DNA from: Krasilnikovia cinnamomea
GTDB lineage: Bacteria > Actinomycetota > Actinomycetes > Mycobacteriales > Micromonosporaceae
Length of the DNA: 64,000 nt
Direction: 5' to 3'
Assembly (NCBI RefSeq): GCF_004217545.1
Contig: NZ_SHKY01000001.1
Location: forward strand, 1-64,000
Part shown: one piece after another, positions 1-64,000 of the stretch
Position numbering within the stretch: position 1 is the stretch's first letter
Layout: every line of letters begins with the position of its first letter
Position numbers and translations under genes: made by a program
The notes under the pieces: model-generated
The model's database searches: none
What the model was told of the DNA's origin: nothing
Seen by the model: only the letters and a program-made list of their open reading frames with translations

Positions 1-187
1 CGCGGTCGGCGCGCTGCTGGCGCACCACGCCCTTCTTGGCGAGCCGGTCCAGCACGGTCATCACGGTCGTGTACGCCAGGTCGCGCTCACGGCTGAGCCG
101 CTCGTGCACCTGCCGTACGGTCAGCGGCTCGCCCGCGTCCCACAACTGCGTCATGACCTCGCGCTCGAGGTCGCCCAGCCCGGCCAT
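1..187 (-). CDS. BlaI/MecI/CopY-family transcriptional repressor (5' part, runs off the window)
   Basis: The 62 visible residues, read leftwards from the ATG at 185-187, form the winged-helix N-terminus of a BlaI/MecI repressor: an LERE-VMTQLWD helix, then VRQVHERL, then the recognition helix AYTTVMTVLDRLAKKGV. This AYTTV-x4-RL signature is typical of the family. BlaI-type proteins bind DNA as dimers through this domain; the dimerisation domain lies outside the window. The gene diverges from cydA, and the 77-bp gap between them holds two dyad operators, so the protein probably represses itself and the cytochrome bd operon. Whether a BlaR-type M56 sensor protease follows it cannot be seen. The family call is firm; the target assignment is inferred from position. 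Confidence 0.85.
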   Translation of the reverse strand, partial: MAGLGDLEREVMTQLWDAGEPLTVRQVHERLSRERDLAYTTVMTVLDRLAKKGVVRQQRADR

Positions 188-212
188 GTGAGCCACTCTA
201 CTCGCCGCGTCG

Positions 213-250
213 TACTACGGGTCGTAGTATCTACTACGTTTCGTCGTAGA
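213..250. promoter_or_regulatory. Two tandem dyad operators between blaI-like gene and cydA
   Basis: Site 1 (213-229) is a perfect inverted repeat, TACTACG-ggt-CGTAGTA. Site 2 (230-250) has the half-sites TCTACTACG and CGTCGTAGA around a TTT spacer, with one mismatch in nine. The two centres are 19 bp apart, about two helical turns. Site 2 abuts the cydA ribosome binding site (AGAGGAGG, 248-255). The GTAGTA-type halves fit the dyads bound by BlaI-family winged-helix dimers; binding by the adjacent regulator is inferred from its divergent position. Confidence 0.7.
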
Positions 251-264
251 GGAGGGGCCCCCGC

Positions 265-1671
265 GTGGACGTGCTCGATCTGACGCGGCTGCAGTTCGCG
301 GTCGTGACGATCTACCACTACCTGTTCGTGCCGCTGTCGATCAGCCTCGCCGCCACCGCCGCCGGACTGGAACTCGCCTGGCTGCGCACCGGCGCCGACA
401 AGTACCGGCAGCTCACCCGCTTCGTCGGCGCCCTGCTCATCGTCACGTTCGCGGTCGGGGTGGTCACCGGGCTGGTACAGGAATTCCAGTTCGGGCTCGG
501 CTGGAGCAACTTCGCCCGCTTCTACGGCGACGTCTTCGGGCCCACGCTGGCCATCGAGGGCATGCTCGCGTTCTTCCTGGAGGCCACGTTCCTGGCGCTG
601 TGGTACTTCGGCTGGGACCGGCTGCCCCGCGCGGCGCACGCCGCCACGATCGTCGTCGTGGCCGTCGGCACGGTGCTGTCCGCCTTCATCATCCTGGCCG
701 CCAACTCGTTCATGCAGAACCCGGTCGCGTACGCCCTCGACCCCGCCACCGGGCGCGCCCGGCTCACCAGCCTCACCGCGCTGCTGACCAACGAAGTCAA
801 CCTGGCCGCCTTCCCGCACACCATGGCCGGAGCCGCGATGGCCGGCGGGGCCCTGCTGCTGGCGATCGGCGCGTGGCGGGCACGGTCCGCCGCGAAGTCC
901 GCCGCCGGTGACGGGGCGGCGTTCGGCACCCTCGCCCGGCTCGGCGCCTGGCTCACCTTCCTCGGTGGCGCGCTCACCGCCCTCACCGGCGACTACCTCG
1001 GCAAGGTCATCACCGGCGTGCAGCCGATGAAGATGGCCGCCGCCGAGGCGCTGTACGCCACCACCGCGGGCGCGCCGTTCTCCGTCTTCGCCCTCGGCGG
1101 CGGTGGCGACGGGCGGCCGTTCTTCAGCATCGAGGTGCCCTACCTGCTGTCCGTCCTCGCCAAGGGCTCCCCCGGCGCCACCGTCGCCGGCATCGACGAC
1201 CTGCAGGCCCAGTACGTCGCCCAGTACGGCCCCGGCAGCTACATCCCCATGGTCCCCGTGGCGTTCTGGACGTTCCGGCTCATGATCGGGATCGGGATGC
1301 TGGCCGCCGGGCTCGCCGCCGCGTACCTGTGGACCGGGCGGCGCGGGCGCACCCCGCACCGGCTGCTGGTCCGCGCCCTGCCGGTGCTGCCGCTGCTGCC
1401 CGCCGCGGCCAACACCTTCGGCTGGCTGTTCACCGAGACGGCCCGCCAGCCCTGGCTGGCGTTCGGCATCACCACCGTCGCCGACGGCCTGTCCCCCGGC
1501 CTGACCCGCGCCGAGGTGCTGGCCTCCCTGCTCGGCTTCACCGCCGTGTACGGCGTCCTCGCGGTCGTCTGGCTGCGCCTCGTGCGGCGGCTCGCGCGCA
1601 AGCCCCTGGACCCCGCGCCCGCGCCCGCCTGCGCCGAGCGGGACACCCCCGAACCCGCCCCGGTCTACTGA
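265..1671 (+). CDS. cydA: Cytochrome bd quinol oxidase subunit I
   Basis: 468 aa, polytopic inner-membrane haem subunit of the bd oxidase, which oxidises quinol and reduces O2 to water at high oxygen affinity. GTG start at 265 follows an excellent AGAGGAGG site. Visible family marks: His18 in TIYHYLFVP (high-spin haem ligand), the EFQFGLGWSNF block, a second haem His in FPHTMAG near residue 184, Met in FRLMIGIG near 340, and the late-helix motif ARQPW, where most family members have GRQPW. The Q-loop is short, as in actinobacterial and Bacillus-type enzymes. cydB follows after 9 bp, and cydDC overlaps cydB, so this is one operon. The operator pair upstream suggests repression by the divergent BlaI-like protein. 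Confidence 0.97.
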   Translation: MDVLDLTRLQFAVVTIYHYLFVPLSISLAATAAGLELAWLRTGADKYRQLTRFVGALLIVTFAVGVVTGLVQEFQFGLGWSNFARFYGDVFGPTLAIEGMLAFFLEATFLALWYFGWDRLPRAAHAATIVVVAVGTVLSAFIILAANSFMQNPVAYALDPATGRARLTSLTALLTNEVNLAAFPHTMAGAAMAGGALLLAIGAWRARSAAKSAAGDGAAFGTLARLGAWLTFLGGALTALTGDYLGKVITGVQPMKMAAAEALYATTAGAPFSVFALGGGGDGRPFFSIEVPYLLSVLAKGSPGATVAGIDDLQAQYVAQYGPGSYIPMVPVAFWTFRLMIGIGMLAAGLAAAYLWTGRRGRTPHRLLVRALPVLPLLPAAANTFGWLFTETARQPWLAFGITTVADGLSPGLTRAEVLASLLGFTAVYGVLAVVWLRLVRRLARKPLDPAPAPACAERDTPEPAPVY

Positions 1672-1680
1672 GGAGCGCAG

Positions 1681-2661
1681 ATGGTCACGTTCTGGTTCGC
1701 GCTGGTCGTACTCTGCTGGGTGTTGTTCTTCGTGCTGGAGGGCTTCGACTTCGGCGTCGGCCTGCTGGCGGTGTTCCTCGGCCGCGACGACCACGAGCGG
1801 TCCGCGGCGATCCGTACGGTCGGCCCGTTCTGGGACGGCAACGAGGTCTGGCTGGTCGCCGCGATCGGGGTGACCTTCGCGGCGTTCCCCGACTGGTACG
1901 CGGCCCTGCTCTCCGGCCTGTACCTGCCGCTGGTCGCGCTGTTGCTGCTGCTGGCGATCCGGGGGGTGGCGCTGGAGTTCCGCGGCAAGTCCGACGGGGT
2001 CCGCTGGCGGCGCGGTTGCGACGCCGCGCTGGCGGCCAGCTCCGCCGGGATCGCGCTGCTGTGGGGTGCGGTGCTGGCGGTGCTCGTGCGCGGCCTCGCC
2101 CTCGGACCCGCCGGCGAGGTCACCGGCACCGGCCTGTCCCGCACGCTCGGTCCGCTGCTGAGCCCGGCCGCGGCGGCCGGGGCGGCGGCCGGACTCGCGG
2201 TGGCGGTGCTGCTCGGCGCGGCGTTCCTGGCCCTGCGCACCACCGGTCCGCTGCGGCGGCGCGCCCGGCGGGTCTGCGTGGCCACGGCGGCGCTGCTCGG
2301 CGCGGGTCTGGTCGCGGCGGCGGCCGTCACCGGCTCGGCGGGCCCGCTGGTCGCGGCGCTGCCGTGTGCCGGGGTGGCGCTGCTGGCCCGCGACCGGCGG
2401 GAGGGCGCGGCGTTCACCGTCGCCGCGCTCGCGGTGGCGGGCGCGGTGGTCGCGGTGTTCACCGTGCACGGCGACGTCGTGCTGCGCAGCACGCTCAACC
2501 CCGCGTGGTCGCTCACCCTCGCCGACGCCGCGGCCACCGGATCCACGCTGCGGCTGCTCACCGTGGCCGGGGTGCTCATCCTGCCCGGCGTGCTGGTGTA
2601 CCAGGGGTTCTCGTACTGGGTGTTCCGGCGGCGGGTCGCCAGTGAGCGGGTCCCCTCGTGA
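1681..2661 (+). CDS. cydB: Cytochrome bd quinol oxidase subunit II
   Basis: 326 aa, the second integral-membrane subunit of the bd oxidase, which pairs with CydA. The N-terminus carries the family blocks EGFDFGVGLL (about residues 20-29) and FWDGNEVWL (about 50-58). Hydrophobic helices fill the rest, and the C-terminal SYWVFRRR is typical. ATG at 1681 has GAGGAG just upstream, 9 bp after the cydA stop. Its TGA overlaps the GTG of cydDC (GTGA), indicating translational coupling. Confidence 0.96.
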   Translation: MVTFWFALVVLCWVLFFVLEGFDFGVGLLAVFLGRDDHERSAAIRTVGPFWDGNEVWLVAAIGVTFAAFPDWYAALLSGLYLPLVALLLLLAIRGVALEFRGKSDGVRWRRGCDAALAASSAGIALLWGAVLAVLVRGLALGPAGEVTGTGLSRTLGPLLSPAAAAGAAAGLAVAVLLGAAFLALRTTGPLRRRARRVCVATAALLGAGLVAAAAVTGSAGPLVAALPCAGVALLARDRREGAAFTVAALAVAGAVVAVFTVHGDVVLRSTLNPAWSLTLADAAATGSTLRLLTVAGVLILPGVLVYQGFSYWVFRRRVASERVPS

Positions 2662-5600
2662 CCCGTGGCCCGCTGGACCGGCGGCTGCTGCGGCACGCCC
2701 GCGCCAGCCGTACGCCGATCGCCGCGCTGGCGGGTATCGGGGCGGGGCAGGCCTGCGCGACGCTGCTGCTGGCCGTCGCGCTGGCCCGCACGGTCGCGGA
2801 ACACCTCGACGGTGCGACGGTGGCGCTGCTGGCCGGGGCGTACCTCGCGCGGGCCGGGTTCGCCTGGGCCGAGCAGGTCGTCGCCCAGCGCGCCGCGGCC
2901 CGGGTCAGCGACGAGCTGCGGCGCGGCGTCCTGGCGGCGGCGCTGCGCCGGGGCCCCGCCTGGGCCGCCCGGTACGGCGCCGGGCGGCTGACCGCCGTGC
3001 TCACCACCGGGCTGGACGCGCTGCGTCCCTGGTTCAGCGGGTACCTGCCCGCGCTCGTTCTCGGCGTGGCCCTGCCCCCGCTGGTGGTCGCCGCCATCGC
3101 CGTCGTGGACCCGCCCTCGGCGCTGATCGCGCTCGCCACCCTGCCCCTGCTACCGGTGCTCGGCGCACTGATCGGGTGGGCCACCCAGGCGCGCGCCCGG
3201 CAGCGGTGGGCCGCCGACGCCCGGCTCGCGGGCCACTTCCTGGACGTGGTGCGCGGGCTGGCGACCCTGCGCGGGTACGGGCGGGCCGAACGGCAGGTAC
3301 CGGTCGTCGCGGCGATGACCGAGCGGCACCGCGCGGCCACCATGCGGGTGCTGCGGGTCGCGTTCCTCTCCTCGACCGCGCTTGATCTGGTGGGCACGCT
3401 GTCCGTGGGGCTGATCGCGGTCACCGTCGGGCTCCGGGTGGCGGCCGGGGATCTGGCGCTGGAACCCGCCCTGCTGGTGATCCTGCTGGCGCCGGAGGCG
3501 TACCGGCCGCTGCGGGAGATGGCGGCCCGCTTCCACGCCAGCACCGACGCCACCGCGGTGATCTCCGACGTGGACGAGGTGCTCACCGGGCCGGCGCCGG
3601 CCGGTCAGAACGGCCCGGCGGGCGCCACCGGGACCGTCGCCGCGAGCGGGAACCGGGGCGGCGCACCCGGTGTCGCGGCAGCCGACATCCGGGTACGTCA
3701 CCCCGGTGCCACCTGCGACGCCCTGGTCCTGCCGGGACTCGCGGTGGCGGCGGGCGAGTTCGTGGCGTTGCGCGGGGCGTCCGGCGCGGGCAAGACCACC
3801 GCCCTTCGGGTGCTGGCCGGGCTGCAGCCGCCCGGCCAGGGCACCGCGATCGTGACGGGGCCGCGCCCGCTCTATCTGCCGCAGCGGCCGATGCTGCCGC
3901 ACGCCCGTACGGTCGCCGACGTCTTCGCCCGCGCCACCGGCCCGCGGGCGGCCCCCGACCCGGCCGGGATCGCGGCGGCGCTGCGGGTCGTGGGCCTCGA
4001 CGGCGAACTCGGCCCCGGCACTGCGCTGGGTGAACACGGCGGCGGCGTGTCCGCCGGGCAACGGCAGCGGCTCGCCCTGGCCGTACTGCTGCACCAGGCG
4101 CGCCGGGAACCGGTGACCCTGCTGCTGGACGAGCCGACCGCGCACCTCGACCCGGCCGCGGAGGAACTGGTGGTGGCGGAGCTGCGGGCGGCCGCCCGGC
4201 GCGGCTGCGCGGTGCTGGCGGTGGCGCACCGGCCCGCGCTGCTGGCGGCGGCGGACCGCGCCGTCACCATCCACACCGCCACCGGCCGCCCGGGCGGGGT
4301 CACGGCCGGCCGGGAGCGCGCCCCGGCGGCACCCGCGTTGCCGCGCGCCGTCGACGGCCGCCGGTTCGGCCGGGTGGTACGGCGGCCCGGCACGGCGGTC
4401 GTTCTGGGCGCGGCGGCGTGGCTGGCCGGGATCGCGCTGACCGGCGCCGCCGCCTGGCTGCTCGTCCGGGCGGCCACGATGCCGCCGGTGCTGACGCTGT
4501 CGGCCGCGGTCGTGACGGTCCGGGCGACGGCGATCGCCCGGCCACTGCTGCGCTACCTGGAACGGCTGGTGTCGCACGAGGTCGCCTTCGCCCGCCTGGG
4601 CGCCTGGCGGTCCCGCGTGTACGCCGACCTGATCCCCCGCGTACCGGGCCCGGACCGGCACCGCCGTGGTGACCTGCTGACCCGCGTGGTCGACGACGTG
4701 GACGCCCGGGTGGACGGGCTGCTGCGCGGACGCCTGCCACGGGCCGCCGCCGCGCTGACCGTGGGCGTGGCCGGGGTCGCCGCCGCGGCCGTGCAGCCCG
4801 CCGTCCTGCTCCCCCTCGCCGCCGGGCTGGGCCTTTCCGCCGTGGCGGCGCCCGCGCTGGCCGGGCGCCGGGCCGCGCGACTGGACGAGGCCACCGGGCG
4901 GGCCCGCGCCGAACTGCGCGACGCCCTGGTGGAGTCCGTCGACGCGCTGGAGGAACTGGCCGCCCGCGACGCGCGGGCGGCGCTGGCCGTACCGGAGCGG
5001 CGCAGCCTCGCCCTGTCCACGATGGAGGCCCGCGCGGCGTGGAGCGCGGGCGGGGCCGCCGCGTTGGCGCACCTCGGCTGGGGAGTGGCCGTGGTGGGCA
5101 CCGCCGCCGTCCTGAGCGCGGTCACCGGTGTCGCGCCGGAATGGGCCGCCGTGCTGCTGCTCGGCACGGTGGCCCTGAACGAGCCCGTGGCGGGGCTGCC
5201 GGACGCGGCCGTGGCCCGCCGCCGGGCGGCGGGCGCGCGGGCCCGGCTGGCCGCACTCGCCCCCTCGGCCCCCTGGACGAGTGCCGAGGGCGCGGGCGGG
5301 ACCGGAACGTGGGCTGAGGGCGCGGACCGGGCCGCGACATCGGTCGAAGGCGCGGGCGGGGCCGGGGTCAGGGTCCGCGGGCTCGTGGCGGGCTGGCGCC
5401 CCGACGCACCACCGGCGCTGCGCGGGCTCGACCTGGACCTGCCCGCGGGCGGGCGGGTGGCGGTGCTCGGCGCGTCCGGCAGCGGCAAGTCCACGCTGGC
5501 CGCCGTGCTGGCCCGGCTGCTCGACCCGCGCGAAGGGACGGTGTGGATCGACGGCACGGATCTGCGTGCGCTGCCGGAGGAGGCCGTCCGCGGCACGATC

Positions 5601-6032
5601 GCCCTGGTCGGCGACGACACCGGACACGTCTTCGCCTCCACCGTACGGGAGAACCTGCGCCTGGCCCGCCCCCGCGCGACCGACGCCGACCTGCACGCCG
5701 TCCTGGCCCGGGTCGGCCTCGGCGACTGGCTGGCCCGGCTCCCGGACGGGCTCGACACCTGGCTCGGCACCGGCGGCGCCACCGTCTCCGGCGGGCAGCG
5801 GCGCCGGCTGGCGACCGCTCGCGCGCTGCTGGCCGGACCGCGCGTGCTCATCCTCGACGAACCGACCGAAGGCCTGGCCGAGGACGAGGCCGGACTGCTG
5901 ATGGCGGACCTGCTGGCCGCCGGTGCGGGCCTGTCCGTGCTGCTGTTCACCCACCGCCGCGAGGGCCTGGACGCGGTCGACGCCGTGCACGTCCTGACCG
6001 AGGGGGCGCTGGCCGAACCGGTGCTGCGGTAG
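2658..6032 (+). CDS. cydDC: Fused CydD-CydC heterodimeric-type ABC exporter for cytochrome bd assembly
   Basis: 1124 aa: two complete TMD-NBD halves in one chain, as commonly found in actinobacteria. CydDC is needed for assembly of cytochrome bd; in E. coli it has been linked to thiol export and more recently to haem handling. First half: Walker A GASGAGKTT near residue 375, signature VSAGQRQR, Walker B LLLDEPTAHLD, H-loop AVAHR. Second half: Walker A GASGSGKST near 940, signature VSGGQRRR, Walker B LILDEPTEGLAED, H-loop FTHRR. Both ATP sites look competent. The linker before the second NBD (about residues 870-905) is a Gly/Ala/Glu-rich imperfect repeat (GAGG, EGAD, EGAGG) matching a low-complexity DNA repeat near 5280-5370. 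GTG start overlaps the cydB stop by 4 bp. Confidence 0.95.
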   Translation: MTRGPLDRRLLRHARASRTPIAALAGIGAGQACATLLLAVALARTVAEHLDGATVALLAGAYLARAGFAWAEQVVAQRAAARVSDELRRGVLAAALRRGPAWAARYGAGRLTAVLTTGLDALRPWFSGYLPALVLGVALPPLVVAAIAVVDPPSALIALATLPLLPVLGALIGWATQARARQRWAADARLAGHFLDVVRGLATLRGYGRAERQVPVVAAMTERHRAATMRVLRVAFLSSTALDLVGTLSVGLIAVTVGLRVAAGDLALEPALLVILLAPEAYRPLREMAARFHASTDATAVISDVDEVLTGPAPAGQNGPAGATGTVAASGNRGGAPGVAAADIRVRHPGATCDALVLPGLAVAAGEFVALRGASGAGKTTALRVLAGLQPPGQGTAIVTGPRPLYLPQRPMLPHARTVADVFARATGPRAAPDPAGIAAALRVVGLDGELGPGTALGEHGGGVSAGQRQRLALAVLLHQARREPVTLLLDEPTAHLDPAAEELVVAELRAAARRGCAVLAVAHRPALLAAADRAVTIHTATGRPGGVTAGRERAPAAPALPRAVDGRRFGRVVRRPGTAVVLGAAAWLAGIALTGAAAWLLVRAATMPPVLTLSAAVVTVRATAIARPLLRYLERLVSHEVAFARLGAWRSRVYADLIPRVPGPDRHRRGDLLTRVVDDVDARVDGLLRGRLPRAAAALTVGVAGVAAAAVQPAVLLPLAAGLGLSAVAAPALAGRRAARLDEATGRARAELRDALVESVDALEELAARDARAALAVPERRSLALSTMEARAAWSAGGAAALAHLGWGVAVVGTAAVLSAVTGVAPEWAAVLLLGTVALNEPVAGLPDAAVARRRAAGARARLAALAPSAPWTSAEGAGGTGTWAEGADRAATSVEGAGGAGVRVRGLVAGWRPDAPPALRGLDLDLPAGGRVAVLGASGSGKSTLAAVLARLLDPREGTVWIDGTDLRALPEEAVRGTIALVGDDTGHVFASTVRENLRLARPRATDADLHAVLARVGLGDWLARLPDGLDTWLGTGGATVSGGQRRRLATARALLAGPRVLILDEPTEGLAEDEAGLLMADLLAAGAGLSVLLFTHRREGLDAVDAVHVLTEGALAEPVLR

Positions 6033-6121
6033 ACGGCCCCGCGGCGGGCCTGTCCGGCACGCCGCCGGGCGGAGACACCGACTGCCCCGGCCCGCCGTGC
6101 ACAGCCGGACCCGGGGCCGTC
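6032..6121. terminator. Long inverted repeat between convergent cydDC and ABC exporter genes
   Basis: GACGGCCCCG at 6032-6041 and CGGGGCCGTC at 6112-6121 are perfect complements that touch both convergent stop codons. The 70-nt loop contains further GGCGG/CCGCC pairing. There is no T-run. It could serve as a bidirectional terminator, but the long loop makes this uncertain. Confidence 0.4.
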
Positions 6122-7925
6122 AGCGCGCGCCGTCGCCGTGCCAGGAGCGCCACAGCGCCGCGTAGGTGCCACCGGCCGCGACCAGTTCGTCGTGGCTGCC
6201 GAGCTCCACGACCCGGCCCGCGTCGAGCACCGCGACCCGGTCCGCGTCGCGGGCGGTCTGCAACCGGTGGGCCACCACGACGACGGTGCGCTCGCGCAGC
6301 ACGGCGGCCAGCGCCCGCTCGGCGCCCCGCGCGGTCCGGGGGTCCAGCAGCGCGGTGGCCTCGTCGAGCAGGACCGTGTGCGGGTTCGCCAGCACCACCC
6401 GGGCGAGCGCCACCTGCTGGGCGCGGGCGCCGTCGAGCGGGTGGCGGCCGAGGTCGGTGTCCAGCCCGGCCGGTAGCTCGTCGAGCCAGTTCACGCCGAC
6501 CGTGGCCAGGGCCGCGCGCAGGTGCGTGTCCGTGGCCCGGGGGGCCGCCAGCCGCAGGTTGTCGCGCAGCGAGTCGCGGAAGACGTGGTGCTCCTGGGTG
6601 ACGAGGACGAGCTGGCGGCGCAGCAGCCCCGGGGGCAGGTCGGCGACGGGCACGCCACCGACCGTGACCGTACCGGCGCGCGGGCGGTCCACCCCGGCCA
6701 GCAGCCGGACGAGGGTGGACTTTCCGGCGCCGGAGACGCCGACGACCGCGAGCCGCTCCCCCGGCCGCACGGTGAGGTCGACGCCGCGCAGCACGTCCGG
6801 CCCGCCGTCGTAGGCGTACCACACCCCGGTCATCTCGATGCGGTCCCCGGCGGGGGCGGCGGTGCCGGGGGCCGGGGCGGGCGGGACCGCGGCCAGGCCC
6901 TCGACCCGGGCGTACGCCGCCCCGCTGGCCTGCAGGCGCTCCATCCAGACCAGGATGATGTCCAGCGGGGCGGCGAGCTGGCGCAGGTACAGCGCGCAGG
7001 CGGTGACCGCGCCGAGGCTGAGTTCGGCGTGCCGGTGCAGGGCGCCGCCGAGCAGCAGCACGGCGACCACGGGCAGCACATAGGACACGTCCACGAGCGG
7101 GAACAGCACGCTGCGCAGGAACAAGGTCCGCAGCCGGGCCCGCCGGACCCGGTCGACGGCGACCCGGCCGCCGGCGAGGCGGCGACCCTGCAGGCCGAGG
7201 GCCTCGACGGTACGGGCTCCCGCGACGGTCGCCGCCAGCTCGTCGGCGAGGGCGGAGCCGGCGGCGCCTTCCTCCAGGTAGGCGGCCCGGGCCCGGCGCA
7301 GGTACCAGCGGACCGCGATCGCCGCCGCGCCGAGGGAAAGCAGCCCGGCCGCGCCGAGCACCGGAGCGACCAGCAGCACCGCCCCGAGCAGGAACACCGC
7401 CTGGGTGGCGGCGACGAACACCTCGGGTACGGCGTCGCGCAGCGTGGCCGCGACGGCGCCGACGTCACCCGTGCCCCGCGCGGCCAGGTCGCCCGCGGGC
7501 ACCCGTTCGATCGTGGCGGGGGTCAGGCCCAGCGCCCGGTCGAGGAACTGTTCCCGGACCCGGGCCGCGGTCCGCTCCCCGAACCGGTGCGCGACCAGCA
7601 GCGTCCACCGGGTGAGCAGGATCTGCGCCGCCGTGGCGGCCACGATGCCCAGGGCCAGCCGGTCCACCCCGGCCACCGCGGCGGCGCCCTCGGCGGCGAC
7701 GGCGTCGACGATCTGCCCGAGCAGCCGCGGCGGGGCCAGCCCGGCGGCCGCGGCCAGGGCGGCGAGCCCGACCATGCCGGTGACGGCGCGCGCCTCGGCG
7801 GACAACAGCCCCGCCATGGCGCGGCGCACCCGGCGCCCGTCCGCGACCGGCAGGCCGTCCACCCGGCCGCCCGCCGCGCGGCGACCACCGGCCGCGCCGC
7901 CGCCCACGGCCGCCGGGGCGCTCAC
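6120..7925 (-). CDS. ABC exporter subunit with intact Walker A/B but degenerate signature
   Basis: 601 aa, TMD-NBD half-transporter. The NBD has Walker A GVSGAGKST, Q-loop LVTQEHHVF, Walker B TVLLDEATALLD with the catalytic Glu, and H-loop VVAHR. The LSGGQ signature is replaced by LDGARAQQ (around residue 500). GTG at 7923-7925 overlaps the TGA of the upstream exporter gene (GTGA), so the two are co-translated. The partner has the opposite defect: no Walker A but an intact LSGGQ. In the head-to-tail NBD dimer this leaves one complete ATP site, from this protein's Walker motifs and the partner's signature. The substrate is unknown; lipid, drug or peptide export is typical of the family. Convergent with cydDC. 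Confidence 0.9.
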   Translation of the reverse strand: MSAPAAVGGGAAGGRRAAGGRVDGLPVADGRRVRRAMAGLLSAEARAVTGMVGLAALAAAAGLAPPRLLGQIVDAVAAEGAAAVAGVDRLALGIVAATAAQILLTRWTLLVAHRFGERTAARVREQFLDRALGLTPATIERVPAGDLAARGTGDVGAVAATLRDAVPEVFVAATQAVFLLGAVLLVAPVLGAAGLLSLGAAAIAVRWYLRRARAAYLEEGAAGSALADELAATVAGARTVEALGLQGRRLAGGRVAVDRVRRARLRTLFLRSVLFPLVDVSYVLPVVAVLLLGGALHRHAELSLGAVTACALYLRQLAAPLDIILVWMERLQASGAAYARVEGLAAVPPAPAPGTAAPAGDRIEMTGVWYAYDGGPDVLRGVDLTVRPGERLAVVGVSGAGKSTLVRLLAGVDRPRAGTVTVGGVPVADLPPGLLRRQLVLVTQEHHVFRDSLRDNLRLAAPRATDTHLRAALATVGVNWLDELPAGLDTDLGRHPLDGARAQQVALARVVLANPHTVLLDEATALLDPRTARGAERALAAVLRERTVVVVAHRLQTARDADRVAVLDAGRVVELGSHDELVAAGGTYAALWRSWHGDGAR

Positions 7926-9637
7926 CGGGTGGCCGAGCGGGGTCGCGCGGCGACCGGCCCGTCCGCGCCGCGCAGGACCAGGGCCCGGTAGCCCGGCACG
8001 GTCGCCAGCAGTTCCCGGTGGCTGCCGCAGGCCAGGACCCGGCCGTCCACCAGGAAAAGTACGACGTCCGCCCGGGCCAGCAGCGCCGCCGACGTGGTGG
8101 CCAGCAGCGTGGTCCGCCCGGCGCGGGCCGCCGCCAGCCGTTGCGCGATGGCGCTCTCGGTGTGCGCGTCCAGGGCGGACGTCGGCTCGACCGCCAGCAG
8201 CACCTCCGGGTCGGCGTACAGGGCCCGGGCGAGCCGGATCCGCTGGCGCTGGCCGCCCGAGAGGTTGCGGCCGCGGTGCTCCACGCGCGCCGCCAGGCCG
8301 TCCGCGACGTCGCGGGCGAGCGCCGTGTCGAGCGCGCGCAGCAGGGCGGCGTCGTCGGGGTCGAAGCGGCCGGCCACGACGTCGTTCAGGGATCCGGCGA
8401 ACAGCTCGGCCTCGTTGTCGGCGACCAGGATGCGCTCGCGCAGCCCGCCGGTGGCGATCCGGTCGAGCCGCACCCCGGCCCAGCTCGCCGCGGTGGGCCC
8501 GAACCGGCCGAGGCGGTCGACCACGGCGACGGCCTCGGCGGGGTGGGCACCGGCCAGCGCGGTGATCCGGCCGGCGGCCACGGTGACGCCGGAGGCGGGG
8601 TCGTGCAGGCTCACCGGGCCGCGCGGGGCGGGTACGGCCGGTGCCACGTCGTGCTCCGGGCGCAGGGCCAGGAAGTCCGCGACGCGGCGGCCCGCGACCA
8701 GCGCCCGGCTGATGTCGGAGCCGCCCTCGATGAGGAACGCCACGGGGACGACGAGCACGGCGGCGTACCCGTACACGGCCACGAGGTCGCCGACCGTGAT
8801 GTCGCCGCGCGCGGCGAGCCGGGCGCCGAGCCATGTGACCACCGCGAGGAACAGGGCGGGCAGGCCCGCACCGAGGGCCTGGATCCAGCTGGTCACCGCA
8901 CCGACCCGGTAACCCTCGTCGCGCAGCAGCCGGGAGTCGCGCCCGTACCGCCGGGCGGTGGCCCGCTGGCCGCCGAGACCGCCGAGGATCCGCAGGCCGC
9001 CGAGGACGTCGACGAGCCGGGCGGCAAGGTCGCCCTGCCGGTCGCGGTAGCGGCTGTCGGCGTGGTGCAGCCGGCCCAGCAGCGGCCCGACCGCCAGGGC
9101 CAGCACCGGCGCCCCGGCCAGCACGACCACCGCCAGCAGCGGCGAGATGCCGGCCAGCAGGGCCGCCACCACGACGTACGCCACCAGGGCCCCGACTCCC
9201 GGGCCGGTGACGGTCAGGGCCTGCGCGAGCACCCACACGTCGCCGATGCCCAGCGTGACGACCTCGCCGGGCGGCAGCCGGCGCGGCAGGGCCGCGCCGA
9301 GCCGGGTCGCGTGCGCCAGCACCTCGCGTACGGTCCGCAGGCCCGCGTCCAGCCGGATCTTCGTCGTGGTGCGGTGCCGCACGATGGCCAGGACGGCGTT
9401 GGCGACGCCGACGGCGAGCAGGGCCGCGGCCCAGCCGGCCAACGCGGCCGGGCGGCGCGGCTGCAGGCCGCGGTCCACGGCCAGCGACAGCAGGTACGGC
9501 GGCAGCGTCAGCCCCACCATCCACGCGGTGCCGACGGCCACCCCGGCCGCGACCCGCGCGCGCTGGCCGCGCACGAGCCACCACAGATAGCGGACCGGTC
9601 CGCGCACGTCTCCCGGCCCCAGACCATCCTCAATCAC
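7922..9637 (-). CDS. ABC exporter subunit lacking Walker A, intact LSGGQ
   Basis: 571 aa TMD-NBD half-transporter. Six membrane segments occupy about residues 25-310. Where Walker A should lie (about 358-372) the sequence reads ITALAGAHPAEAVAVV, with no GxxGxGK[ST] Lys, so this subunit should not bind ATP through its own P-loop. Walker B is LLAVEPTSALD (Asp replaced by Val), but the signature NLSGGQRQR near 457-465 is perfect. It is therefore the signature donor for the partner encoded at 6120-7925. GTG at 9635-9637 has no convincing Shine-Dalgarno; a plausible promoter lies so close that the transcript may be leaderless. An in-frame ATG alternative was not found nearby. Confidence 0.88.
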   Translation of the reverse strand: MIEDGLGPGDVRGPVRYLWWLVRGQRARVAAGVAVGTAWMVGLTLPPYLLSLAVDRGLQPRRPAALAGWAAALLAVGVANAVLAIVRHRTTTKIRLDAGLRTVREVLAHATRLGAALPRRLPPGEVVTLGIGDVWVLAQALTVTGPGVGALVAYVVVAALLAGISPLLAVVVLAGAPVLALAVGPLLGRLHHADSRYRDRQGDLAARLVDVLGGLRILGGLGGQRATARRYGRDSRLLRDEGYRVGAVTSWIQALGAGLPALFLAVVTWLGARLAARGDITVGDLVAVYGYAAVLVVPVAFLIEGGSDISRALVAGRRVADFLALRPEHDVAPAVPAPRGPVSLHDPASGVTVAAGRITALAGAHPAEAVAVVDRLGRFGPTAASWAGVRLDRIATGGLRERILVADNEAELFAGSLNDVVAGRFDPDDAALLRALDTALARDVADGLAARVEHRGRNLSGGQRQRIRLARALYADPEVLLAVEPTSALDAHTESAIAQRLAAARAGRTTLLATTSAALLARADVVLFLVDGRVLACGSHRELLATVPGYRALVLRGADGPVAARPRSATR

Positions 9638-9644
9638 CCGTTGG

Positions 9645-9673
9645 ACGATAAATCAGTGTCTATCGATGTCGAA
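9645..9673 (-). promoter_or_regulatory. Putative promoter of the ABC exporter pair (leaderless)
   Basis: On the minus strand, TTCGAC (9668-9673) and TATCGT (9645-9650) are separated by 17 bp. The GTG start lies 7 nt past the -10 hexamer, which would make the mRNA begin at or next to the start codon and would explain the lack of a Shine-Dalgarno. A CGATA-N10-TATCG dyad (9646-9665) overlaps it and may be an operator. Confidence 0.4.
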
Positions 9674-9746
9674 AGCCCGCCTGCCCGCTGACAGGTCGGC
9701 AGCGACATCCCGGCCTCGGCGGACGGCGCCGGCTGTTAGTCTCGCG

Positions 9747-10682
9747 ATGCCGCAGAACCGCAGCCAGGGAGCCATGCCCGTGACCGACGTGACCTCCGGC
9801 GGCGTCGCGCGGCCGGACCTGGCGCACCCGCGGCGGGTGATCGGCGGCCGTACCTTCGACTTCTCCCGCCGGGTCGCGGTGATGGCGATCGTGAACCGGA
9901 CCCCCGACTCGTTCCACGACCGGGGCGCCACGTTCGCCCTCGACCGGGCGATCGAGGCGGCACGCGCGGCGGCGGCCGCCGGGGCCGACTGGATCGACGT
10001 GGGCGGGGTGCCGTTCGCTCCCGGCCCGGAGGTCACCGCCGAGCAGGAACTGGAGCGGGTGCTGCCGGTGGTGGAGGCCGCCCGCGACCTGGCGGTGGTC
10101 TCGGTGGACACGTTCCGCCCGGAGGTGGCCCGCGCGGTGGTGGCGGCCGGGGCCGGGGTGGTCAACGACACCTCGGGGCTGCGCGATCCCGCGATGGCGG
10201 ACGCGGTCGTCGGCACCGACGCGACGCTGGTGATCACGCACAGCCTGGCGGCGCCCCGGACCCGGTACCCGCGCCCGTCCTACGACGACGTGACCGCCGA
10301 GGTGCTCGACTTCCTGCGCCGCCGGGTCCAGCTGGCGCTCGACCGCGGGGTACGCCCCGAGCAGATCGTCATCGACCCGGGTCACGACCTGAACAAGAAC
10401 ACCTACCACTCGCTGGAGCTGACCCGGCGCCTCGGCGAGCTGACGGCGCTCGGGTACCCGATGCTGGCCGCCGTCAGCAACAAGGACTTCATCGGCGAGA
10501 CGCTGGACGCGGCGCAGCACGACCGGTTGATCGGCACGGTCGCGGCGGTGGTGTTCTGCGTGACCCAGGGCGCCCGGATCGTCCGGGTGCACGACGTGCC
10601 GGCGGCGGTGGACGCGGTCCGGATGACGGAGGCGATGCTGGGTCTGCGGCCGCCCGCGACGGCCCGGCACAACCTCGCCTGA
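9747..10682 (+). CDS. folP2: Dihydropteroate synthase-like protein, FolP2 type
   Basis: 311 aa TIM-barrel pterin-binding protein. It carries MAIVNRTPDSFHDRGATF in place of the canonical NVTPDSFSDGG, plus VDTFRPEVA, NDTSGL, DPGHDLNKNTYHSLEL and SNKDFIGETL. These match the mycobacterial FolP2 branch, which was reported to lack detectable dihydropteroate synthase activity, rather than FolP1. It probably binds a pterin-like ligand, but its reaction is unknown. ATG 9747 and ATG 9774 are both possible starts: 9774 has AGGGAG only 2 nt upstream, and 9747 has a TAGTCT hexamer just upstream and may be leaderless. Single gene, divergent from the ABC exporter; the IS110 insertion lies immediately downstream. 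Confidence 0.85.
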   Translation: MPQNRSQGAMPVTDVTSGGVARPDLAHPRRVIGGRTFDFSRRVAVMAIVNRTPDSFHDRGATFALDRAIEAARAAAAAGADWIDVGGVPFAPGPEVTAEQELERVLPVVEAARDLAVVSVDTFRPEVARAVVAAGAGVVNDTSGLRDPAMADAVVGTDATLVITHSLAAPRTRYPRPSYDDVTAEVLDFLRRRVQLALDRGVRPEQIVIDPGHDLNKNTYHSLELTRRLGELTALGYPMLAAVSNKDFIGETLDAAQHDRLIGTVAAVVFCVTQGARIVRVHDVPAAVDAVRMTEAMLGLRPPATARHNLA

Positions 10683-10790
10683 CCCGATCTCCGCTCATCT
10701 GACCGGTAAATGACCTGTACCACGGCGGTTCTTGCGCACAGGGACCTGGCCGGGTGCCGATGGGTCGACCCGGGCGTGGGTGGTGCGTGG

Positions 10791-12122
10791 TCAGGCTGTG
10801 GGTTGCAGGGTGACGGTGTGGCCGAGGGCTTCGAGCTGCCGGATCAGGCTGTTGGTCTTGCGGGCGGTGTTGACGCGGCGGTCGTAGAAGTCCGCGCCGA
10901 GGTCGTGGAAGCGGGCGGCCGGGTCGGCGAGTAGGTGCCAGACGATGACGAGGATGGACCGGGCGACAGCGACCAGGGCTTTGCCTTTGCCGCGGCGTTT
11001 GACCAGCCGCCGGTAGCGTTCGGACAGGAATGTGTTCTTGCCGCGGGCCGCTGCGGCGGCGACCATGCCGAGGGCTCCCTTGAGGTAGGGGTTGCCTTTG
11101 CCGGTCTTGCCCGCGCTCAGGCTGGTCCCGGACTGGATGGTGCGCGGGCACAGCTTCGCCCAGGACACCAGGTGCGCCGCGGTGGGGAACCGGGTCATGT
11201 CCAGCCCGACTTCCGCGATGATCAGCTGGGCCGAGCCGGTGCCGATCCCCGGGATCTCGGCCAGGCGCCCTCGGGCGTGCAGCGTTGCCGCAGCGTCGCT
11301 GTCACTGCCGGGGGGCGCTGGGGGCGAGGGCGGGTCGACGTGGTCGAGCAGCTGCCCGATCCGGTCGGTGAGCTTAGCGATCTCGGTGTCGAGCCGGTCG
11401 ATCTGGTCGAGCAGGATCCGGGCCAGCTCGCCGTGGTGGTCGTCGAACCGGCCGGTGAGTGCCTCGACCAGCGCGGGGTGCTTGCCGCGCAGTCGACCCC
11501 GGGCCAGATCAGCCAGGGCGTGGGGGTCGCGCTGACCGGCGATGAGGGCTTCGACCATGTCCCGGGTGGACATCGTGCGCACTGTGGACGCCACCGAGGT
11601 GACCTTGATCAGGGCGTCTTCGAGGAGTTTCTCCAGCCGCGACCAGTACCGGGTCCGGTCGCGCACCAGATCCACCCGCATCCGGGTGTAGTCCCGCAGC
11701 ACCCGGATCTCGGCCGGGGGCACGAACGACGGGCGTAGCAGGCCCTTCTCGGTGAGCTTGGCCAGCCACACCGCGTCCAGCTTGTCGGTCTTCGGCCGGC
11801 CGGGCACGTTCTTGACGTCGCGGGCGTTGACCAACTGCACGTCCAGCCCGGCGGCTTCCAGCAGGTAGAACCAGATCCGCCAGTAGTCCGACGTGCTCTC
11901 CACGGTGGCCTTCTGCACCCCGGCGGCCACCAGGGCGGCGGCGAGGTCACTGATCGCGTTCGTGGTCGCCGGCACCTGCCAGACCCGGCTGCTACGCCGC
12001 CCGCTGGGGCCGGGCAGCCGGGTGCAGACCATCCCGGACTCCTTGGCCACATCGATCGCGCACACCCGCGCCAAAACCTCCTCACACTCGGCGTCCGGGA
12101 TCTCCTCAGGAAACGCGCGCAT
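10791..12122 (-). CDS. IS110-family transposase (DEDD/Ser type)
   Basis: 443 aa, apparently intact. The N-terminal RuvC-like DEDD domain shows the first Asp in CAIDVAKE (about residue 24), Glu in VESTSDYW (about 95), and Asp residues in RPKTDKLDAVWLAKL (about 130-140). The C-terminal Transposase_20 domain has IPGIGTGSAQLIIAEVG, the LVSWAKLCP segment with the family's serine, and GNPYLKGAL. These enzymes recombine donor and target through a bridge RNA made from the element's non-coding end. ATG at 12120-12122 is preceded by a strong GGGAGGT site. The C-terminal tail (FYDRR onwards) is somewhat longer than in the smallest family members. No frameshift is seen, so the element could be active. 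Confidence 0.95.
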   Translation of the reverse strand: MRAFPEEIPDAECEEVLARVCAIDVAKESGMVCTRLPGPSGRRSSRVWQVPATTNAISDLAAALVAAGVQKATVESTSDYWRIWFYLLEAAGLDVQLVNARDVKNVPGRPKTDKLDAVWLAKLTEKGLLRPSFVPPAEIRVLRDYTRMRVDLVRDRTRYWSRLEKLLEDALIKVTSVASTVRTMSTRDMVEALIAGQRDPHALADLARGRLRGKHPALVEALTGRFDDHHGELARILLDQIDRLDTEIAKLTDRIGQLLDHVDPPSPPAPPGSDSDAAATLHARGRLAEIPGIGTGSAQLIIAEVGLDMTRFPTAAHLVSWAKLCPRTIQSGTSLSAGKTGKGNPYLKGALGMVAAAAARGKNTFLSERYRRLVKRRGKGKALVAVARSILVIVWHLLADPAARFHDLGADFYDRRVNTARKTNSLIRQLEALGHTVTLQPTA

Positions 12123-12330
12123 CTCGGGTTACCTCCCTTCCCCCCGTGATCGACCCACCGTTGACAGGGCGGCCGCCCGGGGGCCTCGGTCGGGAACCGA
12201 AAATCTGACCGGCGTGCTCGAAGCAACACTGCGTGACCCGTCAAGGTCCGGGGCCCCGGCGCCAAACTTGTTAACGACCTCACCAGATCAAGATCACGCG
12301 GCGTCGGCGGGCGACCTACCCACCATTTTC
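12123..12330 (-). ncRNA. Candidate bridge RNA region of the IS110 element
   Basis: Non-coding stretch immediately 5' of the transposase, where IS110-group elements encode their bridge RNA. It contains several short strong hairpins: GGGCGGCCGCCC at 12167-12178, TCGGT/ACCGA at 12186-12190 and 12196-12200, and CCGGGGCCCCGG at 12248-12259. The location and structure are consistent with a guide RNA. Its limits, its loops and any match to the flanking target were not determined. Confidence 0.4.
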
Positions 12331-12507
12331 ACGCCTGCGAGGCGTCCGAAGAGACCGGGAAACTTGTTTCACATGGGGTCCCGGTGTTGCGTTTTGATGA
12401 CATTCGCTGAACGATTGTCGTCGATCCGCCATCCCCCTCGCGGCGGTGCCGAAGGAGTCCCCCGTGTCCACTCCCCCCGCGACCGCGGCGTACGCCGGGT
12501 AGACCGG

Positions 12508-12537
12508 CGCGCGCCGCGACCATCGACGCGGCGCGCG
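12508..12537 (-). terminator. Terminator hairpin of the secreted propeller gene
   Basis: Perfect 11-bp GC stem, CGCGCGCCGCG (12508-12518) with CGCGGCGCGCG (12527-12537), around an 8-nt loop. It lies 60 bp past the stop of the gene at 12597-14450. There is no U-tract, which is usual in actinobacteria. The rest of 12331-12596 shows no gene. Confidence 0.65.
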
Positions 12538-12596
12538 TCCCTCCGCCCCGGCGGCCGGCGACCGTCCCCCACGGCCGCCGGGGCCCTGCGCGTCAC

Positions 12597-14450
12597 TCAG
12601 CCGATGCTGATCCAGACGTCGTCGAGATACCCGTGGTACTGGTCGTTGTTGACGGCCAGTCCCTTGCCACCCATCCGCAGTGGCTGGGTGGTGACCACCG
12701 ACAGGGTGACCGGCAGGATGGCGGCGCCGCGCTGCACGTCGTCGACCCGGATGGTCAGCGAGGTGCCGACGCGCCGGCATTCCAGGGTGTGCCAGCCGCC
12801 GTCCGAGATGGACAGGGCGCTCTTGGCCACGTACAGCGTGGTCGAGTTCTGGTCGCTCATGACGCAGCTGGGCTTGCCGGAGGCGCCGTCCACCTGCAGC
12901 TTGTACTGCCCGCCCGAGGTCGAGTAGCCCTTCTGCACGATGTTCTCGCCCGACGAGGTCTCGGTGGCGGACAGCCGCACGGCCGCCCCGAAGCGCAGGT
13001 TCCGCGTACCCGGGTTCAGGTCGGCGGAGTCCGCAGCCTGCAGGTTGAGCCGCCCGCAGGTCGCCGCGACGGCGCACTTCGGCGGGAACAGGACGGCCTG
13101 GCCGGTGCCGTGCGCGACGAGGGTGGCCTTGGCCCCGTTGGTGGCGAACGCCTTGAGCAGGTGCCCGTTGCCGGAACCGTCGTCGAACGTGCCGTCGGCG
13201 ACCGTCGAGTCGAAGTTGTACGACGCGACGAACGGCGACGGTGGCGCGGGCGGCCCCGCCGAGCGTGCCGTCGGATCGACGAACGCGGCGTAGCGCTTCT
13301 GGGTGATGCCGTTGACCAGGGTGAAGTCGCCGCCGACCGAGACGATGCCCAGGCCCTCCGAGCTGGTCATCACCCGGACACCGACGACGCCGTTGGCCTG
13401 CGGCGCCCACGGCAGCAGGTTTCCCTGACCGTCGATCGCGGCCAGCTTGACCCGTGGGATCGAGCCGTCGGTGCAGACGCCCTGGGCTCCGTTGTTCGTG
13501 GTGGTGCAGGCGTTGTCGAAGTGCCCGCCCACGTACGTGTTGCCGCCGAACACGGTGAGCGCCTGGATGTCGCCGTCGAAGACGCGGGTCCAGCGGGTCG
13601 CGCCCGCGAAGGTGTAGGCGAGGGTGCGCCCGCCCTTGCCGCCGAGCGCGGCGTACACCCCGGTGGCGTCGGTGGCGAGCGCGAAGACCTGCGAGACGGG
13701 CTTGGGCTTGAAGGCCGCGTCGAGCACGCCGGTGACCGGGTCCACCGCGGTCAGCCGCAGGGTGGAGGGGACGTTGTTGGTGCGGTGGAAGCGCCCGCCG
13801 AGGTAGACCTTGTTGTTCGCGACCGCGAGCGCGTTGACGGCGTCGTCCGTCGTCGGGGCCCACCCCGTGTCCAGCGCGCCCGTGGCGGTGCTGAACGCGG
13901 CCAGGTTGGCCCGGGCGACGCCGTCCACTCCGGTGATCCGGCCACCCATGTAGAGGCGCCCACCGGCGACCGCCAGCGCGTTGGGCTGGCCGAGGATGCC
14001 GTGTTTGAGGGCCGTGGGCACGCCGGTCGTCGGGTCCAGACCGGCCAGCGAGTCACGGTTCTGGCCGCCGATGACGCCGAAGTCTCCGGCCGCGTACATG
14101 ATCGTGCCGTCGGTGGCGAGGGCCCGGACGGTCTTGTCGGCGCCGGGGTTCCACGGCAGCAGCGCCCCGGTCCGCCCGTCGAAGGCGGCGAGCCGGTTGC
14201 GGACGACGGCCTTGCCGGCCACCACGGCCTTGGTGAACGCGCCGCCCACGTACACGGTGTCGCCGCGGTAGGCGATCGCGAAGACGGAGCCGTTGAAGCT
14301 GGGGGATGTGGACGGGGTGCTGTCCACGACCGCCGCGATCGCCACGCTGCCGGCCGCCATGAGGCCGAGCGAGACCGCGCCGACCAGGATCCGGCGCGCT
14401 GATGATTTCAGTCGAATTCGGTTGCTGCGCACATCGGGAACTAACGGCAC
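12597..14450 (-). CDS. Secreted delta-60-type beta-propeller protein with C-terminal LamG-like domain
   Basis: 617 aa. Signal peptide: basic RIRLKSSARR, then a hydrophobic stretch ending near AIAAVVDS (about residue 42). Residues about 50-400 are repeated propeller blades of the form VYVGGAF, AAGDF, LYMGGRI, VYLGGRF, TYVGGHF, each followed by a LAAFD-type strand; this is the DUF5122/delta-60 pattern. Residues about 410-617 look like a concanavalin/LamG sandwich (YNFDS, HTLECRRVG, RVDDVQRG, YLDDVWISIG), probably carbohydrate- or surface-binding. GTG at 14448-14450 has CCGGAG upstream; GTG 14432 is an alternative. With the longer start, codon 3 is TTA, the rare leucine codon read by bldA-type tRNA. 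No enzyme motif seen. Confidence 0.85.
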   Translation of the reverse strand: MPLVPDVRSNRIRLKSSARRILVGAVSLGLMAAGSVAIAAVVDSTPSTSPSFNGSVFAIAYRGDTVYVGGAFTKAVVAGKAVVRNRLAAFDGRTGALLPWNPGADKTVRALATDGTIMYAAGDFGVIGGQNRDSLAGLDPTTGVPTALKHGILGQPNALAVAGGRLYMGGRITGVDGVARANLAAFSTATGALDTGWAPTTDDAVNALAVANNKVYLGGRFHRTNNVPSTLRLTAVDPVTGVLDAAFKPKPVSQVFALATDATGVYAALGGKGGRTLAYTFAGATRWTRVFDGDIQALTVFGGNTYVGGHFDNACTTTNNGAQGVCTDGSIPRVKLAAIDGQGNLLPWAPQANGVVGVRVMTSSEGLGIVSVGGDFTLVNGITQKRYAAFVDPTARSAGPPAPPSPFVASYNFDSTVADGTFDDGSGNGHLLKAFATNGAKATLVAHGTGQAVLFPPKCAVAATCGRLNLQAADSADLNPGTRNLRFGAAVRLSATETSSGENIVQKGYSTSGGQYKLQVDGASGKPSCVMSDQNSTTLYVAKSALSISDGGWHTLECRRVGTSLTIRVDDVQRGAAILPVTLSVVTTQPLRMGGKGLAVNNDQYHGYLDDVWISIG

Positions 14451-14721
14451 GGGGCTCCGGAGGACGCGAGCACCGTCGCCGTGATCGCCCCGCAGGGCTG
14501 GGCGCCCGCGCAGATCACCCGTCCGGGGGTAATCCGGACGGCCAGGCCGGTGCCGCTGAACGGGGTGATAATGCCGGACGCCCGAGGCGCCGCGGGTGTG
14601 GAACGGCGCTCCGCCGCGACCCGGCAGTGACCCGACCTCGCTCGGGCACCGCCGGATCGGCCTGGTCGCCGGGCCCCGGCACCTGCTGTGCAGCCGAACT
14701 GGTCGTGCGCGAGAGCACCGC
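14451..14721 (-). other. 271-bp leader region upstream of the propeller gene
   Basis: No gene is supported here. On the minus strand, a GTGATC...GATCAC pair encloses GC-rich inner stems within about 14480-14525, about 40-70 nt upstream of the GTG. This could be a structured 5' UTR, but it matches no riboswitch that I recognise. Confidence 0.25.
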
Positions 14722-15759
14722 CTAGAGCTGGCTCTCCAGGGTCGCCACCCCGTCGAGGGCCGCGGCAGCGGGGATGCGGTCCCGCGCGGCGGTGTCGCCG
14801 TACAGCGCCCAGCGCAGGAACTCCGTGCTGGTCCCGGCGGTCGGCGCCAGGTCGCCGGGCTCCGTGACGTGGCCGCCGTCGGTGATCGACAGCATCGCCC
14901 GCGACCACGGGGTCGCCTCGAAGACCGTGTGCCCGGCCTGCCAGGTCACCGTCTTGTCGTGGCGGCCGTGCACGTACAGCATCGCGGCGGGCGGGCCGGC
15001 GAACGGCTGGCCCCGGAAGTCCGTACCGGCGAACACGACCCCCGCCTTCAGGCGGGGGTCACGGACCGCGCTGAACAGCCCCACCGTCGTGATGCCCCCA
15101 CCCGAGTGCCCGGCGGCACCCAGCCGTTCCGGGTCGATGATCGCGCGCAGCGGATCGCCCATGCCCAGCAGCTGATCCAGCAGGAACGACGCGTCCGCGG
15201 GCTGGTTGACGATGTCGGTCGGCTGGAAGTCCCGCACCCCGTACGAGGTGTGCGGGTAGGCGGGCCCGGCGACCACGAACCCGGCCTGCGCCCAGCGGGA
15301 CAGGATGTCGGCGTACGCCTCGGGCGTGGAGGTCAGGCCGTGGCTGAACAGCACCAGCGGGAACAACCGGCCCGCGGCGGGCTCGGCGTCGACCACCGGC
15401 GTGGGACTGCCCGGCGTGCCCGACGCCGGATACCACACCCGGGTCGGCAGCGGCCGGTCACCGCGGGTGAACGACATGTCACGCCGGCCCACCGCGTACG
15501 CCTGGGCGGGCGCGCTGCCGGTCGGCGGCGTGTACGGCGTGACCTCGCGCGGCGCCAGCGACGACGCCGTGGTCGAGGCGAGGATCGGCTCGGCCGAGGC
15601 CGGCACGGGGGGCGGGCTGCCGGGGGTGGCGGTCGGCGCGACCGTGCCGGAGCCCGTGGTCGCCGTCGAGCCCCCGTTCGAGCAGGCGGACACGCCGCCC
15701 GCTCCGGCGGCAGCGGCCAGCACTCCGAGCAGCAGATTCCGTCGTCGCATGGTGCCCAT
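14722..15759 (-). CDS. Lipoprotein alpha/beta hydrolase (PAF-acetylhydrolase/chlorophyllase-like)
   Basis: 345 aa. The N-terminus MRRRNLLLG resembles a twin-arginine signal and ends in the lipobox GVSAC (Cys about residue 26), followed by a Ser/Thr/Pro/Gly linker; it is therefore probably a surface lipoprotein. The hydrolase domain shows the oxyanion segment FSHGLTSTPEAY, the nucleophile elbow GHSGGG (Ser about 215), an Asp in VFAGTDF or nearby, and the GxxH-type YVHGRHDK with late His in GGHVTEP. The overall pattern resembles the PAF-acetylhydrolase/dienelactone hydrolase group; the substrate is unknown. ATG at 15757-15759 and ATG at 15748-15750 both fit; the second starts directly at the RRR. 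No clear Shine-Dalgarno. Confidence 0.85.
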   Translation of the reverse strand: MGTMRRRNLLLGVLAAAAGAGGVSACSNGGSTATTGSGTVAPTATPGSPPPVPASAEPILASTTASSLAPREVTPYTPPTGSAPAQAYAVGRRDMSFTRGDRPLPTRVWYPASGTPGSPTPVVDAEPAAGRLFPLVLFSHGLTSTPEAYADILSRWAQAGFVVAGPAYPHTSYGVRDFQPTDIVNQPADASFLLDQLLGMGDPLRAIIDPERLGAAGHSGGGITTVGLFSAVRDPRLKAGVVFAGTDFRGQPFAGPPAAMLYVHGRHDKTVTWQAGHTVFEATPWSRAMLSITDGGHVTEPGDLAPTAGTSTEFLRWALYGDTAARDRIPAAAALDGVATLESQL

Positions 15760-15842
15760 TGTCCGGACCGTAGCTGGGAGGAACCTGCCCGTGCTGCGAG
15801 GGCTGAATCACATCCTGGCGGTCCGGCACTAGGCTGAGCCCC

Positions 15843-16634
15843 ATGATCGATCGACCGGTGCGGATAGCACTGCAGCTTCAGCCGCAGCATCTGGACTACA
15901 AGGCGATCCGCCGCACCGCGGCGGAGGCCGAGGATCTCGGCGTCGATGTCATCTTCAACTGGGACCATTTCTATCCCCTATCGGGTGACCCCGTGGGGCT
16001 GCACTTCGAGTGCTGGACCATGTTGGGCGCGTGGGCCGAGGCGACCGCCCGGGTGGAGATCGGCGCGCTGGTCACCTGCAACAGCTACCGGAACCCGGAA
16101 CTGCTGGCCGACATGGCCCGCACGGTCGACCACATCAGCGACGGCCGGCTCATCCTCGGCATCGGTTCCGGCTGGTTCGAGAAGGACTACCAGGAGTACG
16201 GGTACGAGTTCGGCACGGCGGGCGGCCGCCTGGACGACCTGGCCGCCGCGCTGCCGCGCATCGAGTCCCGGCTGGGCAAGCTGAACCCGCCACCCACCCG
16301 CAAGATCCCGGTGCTGATCGGCGGCGGCGGCGAACGCAAGACGCTGCGGCTGGTGGCCAGGCACGCGGACATCTGGCACGGCTTCGGCGACCCGGACACC
16401 GTTGCCCGCAAGGTCGAGATTCTCCACCGGCACTGCGCGGAGGTGGGCCGGGACCCGGCGGAGATCGAACTGTCCACCGGCGTACGCGGCAACCCGGCCG
16501 AACTGGGCGGGCGGCTGCGTGAGCTGGGCGTATCCCTGTTCACCGTGGGGGTGGGCGGCCCGGACCCGGACCTCGGCCCGCTGCGTTCCTGGCTCGCCTG
16601 GCGCGACGCCGAGAACGGCCGGACCGGCGGCTGA
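15843..16634 (+). CDS. LLM-class F420-dependent oxidoreductase
   Basis: 263 aa luciferase-like TIM barrel. Motifs: VIFNWDHFYPLSGD near residues 35-48, ALVTCNSYRNPELLADMARTVDHIS, the phosphate-binding GRLILGIGSGWFEKDYQEYGYEF, and VLIGGGGERKTLRL. These are characteristic of F420-using members in actinobacteria, which transfer hydride from F420H2. The substrate cannot be inferred. ATG 15843 follows AGG about 9 nt upstream. Divergent from the lipoprotein hydrolase; a very strong terminator follows directly. Confidence 0.88.
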   Translation: MIDRPVRIALQLQPQHLDYKAIRRTAAEAEDLGVDVIFNWDHFYPLSGDPVGLHFECWTMLGAWAEATARVEIGALVTCNSYRNPELLADMARTVDHISDGRLILGIGSGWFEKDYQEYGYEFGTAGGRLDDLAAALPRIESRLGKLNPPPTRKIPVLIGGGGERKTLRLVARHADIWHGFGDPDTVARKVEILHRHCAEVGRDPAEIELSTGVRGNPAELGGRLRELGVSLFTVGVGGPDPDLGPLRSWLAWRDAENGRTGG

Positions 16635-16640
16635 CCGCCC

Positions 16641-16680
16641 CGGGCGCGGAAGCCGCCCAGCGCGACGGCTTCCGCGCCCG
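16641..16680 (+). terminator. Strong terminator after the F420 oxidoreductase
   Basis: Perfect 15-bp stem: arms at 16641-16655 and 16666-16680 (core GCGGAAGCCG/CGGCTTCCGC) around a 10-nt loop, 6 bp after the stop codon. Its 3' arm is also the first part of the adjoining 26-bp tandem repeat. Confidence 0.8.
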
Positions 16681-16812
16681 CCGCCGCTCCGGCCCTTCCG
16701 CGCCCGCCGCCGCTCCGGTCCTTCCGCGCCCGCCGCCGCTCCGGTCCTTCCGCGCCCGCCGCCGCTCCCGTCCTTCCGCGCCCGCCGCCGCTCCCGTCCT
16801 TCCGGGCCCGCC
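16670..16812. repeat. 26-bp tandem repeat, five and a half copies
   Basis: Units begin at 16670, 16696, 16722, 16748 and 16774, with a partial copy from 16800. Each starts TTCCGCGCCCGCCGCCGCTC and ends CGGCCC, CGGTCC or CCGTCC. The first half of the unit equals the 3' arm of the preceding terminator hairpin. Non-coding; the sequence from 16813 to 16963 holds no other recognised element except a GGAAGGAAG ribosome binding site. Confidence 0.9.
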
Positions 16813-16963
16813 GGTTCGGACCAGCTCGGATCGAGCCGGACCGGACCGCCGCTCCCCGTCGTTGCCAATCCGGCAGCCTCCCGAGGTACCCAGCATCGGC
16901 CGGGTTTTCATGTGACGATCAACTGAGGACCACCGGCGCGACCTCGGAAGGAAGCGTTTGGCG

Positions 16964-17119
16964 ATGAAGAAGCTCATCGGCTGGATCCTGGCCATACTGC
17001 TGGTGTTCTATATCGGGACGCATCCCGGTCCCGCGGCGGACATCGCGCAGGGAATCGGCAACACCGCCGCGGACCTCGCCCAGGGGATCGGCGTGTTCGT
17101 CTCCGACCTCGCTTCGTGA
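16964..17119 (+). CDS. 51-aa membrane peptide coupled to a PfkB kinase
   Basis: Starts MKKLIGWILAILLVFYIG, a single hydrophobic segment after two lysines. It is followed by a short outside/soluble tail with a duplicated motif, ADIAQGIG and ADLAQGIG. ATG 16964 lies 9 nt after GGAAGGAAG; an in-frame TTG at 16958 is possible. The TGA (17117-17119) overlaps the GTG of the PfkB gene (GTGA), so the two should be translationally coupled. No family is recognised; it is too short for most gene callers. The coding claim rests on the coupling, ribosome site and membrane-peptide composition. Confidence 0.65.
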   Translation: MKKLIGWILAILLVFYIGTHPGPAADIAQGIGNTAADLAQGIGVFVSDLAS

Positions 17120-18000
17120 CCGTACGCGTGGTCTGTGTCGGTCTGGCCACGGTCGACCTGATTCAGCGGGTCGACCGGATACCCGGTGCCGACGAGAAGG
17201 TGGAGGCCGGCTCCGCCGAGCTGGCCGCTGGCGGCCCGGCCACCAACGCCGCCGTCGCGGCGGCCGCGCTCGGCGCCGAGGTCACCCTGGTCACGGCCGT
17301 GGGGACGCATCCGCTGGCGGCGGTCATCCGCGCCGACCTTTCCACGTACGGGGTGAGCGTGCTCGACGCGACCCCCACCGCGAGCACCCCTCCCCCGGTC
17401 TCCGCCGTGACCGTGCTAGCGGCCACCGGCCAGCGCAGCATCGTGAGCCGCAACGCGGGCGGGCTGTCCGCTCCCGCCCCCGCCGCGCTGACGGGGGTGC
17501 TGTCGCGCGCGGACGCGGTGCTGGTCGACGGTCACCATCCCGCGCTGGCCACGGCGGCGGCGCGCGCCGGACGCCCGCTGATCGTGGACGCGGGCAGCTG
17601 GCGTCCCGTGTTCGCCGACGTCCTGCCGCACGCCGAGGTGGTGGCGTGCTCGGCGACGTTCCGCCACCCGGAACTGCCCGATCCCGCCGCGATCCTCGAC
17701 CTCGGCGCGCGGCACGTCGCCGTCACCGCCGGGCCGGAGCCGGTGCGGTGGTTCGCACCCGGGGCCGCGGGTGAGGTGCCCGTGCCGCCGGTCGCCGCGG
17801 TGGACACCGCGGGTGCTGGTGACGTGTTCCACGGGGCGCTCGCGGTCGCGGTCGCCCGCGACGGCGCGCTGTCCGACCTGCCCGGGTCTCTGGGGTACGC
17901 GGTCGCGGTGGCCGGGATCCGTGTCGGCCACGCCGGTCCCCGCGCCTGGCTGGCCGACCCGCGCCTCGCCACCCTGTCCCTCACCGCTTCACCCCGCTAA
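17116..18000 (+). CDS. PfkB-family carbohydrate kinase
   Basis: 294 aa ribokinase-fold kinase. The N-terminal signature AGGPATNAAVAAAALG (about residues 36-52) and the C-terminal signature DTAGAGDVFHGAL (about 230-242), with the catalytic Asp in GAGD, are both intact. It phosphorylates a sugar or nucleoside with ATP; the precise substrate is not deducible. GTG start overlaps the stop of the upstream 51-aa peptide gene. Relatively short for the family but complete. Confidence 0.9.
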   Translation: MTVRVVCVGLATVDLIQRVDRIPGADEKVEAGSAELAAGGPATNAAVAAAALGAEVTLVTAVGTHPLAAVIRADLSTYGVSVLDATPTASTPPPVSAVTVLAATGQRSIVSRNAGGLSAPAPAALTGVLSRADAVLVDGHHPALATAAARAGRPLIVDAGSWRPVFADVLPHAEVVACSATFRHPELPDPAAILDLGARHVAVTAGPEPVRWFAPGAAGEVPVPPVAAVDTAGAGDVFHGALAVAVARDGALSDLPGSLGYAVAVAGIRVGHAGPRAWLADPRLATLSLTASPR

Positions 18001-18066
18001 CCACCGCAGCGAGCCCCCCAACCCAACCGACACCACAGCCACAGCCCCTCCCGCCTCGCACGCGAG

Positions 18067-18259
18067 CCCACGGACCCAGAAGCCACGGACCCACGGACCC
18101 ACGGACCCAGAAGCCACGGACCCACGGAGCCAGAAGCCACGGAGCCACGGACCCAGAAGCCACGGAGCCACGGAGCCACGGAGCCACGGACCCACGGACC
18201 CACGGAGCCCCGGAGCCCCGGACCCACGGAGCCACGGAGCCACGGCGCCGGAGCCACGG
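18067..18259. repeat. 9-bp minisatellite (CCACGGA[G/C]C units)
   Basis: About twenty imperfect copies of CCACGGAGC or CCACGGACC, interspersed with CAGAAG variants, directly after the PfkB gene. The unit is a multiple of three, so antisense frames read as Gly-Ser-Val-Ala-Pro-Trp-type repeats, but there is no start signal or domain to support a protein. Confidence 0.85.
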
Positions 18260-18330
18260 TCGGCGCGTCACGCAGCGGCCCCGACATCGACGCCGGGGGC
18301 CGCCCTAAGCCGTCCGACCGGCCGAAGAAT

Positions 18331-18770
18331 CGATGTCGAAGACTTCGGGTCCGCCCCGCACCCAAACCCTCCAAGATCCGACTGGCCCCCGCAGCCACGC
18401 TACGCACGCCATCAACAAGGGCAACGTCGAAGACTTCGGGTCCACCCCGCGCCGAAACTCTTCAAGATCCGGCTGGCGGCCCCCTGGCTCCGATGTCCAC
18501 GCCAGGCACGACCCCAAGAAGGCAATGTCGAAGACTTCAGGTCCGGACCGCACCGAAACTCACCAACATCCAGCCAGCACCCCCGCGTCCCACGCCACCC
18601 ACGCCACCGACAAAGGCAATGTCGAAGACTTCGGGCCCGGTCCGCACCGAAGCTCACCAAGATCCAGCCAGCACGCCCACGCCACCCACGCCATCAACCA
18701 AGGCAATGTCGAAGACTTCGGGTCCGGTCCGCACCGGGACTCTTCAAGATCTGGGTGGGGCTTCGTGCGG
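18331..18770. repeat. Five tandem copies of a roughly 95-bp repeat
   Basis: Each copy opens with GTCGAAGACTTCGGGTCCG or a close variant, then a CGCACCGAAACTC-type block and TTCAAGATCC or CACCAAGATCC. A less conserved GCCACCCACGCCA stretch and GGCAAT lead into the next copy. Core starts: 18335, 18426, 18527, 18621, 18708 (spacing 91, 101, 94, 87 bp). CGAAG-a-CTTCG inside the core is a small palindrome. Spacings are not multiples of three, so the reading frame is not preserved between copies, which argues against coding. The array fills the convergent intergenic space between the PfkB gene and the MDR gene. Confidence 0.9.
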
Positions 18771-18787
18771 CTTCGGCGCGTGTGCCG

Positions 18788-19798
18788 TTAGGAGGCGATG
18801 CGGATGAGGTGTTTGCCGACGCCGTCGCCGCGCAGCATCGCGAGAAACGCCTCCGGTGCCTGCGCCAGTCCCTCGTGCACGGTCTCCCGGTTGCGCAGGC
18901 CTCCCTCGGCCAGCAGCGGGGCGATCTCGGCGAGGAACCGGCCCTGCAGCTTCGCGTGGTCGCGGACCAGCATGCCGCGCATCGTGAGCCGCTTGCTGAT
19001 CAGCATCGGCAGGTTGCGCGGCGCCGGGGTCGGCTCGGTCGCGTTGTAGACGCTGATCATGCCGCAGATCGTGATCCGGCCGTGCACGTGCATGGCGCCG
19101 ATCGCGGCCTCCAGGTGCTCGCCGCCCACGTTGTCGAAGTAGACGTCGATGCCGTCCGGCGCGGCGGCGCCCAGCAGGTCACGCACCGGCCCGTCGTGGT
19201 AGTCGAACGCGGCGTCGAAGCCCAGCTCATCGGTGAGGTACGCCACCTTGGCGGCGGAACCGGCGCTGCCGACGACCCGGCCCGCGCCCTTGAGCTTGGC
19301 GAGCTGGCCCACGACCTGCCCGACCGCCCCGGCCGCGCTGGAGACGAACACGACGTCACCGGGCTTGAACTCGGCGGTCTCGAACAGCCCCGCGTACGCG
19401 GTCAGCCCGGGCATGCCGAGCACGCCGAGGTACGCCCCGAGCGGCGCCACCGACGGGTCGACCGGGTTGACGTGCTTCGCGTCCAGCAGCGCGTAGTCGC
19501 GCCAGCCGAGCCCGTGCAGCACGGTCGTGCCGGGCTTGATCCGCTCGTCGCCGGACGCGACGACCTCACCGACCGCCCCGCCTTCCAGGGGCTTGCCCAC
19601 CTCGTACGGCGCCACGTACGACTCGCGGTCGTCCATCCGGCCCCGCATGTACGGGTCGACGCTCATCAGCAGGTTGCGGACCAGCACCTGGCCGGGGCCG
19701 GGATCGGGGACCTTGGTCTCGGCGAACTCGAACGTCTCTCGCGTGGGCCAGCCGTGCGGCCGGGCCGCCAGCCGGACCTCTGTGGAACGGGTGGACAA
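18788..19798 (-). CDS. NADP-dependent oxidoreductase, zinc-independent MDR (CurA/LTB4DH-like)
   Basis: 336 aa. Family marks: SVDPYMRGRMDD near residue 55, GMPGLTAYAGLFE, the nucleotide-binding SAAGAVGQVVGQLAKLKG (AxxGxxG), and YFDNVGGEHLEAAI; structural zinc cysteines are absent. Members reduce alkenals, enones or related quinones with NADPH. TTG at 19796-19798 is chosen because GGAGG lies 4 nt upstream; an upstream in-frame TTG (19831) has no such site. Its promoter region overlaps the htpG terminator. No operon partner. Confidence 0.88.
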   Translation of the reverse strand: MSTRSTEVRLAARPHGWPTRETFEFAETKVPDPGPGQVLVRNLLMSVDPYMRGRMDDRESYVAPYEVGKPLEGGAVGEVVASGDERIKPGTTVLHGLGWRDYALLDAKHVNPVDPSVAPLGAYLGVLGMPGLTAYAGLFETAEFKPGDVVFVSSAAGAVGQVVGQLAKLKGAGRVVGSAGSAAKVAYLTDELGFDAAFDYHDGPVRDLLGAAAPDGIDVYFDNVGGEHLEAAIGAMHVHGRITICGMISVYNATEPTPAPRNLPMLISKRLTMRGMLVRDHAKLQGRFLAEIAPLLAEGGLRNRETVHEGLAQAPEAFLAMLRGDGVGKHLIRIAS

Positions 19799-19847
19799 CG
19801 TGCCTCCAGGGATCGAGGGGTACGCCGCCAACCCTACTCACGGGTAG

Positions 19848-19880
19848 CCGTGACGGCCGCCGTCGCGACGGCCGTCACGG
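19848..19880 (-). terminator. htpG terminator hairpin
   Basis: Perfect 12-bp stem, CCGTGACGGCCG with CGGCCGTCACGG, around a 9-nt loop, 9 bp beyond the htpG stop codon. Confidence 0.75.
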
Positions 19881-19889
19881 CGACGGTCG

Positions 19890-21722
19890 TCACACCGTAC
19901 GGGCCAGCCGGTCCGCCAGCAGTTTGGCGAAGCGGGCCGGGTCGGCCAGGTCGCCGCCCTCGGCCAGCAGGGCCGTGCCGTACAGCAGTTCGGCGGTCTC
20001 CTTCAGGGCCGGGTCGTCGGCGCGGTCGGCCAGCGCGGAGCCCAGGCCGGTGACCAGGGGGTGCTCCGGGTTCAGCTCCAGGATCCGCTTGACCGGGGGC
20101 ACCTGCTGCCCCATGGCCCGGTACATCTTCTCCAATGTGGGGGTCATGTCGTCGGCGTCGCTGACCAAACAGGCCGGTGAGGTGGTCAGCCGGTGCGTGA
20201 GGCGTACCTGCTTGACGTGCTCGCCGAGCGCCTCGGTGAGGTACGTCAGCAGCGGCGTCAGCTCCTGCTCCTTCTCCGGCTCGGCCGGGGTGTCGGTGGG
20301 CAGGTCGACGGCGCCACGGGCGATCGACTGCAGCTTCGTGCCGTCGTATTCGGTGATCTGGTCCACCCAGATCTCGTCGACCGGGTCGGTGAGCAGCAGC
20401 ACCTCGTACCCCTGGGCCTGGAAGGCTTCCATGTGCGGCGAGTTCTCCACCTGCGCCCGGCTCTCGCCGGTCATGAAGTAGATGGCGTCCTGGCCCTCCT
20501 TCATCCGGCCCACGTAGTCGGCGAGGGTGGTCGGCTCGGCGCCCACGGTGGTGGCGAACGAGGCGATGTCGAGGATGGCGCGCTGGTTGTCGTCGCCGGC
20601 CAGCAGGCCCTCCTTGACCGCCCGGCCGAACTCGCGCCAGAACGTCGCGTACTTCTCCGCGTCGTTGGTCATCAGGTCCTTGACCGTGGACAGGACCTTC
20701 TTGACCAGGCGGCGGCGGATCATCTGGATGTGCCGGTCCTGCTGCAGGATCTCGCGGGAGATGTTCAGCGACAGGTCGGCCGCGTCCACCACGCCCTTGA
20801 CGAAGCGCAAGTAGTCCGGCATCAGCTCGGTGCTGTCGTCGGCGATGAACACGCGCTTAACGTAGAGCTGCAGGCCGCGCCGGCCGTCGCGCTGGAACAG
20901 GTCGAACGGCGCGCGGGACGGGATGAACAGCAGGGCCTCGTACTCGAAGGTGCCCTCGGCCTTCATCTGGATGATCTCGAGCGGATCGTTCCAGTCGTGG
21001 CTGACGTGGCGGTAGAACTCCTTGTACTCCTCGTCGGAGACCTCGGAGCGCGGCCGCGCCCACAGCGCCTTCATCGAGTTGAGGACGCTGTCGCCCATCC
21101 TGATCGGGAAGGCGATGAAGTCGCTGTACTGCTTGACGATCTGGCGGATCTTCCACTCGTCGGTGTAGTCGTACAGCGCGTCCTGCTCGTCGGCGGGGCG
21201 CAGGTGCAGCGTCACCGTCGTGCCGACCTCCGCGCCGACGACGGTGTCGATCGTGTACGTGCCTGTGCCGTCGGACTCCCACTTCGTGGCGTCGTGCGTG
21301 CCGGCCTTGCGGGTGACCAGCGACACCCGGTCGGCGACCATGAACGTCGAGTAGAAGCCCACGCCGAACTGGCCGATCAGCTCCCGCGAGTCGGCGCCGC
21401 TCTCCTTGAGCTTGCGCAGCAGCTCCGCCGTACCCGATTTGGCGATCGTGCCGATGAGCTGGACGACCTCCTCGCGGGTCATGCCGATGCCGTTGTCGCG
21501 CACCGTGAGGGTCCGCGCGTCCGCGTCGACGACCAGCTCGATGTGCAGATCCGAGGTGTCGGCCTCGAGGCCGTCGACGAGCGCGGCGTGGCGCAGCTTG
21601 TCGAGCGCGTCGGACGCGTTCGAGATGAGCTCGCGGAGAAATATGTCCTTGTTCGAGTAGATCGAGTGGACCATCAACTGCAGCAGCTGGCGGGCTTCGG
21701 CCTGGAACTCGAGCGTCTCCAT
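19890..21722 (-). CDS. htpG: Hsp90-family molecular chaperone HtpG
   Basis: 610 aa, cytosolic ATP-dependent dimeric chaperone. The N-terminal GHKL ATPase shows YSNKDIFLRELISNASDALDK (Asn for Mg), DNGIGMT and GQFGVGFYSTFMVAD. The middle domain includes the catalytic Arg region NISREILQQDR, and the C-terminal dimerisation domain is complete. Length is close to other bacterial HtpG proteins (about 620-630). ATG 21722 is followed by ETLEFQAE, the usual start. Monocistronic, with its own terminator. No CIRCE-like element seen upstream. Confidence 0.97.
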   Translation of the reverse strand: METLEFQAEARQLLQLMVHSIYSNKDIFLRELISNASDALDKLRHAALVDGLEADTSDLHIELVVDADARTLTVRDNGIGMTREEVVQLIGTIAKSGTAELLRKLKESGADSRELIGQFGVGFYSTFMVADRVSLVTRKAGTHDATKWESDGTGTYTIDTVVGAEVGTTVTLHLRPADEQDALYDYTDEWKIRQIVKQYSDFIAFPIRMGDSVLNSMKALWARPRSEVSDEEYKEFYRHVSHDWNDPLEIIQMKAEGTFEYEALLFIPSRAPFDLFQRDGRRGLQLYVKRVFIADDSTELMPDYLRFVKGVVDAADLSLNISREILQQDRHIQMIRRRLVKKVLSTVKDLMTNDAEKYATFWREFGRAVKEGLLAGDDNQRAILDIASFATTVGAEPTTLADYVGRMKEGQDAIYFMTGESRAQVENSPHMEAFQAQGYEVLLLTDPVDEIWVDQITEYDGTKLQSIARGAVDLPTDTPAEPEKEQELTPLLTYLTEALGEHVKQVRLTHRLTTSPACLVSDADDMTPTLEKMYRAMGQQVPPVKRILELNPEHPLVTGLGSALADRADDPALKETAELLYGTALLAEGGDLADPARFAKLLADRLARTV

Positions 21723-21868
21723 GAGACCTTTCCTGTGCTCGACCGTCGTTGTCGCCGCCGATCGTATGACCCCGCGCTGACCGAACGACGCCGCGCCCCA
21801 CAGGCACCGCCGGCCATTCTCCGCGCGGCCCAGGTCCCGGCCCGCGCCAACCGGCCGCGCGGGTGGCG

Positions 21869-22156
21869 TCAGCGCGGTGTGCGCGGCGGGCAGCCGGGGC
21901 CCGCGGCCCGGCCGTCGCGGATCCGGTACGCCGAGATGTCGCCGGTGAGGTACGGCTCGATGTCCGCCAGCCGCTGCGGCACCCGGTCGCGCTCCGCGTA
22001 GTACGCCACGATGGCCTGGTCGACGGCCCGGCAGGTGGCCCGCTGCGCGACCGCTTCGGCGGACCGGGTCAACCCCTGGACATCCACCGCAGCGTAAGAA
22101 GCACCCCCGACACCAACCGTGATCACCGCCGCCATGGCCAGCTCGCTCAGCCTCAC
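21869..22156 (-). CDS. Small membrane-anchored, pilin-like protein
   Basis: 95 aa. MRLSELAMAAVITVGVGGAS forms a single N-terminal membrane segment or uncleaved signal. The exterior part contains CRAVDQAIVAYYAERDRVPQRLADIEPYL, which resembles the ALxAYYAENGxYPxSLADL segment of pseudopilins and related secreted proteins, and ends in a Pro/Arg/Gly tail. It has two cysteines. GTG at 22154-22156 follows GGAG by 5 nt; longer in-frame starts exist but lack a ribosome site. Divergent from the gene at 22425. Function unknown; the pilin likeness is only partial. Confidence 0.55.
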   Translation of the reverse strand: MRLSELAMAAVITVGVGGASYAAVDVQGLTRSAEAVAQRATCRAVDQAIVAYYAERDRVPQRLADIEPYLTGDISAYRIRDGRAAGPGCPPRTPR

Positions 22157-22424
22157 AGAAACTCCGCTCGTCACGGTGCAGCCGGGCGGCGGCACGCGAA
22201 CGATCATCAGGCTAGGCATCATGACGCTGAGTGTTCAATGGTCCGGTCGGGCAAACGATCATTACTCTGTGTCATCTAGGTAGCGGCTGGGCCCGGCCAC
22301 CGTTTCGCGGTCCGGACAATCGCGTTGAGGCGTTCGACTTCATCGCCCGCACCCTGGCCCGCTGACGGCGACCCACCCGCCACCGCCACCGCGCCGGGAG
22401 TAAGGGTGGGGCAGACTGCCGGAC

Positions 22425-23309
22425 ATGCGCCTGGTGTCCCTGCTGCCGTCCGCCACCGAGATCGTCTACGCGCTCGGGCTCGACGAAAACCTGGTCGGCG
22501 TGACCTTCGAGTGCGACGAGCCGCCCCGGGCCCGCGCCGACAAGGCCGTCGTGGTCGGGGGCCGGGACACCCGCGGGATGGACCCGGCCGAGATCGACAC
22601 GTACGTGAAGAGCCAGCTCGCCGCGGGCGGTGACCTGTACACGTTGCACGCCGACGCCCTCGCCGGCCTGGATCCGGACGTGATCCTGACGCAGGACCTG
22701 TGCCGGGTGTGCGCGCTGCCGTCCGGGCAGGTCTCCGACGCGCTGACGCATCTCGGCTGCCGGGCGGACGTCGTATCCCTCGACCCCTACACGCTGGAGG
22801 AGGTGCTGGGCACGATCGCCGAGGTCGGCGCCCGCACCGGCGTGCCCGAACGCGCGGCGGCGCTGATCACGGCGCTGCGCGCCCGGCTGGCGACCGTCGC
22901 GGCGGCCGTGGCGGGGCGCCCCCGGCCCCGGGTGGCGGTCGTCGAGTGGGTGGATCCACCGTTCACCGCCGGGCACTGGGTCCCGGACCTGGTCACGGCC
23001 GCCGGCGGGGAGCCGGTCGCCGCCCGCCCCGGCGCGAAGTCCGTCGAGACCACCTGGGCGGAGCTGGCCGCCGCCGCGCCGGACGTCGTGCTCGTCACGC
23101 CGTGCGGGTTCCATCTCGACGGGGCGGCCGGCCAGGCGCGGCACGTCGTTGCGCACTTCCCGGGCGCTCAGGTGTGGGCGGTCGACGGCGACGCGCTGGT
23201 GGTGCGGCCCGGCCCGCGACTGGTCGACGGCGTGGAGGCGATCGCGGCGGCGCTGCACCCCGGCACCGTCCCCACCCCACCCCCGTCCGCGATCACCCGC
23301 ATCGCCTGA
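22425..23309 (+). CDS. Cobalamin-binding-protein-like (BtuF fold), without signal peptide
   Basis: 294 aa, periplasmic-binding-protein fold PF01497: MRLVSLLPSATEIVYALGL, VGVTFECD, ILTQDLCRVCALP, and the C-terminal VVLVTPCGFHLDG and WAVDGDALVVRPGPRLVDGVEAI. It starts directly with the first beta strand, has no signal peptide or lipobox, and has no BtuCD genes beside it. It is therefore probably a cytoplasmic member that binds cobalamin or a related ligand. ATG 22425 has no convincing Shine-Dalgarno and may be leaderless. The 268 bp before it is shared with the divergent small gene and shows no clear operator. Confidence 0.82.
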   Translation: MRLVSLLPSATEIVYALGLDENLVGVTFECDEPPRARADKAVVVGGRDTRGMDPAEIDTYVKSQLAAGGDLYTLHADALAGLDPDVILTQDLCRVCALPSGQVSDALTHLGCRADVVSLDPYTLEEVLGTIAEVGARTGVPERAAALITALRARLATVAAAVAGRPRPRVAVVEWVDPPFTAGHWVPDLVTAAGGEPVAARPGAKSVETTWAELAAAAPDVVLVTPCGFHLDGAAGQARHVVAHFPGAQVWAVDGDALVVRPGPRLVDGVEAIAAALHPGTVPTPPPSAITRIA

Positions 23310-23499
23310 CCCCCGGCCACCGAATCGCGTCGTCTGACCGCGCGCTGTCAGACCTTGGAGACTTGTGGTCCCGGTGGGACTTGAAGGCCCCAACTTTCCA
23401 AACCGAGAGCGGCCGCGCGCCTGTCACGCATCCCCGCACGGAAGGGGACAGGTGTGCTGAGTTGCCGCCGCGCGCTGCGGGCAGCGGCGACGAGGTGGG

Positions 23500-24312
23500 T
23501 CAGGCGCTGACGGAGGCGGGGATGGGGGCGGGCTGGCGACGCCGAACCGGGACGGCCAGCGGGGTGGTGTGGGTTGTGGCGGCGACGGTCGCGCGGTGGG
23601 CCCGCTCGGCGCGCCACAGCCATGCCGAGTCACGGACGAACGACCAGGTCAACGACACGAGGGCGGCGGCGACCACGACCAGGTTCACCGAGGCGGGCAG
23701 GATGCCCGCCGTCGCCACGACCAGCGCCACGCCCTGGGCGGCCGCCACGACCTTGCGGGAGAATCGCGGGGGCAGCGCGCGGTTCATCCACGGCAGCGCC
23801 CAGGAGGCGGCCACGAACACGTACCGGTACGCCCCCATCGCGACCGTCCACCAGCCCAGCGGCCCCGCCACGTACACGCTCAGGACCAGGATGAGGAACG
23901 CGTCGACCTCCATGTCGAACCGCGCGCCCAGCGCGGTCGTCGAGCCGGTACGCCGCGCCACCTGGCCGTCGACACCGTCCAGCGCCAGCGCCACCCCGAC
24001 CAGGGCGACCAGCACCGCGGTCGGCGCGGGACGCTCGAACGAGTACGCGACCAGGGCCGTCACCCCGCCGACCAGCAGCGCCCGGCTCAACGTGACGAGG
24101 TTCGCCGCGCCCAGCCGGCGCAGCCCGGTCCGGCGCGCGCCGACCACCAGCGCCCCGGTCAGGACCGCCCCGTACGCGAGGCCCGCCAGCCAGCCCACGG
24201 CGCCGATGCCGACCGTGGCCGACAACGCCGCCAGCAGGGCGAACAGGACGACCAGCCCAGCGGCGGCACCTCGAGACGGTGCGTCCGGGGCCGTTGCTCT
24301 TCCGATCGTCAC
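23500..24312 (-). CDS. CDP-alcohol phosphatidyltransferase family membrane enzyme
   Basis: 270 aa, integral membrane. It contains the complete family motif DG-x2-AR-x8-G-x3-D-x3-D, reading from DGQVARR to FDMEVD. These enzymes transfer a phosphatidyl or other CDP-linked group to an alcohol. GTG at 24310-24312 is chosen for the GGAGG 4 nt upstream; a much longer open frame upstream has no signal. Six or more hydrophobic helices are visible. It diverges from the MDR-PTPS-GT-MT operon and is treated here as part of that locus, perhaps attaching the product to a lipid; this is inference. Confidence 0.87.
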   Translation of the reverse strand: MTIGRATAPDAPSRGAAAGLVVLFALLAALSATVGIGAVGWLAGLAYGAVLTGALVVGARRTGLRRLGAANLVTLSRALLVGGVTALVAYSFERPAPTAVLVALVGVALALDGVDGQVARRTGSTTALGARFDMEVDAFLILVLSVYVAGPLGWWTVAMGAYRYVFVAASWALPWMNRALPPRFSRKVVAAAQGVALVVATAGILPASVNLVVVAAALVSLTWSFVRDSAWLWRAERAHRATVAATTHTTPLAVPVRRRQPAPIPASVSA

Positions 24313-24569
24313 GGTTCCTCCGATGTCTGGCGCGGCCTCCTGCCGCCGTCCTGAGAGAACACGCTCGCATCCGGCGAACGGTTCAGCGGGCGGGCGAGAA
24401 ATCCGGTTCCCCCGTTCCCCTGCGCGAGTGAGCCGGATGCCCGCCCCGGCCGCCGTGAGCCGGTTCACCCGCCGCCATGATCGCTGGCGGCTATGGTGGC
24501 CCCCGGACAGCGCCGCCCGGCCCGTCCCATCCACCACGATCGGGCCGTACCCCGAGCGAAGGAGACGCC

Positions 24570-25553
24570 GTGAGCACCGCCCGCGCGTTCTGGCTGGCCG
24601 CCCCCGGCGTCGGTGAGCTGCGCAACGAGGCCGTGCCCGAGCCCGGTCCGGGCGAGGTACTGGTCCGCACGCTGTACTCCGGGGTGAGTCGCGGCACGGA
24701 GACGCTGGTGTTCCGGGGCGGGGTCCCGGACAGCCAGCACGCCGCGATGCGCGCCCCCTACCAGCTGGGCGACTTCCCCGCGCCGGTCAAGTACGGCTAC
24801 CTCAACGTCGGGGTGGTCGAGCAGGGCCCCGCCGAGCTGACCGGCCGTACCGTCTTCTGCCTGTACCCGCACCAGACCCGCTACGTCGTGCCCGCCGACG
24901 CCGTCACCGTGGTGCCGGCGGGGGTGCCGGCGGCCCGGGCCGTGCTGGCGGGCACCGTGGAGACCGCGGTCAACGCGCTGTGGGACGCGGCCCCGCTGGT
25001 CGGCGACCGGATCGCCGTGATCGGCGGCGGCATGGTCGGCTGCGCGGTGGCGGCGGTGCTGGCCCGGTTCCCGGGCGCCCGGGTCGAACTCGTCGACGCC
25101 AACCCGGCCCGGGCGGAGATCGCCGACGCGCTCGGTGTGGGCTTCGCGCTGCCCGCCGAGGCGGCCGGCGACTGCGACCTCGTAGTGCACGCCAGCGCCA
25201 CGTCGGCGGGGCTGACCCGGGCCCTGGAACTGCTCGCGTTCGAGGGCACGGTGGTGGAACTGAGCTGGTTCGGCGACCGGCCGGTGAGCGTGCCGCTCGG
25301 CGAGCAGTTCCATTCGCGGCGGCTCACCGTACGCAGCAGTCAGGTCGGCGCGGTCGCCCCGGCCCGGCGCGCCCGGCGCAGCTACGCCGACCGGCTGGCG
25401 CTGGCGCTGGGCCTGCTGCGCGAACCGGCCTTCGACGCGCTGCTCACCGGCCGGTGCCGGTTCACCGAGCTGCCCGAGGTCATGCCCCGGCTGGCCCGCG
25501 GCGACATCGACACCCTGTGCCACCTCGTGACCTACGACGATTCCGGAGAGTGA
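24570..25553 (+). CDS. MDR-superfamily (zinc-binding-type) dehydrogenase of the GTP-derived cluster
   Basis: 327 aa. N-terminal GroES-like domain: [28 protein letters not shown]. Rossmann domain: [20 protein letters not shown] (GxGxxG-like) and an acidic VDAN that may favour NAD. The usual GHE zinc motif and the structural four-cysteine lobe are absent, so it is an atypical MDR. The SRGTE segment is shared with MDRs of secondary pathways. GTG 24570 follows AAGGAG by 7 nt. Its stop overlaps the start region of the PTPS homologue. First gene of a five-gene run; it probably oxidises or reduces an intermediate of the pathway. Confidence 0.8.
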
Positions 25554-25558
25554 ACCCT

Positions 25559-25957
25559 GTGTTCAGCGTCACCGTCCGCGACCACATCATGGTCGCCCAC
25601 AGCTTCACCGGCGAGGTGTTCGGGCCCGCGCAGCGGCTGCACGGCGCCACGTTCGTGGTGGACGCCACCTTCCGCCGCGCCGAGCTGGACGCCGACAACA
25701 TCGTCGTGGACATCGGCCGCGCCCTCGAGCAGCTGCACGCCATCTGCGGCGCGCTCAGCTACCGCAACCTCGACGACGAGCCCGACTTCGCCGGCGTCAA
25801 CACCTCGACCGAGTTCCTCGCCAAGGTGATCGCGGACCGGCTGGCCGACCAGGCTCGCGCGGGCGGGCTCGGCGCGGGCGCCCGCGACCTGACCGGCATC
25901 GCGGTCACGCTGCACGAGTCGCACATCGCGTGGGCGAGCTACGAGCGGACCCTGTGA
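25559..25957 (+). CDS. Divergent 6-pyruvoyltetrahydropterin synthase/QueD-fold protein
   Basis: 132 aa, T-fold. Kept: first zinc His (His14 in MVAHSF), second (His28 in RLHGATF), the NTSTEFLAK pterin-site segment (81-89) and the pterin-anchoring Glu120 in LHESH. Changed: the catalytic Cys of CxxxHGH is Ala24, the third zinc His is Ala30, and the catalytic Asp-His pair of LDHxxLN reads LSYRNLD (Ser67-Tyr68). It should still bind a pterin-like ligand but cannot use the known PTPS or QueD chemistry. GTG 25559 is chosen for GGAGAG 8 nt upstream; GTG 25550, overlapping the previous stop, is the alternative. Stop overlaps the glycosyltransferase start. Confidence 0.85.
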
Positions 25958-27027
25958 GCCGCCCACGCCGGGCCGCCCTGTACGTCGCGCTGCCCGGCGA
26001 CATCGACGACCCCGCCGCACCGAGCGGCGGCAACCACTACGACCGCCGGGTCTGCGACGGGCTCGCCGCCGACTTCGACGTCCGTGAGCTGGCGTTCCCG
26101 GGCGCCTGGCCGCGCCCCGGCCCGGCCGCGGAACGGGCCCTCGCCGACGCGCTGGACGAGCTTCCCGACGGTGCCGACGTCCTGCTGGACGGGCTGCTGG
26201 CCGGGGTGCCGGACGTGCTGGTGCCGGCCGCGCGGCGGCTGCGGCTGATCGTGCTGGTGCACCTGCCGCTCGGCGACGAGACCGGGCTGGCGCCCGCGGA
26301 CGCGGCCATCCTGACCGAACGCGAGCGGCGTACGGTGCAGGCCGCGTCGGCGGTCGTGGCCACCAGCAGGGCGGCCGCGCGCCGGGTGGCCACGGTGCAC
26401 GGCCTGGACCCGGCGCACGTCCAGGTCGCCGCTCCGGGCGTCGAACCCGCGCCCGCGGCGTCGGCTTCCTCGGCGGGGACGCGGCTGCTGTGCGTTGCCG
26501 CCGTGACCCCGCGCAAGGGTCACGACGTGCTGGTGGAGGCGCTGGCCCGGGTCGCCGACCTGGCCTGGGAGTGCCGCTGCGTCGGGGACATGGACCGGCA
26601 GCCCGAGTTCGCGGCGCAGGTCCGCGCCCGGGCCGCCGACCTGGGGCCCGGGCGATTCCAGCTGCTCGGCACCCGCAACGGGTCCGCGCTGGCCGCCGCC
26701 TACGCCGCGACGGACCTGCTGATCCTGCCGTCGCGTGCCGAGACCTACGGGATGGTGGTGACCGAGGCGCTGGCCCGCGGCGTCCCGGTGCTGGCCTCCC
26801 ACCTGGACGGCGTGGCCGAGGCGATCGGCTGCGCCGAGGCGCTCAACGGGGCGCCCGGGCTGCTGGTGCCGCCCGGGGATCCGGCCGCGTTGGCCGCGGC
26901 ACTGCGGGACTGGCTCACCGACGCCGAGCTGCGCGAGCGGTTGCGGGCGGCGGCGGCCGCGCGCCGGGCGGCGTTGCCCGGCTGGGATGTGACGGTCCGG
27001 GAACTGACGAAGGTGGTTTGCGCATGA
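25954..27027 (+). CDS. GT4-family glycosyltransferase
   Basis: 357 aa, GT-B fold retaining-type transferase. An N-terminal acceptor domain contains [16 protein letters not shown]. The C-terminal donor domain has [20 protein letters not shown], the E-x7-E region [27 protein letters not shown], and [16 protein letters not shown]. It transfers a sugar from a nucleotide donor; the acceptor is unknown. GTG 25954 overlaps the PTPS-homologue stop (GTGA), and its own TGA overlaps the next ATG (ATGA), so translation is coupled through three genes. The context suggests glycosylation of the pathway's pterin/pyrimidine or a lipid carrier. Confidence 0.9.
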
Positions 27028-27815
27028 GCGGCGAGTTCAGTACGGCATGGCTGACGCTGCGGGAACCGGCCGACGCCGACGCCCGCGCCGAGGACCTGCT
27101 CACGCCGCTGCGCGCGGCCCTCGCCGGCCGGGCCAAGCCGGTCGTGCGGGACCTCGGCTGCGGCGCCGGGTCGCTGGCCCGCTGGCTCGGCCCGCGACTC
27201 GACGGCCCGCAGCACTGGGTACTGGAGGACCGCGACCCCGACCTGCTGGCGTACGCGGCGGCCCATCCGCCCGCCGGGGCCAGCGTCGAGACCCGGGTGG
27301 GCGACGTCACCCGGCTCACCGCGGCCGACCTGGACGGCACCGACCTGGTCACCTGTTCCGCCCTGCTCGACCTGCTCACCGAGGCGGAGGTGGCGGAGCT
27401 GGCGCGGGTGTGCGCCGAGGCCCGGTGCACCGCCCTGTTCACGCTGTCGGTGCTCGGCGAGGTGACGCTGGAACCCGCCGACCCGCGCGACGCCGCGGTC
27501 GTCGACGCCTTCAACGCCCACCAGCGACGCACGGTCGGCGGGCGGCGCCTGCTGGGCCCGGACGCGCCCGCGGTCGCCGCGGACGCCTTCGCGGCCCTCG
27601 GCGCCGAGGTGACCGTACGGCCGAGCCCGTGGCGGCTGGGGCCGCAGCAGGCGACGCTGACCGAGCAGTGGCTGCGGGGCTGGGTGTCCGCAGCCGCCGA
27701 ACAGCGGCCTGAGCTGGAGTTCGACGCGTACCTGGAGGCGCGGCTGGACGCCGTGCGGGCCGGAACTTTGCGCGCCACGGTCGGCCATGCGGACCTTCTC
27801 GCGATCTTCAACTGA
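27024..27815 (+). CDS. Class I SAM-dependent methyltransferase
   Basis: 263 aa. SAM-binding motif I VVRDLGCGAGSLARWL (about residues 35-50), acidic motif II WVLEDRDPDLL, and a motif IV-like DGTDLVTCSALLDLLTEAEV. Later segments include the HQRRTVGGRRLLGPDA block. Soluble and small-molecule-like rather than RNA-type. ATG 27024 overlaps the glycosyltransferase stop. It probably methylates the product or an intermediate of this cluster; the target atom is unknown. Confidence 0.87.
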   Translation: MSGEFSTAWLTLREPADADARAEDLLTPLRAALAGRAKPVVRDLGCGAGSLARWLGPRLDGPQHWVLEDRDPDLLAYAAAHPPAGASVETRVGDVTRLTAADLDGTDLVTCSALLDLLTEAEVAELARVCAEARCTALFTLSVLGEVTLEPADPRDAAVVDAFNAHQRRTVGGRRLLGPDAPAVAADAFAALGAEVTVRPSPWRLGPQQATLTEQWLRGWVSAAAEQRPELEFDAYLEARLDAVRAGTLRATVGHADLLAIFN

Positions 27816-27869
27816 ACCTCGCGCGCGGACTCGGCGTACTAGTGCCTGGAGGACGACGAAGGGGGCAAC

Positions 27870-28934
27870 GTGGCGAGAACGGTCTGGGCATGGGCGCGGG
27901 TGCTCGGTGGTGCGGGCATCATCGCGCTGCTGCTGTGGCGGCTCGGCACGAGCGCGTTCCTGGACGGCCTGCGGGTGATCGACGGACCCACCCTGCTGGT
28001 CGCGTTCCTCATCGGCGTGGCGACCACGGTGTTCAGCGCGTGGCGGTGGTGCCTGGTGGCCCGGGGGCTGGGGCTGCGGCTGTCGCTGCGCGCCGCGGTC
28101 GCGGACTACTACAAGGCGCTGTTCCTCAACGCGGCGCTGCCGGGCGGGGTGCTCGGTGACGTCGACCGGGCGGTCCGGCACGGCCGGGACGCGGGCGACG
28201 TGGGCCGGGGCGTCCGGGCCGTGGTGCTGGAGCGTACGGCGGGACAGATCGTGCTCGTCGGCGTCGGCGTCACGGTGCTGCTGACCGTACCGTCTCCGGT
28301 GTTGACGCAGCTCAAAGCGCACAGCACCGCGGTCGCGGTGACCACCGCAACCGTGCTGGGCACCGCCGCCGTGGTGCTGGCGGCCTGCGCCCGGGTGCGC
28401 CGCGGCACCTCGCGGTGGGCCCGTGCGGCCCGCACCGGCCTGGGTGAGGTCCGCGACGGCCTGCTGGCGCGGCGCAACCTGCCCGGCGTGCTGCTGGCCT
28501 CGGTCGTGGTGCTGGCCGGGCACCTGGCGACGTTCGTGGTGGCGGCCCGCGCTGCCGGGTCGTCGGCGCCGCTGCTGCGGCTCGCCCCGCTGATGCTGCT
28601 GGCCCTGCTGGCGATGACCCTGCCGGTGAACATCGGTGGCTGGGGTCCCCGCGAGGGCGTGACCGCGTGGGCGTTCGGCGCCGCCGGGCTCAGCGCCACC
28701 CAGGGCCTCACCATCGCCGTGGTGTACGGGCTGTTCGCGTTCGTGGCCAGCCTGCCGGGCGCGGCGGTGCTGCTGTCCCGGGCGGTGCGGCGCGCCCGGT
28801 CGGCCGCGCCGGCCCTGCCGGACGCCGCTGCGGCCGTCCCCATCTCCGTCCCCGTGCCCGCACCGGCGGCGGTGCGGGTCGTGCCCGAACCGGTCGCGGT
28901 GCCGGTCCGGCTGCTGGCGCACTCCGGTGCGTGA
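27870..28934 (+). CDS. LPG-synthase-TM/YbhN-type membrane protein (flippase-like)
   Basis: 354 aa with about eight hydrophobic helices. It belongs to the UPF0104/lysylphosphatidylglycerol-synthase transmembrane family: SAWRWCLVARGLGL, YYKALFLNAALPGGVLGDVDRAVRHGRD, VVLERTAGQ, and MTLPVNIGGWGPREGVTAWAFGAAGL. Members flank glycolipid and polyprenol pathways and are thought to move lipid-linked molecules. GTG 27870 is preceded by a G-rich site. The C-terminal tail is a Pro/Val/Ala-rich low-complexity stretch. It follows the methyltransferase gene by 54 bp and probably belongs to the same transcript. Confidence 0.85.
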   Translation: MARTVWAWARVLGGAGIIALLLWRLGTSAFLDGLRVIDGPTLLVAFLIGVATTVFSAWRWCLVARGLGLRLSLRAAVADYYKALFLNAALPGGVLGDVDRAVRHGRDAGDVGRGVRAVVLERTAGQIVLVGVGVTVLLTVPSPVLTQLKAHSTAVAVTTATVLGTAAVVLAACARVRRGTSRWARAARTGLGEVRDGLLARRNLPGVLLASVVVLAGHLATFVVAARAAGSSAPLLRLAPLMLLALLAMTLPVNIGGWGPREGVTAWAFGAAGLSATQGLTIAVVYGLFAFVASLPGAAVLLSRAVRRARSAAPALPDAAAAVPISVPVPAPAAVRVVPEPVAVPVRLLAHSGA

Positions 28935-28938
28935 CGCC

Positions 28939-29631
28939 TCAGGTCGCCGGGAAGCGGTCGGACAGCGCGTAGCGCAGCAGCACCACGTCGCCGATCTGCC
29001 GCACCTCGGCCAGGGTGGCGCGGCGCTGCGGTCCCCACGGGAACGCCGCGTCGTAGACGAAGCGTGGCGCCCGCGAGTCACCGACGAAGAACGGCGCGAC
29101 CACCAGCTGCAGCTCGTCGGCCAGGCCCGCGGACAGGAACTGGGTGTGCATGGTGCCGCCGCCCTCGACCATCAGCTTGCGCACCCCGCGGGCGTGCAGG
29201 TCGGCGGTCACCCGGCGCAGGTCCACCGGTTCGCCGCCGTCGATCACGGTGGCGACGTGTCCGAGCAGCTTGTGCGCCTCCTCCACCGCGGGGCTGGCGC
29301 AGTAGACCAGCTTGTCCACGTCGCCGGCGGTGAAGAACTGGGCGGCCGCGTCCAGCCCGCAACTGCTGGTGACGGTGACCTTCACCGGAGTCGGTTCGTG
29401 ACCGTCCGCGACGCGCTCGCGGCGACGCCGCGCGGAGCGCACGAGCAGTCGCGGATTGTCCTGGCGGATCGTCCCGGCACCCACCAGGATGGCGTCGCAG
29501 CCGGCCCGGACCTCGTCGACGCGGTCGAAGTCCGCGTCGTTGGACAGCAGCAGACGCTCGTCGGTGGCGTCGTCGACGTAGCCGTCGATGGACATGCCGC
29601 AGCTCAACAGAACGTAAGGACGCTCAACCAC
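28939..29631 (-). CDS. RibD C-terminal-type pyrimidine reductase, stand-alone
   Basis: 230 aa DHFR-like reductase domain. SCGMSIDGYVDD at the N-terminus, FDRVDEVRAGCDAILVGAGTIRQDNPRL, and LMVEGGGTMHTQFLSAGLADELQLVVAPFFVG are the hallmarks of RibD_C/RIB7-type NADPH reductases acting on ribosylaminopyrimidine 5-phosphates. No deaminase domain is attached. A reductase alone fits the archaeal and fungal order, in which the GTP cyclohydrolase product is reduced before deamination. GTG at 29629-29631 is chosen for GGAGG 8 nt upstream. Convergent with the membrane-protein gene (4-bp gap) and divergent from the GTP cyclohydrolase II gene. Confidence 0.87.
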   Translation of the reverse strand: MVERPYVLLSCGMSIDGYVDDATDERLLLSNDADFDRVDEVRAGCDAILVGAGTIRQDNPRLLVRSARRRRERVADGHEPTPVKVTVTSSCGLDAAAQFFTAGDVDKLVYCASPAVEEAHKLLGHVATVIDGGEPVDLRRVTADLHARGVRKLMVEGGGTMHTQFLSAGLADELQLVVAPFFVGDSRAPRFVYDAAFPWGPQRRATLAEVRQIGDVVLLRYALSDRFPAT

Positions 29632-29801
29632 CGATGACGCCTCCAGTAGAGCGACGATCGTCACCCCGGTCGAATAGATGCGTCCAAGATAATCCGGTCT
29701 CGGGGTACCGGTACACAGACCACGTGTCGGAGCATGGTGATCTTGATCCTGGGGCACCGTGCGGCACGACGGATTCGCGGGTTCACGTACGAGGAGGGCC
29801 G

Positions 29802-30497
29802 ATGTCAGAAGCAGCGCTGCGCAGGGTGGTGGAGCGCTCGGTCGTGGTGGCGGAGCCCCCGCCGGCCACGGTACGGCGGCAGGTGACCGTTCCGCTGCGG
29901 TTCGCGGACGGATACTCCACCACCGCCCGGGTCCTGACCTTCGACGGCCTGGTCGACGGCCGCGAGCACCTGGCCCTGGGTCTCGGCGAGTGGCAGCGCG
30001 CGCTGCGTCGCGGGGCGGCCGGGGGCCCGGCGCCGCTGGTGCGTCCGCACAGCGAGTGCCTCACCGGCGACGTGTTCGGCAGCCAGCGCTGCGACTGCGG
30101 GCCGCAGCTGCGCGAGGCGGTGGAGCGCATCGCCGACACCGGCGGCCTGCTGCTCTACCTGCGGCAGGAGGGCCGCGGCATCGGCCTGTACGCCAAGCTC
30201 GACGCGTACGCCCTGCAGGAGGCGGGGATGGACACGTACGAGGCGAACGTGGCGCTGGGCCGGGGCGAGGACGAGCGGGACTACTCCGCGGCCGCCCAGA
30301 TGCTGCTGGCCCTGGGCGCCGACCGGGTACGGCTGCTGAGCAACAACCCGGACAAGGCGGAACAACTGGAGGAGCGCGGCGTCGCCGTCTCGGAGCGGAT
30401 CCCCACCGGAGTGCACGTCTCCCCCGCCAACGTGCGGTACCTGTCCACGAAGGTGTCGCACACCGCGCACACGCTGAAGCTGCCGAGCGCGGACTGA
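29802..30497 (+). CDS. GTP cyclohydrolase II, stand-alone
   Basis: 231 aa. Zinc cysteines Cys86, Cys97 and Cys99 lie in HSECLTGDVFGSQRCDCG; the GTP site has LLYLRQEGRGIGL and YEANVALG. Tyr136 in AYALQ matches E. coli RibA Tyr105. One Streptomyces coelicolor paralogue (SCO6655) with Met at this position was reported to stop at the formylated intermediate, so this enzyme is predicted to perform full GCH II chemistry. It is not fused to RibB and no other riboflavin genes are nearby apart from the divergent reductase, so it probably feeds a specialised pathway. ATG 29802 follows GAGGAGG. An extended open frame upstream has no ribosome site. Confidence 0.92.
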   Translation: MSEAALRRVVERSVVVAEPPPATVRRQVTVPLRFADGYSTTARVLTFDGLVDGREHLALGLGEWQRALRRGAAGGPAPLVRPHSECLTGDVFGSQRCDCGPQLREAVERIADTGGLLLYLRQEGRGIGLYAKLDAYALQEAGMDTYEANVALGRGEDERDYSAAAQMLLALGADRVRLLSNNPDKAEQLEERGVAVSERIPTGVHVSPANVRYLSTKVSHTAHTLKLPSAD

Positions 30498-30624
30498 TCC
30501 CGGGCGCCGCGACGGGTGGCACCGGCGCGGCGCCCCGCAGCGGTCGTCGTGCGCAGGGTCGCCCGTCCGGGGCGGGCGTCGTCCACAGGGTCGGCCGGAC
30601 ACTCGTCCGGGTCTCTAGGATCGC

Positions 30625-32490
30625 ATGATGACGTCAGCACCGGTCGGCACGGACGCCGCCATGGACGTGCTCCGCAAGGTCTTCGGCTACCCGGCGTTCC
30701 GGGGGCGGCAGCGCGAGATCATCGACCATGTCGTCGCCGGTGGCGACGCGCTCGTGCTCATGCCGACCGGCGGCGGAAAGTCGCTGTGCTACCAGATCCC
30801 CGCCCTGGTCCGCGACGGCGTCGGCGTGGTGGTCTCCCCGCTCATCGCACTGATGCAGGACCAGGTCGACGCGCTGCGCACCCTCGGCGTGCGGGCGGGC
30901 TTCCTGAACTCGACCCAGGACCTCTCGCAGCGCCGCCTGGTCGAGCGGCAGTTCGTGGCGGGCGAGCTGGACCTGCTGTACGTGGCCCCCGAGGGTCTGG
31001 GGGTGCCCGCCACCCAGCGGCTGCTGGAGTCGGGCCGGATCGCGCTGTTCGCCATCGACGAGGCGCACTGCGTCTCCCAGTGGGGTCACGACTTCCGCCC
31101 CGACTATCTGGGCCTGTCGATGCTGCACGAACGCTGGCCCGACGTGCCGCGCATCGCGCTGACCGCGACCGCGACCACCGCAACCCGGGCCGAGATCGCC
31201 AGCCGGCTGCAGCTGACCGAGGCGCGGCACTTCACGGCCAGCTTCGACCGGCCCAACATCCAGTACCGCATCGTCGCCAAGAACGAGCCCCGGCGCCAAC
31301 TGCTGGAGCTGCTGCGCACCGAGCACTCCGGCGACGCGGGGATCGTGTACTGCCTGTCGCGCGCCTCGGTCGAGAAGACGGCCGAGTTCCTCACCGCGAA
31401 CGGGATCACCGCGCTGCCGTACCACGCGGGCCTCGACGCGGGCACCCGCGCCGCGCACCAGGCCCGGTTCCTGCGCGAGGACGGCCTGGTGATGGTGGCC
31501 ACGATCGCGTTCGGGATGGGCATCGACAAGCCCGACGTCCGGTTCGTCGCCCACCTGGATCTGCCCAAGTCCGTGGAGGGCTACTACCAGGAGACCGGCC
31601 GCGCGGGGCGCGACGGCCAGCCCTCCACCGCCTGGCTGGCGTACGGGCTGCAGGACGTGGTGCAGCAGCGCCGGCTCATCGAGACCTCCGACGGCGACCT
31701 CGCGTTCCGCCGCAACGCCGCCGCGCACCTGGACGCCATGCTGGCGCTGTGCGAGACGGTCTCCTGCCGCCGTGGCCAGGTGCTGGGGTATTTCGGCGAG
31801 TCGGCGCCCGAGTCCTGCGGCAACTGCGACACCTGCCTCGCGCCGCCCGAGTCCTGGGACGGCACGGTCGCGGCGCAGAAGCTGCTCTCCACGGTGCTGC
31901 GGCTGCAGCGCGAGCGGGGCCAGAAGTTCGGCGCCGGGCAGTCCATCGACATCCTGCTGGGCCGCACCACCGCGAAGGTCACCCAGTTCCGCCACGAGGA
32001 GCTGTCGGTCTTCGGCATCGGCACGGAGCTGCGCGAGCAGGAGTGGCGGGGCGTCGTCCGGCAGTTGCTGGCCCGAGGGCTGCTGGCGGTCGAGGGTGAC
32101 TACGGCACGCTGGCGCTCACCGACGGCAGCGCCGACGTGCTGCGCGGCACGCACCCGGTGCGGCTGCGCCGCGAGGCGGAGCGGGTCCGTGCGCCCCGGC
32201 AGGCACGCGCCCGCGAGACAGCGGCGGCGCAGTTGCCGGAGGGCGCCGAGCCGGTCTTCGAGCGGCTGCGGGCCTGGCGGGCCGGGGTAGCCAAGGAGCA
32301 GGGCATGCCCGCGTACGTGATCTTCCACGACGCCACGCTGCGCGCGATCGCCGCGCTGCACCCCACCTCGCTGGAACAACTCGGTACGGTCAGCGGCGTG
32401 GGCGAGAACAAGCTGGCCCGGTTCGGCCAGCAGGTCCTCGACGTGCTCGCCGACACGCGAGCCGCCGCGGACGGGCCCGCGCAGACATGA
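30625..32490 (+). CDS. recQ: ATP-dependent DNA helicase RecQ
   Basis: 621 aa. SF2 helicase core: [13 protein letters not shown] motif 0, Walker [18 protein letters not shown] box [24 protein letters not shown] motif [18 protein letters not shown], and Q-x-x-GRAGRDG-like [11 protein letters not shown]. Zinc cysteines lie at CETVSC and CGNCDTC, then an RQC-like winged helix, then an HRDC domain (about residues 535-610, [21 protein letters not shown]). It unwinds DNA 3' to 5' in recombination and fork repair. ATG 30625 and ATG 30628 are adjacent; AGGA upstream suits the second slightly better. The last codons and stop fall inside a 33-bp tandem repeat. Confidence 0.95.
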
Positions 32491-32620
32491 GCGGCGCCGC
32501 ACACGGGCCCGCGCGGACATTGAGCGCCGCCCCGCACGGGCCCGCGCGGACATTGAGCGCCGCCCCGCACGGGCCCGCGCGGACATTGAGCGCCGCCCCG
32601 CACGTGCTCGCGACGACGTG
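32471..32620. repeat. 33-bp tandem repeat overlapping the recQ stop
   Basis: Units start at 32471, 32503, 32536, 32569 and 32602, built on ACGGGCCCGCGCGGACATTG followed by AGCGCCGCCCCGC. The first copy (32 bp, diverged) supplies the last codons and TGA of recQ, and the last copy is degenerate. The intervening copies are nearly identical. Confidence 0.9.
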
Positions 32621-32680
32621 AGGTCAGCCGAGGCTGGCCCCGCGGGCGGGTGAACCGACCGCGGGGACGGACCCGACGCG

Positions 32681-33091
32681 TCAGCCCGCAGGCTGGCCGA
32701 TGTTGACCATCCAGGCGACGCCGAACCGGTCGGTGCACTGGCCGAACTCGTCGCCCCACATCTGCTTCTCCAGCGGCACCGTCACGGTGCCGCCCTCCGA
32801 CAGCCGCTCCCAGTGGCGCCGCAGGCCCTGGTCATCACCGCTGAGGCTGATGGTGACCGTGTTGCCGGGGTTGAAATCCATCCCGGGTGCCGTGTCGGAG
32901 GCCATGAGCGTGTAGCCGTCGTCTGTTTCCAGCATGGCGTGCATGACCTTGTCGGCGGTCGCGGGATCGGGCGAGCCGAACTCGCCGAACGTGTTGACCG
33001 CCAGATTTCCGCCGAAGACGTCGTGGTAGAACTCCATCGCCTCGCGGGCGTTGCCCGCGAACGTCAGATAGGGGTTGAGCCGAGAGGACAT
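32681..33091 (-). CDS. VOC-superfamily protein, PhnB/glyoxalase-like
   Basis: 136 aa. Starts MSSRLNPYLTFAGNAREAMEFYHDVFGG, the PhnB-like 3-dmu-9_3-mt signature; later VMHAMLETDDGYTLMASD and the C-terminal WGDEFGQCTDRFGVAWMVNI. The metal-ligand pattern of true glyoxalases is incomplete, as is usual in this subgroup, and no specific reaction is known. ATG 33091 is selected because GAAGGAG lies 6 nt upstream; the in-frame extension to 33151 is unsupported. Confidence 0.87.
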   Translation of the reverse strand: MSSRLNPYLTFAGNAREAMEFYHDVFGGNLAVNTFGEFGSPDPATADKVMHAMLETDDGYTLMASDTAPGMDFNPGNTVTISLSGDDQGLRRHWERLSEGGTVTVPLEKQMWGDEFGQCTDRFGVAWMVNIGQPAG

Positions 33092-33207
33092 CGGGCTCTC
33101 CTTCAGTCGTGGACGTCGTTGCACCCGCAGGCTAGACCCACCCCCTGACATCGAATGAGCGCCGAGCGTCCGGTCACCCGGAGGGGATCAGCGCGGGCCC
33201 GCGGCGT

Positions 33208-33591
33208 TCAGCGCCGCCGCGCGGCGCGGGCCTTGACCACCGCGCGGGCGACGAGCAGCGCGGTCACGGCGACCAGCTGCCCGCCGAGAATGATCTTGTT
33301 GACGTCGACGGCGGGGCGCCACGAAACGCCGCGGTCACGGATCACGAAGACCCCCAGCGGCTTGGCCGAGATACTGAAACCGCCGCCCGCCCCGCCGTTC
33401 TCCTTGCCGTCCTCGGCGGGCGCGGTGCCCCCGCCACCGCCGCCACCGCCGCCGACCCGGGCGACGGGCAGCACGATGGTGCCGTCGGCGGTGGTGATGG
33501 GCTCGCCGAACACGCGTCCGGCCGAGGCTTGATCCACGACCTCGCGCAGGGTCGCCAGCACGCCCGCGTCCCGGGTCATCGTCTGGGTCAT
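33208..33591 (-). CDS. GerW/YtfJ-family spore-type protein
   Basis: 127 aa. An N-terminal helix, then VFGEPITTADGTIVLPVARV, a run of nine glycines, GFSISAKPLGVFVIRDRGVSWRPAVD, and a C-terminal hydrophobic helix ending VKARAARRR. The order matches the YtfJ/GerW family first known from Bacillus spores and common in actinobacteria. The expanded glycine run comes from a GCC/ACC repeat on the plus strand near 33430-33456. ATG at 33589-33591 follows GAAGGAG by 7 nt. Role here unknown; a membrane-associated sporulation or stress function is possible. Confidence 0.85.
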   Translation of the reverse strand: MTQTMTRDAGVLATLREVVDQASAGRVFGEPITTADGTIVLPVARVGGGGGGGGGTAPAEDGKENGGAGGGFSISAKPLGVFVIRDRGVSWRPAVDVNKIILGGQLVAVTALLVARAVVKARAARRR

Positions 33592-33755
33592 GACGCTGCT
33601 CCTTCTCCTCGGCGTCTCGGTGCGGGGCGCCGACCCCCGGCGCTCCCCCTGCCGCCCAGCGTCGAGTCCCCCGGAGCCCGGGGCCAGAGGCGAGCGGGAC
33701 CCCGCACCGGGCCGTTCGGCCCTGCCCGGACACGAACGGTCCGGCCGGGGACGCC

Positions 33756-34601
33756 TCAGCCCTTCACGGCGCCCGAGGTCAGGCCGCCCACGATGAAGCG
33801 CTGCAGGAACTGGAACACCACCACGGTCGGCACGGCGGTCAGCAGGGTGCCCGCGCAGAACATCCCGAAGTTGTTGTTCCGCTCCCCCGCCACCAGGCCG
33901 AACATCCCGACCGCGAGGGTCTTGGCGTGGGTGTCGGTGAGGAACACGTTCGCGATGAGGAACTCGTTGATGGTGCCGATGAACGCCAGCAGCCCGGTCA
34001 CCGCGAGGATCGGCGCGACCAGCGGCAGCAGGATCTGGAAGAACGCCTGCGCGTGCGAGGCACCATCCATGGTGGCCGACTCGTCCAGCTCCCGTGGCAC
34101 GGTGTCGAAGAAGCCCTTCATCAGCCAGGTGTTCACGCCGAGCGCCCCACCGAGGTAGAGCAGGATCAGGCCCCACGGGCTGTTGAAGCCGATCACGGGC
34201 CACAGGTCCGTGATCGTGGAGAACATCAGGAAGATCGCCACGATCGCCAGGAACTGCGGGAACATCTGGATCAGCAGCAGGGCCAGCAGCCCGACCCGGC
34301 GGCCGTGGAAGCGCATCCGGCTGAACGCGTACGCGGCCAGCGCCGACAGGAACACCGACACGGCGGCCGCCACTCCGGCGATGAGCACCGAGTTGGCGAA
34401 CCAGCGCGGGAACTCGGTGTCGGTGAACAGCTTGCCGAAGTTGTCCAGCGAGGCGCCCTGCGGCACCAGTTCGGTGGACGACAGGGTGCCCAGCGGGTTG
34501 AGCGCCGCGGACAGCACGAACAGGATCGGGAACAGCGAGAACGCCACCGCCAGCACGCCGACCAGGTGCCGCCACCCGACCCGGGTGAACCACCGGCTCA
34601 T
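33756..34601 (-). CDS. malG: Maltose/maltodextrin-type ABC permease (MalG-like)
   Basis: 281 aa with six membrane segments. The ATPase-contacting EAA loop reads ELDESATMDGASHAQAFFQILLPLVAP. The C-terminus ends FLQRFIVGGLTSGAVKG, a hallmark of MalG proteins. ATG at 34599-34601 overlaps the malF stop (ATGA). Third gene of the malE-malF-malG operon. It needs an ATPase, none of which is encoded nearby; actinobacteria usually share MsiK. Confidence 0.92.
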   Translation of the reverse strand: MSRWFTRVGWRHLVGVLAVAFSLFPILFVLSAALNPLGTLSSTELVPQGASLDNFGKLFTDTEFPRWFANSVLIAGVAAAVSVFLSALAAYAFSRMRFHGRRVGLLALLLIQMFPQFLAIVAIFLMFSTITDLWPVIGFNSPWGLILLYLGGALGVNTWLMKGFFDTVPRELDESATMDGASHAQAFFQILLPLVAPILAVTGLLAFIGTINEFLIANVFLTDTHAKTLAVGMFGLVAGERNNNFGMFCAGTLLTAVPTVVVFQFLQRFIVGGLTSGAVKG

Positions 34602-36214
34602 GAGTACACCTCCTCTTGCTTTCGGGTACGGCGGAAGCTGATCGTCGACAGCACCGCGACGATGATGAAGATGAACACCGACACGGCCGCGGCGAAGCCG
34701 TACTGCGCACCGGACCCGCCGAACGCCAGCCGGTACGTGTACGTGATGAGCAGGTCCGTCGCCCCGTTCATGGGGTTGTCCACCGGGAACGGCGCCCCGT
34801 CGGTGGTCAGGTACACCGCGTTGAAGTTGTTGAAGTTGAACGCGAACGACGAGATCAGCAGCGGGGTCAGCGCGACCAGCAGCAGCGGCAGCGTGACCCG
34901 CCGGAACGCCGCGAACGGTGTCGCACCGTCGATGCTGGACGCCTCGGTCAGCTCGCGCGGGATGGCCTGCAACGCCCCGGTCGCCACCAGGAACATGTAC
35001 GGGTAGCCGAGCCACAGTTGCACGAGGATCACCGCGATCCGGGCGGAGGCCACCCCGCCGAACCAGTCCACGTCCAGCCCGAACAGGTTGTTGATCAGGC
35101 CGAAGTCGGTGTTGAACATGTCGCGCCAGACCAGCAGCATCGCGAACGAGGGCATGGCGTACGGCAGGACCAGCAGGATCCGGTACCACGAGCGGCCGCT
35201 TACCCGGGGCGAGTGCAGCGCCAGCGCGCAGAGCAGCCCGAGCACGAACGTGCCGCCGGTGGAGAGCAGCGCGAATGCCAGGTTCCACACCAGGGTGCGC
35301 AGGAACGGCCCGGAGATGTCCGAGTCGGTGAGCAGCCGGGTGAAGTTGTCGAACCCGACGCCGACCTTCCAGCCCTGGGCGAGCCGCTCACCGTCGCTGG
35401 CGACGAACGCACCGACCGTCTCGTCGGCGGCCCAGGTCTTGCCGCTCTTGTTGTCCCGGATGCAGTCGCAGGCGGTCTCGTACGCGCGCCCGGCCCGTCC
35501 CTCGTAGGCACGGGACAGCCCCTGGGAGCGGATCGCGCCCCCGGCGGTGGGCACGGCGAACGCGGTGATCTCCTTGCTGCGGACGCTGGCCTGTGCGCCG
35601 TTGAGGAGGGTGTAGCCGCTGGCCGCGGTGACCCGCCCGGCGGTGTTGACGGTCACCCGCGAGCCGGGCAGGGGGCGGAGTCCCTTGGCGTCGCCCGCCG
35701 ACACCACCTTGGTCTTCAGGTCGGTGACCAGGAACGTCAACGGGCCGGTGGCCGGGTCACCCGTGGTCGCGACCGTGAGCGCGTACTGGGTGGAGCCGGG
35801 GACTTGGGTGACCGACGCGGTCTGGATGGCGACGATCGCGTCCTGCTTGTCGCCGCGGTGCCCGTCGCTGAAGTTCGTGAACGCGGTGCTGACCGTGTAC
35901 AGGACGGGGAACAGCTGGAACACGATGAGGAACAGCGTGCCGGGCACCAGGTACTTGGCGGGGATGTGCCGGCGCGTGCCGTACAGGTAACACAGCCCGG
36001 CGGTGGTGGCGGCGAGCACGGTCAGGCCGAGCCAGTGGCCGTTCTCGATCAGCGGGAACGCCGCGAAGATCGCGATGCCGATGGTGAGGCCGAGCATGAC
36101 GGCCTTGACCAGCAGGCCGGTGGCGCTGGTGGAGCGCTCGGAGTGGCGCGGCCCCGGCGGCGGTGACGGGTGGGGAGCCCGCCCGCGAGCGGGCCCCCGT
36201 ACCTGTGTCGACAT
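34598..36214 (-). CDS. malF: Maltose/maltodextrin-type ABC permease (MalF-like)
   Basis: 538 aa. After a Pro/Arg-rich N-terminus come three membrane segments, then a large extracellular insert (about residues 110-285) corresponding to MalF P2 and containing a CDC motif, then the permease core. The EAA loop is ELTEASSIDGATPFAAFRRVTLPLL, and the C-terminal helix ends FRRTRKQEEVYS. ATG at 36212-36214 directly abuts the malE TAG. Length and P2 domain match MalF rather than shorter sugar permeases. Confidence 0.92.
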   Translation of the reverse strand: MSTQVRGPARGRAPHPSPPPGPRHSERSTSATGLLVKAVMLGLTIGIAIFAAFPLIENGHWLGLTVLAATTAGLCYLYGTRRHIPAKYLVPGTLFLIVFQLFPVLYTVSTAFTNFSDGHRGDKQDAIVAIQTASVTQVPGSTQYALTVATTGDPATGPLTFLVTDLKTKVVSAGDAKGLRPLPGSRVTVNTAGRVTAASGYTLLNGAQASVRSKEITAFAVPTAGGAIRSQGLSRAYEGRAGRAYETACDCIRDNKSGKTWAADETVGAFVASDGERLAQGWKVGVGFDNFTRLLTDSDISGPFLRTLVWNLAFALLSTGGTFVLGLLCALALHSPRVSGRSWYRILLVLPYAMPSFAMLLVWRDMFNTDFGLINNLFGLDVDWFGGVASARIAVILVQLWLGYPYMFLVATGALQAIPRELTEASSIDGATPFAAFRRVTLPLLLVALTPLLISSFAFNFNNFNAVYLTTDGAPFPVDNPMNGATDLLITYTYRLAFGGSGAQYGFAAAVSVFIFIIVAVLSTISFRRTRKQEEVYS

Positions 36215-37471
36215 CTACTTGATCTGCCCGGAGATGGTCTTCGCCGCCGCGGTGACGGCGGTCTTCGGGTCGGCGCCGCCGACGACGGCGGACTCGGCCT
36301 TGCCGAACGGGTCCCAGATGGTCGCCATCTCGGGGATGGCGGGCAGCGGCACCGCGTTCGCGCCGGCGTCGATGAACTTCTCCAGATCCGGGTCGGAGCC
36401 CTTCACCTGGTCGAGCGCGGCGGTCAGCGCGGGCGGGCGCGGTTCGGCCTGGTACAGGGCGACGGCCAGTTCTCCGGTGGTCACGTAGTTGGTGACGAAC
36501 TCCTGCGCGAGCGCCTTGTTCTTGCCCTTGGCCGCGACGTAGAAGGTCTGTACGCCGAGGAACGGCTGGGCGGGCTTGGCACCGGCGAATCCGGGCACGG
36601 CCGAGACGTCGTAGTGGACGTTGGCCTTCTTGGCGTCGGTGATCGCCCACGGCCCGGAGACCAGGTACGCGCACTTGCGGGCGGTGAAGGTGGCGATCGA
36701 GTTCTCGGTGGTGATGGAGCGCTTGAGCGCGCCGTCGCCCTTCTCACCCAGCTTCGAGATCTTCGTGAAGGCCGCGATCGACTCCGGCTTGCCGACGCCG
36801 AGGTCCTTCGGGTCGTAGTCGCCCGAGGCGGTGGTGCCGAACAGGTAGCCTCCGGCGGAGGTGTACAGCGGGTACAGGTGGTACGCGTCGCCGTTCTGGC
36901 CGACCTGCAGGCAGAGGATCTCGGCGACCTTCTTCTGGCTCTTGAGCTTCTTGCCGGTCGCGACGAGGTCCTCGATGGTCTTCGGGGCGTCCGGCGCCAG
37001 GTCGGTGTTGCGGATCAGGGCCAGGTTCTCGGTGGCGTAGGGCACGCCGTACACCTGGCCGTTGAAGGTCACGGCCTTGAGGGCGTTCTGGGCGAGGCCG
37101 CTCTTCTGCTCGGCGGTGAGCTGCACGGGGTCGATGGCGCCGTTCTGTACGAGGTTGCCGATCCAGTCGTGCGCGCCGACCGTGACGTCGGGGCCGCTGC
37201 CCTGCTGGGAGGCGGTGACGAAGGCGGTCTGCTGGTCCTTGGAGATGGCCTGGACCTGCACGGTGACGCCGTTCTCCTGGCCGAATTTGTTGGCGAACGG
37301 CTTGAGGGCGGCGGCGCGTTTGTCGTCGGCCCAGATCACCAGTTTGCCGCCCGCCGCGGCGGGGCCCGCGGATTGCGACGTGCCGGGCTTGTCGCTGCCG
37401 CCCGTGCCGCAGCCGGCGGCCGCGAGCGCGAGGGTGAGGGTGGCGACGACACCCGCGGTACGGATGCGCAT
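36215..37471 (-). CDS. malE: Maltose/maltodextrin-type binding lipoprotein (MalE-like)
   Basis: 418 aa. Signal peptide with lipobox LAAAGC (Cys about residue 22), then a Ser/Gly linker and the family 1 solute-binding fold: GKLVIWADDKRAAALKPFANKF, GPDVTVGAHDWIGNLVQNGAI, GVPYATENLALIRN and PEMATIWDPFGKAES. ATG 37471 is chosen because AGGAGCAACCG precedes it; the open frame extends upstream without signals. Expected to bind maltose or maltodextrins released by the nearby alpha-amylase. First gene of the operon, divergent from a LacI-family regulator. Confidence 0.92.
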   Translation of the reverse strand: MRIRTAGVVATLTLALAAAGCGTGGSDKPGTSQSAGPAAAGGKLVIWADDKRAAALKPFANKFGQENGVTVQVQAISKDQQTAFVTASQQGSGPDVTVGAHDWIGNLVQNGAIDPVQLTAEQKSGLAQNALKAVTFNGQVYGVPYATENLALIRNTDLAPDAPKTIEDLVATGKKLKSQKKVAEILCLQVGQNGDAYHLYPLYTSAGGYLFGTTASGDYDPKDLGVGKPESIAAFTKISKLGEKGDGALKRSITTENSIATFTARKCAYLVSGPWAITDAKKANVHYDVSAVPGFAGAKPAQPFLGVQTFYVAAKGKNKALAQEFVTNYVTTGELAVALYQAEPRPPALTAALDQVKGSDPDLEKFIDAGANAVPLPAIPEMATIWDPFGKAESAVVGGADPKTAVTAAAKTISGQIK

Positions 37472-37711
37472 CGGTTGCTCCTGATCTGTACGAGGGGACC
37501 ACGGCACCCCGCGAGGCGGCGGGGGCCGGAGGGTATGGCCATGCAAAAGGGGGGCTCGCCCGGCGCCGGGAACCTGGGTCACAGGGGGGCGGGCGGCGGT
37601 CCACGCAGGACGTTGCGCTGTGAGGGTGCGCAGACGTTAGCAAGCGATTTCAGGGATTGGAAGGGCTTTCAGAACTGCGGAAAGAGTTTGCTGAAGCGTT
37701 ACAGTGTCGCC
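37472..37711. promoter_or_regulatory. Divergent control region of malE operon and LacI-family gene
   Basis: 240 bp without a gene. The right half is AT-richer, with GTTAGCAAGCGATTTC (37636-37651) and GTTTGCTGAAGCGTTAC (37686-37702), which carry AAGCG-type elements of LacI operators but are not clean palindromes. They would lie between the two promoters. Assignment is tentative. Confidence 0.35.
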
Positions 37712-38764
37712 ATGCGCGCACGATTGTCCGACATCGCCCGCCAAGCCCAAGTCAGCGAGGCGACGGTGTCCCGCGTCCTCAACGACCGGCCCGGCGTCTC
37801 GGCCGAGACCCGGCAGGCGGTCCTGACGGCCCTCGACGTGCTCGGGTACGAGCGCCCGGAGCGGCTGCGCAAGCGCAGCGCCGGGCTGGTCGGTCTCGTG
37901 GTACCCGAACTGGACAACCCGATCTTTCCCGCCTTCGCCCAGGTGATCGAGTCGTCGCTGGCCCAGACCGGCTACACGCCCGTGCTGTGCACCCAGACGC
38001 CCGGCGGTGTCACGGAAGACGAATATGTCGAGATGCTGCTCGACCGTCAGGTCTCCGGCATCATCTTCGTCGCCGGCCTGCACGCCGACACCTCCGCCGA
38101 CCACGAGCGATACGCCCGCCTGCTGGCGCGCCCGCTGCCGATCGTCTTCATCAACGGGTACGCCGAGGGCCTCGACGCGCCGTTCGTCTCGGCCGACGAC
38201 CGGATGGCCGGCGAGGCGGCCGTCGCGCACCTGGTGGCGCTCGGCCACCAGCGGATCGGCTTCATCTCCGGCCCCGACCGGTTCCTGGCGGTGCAGCGCA
38301 AGCTCGCGGGCTACCGGGCCGCCATGACCCGCGAACTGGGCGCCACCGACCGCGAGCTGGACGAGCTGATCGCGCTGACCCTGTTCGGGGTCGAGGGCGG
38401 CGAGGTGGCCGCCAGCCGCCTGCTGGAGCGCGGGGTGACCGGCCTGGTCTGCGGCTCCGACCTGATGGCGCTGGGCGCGATCCGCGCGGCCCGCCGCCAC
38501 GACCTGCACGTGCCCCGCGACGTCTCGGTGGTGGGTTACGACGACTCGCCGTTGATCGCGTTCACCGACCCGCCGCTGACCACGATGCGGCAGCCGGTCG
38601 CCGCCATGGGCAATGCCGCCGTGCGGGCCCTCGTCGACGAGATCAACGGGCACGCCACCCCGCGATCCGAGTACGTCTTCACCCCGGAACTGGTGGTGCG
38701 CGGCTCCACGGCGGTCTCGCCCGGGCGGCGCACCCCGACCGCGGCGTCCTTCTCGGCCGCCTGA
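37712..38764 (+). CDS. LacI-family transcriptional regulator
   Basis: 350 aa. The N-terminal helix-turn-helix LSDIARQAQVSEATVSRVLNDRPGVS and hinge VLGYERPERLRKRSAG are followed by a periplasmic-binding-protein-like sensor domain (LVVPELDNPIFPAFAQVIE, GHQRIGFISGP, VSVVGYDDSPLIAFTDPPLTTMRQP). It sits divergent to malE and upstream of the amylase gene, so it is the probable maltose/maltodextrin-responsive repressor of both. ATG 37712 begins MRARLSDIA. A clear terminator follows. Confidence 0.92.
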   Translation: MRARLSDIARQAQVSEATVSRVLNDRPGVSAETRQAVLTALDVLGYERPERLRKRSAGLVGLVVPELDNPIFPAFAQVIESSLAQTGYTPVLCTQTPGGVTEDEYVEMLLDRQVSGIIFVAGLHADTSADHERYARLLARPLPIVFINGYAEGLDAPFVSADDRMAGEAAVAHLVALGHQRIGFISGPDRFLAVQRKLAGYRAAMTRELGATDRELDELIALTLFGVEGGEVAASRLLERGVTGLVCGSDLMALGAIRAARRHDLHVPRDVSVVGYDDSPLIAFTDPPLTTMRQPVAAMGNAAVRALVDEINGHATPRSEYVFTPELVVRGSTAVSPGRRTPTAASFSAA

Positions 38765-38796
38765 GCTGCGGACCGCGCGCGGCGGTCATCGATGTG

Positions 38797-38828
38797 AACG
38801 GCGTTTCCGGCAAGCCGGGAACGCCGTT
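38797..38828 (+). terminator. Terminator of the LacI-family gene
   Basis: AACGGCGTTTCCGG pairs with CCGGGAACGCCGTT (one G-U) over a 4-nt CAAG loop, followed by TTTC. Confidence 0.75.
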
Positions 38829-39087
38829 TCAGATTGGTCGTTGAAAGTTCTTGCGGCACGAGACACGACCGGGCAAGCCGCCGAGCAGGGGTTCTGCCTC
38901 CCCGGCACCATCGGGTAACGATCTTTTCTGTAACACAGACCGGGACTGAACTGGGCAAATCGTACCAGGCAATCGAGTGCGGTCTCTTTACCGCTTGGTA
39001 ACACGATGGTAATTTGCCTCACACTTGCGCAAGAAGTTGCATCGGGCTTCCCACCAGCCCACCGCTCCCGTGCCCTGGAGGCTTCCC
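38829..39087 (+). promoter_or_regulatory. Amylase upstream region with CTTGCGCAAG palindrome
   Basis: The gap between the regulator and amylase genes (38765-39087) holds the terminator above and then AT-richer promoter DNA. A perfect 10-bp palindrome, CTTGCGCAAG, lies at 39024-39033. TTGC recurs at 39014, 39025 and 39037, spaced by about one helical turn, which is suggestive of a LacI/MalR-type operator upstream of the amylase. GGAGG precedes ATG 39088. Confidence 0.4.
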
Positions 39088-40851
39088 ATGCGTACCCGAA
39101 AGGTCGTCGCCGGCGCCGCGACCGCTGTCCTCGCGGCGGCGCTGGCCGCCGTCGGCGCCGTCCGACAGGGTGACCAGGCCGAGGCGTCGTCCGCCTCGCC
39201 CGGCGCCCGCGACGTCATCGTGCATCTGTTCCAGTGGCCGTGGGCCGATGTCGCCAGCGAGTGCACGAACGTGCTCGGCCCCAAGGGCTTCGGCGCCGTG
39301 CAGGTCTCGCCGCCGCAGGAGCACGTCGTGCTGCCCGGCAAGGGTCACCCCTGGTGGCAGGACTACCAGCCGGTCAGCTACCAGATCACCAGCCGGCGCG
39401 GCGACCGGGACGCGTTCAAGAGGATGATCGACACCTGCCACGACGCGCACGTGAAGATCTACGTCGACGCCGTGGTCAACCACATGGCCGGCGGCGAATC
39501 GACCGGCCCGGGCAGCGCGGGCTCCAGCTACACCCAGTACGACTACCCGGCCGTGCCCTACACCGACTCCGACTTCCACCACTGCGGCCGCAACGGCAAC
39601 GACAACATCAAGAACTACAAGGACAAGTGGGAGGTGCACAACTGCGAGCTCGACGACCTGTCCGACCTCAAGACCGAGTCCGGCACCGTGCGGGGCAAGC
39701 TGACCGCGTACCTCAACGACCTGGTGTCGCTCGGCGTGGACGGATTCCGGGTCGACGCCGCCAAGCACCTCCCCGCCAGCGACCTGGCCGCGATCATCGA
39801 TCCGGTCAACGGCGACCCGTACGTCTACTCCGAGACCATCGAGGGTGACCCGGGCGGGCCCACGCCCGAGGAGTACGCCGGGATCGGTGACGTCACCGAG
39901 TTCCGCTACGGCGAGGTGGTCGGCTCCGCGTTCCGCGACGGCAACCTGGCCAACCTCAACAACCTCGCCGGCTCCATGCGGGTGGGCACCGAGGACGCGA
40001 TCGCGTTCGTCGACAACCACGACACCCAGCGCAACGGCGGCGCCAAGCTCACCTACAAGAACGGCTCGTCGTACGCGCTGGCCGAGGCGTTCATGCTCGC
40101 CTGGCCGTACGGGGTGCCGCAGGTGATGTCCAGCTTCACCTTCAGCAACAAGGAGGCCGGGCCGCCCGCCACCGACAGCGGCACCACCACGGCCGTCAAC
40201 TGCGGCGACGGCTGGGTGTGCGAGCACCGCTGGCGCACCACGCAGAACATGGTCGGGCTGCGCAACGCGGCCGCGGGCGCCGGGGCCACCGGCTGGTGGT
40301 CGAACGGCTCGAACCAGATCGCGTTCAGCCGGGGCAGCGCCGCGTTCGTCGCCTTCAACCGGGCCGGGTCGGCGCTGACCCGCACGTTCCAGACGAACCT
40401 TCCCGCGGGCACGTACTGCGACGTGATGAGCGGCGACTTCGGCAACGGGGCCTGCGGCGGGACCACGTACCAGGTGAACAGCTCGGGGCAGGTCTCCGCG
40501 ACGGTGCCCGCCAACGGGGCGCTGGCGCTGCACATCGGCGCCCGTACCGGTGGTGCGGCGTTCTGTTCCACCGGGTTCGAGGTGAACGCCACGACGTCCT
40601 GGGGTCAGAACGTGTTCGTGGTCGGCGACACGGCGGCGCTGGGCAACTGGGACCCGGACCGGGCGGTGCCGCTGTCCTCGGCGACGTACCCGGTGTGGCG
40701 CGGCACCGCCCACCTGCCGACCGGCACGGCGGTGCAGTACAAGTACATCAAGAAGGACGGCTCGCAGGTGATCTGGGAGAGCGACCCGAACCGGAGCCGC
40801 ACCACCGGATCGTCGCCGTGCACGGCGACGTGGAGCGACAGCTGGCGATGA
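39088..40851 (+). CDS. Secreted GH13 alpha-amylase with CBM20 starch-binding domain
   Basis: 587 aa. Sec-type signal (RTRKVVAGAATAVLAAALAAV). GH13 regions: VDAVVNH, GVDGFRVDAAKH (nucleophile Asp), YVYSETIEG (acid/base Glu) and AFVDNHD (third carboxylate). A C-terminal beta domain is followed by CBM20 (about residues 490-587: GQNVFVVGDTAALGNWDPD, YKYIKKDGS, WESDPNRSR). It hydrolyses internal alpha-1,4 bonds of starch outside the cell; the products would be imported by the adjacent MalEFG. ATG 39088 follows CTGGAGG. Complete and typical of Streptomyces-type amylases. Confidence 0.96.
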   Translation: MRTRKVVAGAATAVLAAALAAVGAVRQGDQAEASSASPGARDVIVHLFQWPWADVASECTNVLGPKGFGAVQVSPPQEHVVLPGKGHPWWQDYQPVSYQITSRRGDRDAFKRMIDTCHDAHVKIYVDAVVNHMAGGESTGPGSAGSSYTQYDYPAVPYTDSDFHHCGRNGNDNIKNYKDKWEVHNCELDDLSDLKTESGTVRGKLTAYLNDLVSLGVDGFRVDAAKHLPASDLAAIIDPVNGDPYVYSETIEGDPGGPTPEEYAGIGDVTEFRYGEVVGSAFRDGNLANLNNLAGSMRVGTEDAIAFVDNHDTQRNGGAKLTYKNGSSYALAEAFMLAWPYGVPQVMSSFTFSNKEAGPPATDSGTTTAVNCGDGWVCEHRWRTTQNMVGLRNAAAGAGATGWWSNGSNQIAFSRGSAAFVAFNRAGSALTRTFQTNLPAGTYCDVMSGDFGNGACGGTTYQVNSSGQVSATVPANGALALHIGARTGGAAFCSTGFEVNATTSWGQNVFVVGDTAALGNWDPDRAVPLSSATYPVWRGTAHLPTGTAVQYKYIKKDGSQVIWESDPNRSRTTGSSPCTATWSDSWR

Positions 40852-40862
40852 CCTGATCGACG

Positions 40863-40899
40863 AGGGGGGCCGGGTGCGTGCGACGCATCCGGTCCCTCT
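40863..40899 (+). terminator. Amylase terminator
   Basis: Long stem from 40863-40879 pairing with 40883-40899 (core CCGGGTGCGT/ACGCATCCGG with a few G-U pairs) over a 3-nt loop, followed by a pyrimidine-rich TCTTC, 12 bp after the amylase stop. Confidence 0.75.
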
Positions 40900-40933
40900 T
40901 CGTGTCCGGTGCCGGCGGTCGCACAAAATAAGG

Positions 40934-40973
40934 CGCCGCTGCGAATTCCACGGGGGAAGAACTCGCAACGGCG
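40934..40973 (-). terminator. Terminator of the PknH_C-like lipoprotein gene
   Basis: CGCCGCTGCGA (40934-40944) pairs with TCGCAACGGCG (40963-40973) with one mismatch; on the minus strand it is followed by TTATTTTG, a recognisable T-rich tail. Confidence 0.65.
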
Positions 40974-40984
40974 TTGGGGAAAGG

Positions 40985-41704
40985 TTAGCCGCTGGCGGGC
41001 TGCCCGTCCACCCGGGAGATGACCGAACCCACGAGCTTCTGCCAGTCCGAGGTGAACTGTGGGCTCTGGCTGCTGTTGTTCAGCCGGTAGATGGCGTACG
41101 CGTCGAACAGCAGCACGTTGCGCTTGACCAGCACGGCGACCGCGGTGTCGGCGGTGCTCGGGTGCTTCGGCTCGTACTGCTTGTGGCGCAGCACCACGAA
41201 TCCGGACCATTCCCCCCGGGTCAGGGGGGTGGTGCTGACCGTCTCCGTGTACGCCGGTTCCTGCGCCTCGCCGGTGTCGCGGGCCGCCATGTCGATGGTG
41301 GGCGGGCACGCCTCGGCAACCACCTTCAGCGCGAACTGTGCCGCCTGCGCGGCCGCGGCGTCGGGGTAGACCAGGGCGGTCTGGGTCAGCGCCTGCGCCC
41401 CGGCGGTCCCCTCGTCCACCAGCGGGGCGGTGACCACCTCCTGGGGGCTGCCCGGCAGCGGCGGGGCGGGGTTGTCGGCGCCGCAGAGGCTGACCAGTTG
41501 CGGCGGCGCCGCAGAGGCGTCGGGTGCCTTCCAGGTGGGGCCGACGTCCTTGCCCTGCAGCAGGGCGGCACGCATGGTCGCGGCGCTGATGACGCCACCC
41601 TTGGGTGCCGGGTTGTCGTCGCCGCCGGAGCTGCATCCGGCGGCGAGCGCGGCGGCGCAGAGGGTGGCGGCGGCGCCCCGGAAGGCCTGTCGGGTCACGA
41701 GCAT
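40985..41704 (-). CDS. PknH_C-like sensor-domain lipoprotein
   Basis: 239 aa. Signal peptide with lipobox LAAGC (Cys about residue 24), then a linker. The remainder has a PknH C-terminal/sensor-like pattern: MRAALLQGKDVGPTW near the start, LCGADNP with one conserved Cys, EACPP with another, SGFVVLRHKQYEP and a DAYAIYRLNNSS strand. Mycobacterial relatives occur as extracellular sensor domains or free lipoproteins, with a groove of unknown ligand. ATG 41704. Stand-alone here, with no kinase domain. Confidence 0.75.
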   Translation of the reverse strand: MLVTRQAFRGAAATLCAAALAAGCSSGGDDNPAPKGGVISAATMRAALLQGKDVGPTWKAPDASAAPPQLVSLCGADNPAPPLPGSPQEVVTAPLVDEGTAGAQALTQTALVYPDAAAAQAAQFALKVVAEACPPTIDMAARDTGEAQEPAYTETVSTTPLTRGEWSGFVVLRHKQYEPKHPSTADTAVAVLVKRNVLLFDAYAIYRLNNSSQSPQFTSDWQKLVGSVISRVDGQPASG

Positions 41705-41758
41705 CCGGCCATCTTTGCAGACCCGGAAATGCGGTGACCGGACGATCGCGCTGCGTGA

Positions 41759-42763
41759 CTAGATGGCCTCGGCCAGCAGCTCCAGGCACCGGCGGCGGGC
41801 GGCCGGCTCGTAGATCGTGGTGGCCAGCATGAGCTCGTCCGCGCCGGTCTCGGCGGCCACGTTCGCCAGCCGCCCGAGCACCGTGGCGGGAGAACCCAGT
41901 GCCTGCTGCGCGCGGTACTGCGCCAGCTGCTGCTCGACCTCGTCCGGCAGCTTCACCTCGGCGGCGACGTCCGGCGGCAGCAGCGGCTGGTCGGCCCGCC
42001 CCTCGAACAGTCCGGCCCGGACGACGTCCAGGGGCCGCCCCAGCAGGGCCGCCTCGTCGTCGGTATCCGCGCAGGTCGTCTCGACCGCGACCAGCACGTA
42101 CGGCAGGTGCCGCCAGCGCGAGGCACGGAAGCTCGCGTGGTAGCGGTCCACCGCCTCGGCGGTGTTCTGCGGCCGGATGTGGTGGGCGAACGCCAGCGGC
42201 AGGCCCAGCTCACCGGCGAGCGCCGCACCCGCGGTGCTCGACGACAGCAGCCAGGGCTCGACCGTCGGCGACTGCTCGGGCAGCACCGGCGCCGGGCCCT
42301 CGCCGGTCAGGTAGCCGAGCAGCTCGACGATGCCGGCCCGGTAGCTGTCGTCGGTGGCCGGCGGGGCGCCGCGTTGCAGCGCCGCCACGATCGCCGGGTC
42401 GAACGTGCCGGGCCCCCGGCCGATGCCCAGGTCGATCCGGTCCGGGTGCAGCGCGTCCAGCGTGGCGAACTGCTCGGCGACCGCCCACGGCGCGTGGTTG
42501 GGCAGCAGCACTCCGCCGGAGCCGACCCGGATCCGGGTGGTCGTCGCGGCCGTGTGCGCGGCCAGCACCGCCGGGGCGGCGCTGCTGATCAGCGGGGCGC
42601 CGTGATGCTCGGCGAACCACGCGCGCCGCAGGCCGAGCCGGTCGGCGAGCTGCACCGTGGCGACCGTGATGGCCAGCGCCTCGCGCGCCGAGCGGCCCCG
42701 CTCGACCGGTGCGACCTCCAACATGGACAGCGGGGGCAGGCGCCGGGTGGCGGGCACACTCAT
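41759..42763 (-). CDS. LLM-class flavin-dependent oxidoreductase (luciferase family group 1)
   Basis: 334 aa. The motifs LADRLGLRRAWFAEHHGAP, IRVGSGGVLLPNHAPWAVAEQFATLDALHPDRIDLGIGRGPG and LPLAFAHHI, together with the late DELMLATTIY, match the FMN-dependent MsnO8/YhbW-like subgroup, distinct from the F420 enzyme at 15843. It probably acts as a monooxygenase on an unknown substrate. ATG 42763. Single gene; the lipoprotein gene lies downstream and the KAS III gene upstream, both on the same strand. Confidence 0.88.
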   Translation of the reverse strand: MSVPATRRLPPLSMLEVAPVERGRSAREALAITVATVQLADRLGLRRAWFAEHHGAPLISSAAPAVLAAHTAATTTRIRVGSGGVLLPNHAPWAVAEQFATLDALHPDRIDLGIGRGPGTFDPAIVAALQRGAPPATDDSYRAGIVELLGYLTGEGPAPVLPEQSPTVEPWLLSSSTAGAALAGELGLPLAFAHHIRPQNTAEAVDRYHASFRASRWRHLPYVLVAVETTCADTDDEAALLGRPLDVVRAGLFEGRADQPLLPPDVAAEVKLPDEVEQQLAQYRAQQALGSPATVLGRLANVAAETGADELMLATTIYEPAARRRCLELLAEAI

Positions 42764-42823
42764 GGGCGAAACTCTATCGACGCACGGCGACGCGGGCCGG
42801 GCCGGGTGTGGGTGGTCGGCCAG

Positions 42824-43834
42824 CTAGGCCGGGCGCGGGGTACGTGACCAGCGCAGCACGGCCGCCCCGACGGACATGCCGCCGCCGAAGCCGGCCAGCA
42901 GCACCACGTCGCCCTCGCGCAGGGCTCCCTCGCGGGCCGCGGCGTCCAGGGCGATGGGCACCGACGCGCTGCCGGTGTTGCCGTACCGGTCGAGGACGAG
43001 GTGGGTGCGCGCGTCCCGCAGGCCGCAGGCGCCGACGAGTTCGTCGAGCATGACGCCGTTGGCCTGGTGCGGCACGAAGTGGTGCACGTCCTCGGTGGTC
43101 AGCCCGGCGCGCTTGAGCAGGTCGGCGAGGATCGGCGGGACGCCGTCGGCGACGAAGTCGCGCACGCCGCGGCCGTCCATCCGGAACCAGTGGGCGCCAC
43201 TGGCTACGGTCTCGTGCGAGGCGGGCATCCGGCTGCCGCCGGCCTCGACGCGGATCAGCCGGTGCGCGTCGCCGCGGCTGACCAGTTCCACATCGAGCAG
43301 GCCGTACGGCTCGGCGACCGCGCCGACCACCGCGGCGCCCGCGCCATCACCGAACAGGGCGGCGGTGCGGCGGTCGCTGAAGTCCAGGATTCGTGAATAC
43401 ACGTCGGCGGCCACGACCAGCACCACCGCGTCCGGGTTGGCGACCACGAGGCCGCGGGCGAGGGCGAGGCCGAAGACGAAGCCCGCGCACACCACGTTGA
43501 TGTCGAGGCAGGCGGCGCGGGTGGCACCGATCGCGGCCTGGACGAGGTTGGAGGTGGGCGGCTGCGGCGAGTCGCCGGTCGAGGTGGCGACGATCAGGTA
43601 GTCGACACGGTCGGCGGGGATCCGGGCGTCGGCCAGGGCCGCCAGCGCGGCGCCGGTCGCCAGGTCGGAGGTCGCCTCGTGCGGGGCCGCGAACCGGCGT
43701 GCCTCGATCCGGGTCTTGCGCACCACCCAGGCGGGATCCGCGTCACGCGTGAACGTCGCCAACTCCTCGTTGGTGACCACGCGGTCGGGAAGGTAGGAGC
43801 CGGTACCAAGAATTCCGACGCTACCTTCGGTCAT
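42824..43834 (-). CDS. 3-oxoacyl-ACP synthase III (KAS III)-like enzyme
   Basis: 336 aa thiolase-fold condensing enzyme. Catalytic triad visible: Cys in DINVVCAGFVFGL (about residue 112), His in HHFVPHQANG (about 245) and Asn in DRYGNTGSAS (about 277). The N-terminal GILGTGSYLPDRVVTNEEL is typical. No fab genes surround it, so it may start a specialised acyl chain or act as an acyltransferase rather than the housekeeping FabH. ATG at 43832-43834 follows a GGCGGG site. A longer in-frame extension upstream is unsupported. Confidence 0.9.
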   Translation of the reverse strand: MTEGSVGILGTGSYLPDRVVTNEELATFTRDADPAWVVRKTRIEARRFAAPHEATSDLATGAALAALADARIPADRVDYLIVATSTGDSPQPPTSNLVQAAIGATRAACLDINVVCAGFVFGLALARGLVVANPDAVVLVVAADVYSRILDFSDRRTAALFGDGAGAAVVGAVAEPYGLLDVELVSRGDAHRLIRVEAGGSRMPASHETVASGAHWFRMDGRGVRDFVADGVPPILADLLKRAGLTTEDVHHFVPHQANGVMLDELVGACGLRDARTHLVLDRYGNTGSASVPIALDAAAREGALREGDVVLLAGFGGGMSVGAAVLRWSRTPRPA

Positions 43835-44235
43835 TTTTGCCCGCCTTTCGCAAATCCGACAAAATCGCCCCACCGACGCGGGCCGCCTATCGCAGCCTGG
43901 TCGCACCGGTTCGTTCTCGCTATACGCAAAAAGGGTCCGAGCAGACGCGAACGGGCGCGGACCAGGAGCCGAAGGCGTCGGTGGGCGAGCGAACGGGCCG
44001 CGCGCAAGGGTCCGTTGTGGCCAGGGCTGATGGCACGTACGGCCGATTCCCATGGTTGGCGGGCAATACCACCTGGTGAGAGCCAATCGAACATCATCGC
44101 TCTTTTCGTAGAGCGAAGTAAATGCCAGATGTGTCACATATTTGTTACGCGCGACCACTTCACATTCGGAATCGTATTCATGAAAATCTATCTCACGTCC
44201 CGGCCCGACCCCGGCCGGGAAGGAGAGGAGCAACG
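43835..44235. other. 401-bp divergent intergenic region
   Basis: No gene seen. It separates the KAS III gene (minus) from the M4 protease gene (plus) and presumably holds both promoters. The last 150 bp are AT-rich for this genome. A TGTGTCACA dyad at 44131-44139 and a GCTCT/AGAGC hairpin near 44099-44114 are the only structures noted. GGAGAGGAG precedes the protease GTG. Confidence 0.4.
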
Positions 44236-45777
44236 GTGCGCATCAAAGCCATTCTGAGCGCCACGACGCTTGCCGCGTCCGTGGTGCTGGCCGCAGCCGC
44301 CGCCCCGGCGCAGGCCGCCGTCGGACCGGTAACCCCCAGTTTCGCGGTCGACCACGCCACCAGCGCCGTGCGGGGCCACGCCACCGCGTTCGCCGCCGGC
44401 GCGGGCGACACCTTCGCCTCGCGCGGGGTGATCGTCGAGACCAACGGCACCAGCCACGTTCACCTCAACCGCAGCTACCTTGGACTGCCGGTCATCGGCG
44501 GCGACGTCATCGCGCACCTGAGCGAGACCGGCGCCCTGCGCGACGTGACCCGCAGCCAGGCGGCACCCCTCACCCTGGCCACCACCCCGAAGCTCAGCGC
44601 CGCCGGGGCGAACCGGGCCGCGGCCGCCGCCCTCAAGGGCACCCCGAACGGCGCCGCCACCCTCGCGGTCGACGCGATCCCGATCGTCCCGATACTGGTC
44701 TGGCGCACCAAGGTCGACACCGCGAAGGGACAGTTCCACGTCCTGATCGACGCCGCCAGCGGCAAGGTGGTCGACAGCTGGGCCGAGGAGCAGACCATCG
44801 AAGGCACCGGCAACGGCTTCAACGTGGGCACGGTCGCGCTGGACACCACGCAGTCCGGCAGCACCTACCAGCTCAAGGACCCCGAGCGGGGCGGCACATA
44901 CACCGTGGACATGAACAACCGGCGCTTCGGCAAGGGCACGCTGTTCACCGACGCCGACAACACCTGGGGCACCGGCGCGCTGTCGAACCGCCAGACGGTC
45001 GCGGTCGACGCCCAGTACGGCGTCGCCGAGACGTGGGACTACTACCTGGAGAACTTCGGCCGCCGCGGCATCGCGAACGACGGCAAAGGCAGCTACAACC
45101 GGGTGCACTACGGCACCGGGTACAACAACGCCAGCTGGTCCGACGCCTGCTTCTGCATGACGTACGGCGACGGCGACGGCACCAACTACGGCCCCTTCGC
45201 CTCGCTGGACGTGGCGGGCCACGAGATGACCCACGGCGTCACCTCGCGGACCGCGGGCCTGATTTACAGCGGCGAGTCCGGCGGCCTCAACGAGTCGATG
45301 AGCGACATCTTCGGCACCCTGGTCGAGTTCCACTCCAACAACGCCCAGGACCCGGCCGACTACCTGATCGGTGAGAACGTCGCGCTCGACCACGAGCCGC
45401 TGCGGTACATGGACGACCCGTCCAAGGACGGCCGGTCGGCGAAGTGCTGGAGCAGCACGGTGAAGAACCTCGACGTGCACTACTCCTCCGGCGTCGGCAA
45501 CCACGCCTTCTTCCTGCTGGCGGTCGGCAGCGGCACGCACACCGTCAACGGCGTGACGTACAACAGCCCGACCTGCAACAACGGCACGGTCACCGGCATT
45601 GGCAACGCCGCCGCCGGGGCGATCTTCTACAAGGCCCTGACCACGTACATGACCTCCAACACGGACTACGCGGCGGCCCGGACCGCCACCCTGAACGCCG
45701 CCCGCGACCTGTACGGCACGGGCAGCGCGCAGTACAACGCCACCGCGGCGGCCTGGTCCGCGGTCAGCGTGGGCTGA
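44236..45777 (+). CDS. Secreted M4-family (thermolysin-type) metalloprotease
   Basis: 513 aa prepro-enzyme. Signal peptide IKAILSATTLAASVVLAAA...AQAA, then an FTP/PepSY-type propeptide to about residue 200 (HVHLNRSYLGLPVIGGDV). The catalytic domain has HEMTH zinc motif (about 335-339), the third ligand Glu in GGLNESMSD, and a later His region with VGNHAFFLLA. It is a neutral extracellular protease. GTG 44236 follows GGAGAGGAG by 6 nt; upstream extension has no signal. Strong terminator follows. Confidence 0.95.
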   Translation: MRIKAILSATTLAASVVLAAAAAPAQAAVGPVTPSFAVDHATSAVRGHATAFAAGAGDTFASRGVIVETNGTSHVHLNRSYLGLPVIGGDVIAHLSETGALRDVTRSQAAPLTLATTPKLSAAGANRAAAAALKGTPNGAATLAVDAIPIVPILVWRTKVDTAKGQFHVLIDAASGKVVDSWAEEQTIEGTGNGFNVGTVALDTTQSGSTYQLKDPERGGTYTVDMNNRRFGKGTLFTDADNTWGTGALSNRQTVAVDAQYGVAETWDYYLENFGRRGIANDGKGSYNRVHYGTGYNNASWSDACFCMTYGDGDGTNYGPFASLDVAGHEMTHGVTSRTAGLIYSGESGGLNESMSDIFGTLVEFHSNNAQDPADYLIGENVALDHEPLRYMDDPSKDGRSAKCWSSTVKNLDVHYSSGVGNHAFFLLAVGSGTHTVNGVTYNSPTCNNGTVTGIGNAAAGAIFYKALTTYMTSNTDYAAARTATLNAARDLYGTGSAQYNATAAAWSAVSVG

Positions 45778-45795
45778 CCCTGCCGCAAGCCCTCC

Positions 45796-45826
45796 GGGGC
45801 CGCGCGCCGAAACGGCGTGCGGCCCC
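45796..45826 (+). terminator. M4 protease terminator
   Basis: 14-bp stem, GGGGCCGCGCGCCG with CGGCGTGCGGCCCC (one G-U), with an AAA loop, 18 bp beyond the stop codon. Confidence 0.8.
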
Positions 45827-46087
45827 GCTCGCATGTACGGCCCCCGCGCGAAGGTTCGCCGTCCGGCTGCGGGGGTAAGTCCCTAGAGCGATCATGGACT
45901 AATGGAGTCGACCAGGAACCGTAAACAAACTTAACGTTTTGCTTCCCACGACGTAGGCCCAATTGTTATCCAGTCGATCAACCGGAAATCGTTGCGAAAC
46001 CCCGCCTTCACGCATTGACTGAGTTCCGGGTAGCGCCCGGGAAGGGGCACGTGCTGTCACATCCGAAACGCGAACATAGGGAGAGGC
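45827..46087 (+). promoter_or_regulatory. Upstream region of the second sugar ABC operon
   Basis: Together with the terminator this fills 45778-46087. It is AT-rich around 45920-46000 (AACTTAACGTTTTGC, CCAATTGTTATCC), consistent with a promoter. No regulator gene is adjacent and no clear palindromic operator was seen. GGGAGAGG precedes ATG 46088. Confidence 0.4.
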
Positions 46088-47461
46088 ATGTCCGGTCAAC
46101 CAACCAGACCCGCATTCCGGGTCGCCCTCGCCGGAACCCTCGGCGTGGGGCTGGCGTTCAGCCTGGCCGCGTGCGGTAGCAGCGACGACACGAAGAGCGG
46201 CGGCTCCGGCGCGTCGGCCCAGGCAATCGACTGTTCTCCATACACCAAGTACGGCGACCTCAAGGGCAAGTCGGTGTCGGTGTTCGCCAGCATCGTCACG
46301 CCGGAGGACCAGGCGTACAAGGATTCCTACAAACCATTCGAGAACTGCACCGGGGTCACGATCAAATACGAGGGCGACAAGTCCTTCGAGACCCAGGTCC
46401 TGGTCCGGGCCCAGGCCGGCAATCCGCCCGACATCGCGATCGTGCCGCAGCCCGGACTGCTGAAACAGCTCGTGGCCACCGGCAAGGCGGTGCCCGCGTC
46501 ACCGGAGGTCGGGGCCAACGTCGACAAGTTCTGGAGCAAGGACTGGAGGGAGTACGGCACGGTCGACGGCAAGTTCTACGCCGCGCCGTCCGGGGCCAGC
46601 ATCAAGAGCCTGGTCTGGTACTCCCCCACCTTCTTCAAGGACAACGGCTACCAGGTCCCGAAGACCCTCGACGAGCTGAAGACGCTCACCGACAAGATGG
46701 TCGCGGACAAGAAGATCCCCAAGCCCTGGTGCGCGGGCATCTCCAGCGGTGAGGCCACCGGCTGGCCGGTCACCGACTGGATGGAGGACTTCGTGCTCCG
46801 GCTCTCCGGCCCGGAGACCTACGACAAGTGGGTGAAGCACCAGATCCCGTTCAACGGCCCCGAATCCACCGCGGCGCTCGACGCGGTCGGGCAGTACCTG
46901 AAGAACCCGGCGTACGTCAACGGCGGCCTGGGTGACGTCAAGAGCATCGCCACCACCACCTTCCAGGACGCGGGTCTGCCGATCCTGGAGGGCCAGTGCG
47001 CGCTGCACCGGCAGGCCAGCTTCTACGCCGCGAACTTCGCGAAGGGGACGAAGGTCGCCGAGGACGGCGAGGTCTTCGCGTTCTACCTGCCCGGCAAGGA
47101 CACCGCCAGCAAGCCGCTGCTCGGCGGCGGCGAGTTCAACCTGGCGTTCGCGGACCGGCCCGAGGTCAAGGCGTTCCAGCAGTACCTGTCCACGGACACC
47201 TGGGCCAACGTGAAGGCCTCGGTCTCGCAGGGCTGGGTCAGCGCCAACAAGGGACTGGACATCAGCAAGCTGGGCAGCCCGATCGACAAGCTCGCCGCCA
47301 CGCTGCTGCAGGACCCGGCCGCGGTGTTCCGCTTCGACGGCTCCGACCAGATGCCGGCGGCCATCGGCTCCAACGCGTTCTGGAAGCAGGCGACGAACTG
47401 GATCACCGGCCAGGACACCCAGACGACGGTGAACAACATCGAGAAGGCCTGGCCGAAGTAG
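46088..47461 (+). CDS. Sugar ABC transporter substrate-binding lipoprotein
   Basis: 457 aa. Signal with lipobox SLAAC (Cys about residue 29). The family 1 binding fold includes GKSVSVFASIVTPEDQAY, GNPPDIAIVPQPGLLKQL, KFYAAPSGASIKSLVWYSP, PWCAGISSGEATGWPVTDWMEDF and QGWVSANKGLD. The pattern resembles the alpha-glucoside AglE group more than MalE, but the exact sugar is not proven. It is followed by a long stem-loop and two permease genes. No ATPase in the operon. Confidence 0.9.
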   Translation: MSGQPTRPAFRVALAGTLGVGLAFSLAACGSSDDTKSGGSGASAQAIDCSPYTKYGDLKGKSVSVFASIVTPEDQAYKDSYKPFENCTGVTIKYEGDKSFETQVLVRAQAGNPPDIAIVPQPGLLKQLVATGKAVPASPEVGANVDKFWSKDWREYGTVDGKFYAAPSGASIKSLVWYSPTFFKDNGYQVPKTLDELKTLTDKMVADKKIPKPWCAGISSGEATGWPVTDWMEDFVLRLSGPETYDKWVKHQIPFNGPESTAALDAVGQYLKNPAYVNGGLGDVKSIATTTFQDAGLPILEGQCALHRQASFYAANFAKGTKVAEDGEVFAFYLPGKDTASKPLLGGGEFNLAFADRPEVKAFQQYLSTDTWANVKASVSQGWVSANKGLDISKLGSPIDKLAATLLQDPAAVFRFDGSDQMPAAIGSNAFWKQATNWITGQDTQTTVNNIEKAWPK

Positions 47462-47490
47462 GCACGACCGCATGGTCTGACGTGCCGTCC

Positions 47491-47530
47491 GGGCCGGTCG
47501 GTGGCGGAGCGCTCCGCCGTCGGCCGGCCC
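47491..47530 (+). promoter_or_regulatory. 18-bp stem-loop between binding-protein and permease genes
   Basis: Arms 47491-47508 and 47513-47530 pair along all 18 positions (three G-U) around a GCGC loop, 30 bp after the binding-protein stop. Such structures in binding-protein operons stabilise the upstream mRNA or attenuate the permease genes, giving excess binding protein. AAGGAGGT lies after it, ahead of the next GTG. Confidence 0.7.
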
Positions 47531-47556
47531 GTTCATCCCCAAGGAGGTAAGGGTCC

Positions 47557-48540
47557 GTGTTCACCACGGCGCAGACCACCTCGGAGAAGCTCACGCAGAT
47601 GCTCGTCGCGATCGGAATGTTCGCGGCGGTCATGGGCGTGATCCTCTTCGTCGCCGGGCGCGTCGGCGGGCGGCGCAACGACCGGGTCGTCGCGTACGCC
47701 TACCTGGCGCCCGCACTGCTCATGCTGGCCGTCGGCCTGGTCTATCCCGGCATACGCACCATCTACCAGTCGTTCTTCGACGCGAGCCTGCAGAGCTTCA
47801 TCGGCCTCGACAACTACAAGACGATCTTCACCGACCCTGATCAGCTCGTGGTGCTGCGCAACACGGTCCTGTGGGTGGTGGTGACACCGTTCGTGGCCAC
47901 GGCGATCGGCATGCTCTACGCGATCCTGGTGGACAAGGCCCGGATGGAGTCGTTCGCCAAGGCGCTGATCTTCCTGCCCATGGCGATCTCGTTCGTCGGC
48001 GCGTCGATCATCTGGCGGTTCGTGTACACGTACCGTCCGGACCAGCCCGGGGTGCAGCAGATCGGGCTGCTCAACCAGATCATCGTCTGGTTCGGCGGCG
48101 AGCCTCAGCAGTGGCTGGTCGAGTCGCCGCTGAACACGTTCCTGCTGATCGTGGTGATGATCTGGATCCAGTCCGGGTTCGCGATGACCGTGCTGTCGGC
48201 GGCCATCAAGGCCATCCCCGACGACATCGTGGAGGCGGCGCGACTCGACGGGGTCGGCCCGTGGGGCATGTTCCGGTTCGTGACCCTGCCCAGCATCCGC
48301 CCGGCCGTGGTCGTCGTGCTCACCACGATCGGCATCGGAACCCTGAAGGTCTTCGACATCGTCCGGACCATGACCGGCGGCCAGTTCGACACCAGCGTGA
48401 TCGCCAACGAGTTCTACAGCCAGAGCTTCCGCAGCGACAACCAGGGGCTCGGCGCCGCGCTGGCGGTGCTGCTGTTCATCCTGGTCATTCCGATCGTCGT
48501 CTACAACGTCCGGCACTTGCGAGCCTCGGAGTCACGATGA
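47557..48540 (+). CDS. Sugar ABC transporter permease (AglF-like)
   Basis: 327 aa. Begins with an extra N-terminal helix (MLVAIGMFAAVMGVILFVAGRVGG) and then the standard six-helix permease core. The EAA loop reads DDIVEAARLDGVGPWGMFRFVTLPSIRP. GTG 47557 follows an ideal AAGGAGGT site. The extended N-terminus is a feature of AglF-type alpha-glucoside permeases. Its stop overlaps the next ATG (ATGA). Confidence 0.9.
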   Translation: MFTTAQTTSEKLTQMLVAIGMFAAVMGVILFVAGRVGGRRNDRVVAYAYLAPALLMLAVGLVYPGIRTIYQSFFDASLQSFIGLDNYKTIFTDPDQLVVLRNTVLWVVVTPFVATAIGMLYAILVDKARMESFAKALIFLPMAISFVGASIIWRFVYTYRPDQPGVQQIGLLNQIIVWFGGEPQQWLVESPLNTFLLIVVMIWIQSGFAMTVLSAAIKAIPDDIVEAARLDGVGPWGMFRFVTLPSIRPAVVVVLTTIGIGTLKVFDIVRTMTGGQFDTSVIANEFYSQSFRSDNQGLGAALAVLLFILVIPIVVYNVRHLRASESR

Positions 48541-49448
48541 GCACGACCTCTGACGCGCAGACCGCACCGCTGACCGCACAGAAGCCGACCGCCGCGGCGG
48601 TCGCCAAACGGCGGCTCACCTCCCCGTGGGCCTCGCTGGCGGCGGTGATCATCGCGGTCGTGTGGACGATCCCCACGTTCGGGCTGCTGATCTCGTCGTT
48701 CCGCCCGGAGAAGGAGATCAAGACAACCGGGTGGTGGATGTTCTTCAGCGACCCCACGGTCACGCTGGACAACTACCGGGCGGTCCTGGACCCCGAGACC
48801 GGCGTCGGACTCGGCGACTACTTCGTCAACTCGATCGTCATCGCGATCCCCTCCGTACTGATCCCGCTGTTCCTGGCCTCGCTGGCCGCGTACGCGTTCG
48901 CCTGGATCAAGTTCCCGGGCCGCAACCTGCTGTTCCTGGCCGTGTTCGCCCTGCAGGTCGTCCCCCTGCAGGTGGCCCTGATCCCGCTGCTCAGGCTGTA
49001 CGTGAGCAGCGGACTGTCGAACACGTTCTGGACGCTGTGGCTGTCGCACTCGGCGTTCGCGCTGCCGCTGGCCATCTACCTGCTGCACAACTTCATGCGG
49101 GAGGTGCCGGCGGGGCTGCTCGAGGCGGCCCGGATCGACGGCGCGGGGCACGTGGCGATCTTCTTCCGGGTGCTGCTGCCGGTGATGCTGCCCGCGATGG
49201 CGGCGTTCGCCATCTTCCAGTTCCTGTGGGTGTGGAACGACCTGCTGGTCGCGCTCACCTTCGCCGGGGGTGGCACGGAGGTCGCGCCGGTCACGGTGGC
49301 GCTGGCGAACCTCAGCGGCACCCGCGGCACCGCCTGGCACCTGCTGTCGGCGGGCGCCTTCGTGTCGATCCTCGTCCCCGTGGCGATCTTCCTGCTGCTG
49401 CAGCGCTACTTCGTCCGCGGCCTGCTGGCGGGCAGCGTGAAGGGCTGA
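48537..49448 (+). CDS. Sugar ABC transporter permease (AglG-like)
   Basis: 303 aa, six-helix permease with EAA loop GLLEAARIDGAGHVAIFFRVLLPVMLP and the MalG-like C-terminus LLLQRYFVRGLLAGSVKG. ATG 48537 overlaps the AglF-like stop. It completes the second sugar importer, which must use an ATPase encoded elsewhere. A bidirectional terminator follows. Confidence 0.9.
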   Translation: MSTTSDAQTAPLTAQKPTAAAVAKRRLTSPWASLAAVIIAVVWTIPTFGLLISSFRPEKEIKTTGWWMFFSDPTVTLDNYRAVLDPETGVGLGDYFVNSIVIAIPSVLIPLFLASLAAYAFAWIKFPGRNLLFLAVFALQVVPLQVALIPLLRLYVSSGLSNTFWTLWLSHSAFALPLAIYLLHNFMREVPAGLLEAARIDGAGHVAIFFRVLLPVMLPAMAAFAIFQFLWVWNDLLVALTFAGGGTEVAPVTVALANLSGTRGTAWHLLSAGAFVSILVPVAIFLLLQRYFVRGLLAGSVKG

Positions 49449-49465
49449 GACGCCGGAAAGATGAA

Positions 49466-49495
49466 CGGGCCGCGGTCGCCATTGACCGCGGCCCG
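49466..49495. terminator. Bidirectional terminator, sugar operon / ppdK
   Basis: Perfect 12-bp stem, CGGGCCGCGGTC with GACCGCGGCCCG, with a 6-nt loop, lying in the 52-bp gap between two convergent stops. Confidence 0.8.
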
Positions 49496-49500
49496 CTCAG

Positions 49501-52161
<2,661 letters not shown>

Positions 52162-52447
52162 GATTGCCTCCTCCGCAGCGCCGCGTTTTCTCCCGGTGAG
52201 CGTCCCACGGGATTCCGCATGTTAGGCATCGTTCAAACATGCCCGAAATGCTTTGAGACTGACTGCACAGGCGACCTTCACTGGCTGCTCGGAAAGCGCT
52301 TCAACCGCGCACGAACACGCAAGGCCCCAGGTCAGCGCGGTGCAGGCCTGACGCATTGGCGGTGGAAATGGAAGGGGAGGATGAGTGGAAGAATCGCGGT
52401 TCTTTCGCGGCCCGACCATTGCCGGTCAATTTCCGGCCGCCAGGAAT
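52162..52447. other. ppdK upstream region
   Basis: Gene-free. It holds the ppdK promoter and, at 52293-52302, AAAGCGCTTC, containing the AAGCGCTT octamer typical of LacI-family operators. No other element recognised. The 52448-52479 terminator ends the stretch. Confidence 0.35.
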
Positions 52448-52479
52448 GGGCCCGCCCGCCGGGATCGACGGGCGGGCCC
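52448..52479 (-). terminator. M36 protease terminator
   Basis: Perfect 11-bp stem, GGGCCCGCCCG with CGGGCGGGCCC, around a 10-nt loop, 7 bp beyond the protease stop. Confidence 0.75.
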
Positions 52480-52486
52480 GGAGTGC

Positions 52487-55327
52487 TCAGCTACTGAAGA
52501 CCTGGAACTCCGTGGCGTTCACCGACTGGGCGGCGGCCGACGCGGTAGCGCAGTCCGTGGCGGCGCGCGGGTCGTTGTCCTGCTCGCCCGCGTAGAGCGG
52601 GTTACCGGTGCACTGGTTCTGCAGGGTACGCAGCCGCACGTGGGTGGCCGGGGTCGGCCGGACCGGGAACGAGCGCAGGATCTGCTGCGGCACCTTCGGC
52701 CGGAACTGCCCGGCCGGGAACGCGTCCGCCGCGCTGGTGAAGACGCTGCGGTACCCGGCGTCGGTGGTGCAGTCCTGGCCACGGGTGGCATCGCAGGCCA
52801 GCACCTCGAACTGGCGCAGCCCGCTGAACCCGCCGCCGAACGTGCTCAGCTGCACCCGGGACACCAGCTTGGCGGTGTCCCCGGCCAGGTCCACGGTGAC
52901 CTGCCGGCCGGCCGCGCCGCCGCCCGCGCTCCACGCGCTCGCCTCGGCGTCGTCGGCCAGCGCGCCGAGCCCCGTACCGTCACCGGTGACCGTGGCACCC
53001 GAGGCGGAGGAGGCGAGGTTGGTGGGCAGCACCACGCCGAGGACCGGACTGCCGCCCGGGTACAGCGTCTGGGTCCACCGCTTGCCGCCGAAGCCGCGGC
53101 CGACCGCGTAGAACCGGTACGTGCCCGGGGCCAGGGTCACCGTGTCCGGGATCGCGGTGGCCGGATCGGTGTCGGCGACCGGGACCACACCGGACTCGTA
53201 GTCGCCGATGTACAGCCGCACGGGCTTGCCCGTGGCGTCGCCCAGCGGTTTGAACGTGGCCTCGATGTTGTCGACGACCGGTGAGGCGAAGCTGGGCACG
53301 GGGTCGGTGTCGGACGGGCCACTGGCCGCACCGGCGCCGAAACCGCGCGCCGCGAACGCGTTCCACAACAGGTCGGCGTTGGCGCCGCCGAAGCGCAGCG
53401 CGTCCGCCGTGATCATGTTGTCGCGCATGTCGAGCATGCTGACCTGGCCGGTGGCCTGCAGCAGGAACGAGTCGAAGACGAGCTGCACCCAGCGGCGGTT
53501 GCCGGGGCACTCGGTCACCGGCGTGGTGCCGTTCGCGCAGCTCTCCTGCTGCGCCCGGGTGCCGGCGCCGTACTTGGCGATCAGGGCGCGGCGGACGTCG
53601 ACGTTCGTGGCGCTCCAGATCTCGCCGTCGGGGTGCACCCCGGGGAAGCGGTCGTAGCCGTAGTTGCTGTAGTTGAGCGGGCTGTTGCTCATGTCGTAGT
53701 TGCGGATGCCGCTGGCGTTGTCGCCGGTGACGTACGCCCCGGTGACGAACGGCGTGTTGCCGCGCGGGGTGTAGCCGCTCTCGAACAGGTACTCCATCGC
53801 CATCAGGTCGGACCAGCTCTCACCCATCGCGCCGCCCTGGGACGAGCTGAGATTGGCGTCCGGCCCGGCGACCATCCGGTTCGAGATCGCGTGGGTGTAC
53901 TCGTGCCCGATCACGGTCATGTCGAAGTCGCCGTCGACACACGGCGGGTACGCGGAGCCGGCGAACGGCTGCCACATGTACATGTTCGTGACCGGCAGCA
54001 TCCCGTCCGGCGGGGTGGACTGGTTGGCGTTGTTGCGGATGTTCTGGGTGGCGGCGCCCTGCTGGGCGTTGCCGTGCTCGGGGTCGCCGCCCTTGCCGTA
54101 CCGGGTGTTGGTCTTCTGCAGGTTCCAGGTGGCCTCGGTGAAGCCCAGGTGGTACGCCCAGTCGTGCATCCGGTTGTGCATCGCGAACAGGTTCGCGGTG
54201 GCGGCGTCGGCGTCGGCCTGCTCCGGGGAGTTCAGCGACGCCGGATCGCACTTGGTGGCGTTCCACTGGTTGGTGAACGGGTACGTGTACTCGCGGTCGG
54301 GGCGGGCGGCGGCCGGAATCTGCGGGGTGCCGTTGCCCCAGTACCGCACCGTCTCGGCGGAGTTGCCGACGGTGGTCGACGAGGACGCGCCGGTGGCGGG
54401 GTCGATGTCCCAGTCCCGGCCGGTCGCCGGGTCGAGCACGGTCCGGGCGCAGTCGGTCGCGGTCCGGGCGCACCAGGTCTGCCGGGTGTCCGAGGTGCCG
54501 GTCGGGGTGGCGGGGAAGACCTTCCAGCGCGGGTTGTCGGCGTCGAAGTTGACCAGGTTCTCGCGGATCAGCACCTCGCCGCTGCGCGCGTCGACGTAGG
54601 TGGTGTATCCCAGCGGGTGGTCCGCTTCGCTCGAGAGCACGACCACCTCGAACGCGGCGCGCGGGGCGGCGCCGGGCATCGGCACGGCCACCGGGCGGAT
54701 GCGGTGCTGGGCGAGTTCGGCCCGGGGTATCCGGGCGTCCGCGAGGGCCTTGGCCAGCGCGGCGGCCGGGGCGAGGGTGGCCGGGGCGGGGCGTTCGGTG
54801 CGCGGGCTCAGCGACGAGGTGACCCGCAGGACGTCACCGCCCTTGACCGCCACGGCCACCAGGCCGTCGTGGGCGGCGGGCAGGCCGCCGTAGCGTTGGC
54901 GCAGCAGCACGACCGTGCCCGCGCCGACCTTGGTCTGCGCGATGGTCTGCATGCTGTCGACGTCCGTCGTGCGCTGCGCGAACAGCGCCTGGCTGCCCTT
55001 GAGGTAGCGCCGGGCGACCGTCTCGGGGTCGGCGGCGGGCCCGGCGGCCAGCGCCCGGCGGGTGGTGGGGGTGAGCGAGGCGGGGGTGCCCAGCCGGTTC
55101 CAGCGGGCGACGACCCCGTCGCCGGGCACCAGCGACCGTTGGGCGGCGGAGGGCGCGGCGGTGCCGGGACGGTTGTCGACGAAGTCGTATTCCGAGCCGG
55201 TGGGTGCGCCGGTCAGCGGGGTGGCGGGCGGTGGGGCCTGCGGACTGGCGGCGGCGCCGATCGGCGCGGTGACAACCAGTGTGGTGGCGATTATTCCGAC
55301 GACGGCGGACCTTCTGGGTCTGCGCAC
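52487..55327 (-). CDS. Secreted M36 (fungalysin)-family metalloprotease
   Basis: 946 aa. Signal peptide: RRPRRSAVVGIIATTLVV...GAAAS. A large FTP/propeptide region follows, then the catalytic domain with HEYTH (about residue 495) and the third ligand Glu in GAMGESWSDLMAMEY; the upstream NLFAMHNRMHDWAYHLGF is typical of M36. The C-terminal part (about 760-946) resembles a discoidin-like module (DDAEASAWSAGG, VTVDLAG). GTG at 55325-55327 is chosen for GGAGG 5 nt upstream. Divergent from the S1 protease gene. Confidence 0.93.
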   Translation of the reverse strand: MRRPRRSAVVGIIATTLVVTAPIGAAASPQAPPPATPLTGAPTGSEYDFVDNRPGTAAPSAAQRSLVPGDGVVARWNRLGTPASLTPTTRRALAAGPAADPETVARRYLKGSQALFAQRTTDVDSMQTIAQTKVGAGTVVLLRQRYGGLPAAHDGLVAVAVKGGDVLRVTSSLSPRTERPAPATLAPAAALAKALADARIPRAELAQHRIRPVAVPMPGAAPRAAFEVVVLSSEADHPLGYTTYVDARSGEVLIRENLVNFDADNPRWKVFPATPTGTSDTRQTWCARTATDCARTVLDPATGRDWDIDPATGASSSTTVGNSAETVRYWGNGTPQIPAAARPDREYTYPFTNQWNATKCDPASLNSPEQADADAATANLFAMHNRMHDWAYHLGFTEATWNLQKTNTRYGKGGDPEHGNAQQGAATQNIRNNANQSTPPDGMLPVTNMYMWQPFAGSAYPPCVDGDFDMTVIGHEYTHAISNRMVAGPDANLSSSQGGAMGESWSDLMAMEYLFESGYTPRGNTPFVTGAYVTGDNASGIRNYDMSNSPLNYSNYGYDRFPGVHPDGEIWSATNVDVRRALIAKYGAGTRAQQESCANGTTPVTECPGNRRWVQLVFDSFLLQATGQVSMLDMRDNMITADALRFGGANADLLWNAFAARGFGAGAASGPSDTDPVPSFASPVVDNIEATFKPLGDATGKPVRLYIGDYESGVVPVADTDPATAIPDTVTLAPGTYRFYAVGRGFGGKRWTQTLYPGGSPVLGVVLPTNLASSASGATVTGDGTGLGALADDAEASAWSAGGGAAGRQVTVDLAGDTAKLVSRVQLSTFGGGFSGLRQFEVLACDATRGQDCTTDAGYRSVFTSAADAFPAGQFRPKVPQQILRSFPVRPTPATHVRLRTLQNQCTGNPLYAGEQDNDPRAATDCATASAAAQSVNATEFQVFSS

Positions 55328-55381
55328 GCGTACCTCCGTGGATCGATCGATGCCGATCGTCGGACGATACGTCCCCATCGA

Positions 55382-55397
55382 CGTTCATAGATGAACG
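55382..55397. promoter_or_regulatory. 16-bp palindrome between divergent protease genes
   Basis: CGTTCATAGATGAACG, perfect 7-2-7 dyad, located 55 bp upstream of the M36 start in the 220-bp region shared with the S1 protease. It could be an operator co-ordinating both exoproteases. No regulator gene is adjacent. Confidence 0.5.
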
Positions 55398-55547
55398 AAA
55401 TAGTTAACAACTCCGCCGCTTTCCGGCAGGGCCAGGGTCTGGTGATTACGACAAAATGATCAAAATACGCATTTAGGATGAACAGCGTCGGATCCCGACG
55501 TGCCCGGCGCCCGGCGCGGCCCGACGCGGGCCATTCGAGGAGGCACC

Positions 55548-56699
55548 ATGAGCCACGCAACCAAGCCCGTCCGCCGCCCGCTCGCCAGGATCGCCGGCGC
55601 CGCCCTGGCCACGGTCACCGCCGCCAGCCTGCTCGGCGCACCCGCGTCCGGCGCGAGCCCGGCCGATCCCGGCGCCGTACCGTCGCGGGAGATGGTCGAC
55701 CAGTTGGCCGCCGATCTCGGGCTGACCACGGCGCAGGCCGGGGCGCGGATCCGCGCCGAGTACCGCGCGAGCCTGATCGTCGCCCCGGCCCGCAGCGCCG
55801 CGGGCGCCGCGTACGGCGGCGCGGTCTTCGACCCCGCGCGAGCGAATCTCGTCGTCGGGGTCACCGACCCGGCCGCCCTCGCCCAGGTCCGTCGCACCGG
55901 GGCCGCCGCCAGACTGGTCCCGCACAGCCTCGCCAGTCTCGAACGCACCATGCGGGTGCTCGACGCCCGGACCGCGCCCCGCGACGTCACCGGATGGCGC
56001 GTCGACGAGACCGCCAACCTGGTCGTCGTGACGGCCGCCGGCCACGGCCCGACCAAGCCGGTGCGCGCCTTCGTCGCGGGGCTGAACAACATCCGGGTGG
56101 ACCACCGCGCGCCCGCGGTCCGGACCCTGGCCGAGCTGATCGGCGGAGACGCCATCTACGGCGGGGGCTCCCGCTGCTCCTTGGGCTTCAACGCCCGCCG
56201 CACCACCGGTGCGTACCTGGTGCTGACCGCCGGACACTGCACCAACATCGCGACCACGTGGTCCGGATTCAACCGGGTCGTGATCGGAACCCGGTTCGGC
56301 ACGTCGTTCCCGACCAACGACTACGGTGCAATCAACGTCAACCTGGCCGCCTGGACACCCACCCCCAAGATCAAAGGTGGCGTGCCCGTTCTCGGCTCGG
56401 CCGTCGCCCCCGTCGGCAGCTCGGTGTGCCGGTCCGGCTCGACCACCGGATACCGTTGCGGCACCGTCACCGCCCGCAACCAGACGGTGAACTATCCCCA
56501 GGGCACCGTGTCCGGATTGACCCGCACCAGCGTCTGCGCCGAGTCGGGTGACTCCGGCGGTCCGTTCGTCAGCAGCACCCGGCAGGCGCAGGGGGTGACC
56601 TCCGGGGGAAGCGGCAACTGCACCTCCGGCGGCACCACGTTCTTCCAGCCGCTCGGGGAGATCCTCACCGCGTACTCCGCCACGCTCGTGGTCGGTTGA
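55548..56699 (+). CDS. Secreted S1-family serine protease (streptogrisin/alpha-lytic type)
   Basis: 383 aa prepro-enzyme. Signal IAGAALATVTAASLLGAPASG, then a propeptide to about residue 195. The mature domain starts near IYGGGSRCSLGFN. Catalytic triad: His in LTAGHC, Asp in TNDYGAINV, Ser in CAESGDSGGPF. Disulfide cysteines are in the expected places. ATG 55548 follows GAGGAGG. The product is a streptogrisin-like extracellular protease folded with its pro-region. Divergent from the M36 gene. Confidence 0.95.
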   Translation: MSHATKPVRRPLARIAGAALATVTAASLLGAPASGASPADPGAVPSREMVDQLAADLGLTTAQAGARIRAEYRASLIVAPARSAAGAAYGGAVFDPARANLVVGVTDPAALAQVRRTGAAARLVPHSLASLERTMRVLDARTAPRDVTGWRVDETANLVVVTAAGHGPTKPVRAFVAGLNNIRVDHRAPAVRTLAELIGGDAIYGGGSRCSLGFNARRTTGAYLVLTAGHCTNIATTWSGFNRVVIGTRFGTSFPTNDYGAINVNLAAWTPTPKIKGGVPVLGSAVAPVGSSVCRSGSTTGYRCGTVTARNQTVNYPQGTVSGLTRTSVCAESGDSGGPFVSSTRQAQGVTSGGSGNCTSGGTTFFQPLGEILTAYSATLVVG

Positions 56700-56800
56700 C
56701 CGCGGTGCGGGCGCGGCCGGGACATTCACGTCGACAGGTTCCCCAACCCGACACGGCACCGCTAGGTTGGCGGTGGGGCGGCGTCGACGGGAGGACCTGA

Positions 56801-58261
56801 ATGGACCGGATCGGCCCGCTGGCCGCGCGGCTCCGCGCCGAACTCGGCCCGGACCGCGTCATCAGCGACCGCCAGGAGCTGCGCACGTACGAGTGCGACG
56901 GCCTCACGCACTACCGGGTCGTGCCCGCCCTGGCGGTGCTCCCCCGCGACCACACCGAACTCGCCCGCACCGTACGGGCCTGCGCGGACGCGGGGGTGCC
57001 GTTCGTGGCGCGCGGCTCCGGCACGGGGCTGTCCGGCGGCGCCCTGCCGCACGCCGACGGGGTCCTCGTGGTGACCTCGCGGATGCGGGCCATCGTGGAG
57101 GTCGCCCCGGACGACGAGCGGGCCGTCGTCGAACCCGGCGTGATCAACGTGCAGGTCAGCCGGGCGGCCGCGCCGTTCGGCTACTACTACGCGCCGGACC
57201 CGTCGAGCCAGCAGATCTGCTCGATCGGCGGCAACGTCGCGGAGAACTCGGGCGGCGCCCACTGCCTCAAGTACGGCTTCACCACCAACCACGTCACCGG
57301 CGCGACCGTGGTCACCCCGGACGGCGAGGTGGTACGGCTCGGCGGGCGCGCCCCCGACACCCCCGGCTACGACCTGCTCGGCGCGTTCGTCGGCTCCGAG
57401 GGCACCCTGGGCATCGCCACCGAGGTGACCGTGCGGCTGGTCCGGGCGCCGGAGACCATCCGGACGCTGCTGGCCGCGTTCCACACCACCGACCAGGCCG
57501 GCGCGGCGACCTCCGCGATCATCGCCGCCGGGGTGGTCCCGGCGGCGGTCGAGATGATGGACGCGCTGGCCATCGAGGCCGCCGAGGCGGCCGTGAACTG
57601 CGGCTACCCGCCCGGCGCGGGCGCCGTACTCATCGTCGAGCTGGACGGCCCGGCCGCCGAGGTGCGGGCCCAGTTCGCGCAGGTCACCGCGCTGTGCGAG
57701 GAGAACGACGCGTTCGAGCTCCGGATCGCCGCCGACGACGCCGAACGGGCCCTGTTCTGGAAGGGGCGCAAGTCCGCGTTCGCGGCGGTCGGCCGGATCA
57801 GCCCCGACTACATCGTGCAGGACGGGGTGATCCCCCGCACCGCGCTGCCGCAGGTGCTGCGCCGTATCGGCGAGGTGTCGGCCGAGCACGGCGTACGGGT
57901 GGCCAACGTGTTCCACGCGGGCGACGGCAACCTGCACCCCCTGGTGCTGTTCGACGACGCCGTGCCCGGCGAGGCCGAACGCGCCGAGCAGGTCTCCGGC
58001 GCGATCCTCGACCTGTGCATCGAGCACGGCGGCTCGATCACCGGCGAGCACGGCGTCGGCGTCGACAAGGCGCGCTACATGCCGCGCATGTTCACCGCCG
58101 ACGACCTGGACACGATGCAGCTCGTGCGGTGCGCGTTCGACCCCGACGGACTGTCCAATCCGGGCAAGGTGTTCCCCACCCCGCGACTGTGCGGGGAGGT
58201 CCCCGGACGGCGCAAGGGGACGCACCCGGCCCAGGAGGCCGGACTCGCGGAGATCTTCTGA
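56801..58261 (+). CDS. glcD: Glycolate oxidase-like FAD subunit GlcD
   Basis: 486 aa FAD-linked oxidase of the vanillyl-alcohol-oxidase fold. FAD domain: VPFVARGSGTGLSGGALP and CSIGGNVAENSGGAHCLKYG. C-terminal cap: VANVFHAGDGNLHPLVLF (metal/substrate His) and GSITGEHGVGVDK. It oxidises glycolate, lactate or a related 2-hydroxy acid. ATG 56801 has GGGAGG upstream. Its TGA overlaps the glcE ATG, giving a coupled glcDEF operon. Confidence 0.93.
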   Translation: MDRIGPLAARLRAELGPDRVISDRQELRTYECDGLTHYRVVPALAVLPRDHTELARTVRACADAGVPFVARGSGTGLSGGALPHADGVLVVTSRMRAIVEVAPDDERAVVEPGVINVQVSRAAAPFGYYYAPDPSSQQICSIGGNVAENSGGAHCLKYGFTTNHVTGATVVTPDGEVVRLGGRAPDTPGYDLLGAFVGSEGTLGIATEVTVRLVRAPETIRTLLAAFHTTDQAGAATSAIIAAGVVPAAVEMMDALAIEAAEAAVNCGYPPGAGAVLIVELDGPAAEVRAQFAQVTALCEENDAFELRIAADDAERALFWKGRKSAFAAVGRISPDYIVQDGVIPRTALPQVLRRIGEVSAEHGVRVANVFHAGDGNLHPLVLFDDAVPGEAERAEQVSGAILDLCIEHGGSITGEHGVGVDKARYMPRMFTADDLDTMQLVRCAFDPDGLSNPGKVFPTPRLCGEVPGRRKGTHPAQEAGLAEIF

Positions 58262-59430
58262 TGACCGCCCTGGACGAGCTGACGGAGCCCGCGAAGGACG
58301 ACGACGCCGTCGCGGGCGTACCGGCGCGGCTGGTCGCCGCGCCCACCTCGACCGCGCAGGCCTCGGCGGTGCTGCGGGCGGCCGCCGACGCGGGCCTGGC
58401 CGTGGCGTTCCGCGGCGGCGGCACGAAACTGGACTGGGGCGCGCCACCGCGACGGCTCGACCTCATCGTGGACACCCGCGGCCTGACCGGGGTGGTCGAG
58501 CACGCGGCCGGCGATCTCATCGCGGTGGTCCGGGCCGGCACCCCCATGGCCGAGGTACGCGAACACCTCGGCCCGGCCGGGCAGCAGCTCGCGCTGGACA
58601 CCTCGGAGGCGGGCGCCACGGTCGGCGGCACCGTGGCGGTCAGCGCCAGCGGCCCCCGCCGCCAGCTGTACGGCACGGCCCGGGACCTGGTCATCGGCAT
58701 GACCGTGGTCCGCGCCGACGGCACCGTCGCGCACTCCGGGGGCAAGGTCGTCAAGAACGTCGCCGGGTACGACCTGGCCAAGCTGTTCACCGGCGCGTAC
58801 GGCACGCTCGGGCTGATCACCCGGTGCGCGTTCCGGCTGCACCCGCGGCCCGGCGCCGAGGCCGTCGTGCGCGCGGCGCCGCCCGACCTCGGCGCGGCAC
58901 TGGCCGCGATCCGCGCGGCGCAGGTGGTGCCCAGCGCCGTGGAGGTCGACGGGGAGACCGGCGAGGTCGCCGTCCTGGTCGAGGGCACCCCGGCCGGAGT
59001 ACGGGACCGGGCCGCCACGCTGGTCCGGATCCTCGGCGACGACGCGGGACGCCCGCACTGGTGGGGCACGTACCCGTGGGAGCCCGGCGGCACCGGCCTG
59101 AAGCTGACCGCCGCGCTGTCGCGGGTGCCCGCGCTGGTGGTCCGCGCCGCCGCCCTGGCGCGGGTGCGCGGCTCCGCCGGCACCGGGGTGCTGTACGCGG
59201 GCCTGCCCCCGGACACCGCGCCGGACGAGGCGGCCGACGCGGTGGCGGAGTTGCGGGCCGCCGCCGGTGACGCGGGCGGGCACGCGGTCGTACTCACCGC
59301 GCCCGCCGAGGTGCGGGCGGGGGTGGACATGTGGGGGCCGGTGGACGGGCTGGCGCTGATGCGGCGGGTCAAGCAGCAGTTCGACCCGGACGCCCGGCTG
59401 GCCCCGGGACGTTTCGTGGGAGGCATCTGA
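58261..59430 (+). CDS. glcE: Glycolate oxidase-like FAD-binding subunit GlcE
   Basis: 389 aa. Shorter FAD_binding_4 protein: LAVAFRGGGTKLDWGAPP, the TVGGTVAVSASGPRRQLYGTARDLVIGMTVV block and GKVVKNVAGYDLAKLFTGAYGTLGLIT. It lacks the larger GlcD C-terminal cap. ATG 58261 shares its A with the glcD stop, and its own stop overlaps the glcF start. Subunit of the membrane-associated glycolate dehydrogenase complex. Confidence 0.92.
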   Translation: MTALDELTEPAKDDDAVAGVPARLVAAPTSTAQASAVLRAAADAGLAVAFRGGGTKLDWGAPPRRLDLIVDTRGLTGVVEHAAGDLIAVVRAGTPMAEVREHLGPAGQQLALDTSEAGATVGGTVAVSASGPRRQLYGTARDLVIGMTVVRADGTVAHSGGKVVKNVAGYDLAKLFTGAYGTLGLITRCAFRLHPRPGAEAVVRAAPPDLGAALAAIRAAQVVPSAVEVDGETGEVAVLVEGTPAGVRDRAATLVRILGDDAGRPHWWGTYPWEPGGTGLKLTAALSRVPALVVRAAALARVRGSAGTGVLYAGLPPDTAPDEAADAVAELRAAAGDAGGHAVVLTAPAEVRAGVDMWGPVDGLALMRRVKQQFDPDARLAPGRFVGGI

Positions 59431-60773
59431 TGACCGAGGCGACCGACCCGGCCCGCCGTGACGTGCTCGGGCCGGTCGTGGGCGCGTTCGACGCGCACGA
59501 GCCGCCGTCCCGGGATCTCGCCGCCGACTGCGTGCACTGCGGCTTCTGCCTGACCACCTGCCCCACCTATGTGCTGTGGGGCGAGGAGGCGGACTCCCCG
59601 CGCGGGCGCATCCACCAGATCCAGCAGGGGCTGGACGGCGAGCCGCTGACCGGCTCGATGGTGAGCCACGTCGACCGCTGCCTGGGCTGCATGGCGTGCA
59701 TGACCGCGTGCCCGTCCGGGGTGCGCTACGACCGGCTCATCGAGGCGACCCGGGCGCAGGTGGAACGGCGGCACAGCCGCACGGCGCGCGAACGGGCCCT
59801 ACGCGCGGCGGTGTTCGCGCTGTTCCCGTACCCGAACCGGTTGCGGCTGCTGCGGGGCCCGCTGCGGGCGTACCGGGCCAGCGGGCTGCGGCGCCTGGTG
59901 GCGCGTACCGGGCTGCTGGAGCGTCTGGCGCCCACCGTGGCCACGCTCGAATCGCTCACGCCGCGCCTGACGAAGGTGCCGCGCCCGCCGCGCCGGGTGC
60001 CCGCCCGCGGGCCGCGCCGGGCCGTGGTGGGCATGCTGACCGGGTGCGTGCAGAGCGCGTTCTTCCCGGACGTCAACGCGGCGACCGTACGGGTGCTGGC
60101 CGCCGAGGGCTGCGACGTGCTGATCCCGGCGCGGCAGGGCTGCTGCGGCGCCCTGAGCGTCCACAACGGACGGACCGGGGAGGCGCGGCGGTTCGCCCGC
60201 GCGCTCATCGACACGTTCACCGGCACCGGCATGGACTACCTGGTGGTCAACGCGGCGGGCTGCGGGTCGTCGCTGAAGGAGTACGGCGACCTGCTGCGCG
60301 ACGACCCCGCGTACGCGGGGCGCGCGGCGGAGTTCGCCGCCCGGGTCCGGGACCTGTCCGAGGTGCTGGTGGAGCTGGGCCCCGCCGCGCCCCGGCACCG
60401 GCTGGCGGTGACGGTCGCCTACCACGACGCCTGCCATCTCGGGCACGCGCAAGGGGTCCGGGCGCAGCCCCGCGAACTGCTGCGCTCGATTCCCGGGCTG
60501 ACGCTGCGGGAGATCGCCGACCCGGAGATCTGCTGCGGCTCGGCGGGCATCTGGAACGTGCTGAACCCGGAACCGGCCGCGGAACTCGGCGACCGCAAGG
60601 CCGGCGACGTCCTGGCCACCGGCGCCGAGCTGCTGGTGACGGCGAACCCGGGCTGCCTCATGCAGGTCGCCGCGGCGTTGCGGCGGCGGGGCGCGACGAT
60701 CGGGCTGGCGCACACCGCGGTGGTACTGGACGCCGCGATCCGCGGGCTGCCCGCCGCCGCGCTGACGGACTAG
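59430..60773 (+). CDS. glcF: Glycolate oxidase iron-sulfur subunit GlcF
   Basis: 447 aa. Two ferredoxin-type 4Fe-4S motifs in the N-terminus (CVHCGFCLTTCPTY and CLGCMACMTACPSG), followed by two CCG domains (LTGCVQSAFFPDV...GCCGALSVHNG and YHDACHLGHAQG...CCGSAGIWN). It passes electrons from the FAD subunits to the quinone pool. ATG 59430 overlaps the glcE stop. Confidence 0.94.
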   Translation: MTEATDPARRDVLGPVVGAFDAHEPPSRDLAADCVHCGFCLTTCPTYVLWGEEADSPRGRIHQIQQGLDGEPLTGSMVSHVDRCLGCMACMTACPSGVRYDRLIEATRAQVERRHSRTARERALRAAVFALFPYPNRLRLLRGPLRAYRASGLRRLVARTGLLERLAPTVATLESLTPRLTKVPRPPRRVPARGPRRAVVGMLTGCVQSAFFPDVNAATVRVLAAEGCDVLIPARQGCCGALSVHNGRTGEARRFARALIDTFTGTGMDYLVVNAAGCGSSLKEYGDLLRDDPAYAGRAAEFAARVRDLSEVLVELGPAAPRHRLAVTVAYHDACHLGHAQGVRAQPRELLRSIPGLTLREIADPEICCGSAGIWNVLNPEPAAELGDRKAGDVLATGAELLVTANPGCLMQVAAALRRRGATIGLAHTAVVLDAAIRGLPAAALTD

Positions 60774-61033
60774 CGCAACCGCCAGCGGGTGCAAGCGCCC
60801 TTGGGGTAGGGACCGTGCGCCGAATCGGCACGGGTGGTCAGGCGAACGCCACGGCGGCACTGCCCGATTGACAGAAGGAATTGGGGTTAGTGCCCGCCTT
60901 CGGCCGGCACGGTATCGAGGCACGGTTTTGTACGGTATGCGAAGCGCGGCACGCTAGCATTAATAGGCAACAGTGGCAAGTTGACACTATTGCTACGCTG
61001 CTCTCGCCTTACCCCCAAAGGAGAGACATCGAA

Positions 61034-61921
61034 GTGAAGAAAATACTAGCCGTTGTCGCGTCCGTGCTCGCATTGTCAATCGGAATCGCTATTGTTCCGG
61101 CAGCATCCTCTTTCGCTGCCACGGACAGGACCGGACCCGAACGGCTGTTCATCCCGAACGGCGATCCGTGCAGGCTGGGCCGCACGGTCATGCAGGGCAT
61201 GGTGGTGGGGCCAGGCAGCCAGCTCTACATCGTTTTCACGAAGGCAGGCGGCGCTGAGCCCGTCCTGTCCAGGTGGTTGCGTAACGGCTCGACCTGGAGC
61301 GGCGATAGCTGGGTCTGCGCCGGGAACACCGTCCCGATCTCCATCCTCGGCCACGGTAACGACCTCGCCTACAACGCGAATTACCTGGGCCAGGGTCCGG
61401 CTTTGATCGCCACCCAAGGCAGCCAGTCCACATACCTGAGCAACAAGGTGACGATCATACGCCTGAACGCCAACGGGTCTATTGGCACGGCCAGCGAAGT
61501 GAGTCTGCCGATGAACATCAGCGGCCTCTGCTACAGCGCGACGGCGGGCACCGGCGGCAAATATGCCGCCCGACGGCTGGGTAGCTTGTGGACCCATGCC
61601 GGTTCCGGTGCGCTGACGAGTGGATGGACGCTCGTGAAGAGCAACCTGACGAGTCACGATAATCGTTCCGACCAAGGCCTGGACTGCTCCGAGAACAACA
61701 TCTGGAACACCAAGTCAATCAACGACTCCACGCCCACTACCGGGTGGAACTGGGTATACCAGTACAACTGGTCTGGAGGCGATGTGGAGAGCGACATCGG
61801 AATTCCGAGCAACTACCTGAGAAACGAGATCGAAGACATCACCCACGTGGGGAGCGAGTTCTTCGTCGGTATCAACCGAAACGACGGGTACGCCGACTCC
61901 GTGAACGTGTTCTTCGAGTAG
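61034..61921 (+). CDS. Secreted protein of unknown function
   Basis: 295 aa. Signal peptide: MKKILAVVASVLALSIGIAIVPAASSFAA (cleavage about residue 29). The mature part is rich in Gly, Ser, Asn and Trp, with four well-spaced cysteines and strand-like segments (YIVFTKAGG, WVYQYNWSGGD, EFFVGINRNDGYADSVNVF), suggesting a beta-propeller or beta-sandwich. I recognise no family. Codon use is less GC-biased than the neighbours (for example ATA, CTA, GTT), and the upstream DNA is AT-rich, hinting at recent acquisition. GTG 61034 follows AAAGGAGAG. TTGACA at 60982-60987 may be a -35 element. A strong terminator follows. Confidence 0.75.
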   Translation: MKKILAVVASVLALSIGIAIVPAASSFAATDRTGPERLFIPNGDPCRLGRTVMQGMVVGPGSQLYIVFTKAGGAEPVLSRWLRNGSTWSGDSWVCAGNTVPISILGHGNDLAYNANYLGQGPALIATQGSQSTYLSNKVTIIRLNANGSIGTASEVSLPMNISGLCYSATAGTGGKYAARRLGSLWTHAGSGALTSGWTLVKSNLTSHDNRSDQGLDCSENNIWNTKSINDSTPTTGWNWVYQYNWSGGDVESDIGIPSNYLRNEIEDITHVGSEFFVGINRNDGYADSVNVFFE

Positions 61922-61931
61922 GCCGACCCAG

Positions 61932-61971
61932 CAGCGCCCCTGACCCGGCTCTCGGCTGGTCAGGGGCGCTG
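61932..61971 (+). terminator. Rho-independent terminator of the secreted unknown
   Basis: Perfect 14-bp stem, CAGCGCCCCTGACC with GGTCAGGGGCGCTG, with a 12-nt loop, followed by TTTCG, 10 bp past the stop. Confidence 0.85.
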
Positions 61972-62040
61972 TTTCGCCTGGTAGGTCGAGCGTGGATGTT
62001 GGTGCCGCGCCTGGAGACAGCCTGCCTGAGCGCTCAAGTG

Positions 62041-62364
62041 TTACGAGACCGCCATCTCGCCCAGTTCGGACCAGTCGTCCTGGTCCAGGGTGGTGTTGAT
62101 GATGCGTGGGGTCTCGGCCAGGTGCCGGGGCAGTTCCTGGCGGGCCTGCTGGAAATGTGCGCTGTTGACGTGCGCCGCCCCGGCCTCGCCGTCGCGGAAC
62201 GCCTCGACCAGCACGTACTCGGTCGGGTCGGCGATGCTGCGGGACCAGTCGAACCACAGGCAGCCCGGTTCGGCGCGGGTGGCCTCGGTGAACGGCGCCG
62301 CGATCGCGGGCCAGCGGTCGGCCTCCTCCGGCTTGATCCGGAACTTCGCCGTAATGAAGATCAT
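62041..62364 (-). CDS. Antibiotic biosynthesis monooxygenase (ABM)-family protein
   Basis: 107 aa dimeric ferredoxin-like fold: MIFITAKFRIKPEEADRWPAI, EPGCLWFDWSRSI, EYVLVEAFRDGEAGAAHVNSAHF. Related proteins are cofactor-free quinol monooxygenases such as YgiN. ATG at 62362-62364 has GGAGAGGG about 9 nt upstream. Divergent from the phosphopantetheinyl transferase gene. The substrate is unknown. Confidence 0.88.
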   Translation of the reverse strand: MIFITAKFRIKPEEADRWPAIAAPFTEATRAEPGCLWFDWSRSIADPTEYVLVEAFRDGEAGAAHVNSAHFQQARQELPRHLAETPRIINTTLDQDDWSELGEMAVS

Positions 62365-62457
62365 GTGGACTGCCCTCTCCTCAGGTGCGGTGGTCCTCAT
62401 TCTGCCCGCCGCCCGGGCCGGGCCGAGGCGGTGACGGCGGCGTGGCAGGATCCAGGG

Positions 62458-63132
62458 GTGCCGCCACCCACCTTCGCCCGGCTGCTGCCGGAAACGGTGG
62501 TGGCGGTCGAGTCGTACGGCGACGCCGGCACCGAACCGGTCTTCCCCGGCGAGGAGGACCTGGTGGCGGACGCGGTGGCCGGCCGGCGCCGCGAGTTCGT
62601 GACGGCCCGCCGCTGCGCCCGCGAGGCGCTGGCCCGGCTCGGCCACGCCCCCGCCCCGATCCGGCGCGGACCCAAAGGGTCGCCGGTGTGGCCGCCCGGC
62701 GTCGCGGGCAGCATCACCCACTGCACCGGGTTCCGCGCCGCCGCGGTCGTCGGAATCGGTGAGCTCGTCAGCGTCGGCATCGACGCCGAACGGGCCGGTC
62801 CCCTGCCCGACGGGGTGCAACCGCTGATCACCGTGCCGGGCGAGGAGCGGATGCTCGACCGGCTGGCCGCCGACCACCCGGCCGGGCCGTGGGGCAAGGT
62901 GCTGTTCAGCGCCAAGGAGTCGGTGTACAAGGCGTGGTTCCCGCTCACCGGGCGGTGGCTGGGATTCGAGGACGCCCGGCTGAGCATCGACCCGGTCGCG
63001 GGCACGTTCCGCGCCGACCTGCTCGTCTCCGGTACCCGCCGCGACGGCGGGGCGCCGCTGACCGAGCTGCGCGGCCGGTTCCTGGTCGACGAGGGACTGA
63101 TCCTGACCGCCGTGACCGTGGAAGCGGACTGA
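62458..63132 (+). CDS. 4'-phosphopantetheinyl transferase (EntD/Sfp type)
   Basis: 224 aa. Transfers the phosphopantetheine arm of CoA to carrier-protein serines. Signatures: RRCAREALARLG, PVWPPGVAGSITHC, the Mg site VGIDAERAG (Asp, Glu), and FSAKESVYKAWFP (WxxKE-like). GTG 62458 is preceded by CAGGATCCAGGG, a weak site. No synthase genes are in the window, so it may serve distant NRPS/PKS clusters; the acyl-CoA synthetase downstream may be cotranscribed. Confidence 0.9.
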   Translation: MPPPTFARLLPETVVAVESYGDAGTEPVFPGEEDLVADAVAGRRREFVTARRCAREALARLGHAPAPIRRGPKGSPVWPPGVAGSITHCTGFRAAAVVGIGELVSVGIDAERAGPLPDGVQPLITVPGEERMLDRLAADHPAGPWGKVLFSAKESVYKAWFPLTGRWLGFEDARLSIDPVAGTFRADLLVSGTRRDGGAPLTELRGRFLVDEGLILTAVTVEAD

Positions 63133-63172
63133 CCGACGGCCCGGATGTGGCCGCCGACCGAGAGGACATCGG

Positions 63173-64000
63173 ATGGACCTGCTGGCGGGGCTGTCGCGAC
63201 CCGAGATGGACGCCGCCGACGCGGTCCGCGTCGGCGGCGACGCGATGTCCGGCGAGCGGCTGCTGGGGGCCGCCGCGGCCGTCGCCGCGGACGTGCGCGG
63301 CGCCGGGGTCGTCGCCGTGCACGCCACCGCGACCCTGCACACCGTGGTCGCCGTCGCCGGGGCGTTGCTGGGCGGCGCGGCCGTGGTGCCGTTGCCGCCG
63401 GACTCGGGCCCGGCCGAGGCGGGCCACATCCTCGCCGACTCGGGCGCCACGCTGCTGCTGAGCGGTGCCGCCGAACCGCCGCCCACCACCCTGCCCGTCG
63501 TGCCGGTGGACCCCTCGCGCACCGGCACGCCCGGCCCCGACGCCACCGGGGCCGACGACCCGGCGCTGATCATGTACACCAGCGGGACGACCGGCGCCCC
63601 GAAAGGGGTGGTGCTCTCGCACGCCGCGGTCGCGGCCGACCTGGACGCGCTGGCCGACGCGTGGGCCTGGACCCCGGCCGACGTGCTGGTGCACGGGTTG
63701 CCGCTGTTCCACGTGCACGGGCTGGTCCTCGGCGTGCTGGGCGCGCTGCGGACCGGCTGCCGGCTGCACCACACGGGACGGCCCCACCCGCGGGCGTACG
63801 CGGCGGCCGGCGGCACCCTCTACTTCGGCGTACCCACGGTCTGGTCCCGGGTGTGCGCCGACCCGGCCGTGGCCGCCGCGCTGGCCGGTGCCCGCCTGCT
63901 CGTCTCGGGCAGCGCGGCGCTGCCCGTGCCGGTGTTCGAACGCCTCGCCGCGCTGAGCGGGCACCGCCCCGTCGAGCGGTACGGCATGACCGAAACCCTG
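63173..64000 (+). CDS. Acyl-CoA synthetase, malonyl-CoA-ligase-like (3' end beyond window)
   Basis: 276 residues visible of an ANL-superfamily adenylating enzyme. A3 motif MYTSGTTGAPKGVVLSH (about residues 125-141), LPLFHVHGLVLGVLGAL, and A5 YGMTETL at the very edge. The compact N-terminus and HVHGL segment resemble MatB/FadD36-type malonyl- or methylmalonyl-CoA ligases. ATG 63173 has GAGAGG about 7-12 nt upstream. Begins 40 bp after the PPTase gene on the same strand; together they may supply and activate extender-type units. The C-terminal domain is outside the window. Confidence 0.88.
   Translation, partial: MDLLAGLSRPEMDAADAVRVGGDAMSGERLLGAAAAVAADVRGAGVVAVHATATLHTVVAVAGALLGGAAVVPLPPDSGPAEAGHILADSGATLLLSGAAEPPPTTLPVVPVDPSRTGTPGPDATGADDPALIMYTSGTTGAPKGVVLSHAAVAADLDALADAWAWTPADVLVHGLPLFHVHGLVLGVLGALRTGCRLHHTGRPHPRAYAAAGGTLYFGVPTVWSRVCADPAVAAALAGARLLVSGSAALPVPVFERLAALSGHRPVERYGMTETL

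Follow-up and report, generated by a model that had tools for sequence, protein, structure and literature searches.

Eight neighbouring genes of Krasilnikovia cinnamomea form one conserved unit, which appears to encode an actinobacterial pathway from GTP to a pyrimidine or pterin that carries a sugar, in many cases a methyl group as well, and may be associated with the membrane. The genes were analysed within a stretch of 64,000 nucleotides (the window; GCF_004217545.1, contig NZ_SHKY01000001.1, positions 1-64,000, forward strand), and the core of the unit consists of an MDR dehydrogenase, a PTPS-like protein and a glycosyltransferase. At least 497 encoding stretches were confirmed in a one-genome-per-species collection, and hundreds of actinomycete species probably retain the pathway. 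The comparison singles out a likely entry compound, separates three core genes from layers that are optional, and hence leaves a small testable set of enzymes and deletions.

All eight gene families named by a first-pass annotation of this DNA were recovered with Pfam. The unit opens with a CDP-alcohol phosphatidyltransferase on the minus strand (23500..24537; PF01066, CDP-OH_P_transf, 51.3 bits, cut-off 22), whose coding character is confined to 23500-24225 and whose true start is uncertain. Five genes on the plus strand follow: the MDR dehydrogenase (24570..25553; ADH_zinc_N 28.9, under the cut-off of 31.8, with the fold clear from an AlphaFold model of pLDDT 91.5), the PTPS-fold relative of SCO6650 (25550..25957; PF01242, 76.4 bits, cut-off 22.4), a GT4 glycosyltransferase (25954..27027; PF00534, Glycos_transf_1, 96.7 bits, cut-off 26.4), a class I SAM methyltransferase (27024..27815; PF13649, Methyltransf_25, 36.8, cut-off 27; AlphaFold pLDDT 95.6) and a YbhN/LPG_synthase_TM flippase-like membrane protein (27870..28934; PF03706, 117.5 bits, cut-off 33.4). 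As annotated, the first four of these are joined by overlaps of four bases each, GTGA at 25550 (MDR/PTPS), GTGA at 25954 (PTPS/GT4) and ATGA at 27024 (GT4/methyltransferase). The RibD_C reductase (28939..29757, minus strand; PF01872, 139.9 bits, cut-off 24.1) is stand-alone, and Pfam reported no deaminase domain in the ORF; the RibD_C domain spans 28978-29619, and the true start probably lies inside the ORF. A stand-alone GTP cyclohydrolase II (GCH II) of the Tyr type (29802..30497, plus strand; PF00925, GTP_cyclohydro2, 183.6 bits, cut-off 23.3) completes the unit. Read by eye, an AGGAG-like site makes 24570 the likely start of the MDR gene, and the ATG at 29802 behind AGGAGG that of GCH II. 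Since the CDP-alcohol transferase and RibD_C genes both lie on the minus strand, the unit must comprise three or more transcription units. Upstream of the MDR gene, a GTTCAG[CG]G string (47/129; shuffles average 1.8, maximum 5) was dropped as a promoter candidate; in Streptomyces it is mostly about 138 bases off and seems, by eye, to fall where the CDP-alcohol transferase gene begins.

In relatives with full flanks, the MDR gene adjoins the PTPS-like gene in 118/118 loci, and the same neighbourhoods hold the glycosyltransferase (117), CDP-alcohol transferase (114), YbhN (114), methyltransferase (110) and GCH II (103), whereas the outer neighbours of the gene set in the window, taken as flanking-gene controls, recur in just 19 and 15 of the 118. 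The order MDR-PTPS-GT4 is collinear in 133/134 loci. This set of 118 excludes the window; the equally large set used below for the GCH II types includes it and requires MDR, PTPS and GT4 matches, and from both we left out loci with less than 6.5 kb on either side of the PTPS gene. Four loci of other PTPS groups (L127, L128, L129, L141) were omitted from clade counts, and two with identical PTPS DNA (L203 and L106) were counted once in the genome co-occurrence and twice elsewhere. The neighbourhood is also kept in the 80 loci nearest the window's PTPS-like protein (the best 80 of at least 497), a set that leans to close relatives because it was chosen by that nearness. In 394 genomes sampled evenly from the class, the PTPS-like gene is present in 57; the MDR gene occurs in all of these and, as a weak match (38% identity), in one further genome. 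The methyltransferase occurs in 47 of them and in that further genome. The E-value limits of the genome scans (1e-12, 1e-40 and 1e-20) are our own choice, and because five to six candidates per genome were scored, an absence refers to the best candidates. Neighbourhoods and genomes alike thus bear out what the first-pass annotation proposed as the test of a single pathway, namely that these families keep occurring together around the PTPS homologue; similar gene sets do exist in other actinobacteria, and the homologues are not scattered independently.

The layers around the core differ in their reach. RibD_C, MDR, PTPS and GT4 genes recur together in 7/7 full-flank loci of a distant family, whereas the lipid genes (CDP-alcohol transferase and YbhN) were found in 0/7; nor were the latter found in the core-only loci L130, L200, L199 and L202 (the last two with short flanks). 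The lipid genes look like additions to the core. They accompany it in most clusters (114/118 loci each), and since they were not found in the most distant ones, any attachment to a lipid can only be a later layer. In 30/150 loci there is also a gene for a membrane protein of the sulfatase superfamily; by eye, the neighbourhoods of two such paralogues in the window's own genome yielded nothing informative.

The entry into the pathway is indicated by GCH II. The window enzyme has Tyr at the switch position (GRGIGLYAKLDAYALQ) and scores above the cut-off of model NF001591 (254.2 versus 148) and below that of TIGR00505 (182 versus 205.85). In many relatives a creatininase-family gene is added, and 116/118 loci fit an alternation: no such neighbour where GCH II retains its active-site Tyr, and one where Tyr has been lost. 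The gene is present in 66/68 loci with non-Tyr GCH II and in 0/50 remaining loci. One of the two exceptions, non-Tyr and lacking an adjacent creatininase, has a 62% relative at a distance of 13 kb. The 14 full-flank loci devoid of GCH II have no creatininase either, and of ten genomes in which the core has no GCH II beside it, six possess just one PF00925 gene, which presumably serves riboflavin synthesis too. As few independent switches underlie it, the pattern is consistent but not significant: on the core tree four supported pairs (on average 3.8 agreeing, none opposed) give a median p of 0.125, GCH II-bearing rows only leave two pairs (p 0.5), and the GCH II tree yields two pairs (p 1). 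These trees were quick and carried long-branch warnings; in the test on GCH II-bearing rows, creatininase was manually scored as present for one locus (L185), and the core-tree result is the same either way. The creatininase-family protein itself (Pfam 214.1, cut-off 31.3, in one relative's member) has EQHG, TD and DMHAGE invariant in 69/69 alignment rows. Two members scanned against ArfB, the FAPy deformylase, reached 35.3 and 29.3 (cut-off 180), and the best model for the first of these is MftE (143.3, cut-off 172).

We take Tyr at the switch position to go with the product APy, 2,5-diamino-6-ribosylamino-4(3H)-pyrimidinone 5'-phosphate, rather than with its formylated counterpart FAPy. Spoonamore et al. 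are said to have found, in 2006 and 2008, that SCO6655 of Streptomyces coelicolor makes FAPy and that the Met/Tyr residue switches the product. The alternation of Tyr and creatininase appears to be a new observation, with two routes to the starting compound ahead of the same core, and points to APy as the common precursor. Altered GCH II activities for three Streptomyces copies are reported in a citing passage of PMC3509567.

For the RibD_C protein, the archaeal-type reductase TIGR01508 is the best-scoring model, yet the score of 144.3 stays under the cut-off of 186.45; by sequence, the window protein is nearest the archaeal type. The genome contains three GCH II and seven RibD_C genes, among them a separate rib locus at 755-758 kb in which a RibBA-type GCH II and a RibD_C gene lie about 1.2 kb apart (profiles RibBA and RibD); by eye, the adjoining genes look like those of lumazine and riboflavin synthase. 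The concern that the window pair might be the sole riboflavin copies is thereby removed. RibD_C is absent near the core in 36/57 Met-type loci, and six genomes lacking it at the core (Streptomyces by inference) show elsewhere only matches of 32-37% to the Streptomyces-type RibD_C; reduction may therefore not be universal. Fusion proteins of GCH II and RibD_C adjoin the core in L200 and L118.

The PTPS-like protein belongs to the SCO6650 family by close sequence relation (E 5.1e-66 to SCO6650, PDB 3d7j) and by common gene context in Streptomyces. It shares with the PTPS/QueD family (COG0720) the family profile and a conserved Glu, but has no Cys, no ExxHGH and no HGH, and its QueD model score of 33.4 does not reach the cut-off of 89.25. 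In an alignment of 138 rows including the window, all 137 rows with letters replace the third zinc His by Ala or Val, have Ala at the catalytic Cys position and Gln or Arg at the PTPS-III Glu position before HGH, and keep Glu123; the third His is present in 8/8 rows of the distant family. SCO6650 was reportedly described by Spoonamore et al. (2006 and 2008) as lacking both zinc and PTPS activity. Foldseek places threonine, butanediol, sorbitol and xylitol dehydrogenases, among many other MDRs, at the top of the matches to the MDR model. What we take to be the catalytic zinc Cys position of zinc-dependent alcohol dehydrogenases is Ser within a conserved SGVSRGTE stretch, and the enzyme is probably a dehydrogenase without catalytic zinc. 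The fold search with the methyltransferase returned general relatives only (phosphoethanolamine, natural-product and lipid methyltransferases; TM to the model 0.43-0.64) and indicated no substrate.

On the basis of these results, we consider it reasonably probable that the unit encodes a dedicated pathway branching from riboflavin synthesis at APy. Tyr-type GCH II would convert GTP to APy, and RibD_C would reduce its ribosyl moiety to a ribityl chain; as there is no deaminase, the 2-amino-4-oxo ring, the pterin half, would be kept. From their folds, we propose that the MDR dehydrogenase alters the oxidation state of the sugar chain and that the PTPS-fold protein, having bound the pyrimidine or pterin, assists in shaping it. 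Glycosylation by GT4 and methylation by the methyltransferase may then follow, and in most actinomycete clusters seen, the CDP-alcohol transferase and YbhN might tie the product to the membrane or move it across. We infer the precursor, the order of steps and any lipid linkage from this comparison, and as to pterin versus pyrimidine favour a glycosylated pterin or diaminopyrimidine. In a specific and rather unlikely version, the unit would be a pterin route independent of GCH I: RibD_C reduces C1' of APy and the polyol-dehydrogenase-like MDR oxidises C2', giving a 1-deoxypentulosyl intermediate and then dihydroneopterin phosphate, followed by PTPS-fold handling without zinc, GT4 glycosylation, later methylation and lipid fixing. 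GCH I makes the same intermediate by an Amadori shift, and TrpF of Chlamydia reportedly gives the GCH II product that shift.

The missing third zinc His (137/137 rows) and catalytic Cys of the PTPS-like protein would suit a ring that is never closed. The product would then be a (phospho)lipid of a ribosyl- or ribityl-diaminopyrimidine that is both glycosylated and methylated, with the PTPS-fold protein merely binding or protecting an unstable pyrimidine. The frequency of the lipid genes (114/118 each) and of the membrane sulfatase-superfamily gene (30/150) agrees with this alternative, which we regard as possible, if doubtful, as no lipid genes were found in the core-only and distant loci. One option of the first-pass annotation came close to such an open-ring lipid.

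Three transcription units on two strands, and the absence of GCH II or RibD_C from some loci, might instead reflect two adjacent but unrelated modules, one a pair of genes for purine-ring opening and the other a lipid set for the cell envelope. Co-occurrence across the 394 genomes and the near-invariant MDR-PTPS-GT4 order make this improbable, and clusters reduced to the core, devoid of lipid genes, still hold RibD_C or the GCH II-RibD_C fusion. Although GCH II and RibD_C perform the chemistry of riboflavin synthesis, it is very improbable that the cluster merely raises APy and ribityl-pyrimidine flux for riboflavin or a flavin analogue: among the eight window genes Pfam revealed no deaminase, DHBP synthase, lumazine synthase or riboflavin synthase, further families common to at least six loci contained no riboflavin gene recognisable by eye, and the genome has its separate rib locus. 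According to PMC2853524, expression of SCO6655 is moreover anticorrelated with modelled riboflavin flux (r -0.61). We thus retain the dedicated pathway from APy as the preferred reading.

The cluster itself is already known; new is the Tyr/creatininase variant. In agreement with the first-pass annotation, a literature search, with most subscription journals outside its reach, found no described product for the cluster or for SCO6650-SCO6655. The toxoflavin/fervenulin cluster comprises a GCH II-like protein, a RibD-like protein and a methyltransferase. The window PTPS-like protein matches none of the motifs given for PTPS subfamilies I-III in PMC5041015. According to PMC13028884, the riboflavin route of archaea, with GCH III, a formamide hydrolase and a reductase, deformylates FAPy to APy (there AFRPP and DARPP) and reduces before deamination. 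The actinobacterial unit resembles it in the FAPy/APy logic and in the best match of RibD_C to the archaeal reductase model, but uses GCH II instead of GCH III and shows no deaminase, and by score the relatives' creatininase is not ArfB. In S. coelicolor, the order PTPS, GT4, methyltransferase, YbhN, creatininase and GCH II of other Streptomyces loci fits the six consecutive numbers SCO6650-SCO6655. Judged by its number, SCO6652 would be the methyltransferase; PMC3610822 gives it as up by 4.3 log2 units in second mycelium at 48 h and by 4.1 at 72 h, an increase that hints at a function in differentiation. Whereas Streptomyces loci combine a Met-type GCH II with a creatininase and a different or no RibD_C, the window has a Tyr-type GCH II, an archaeal-like RibD_C and no creatininase.

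The eight genes at 23500..30497 encode, as the first-pass annotation had read them, a CDP-alcohol transferase, an MDR dehydrogenase, a PTPS-like protein, a GT4 glycosyltransferase, a methyltransferase, a YbhN protein, a RibD_C protein and a GTP cyclohydrolase II (GCH II). Three 4-base start/stop overlaps link MDR to PTPS-like, PTPS-like to GT4 and GT4 to the methyltransferase gene, likewise in agreement with it, and the CDP-alcohol transferase and RibD_C genes lie on the opposite strand to the others. The neighbours, a periplasmic-binding-like protein gene upstream (22425) and a RecQ gene downstream (30625), served as controls. Elsewhere in the window are two short intergenic tandem arrays: 18059-18259, with units of 8 and 23 bases, and 18333-18751, with an 87-base unit in 4.5 copies.

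Five aligned PTPS-like proteins served as the query for a scan of genome contigs, which confirmed at least 497 encoding stretches; the best 80 of these, with Actinoplanes, Streptomyces, Amycolatopsis, Micromonospora, Pseudonocardia and Actinomadura among their genera, were taken. Uncorrected for kinship, these 80 loci carry MDR in 79, GT4 in 79, CDP-alcohol transferase in 78, YbhN in 77 and methyltransferase in 76, with GCH II (67) and RibD_C (48) less constant; the controls appear in 20 (RecQ) and 16 (periplasmic-binding). Further neighbourhoods gave 137 clade loci, window excluded, 118 of them reaching 6.5 kb on each side. In these 118, again uncorrected for kinship, MDR is found in 118, GT4 in 117, CDP-alcohol transferase and YbhN in 114 each, methyltransferase in 110, GCH II in 103, a creatininase-family gene in 66 and RibD_C in 63, against 19 for RecQ and 15 for the periplasmic-binding gene. 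The co-occurrence that the annotation had proposed to seek around the PTPS homologue is thus borne out, and MDR-PTPS-GT4 is collinear within at most 4.5 kb in 133/134 loci. In an even class sample of 394 genomes, uncorrected for kinship, the PTPS-like gene occurs in 57 (E up to 1e-12); MDR occurs in 58 (E up to 1e-40), namely all 57 holders and one genome with a 38%-identity match, and methyltransferase in 48 (E up to 1e-20), namely 47 of the 57 and that same genome. Across a sample of 396 phylum genomes, likewise uncorrected, 80 have a PTPS-like match at E up to 1e-3, with at least 50% identity in only 10, the window's genome included. We consider the cluster very probably to be one real, conserved and unsolved pathway.

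An alternative was that its GCH II and reductase are simply the sole riboflavin-pathway copies. This fails, since the 7.6-Mb genome (two contigs) holds seven RibD_C and three PF00925 genes: one at 755.5 kb within a 408-aa RibBA-like frame with an adjoining RibD_C gene, one at 5.06 Mb (contig 1, G000:C1:5059400; locus L224:6341-6952) encoding a stand-alone, Tyr-type GCH II, and that of the window. The L224 enzyme belongs to the same clade as the window GCH II in a different gene setting, its neighbours being dehydrogenase- and dehydratase-like by eye. Of two PTPS-family genes in the genome, the non-window copy is of the CxxxHGH type.

Family f18, a distant one within the phylum, has RibD_C, MDR, PTPS-like and GT4 genes in all seven full-flank loci; searches of its loci for the window's other cluster proteins gave no match, and one locus has its own methyltransferase adjoining GT4. 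The f18 PTPS-like proteins keep HGH (8/8), but Cys is replaced by Ala. Among the genes sought, only MDR-PTPS-GT4 is present in L130, which has full flanks, and in L199 and L202, whose flanks are short; L200 has these three together with a gene for a GCH II-RibD_C fusion protein (L200:10814-12172). A second fusion adjoins the core at L118:14184-15515, its GCH II half having lost, by eye, usual active-site letters. From the f18 loci, L130, L199, L202 and L200 we take MDR-PTPS-GT4 to be the core, fed by RibD_C and GCH II, and the genes for methylation and lipid steps to be layers added later. In a distant-family cluster, the frame at L123:9278-10543, adjoining RibD_C, ends in a FolB-like (dihydroneopterin aldolase) part by eye.

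The window PTPS-like protein matches PDB 3d7j, 'Uncharacterized protein SCO6650'. The alignment has 138 rows, the window among them, and 137 carry letters at the motif. All 137 retain His 17 and His 31, have Ala or Val in place of the third zinc His and have Ala in place of the PTPS Cys; Glu123 is likewise invariant in the 137 rows that have a letter at its position. The MDR has Ser at what we take to be the Cys position of zinc MDRs. In a fold comparison its predicted model comes closest to dehydrogenases of threonine, butanediol, sorbitol and xylitol, but alcohol dehydrogenases and alkaloid reductases follow at much the same distance (TM about 0.7-0.8), so that 'polyol' dehydrogenase is a lean rather than a finding; at the sequence level the relation is weak.

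A pterin ring in the product is plausible, if somewhat less likely than not, and we rate a lipid-linked product in the window's own organism about the same. The CDP-alcohol transferase bears a distant likeness to choline phosphotransferases. A sulfatase-superfamily membrane protein (L107:14796-16442 and 29 other loci; PF00884, 40.2 bits) is encoded near the core in 30/150 loci, often adjoining the CDP-alcohol transferase gene by distance; NCBIfam and PDB sequence matches to it were not found. Among the genomes tested, relatives are encoded somewhere in 9/11 of those that have the lipid genes, counting the window's, and in 0/4 of those that do not. The protein may serve the lipid arm as an outer-face phosphotransferase. 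In Streptomyces coelicolor, SCO6652, which by its number between SCO6650 (PTPS-like) and SCO6655 (GCH II) would be the methyltransferase, rises by 4.3 and 4.1 log2 units at 48 and 72 h (PMC3610822), and expression of SCO6655 correlates negatively with the modelled flux of riboflavin (r -0.61; PMC2853524).

Many relatives have a creatininase-family gene near GCH II. Among 118 full-flank loci, window included, 66 combine it with a GCH II lacking Tyr at the active-site switch, 50 have neither, and two have a non-Tyr GCH II without creatininase: L118, in which the GCH II half of the fusion seems degenerate, and L185, where a 62% relative of creatininase lies 13 kb away in the same genome. Counted by distinct PTPS DNA (n=137 with the window), the switch residue is Met in 56, His in 6, Leu in 5 and Gln in 1 with creatininase, and Leu in 1 and Ser in 1 without; Tyr occurs in 42 without and 0 with it, and 25 lack GCH II as well as creatininase within the locus, some of them owing to short flanks. 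Of nine Tyr-type genomes searched whole, three have distant creatininase relatives (36-39%) and six gave none at E up to 1e-8. The two types fall mostly into separate clades of the GCH II trees, L115 and L118 standing apart. The independent tests of this pattern are weak: 2 pairs (p 1) on the GCH II tree, 2 pairs (p 0.5) on the core tree with GCH II-bearing rows, and 4 supported pairs with all full-flank rows (mean 3.8 agreeing, 0 opposed, median p 0.125).

Near GCH II or creatininase, all seven Amycolatopsis loci and three others (L078:14670-15470; also L073, L084, L086, L097, L103, L110, L116, L177 and L182) have an inositol-monophosphatase-family gene, with a 33% relative farther away in L047; its protein is a candidate for removing the 5'-phosphate. 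A PAS-SpoIIE-HATPase-STAS regulator gene lies downstream of GCH II in L044, L046 and 17 more Actinoplanes/Paractinoplanes loci, with four weaker matches in other genera; the window's gap from 30497 to 30625 is too small for it.

We take SCO6655 to be a Met-type enzyme that makes FAPy, the formylated form of 2,5-diamino-6-ribosylamino-4(3H)-pyrimidinone 5'-phosphate (APy). Because the Tyr/creatininase pattern fits this assumption and the archaeal FAPy-deformylase route (PMC13028884), APy is the likely common precursor, and we regard it as the probable starting compound of the pathway. The creatininase-family protein scores nearer MftE than the FAPy deformylase ArfB, which counts against this reading.
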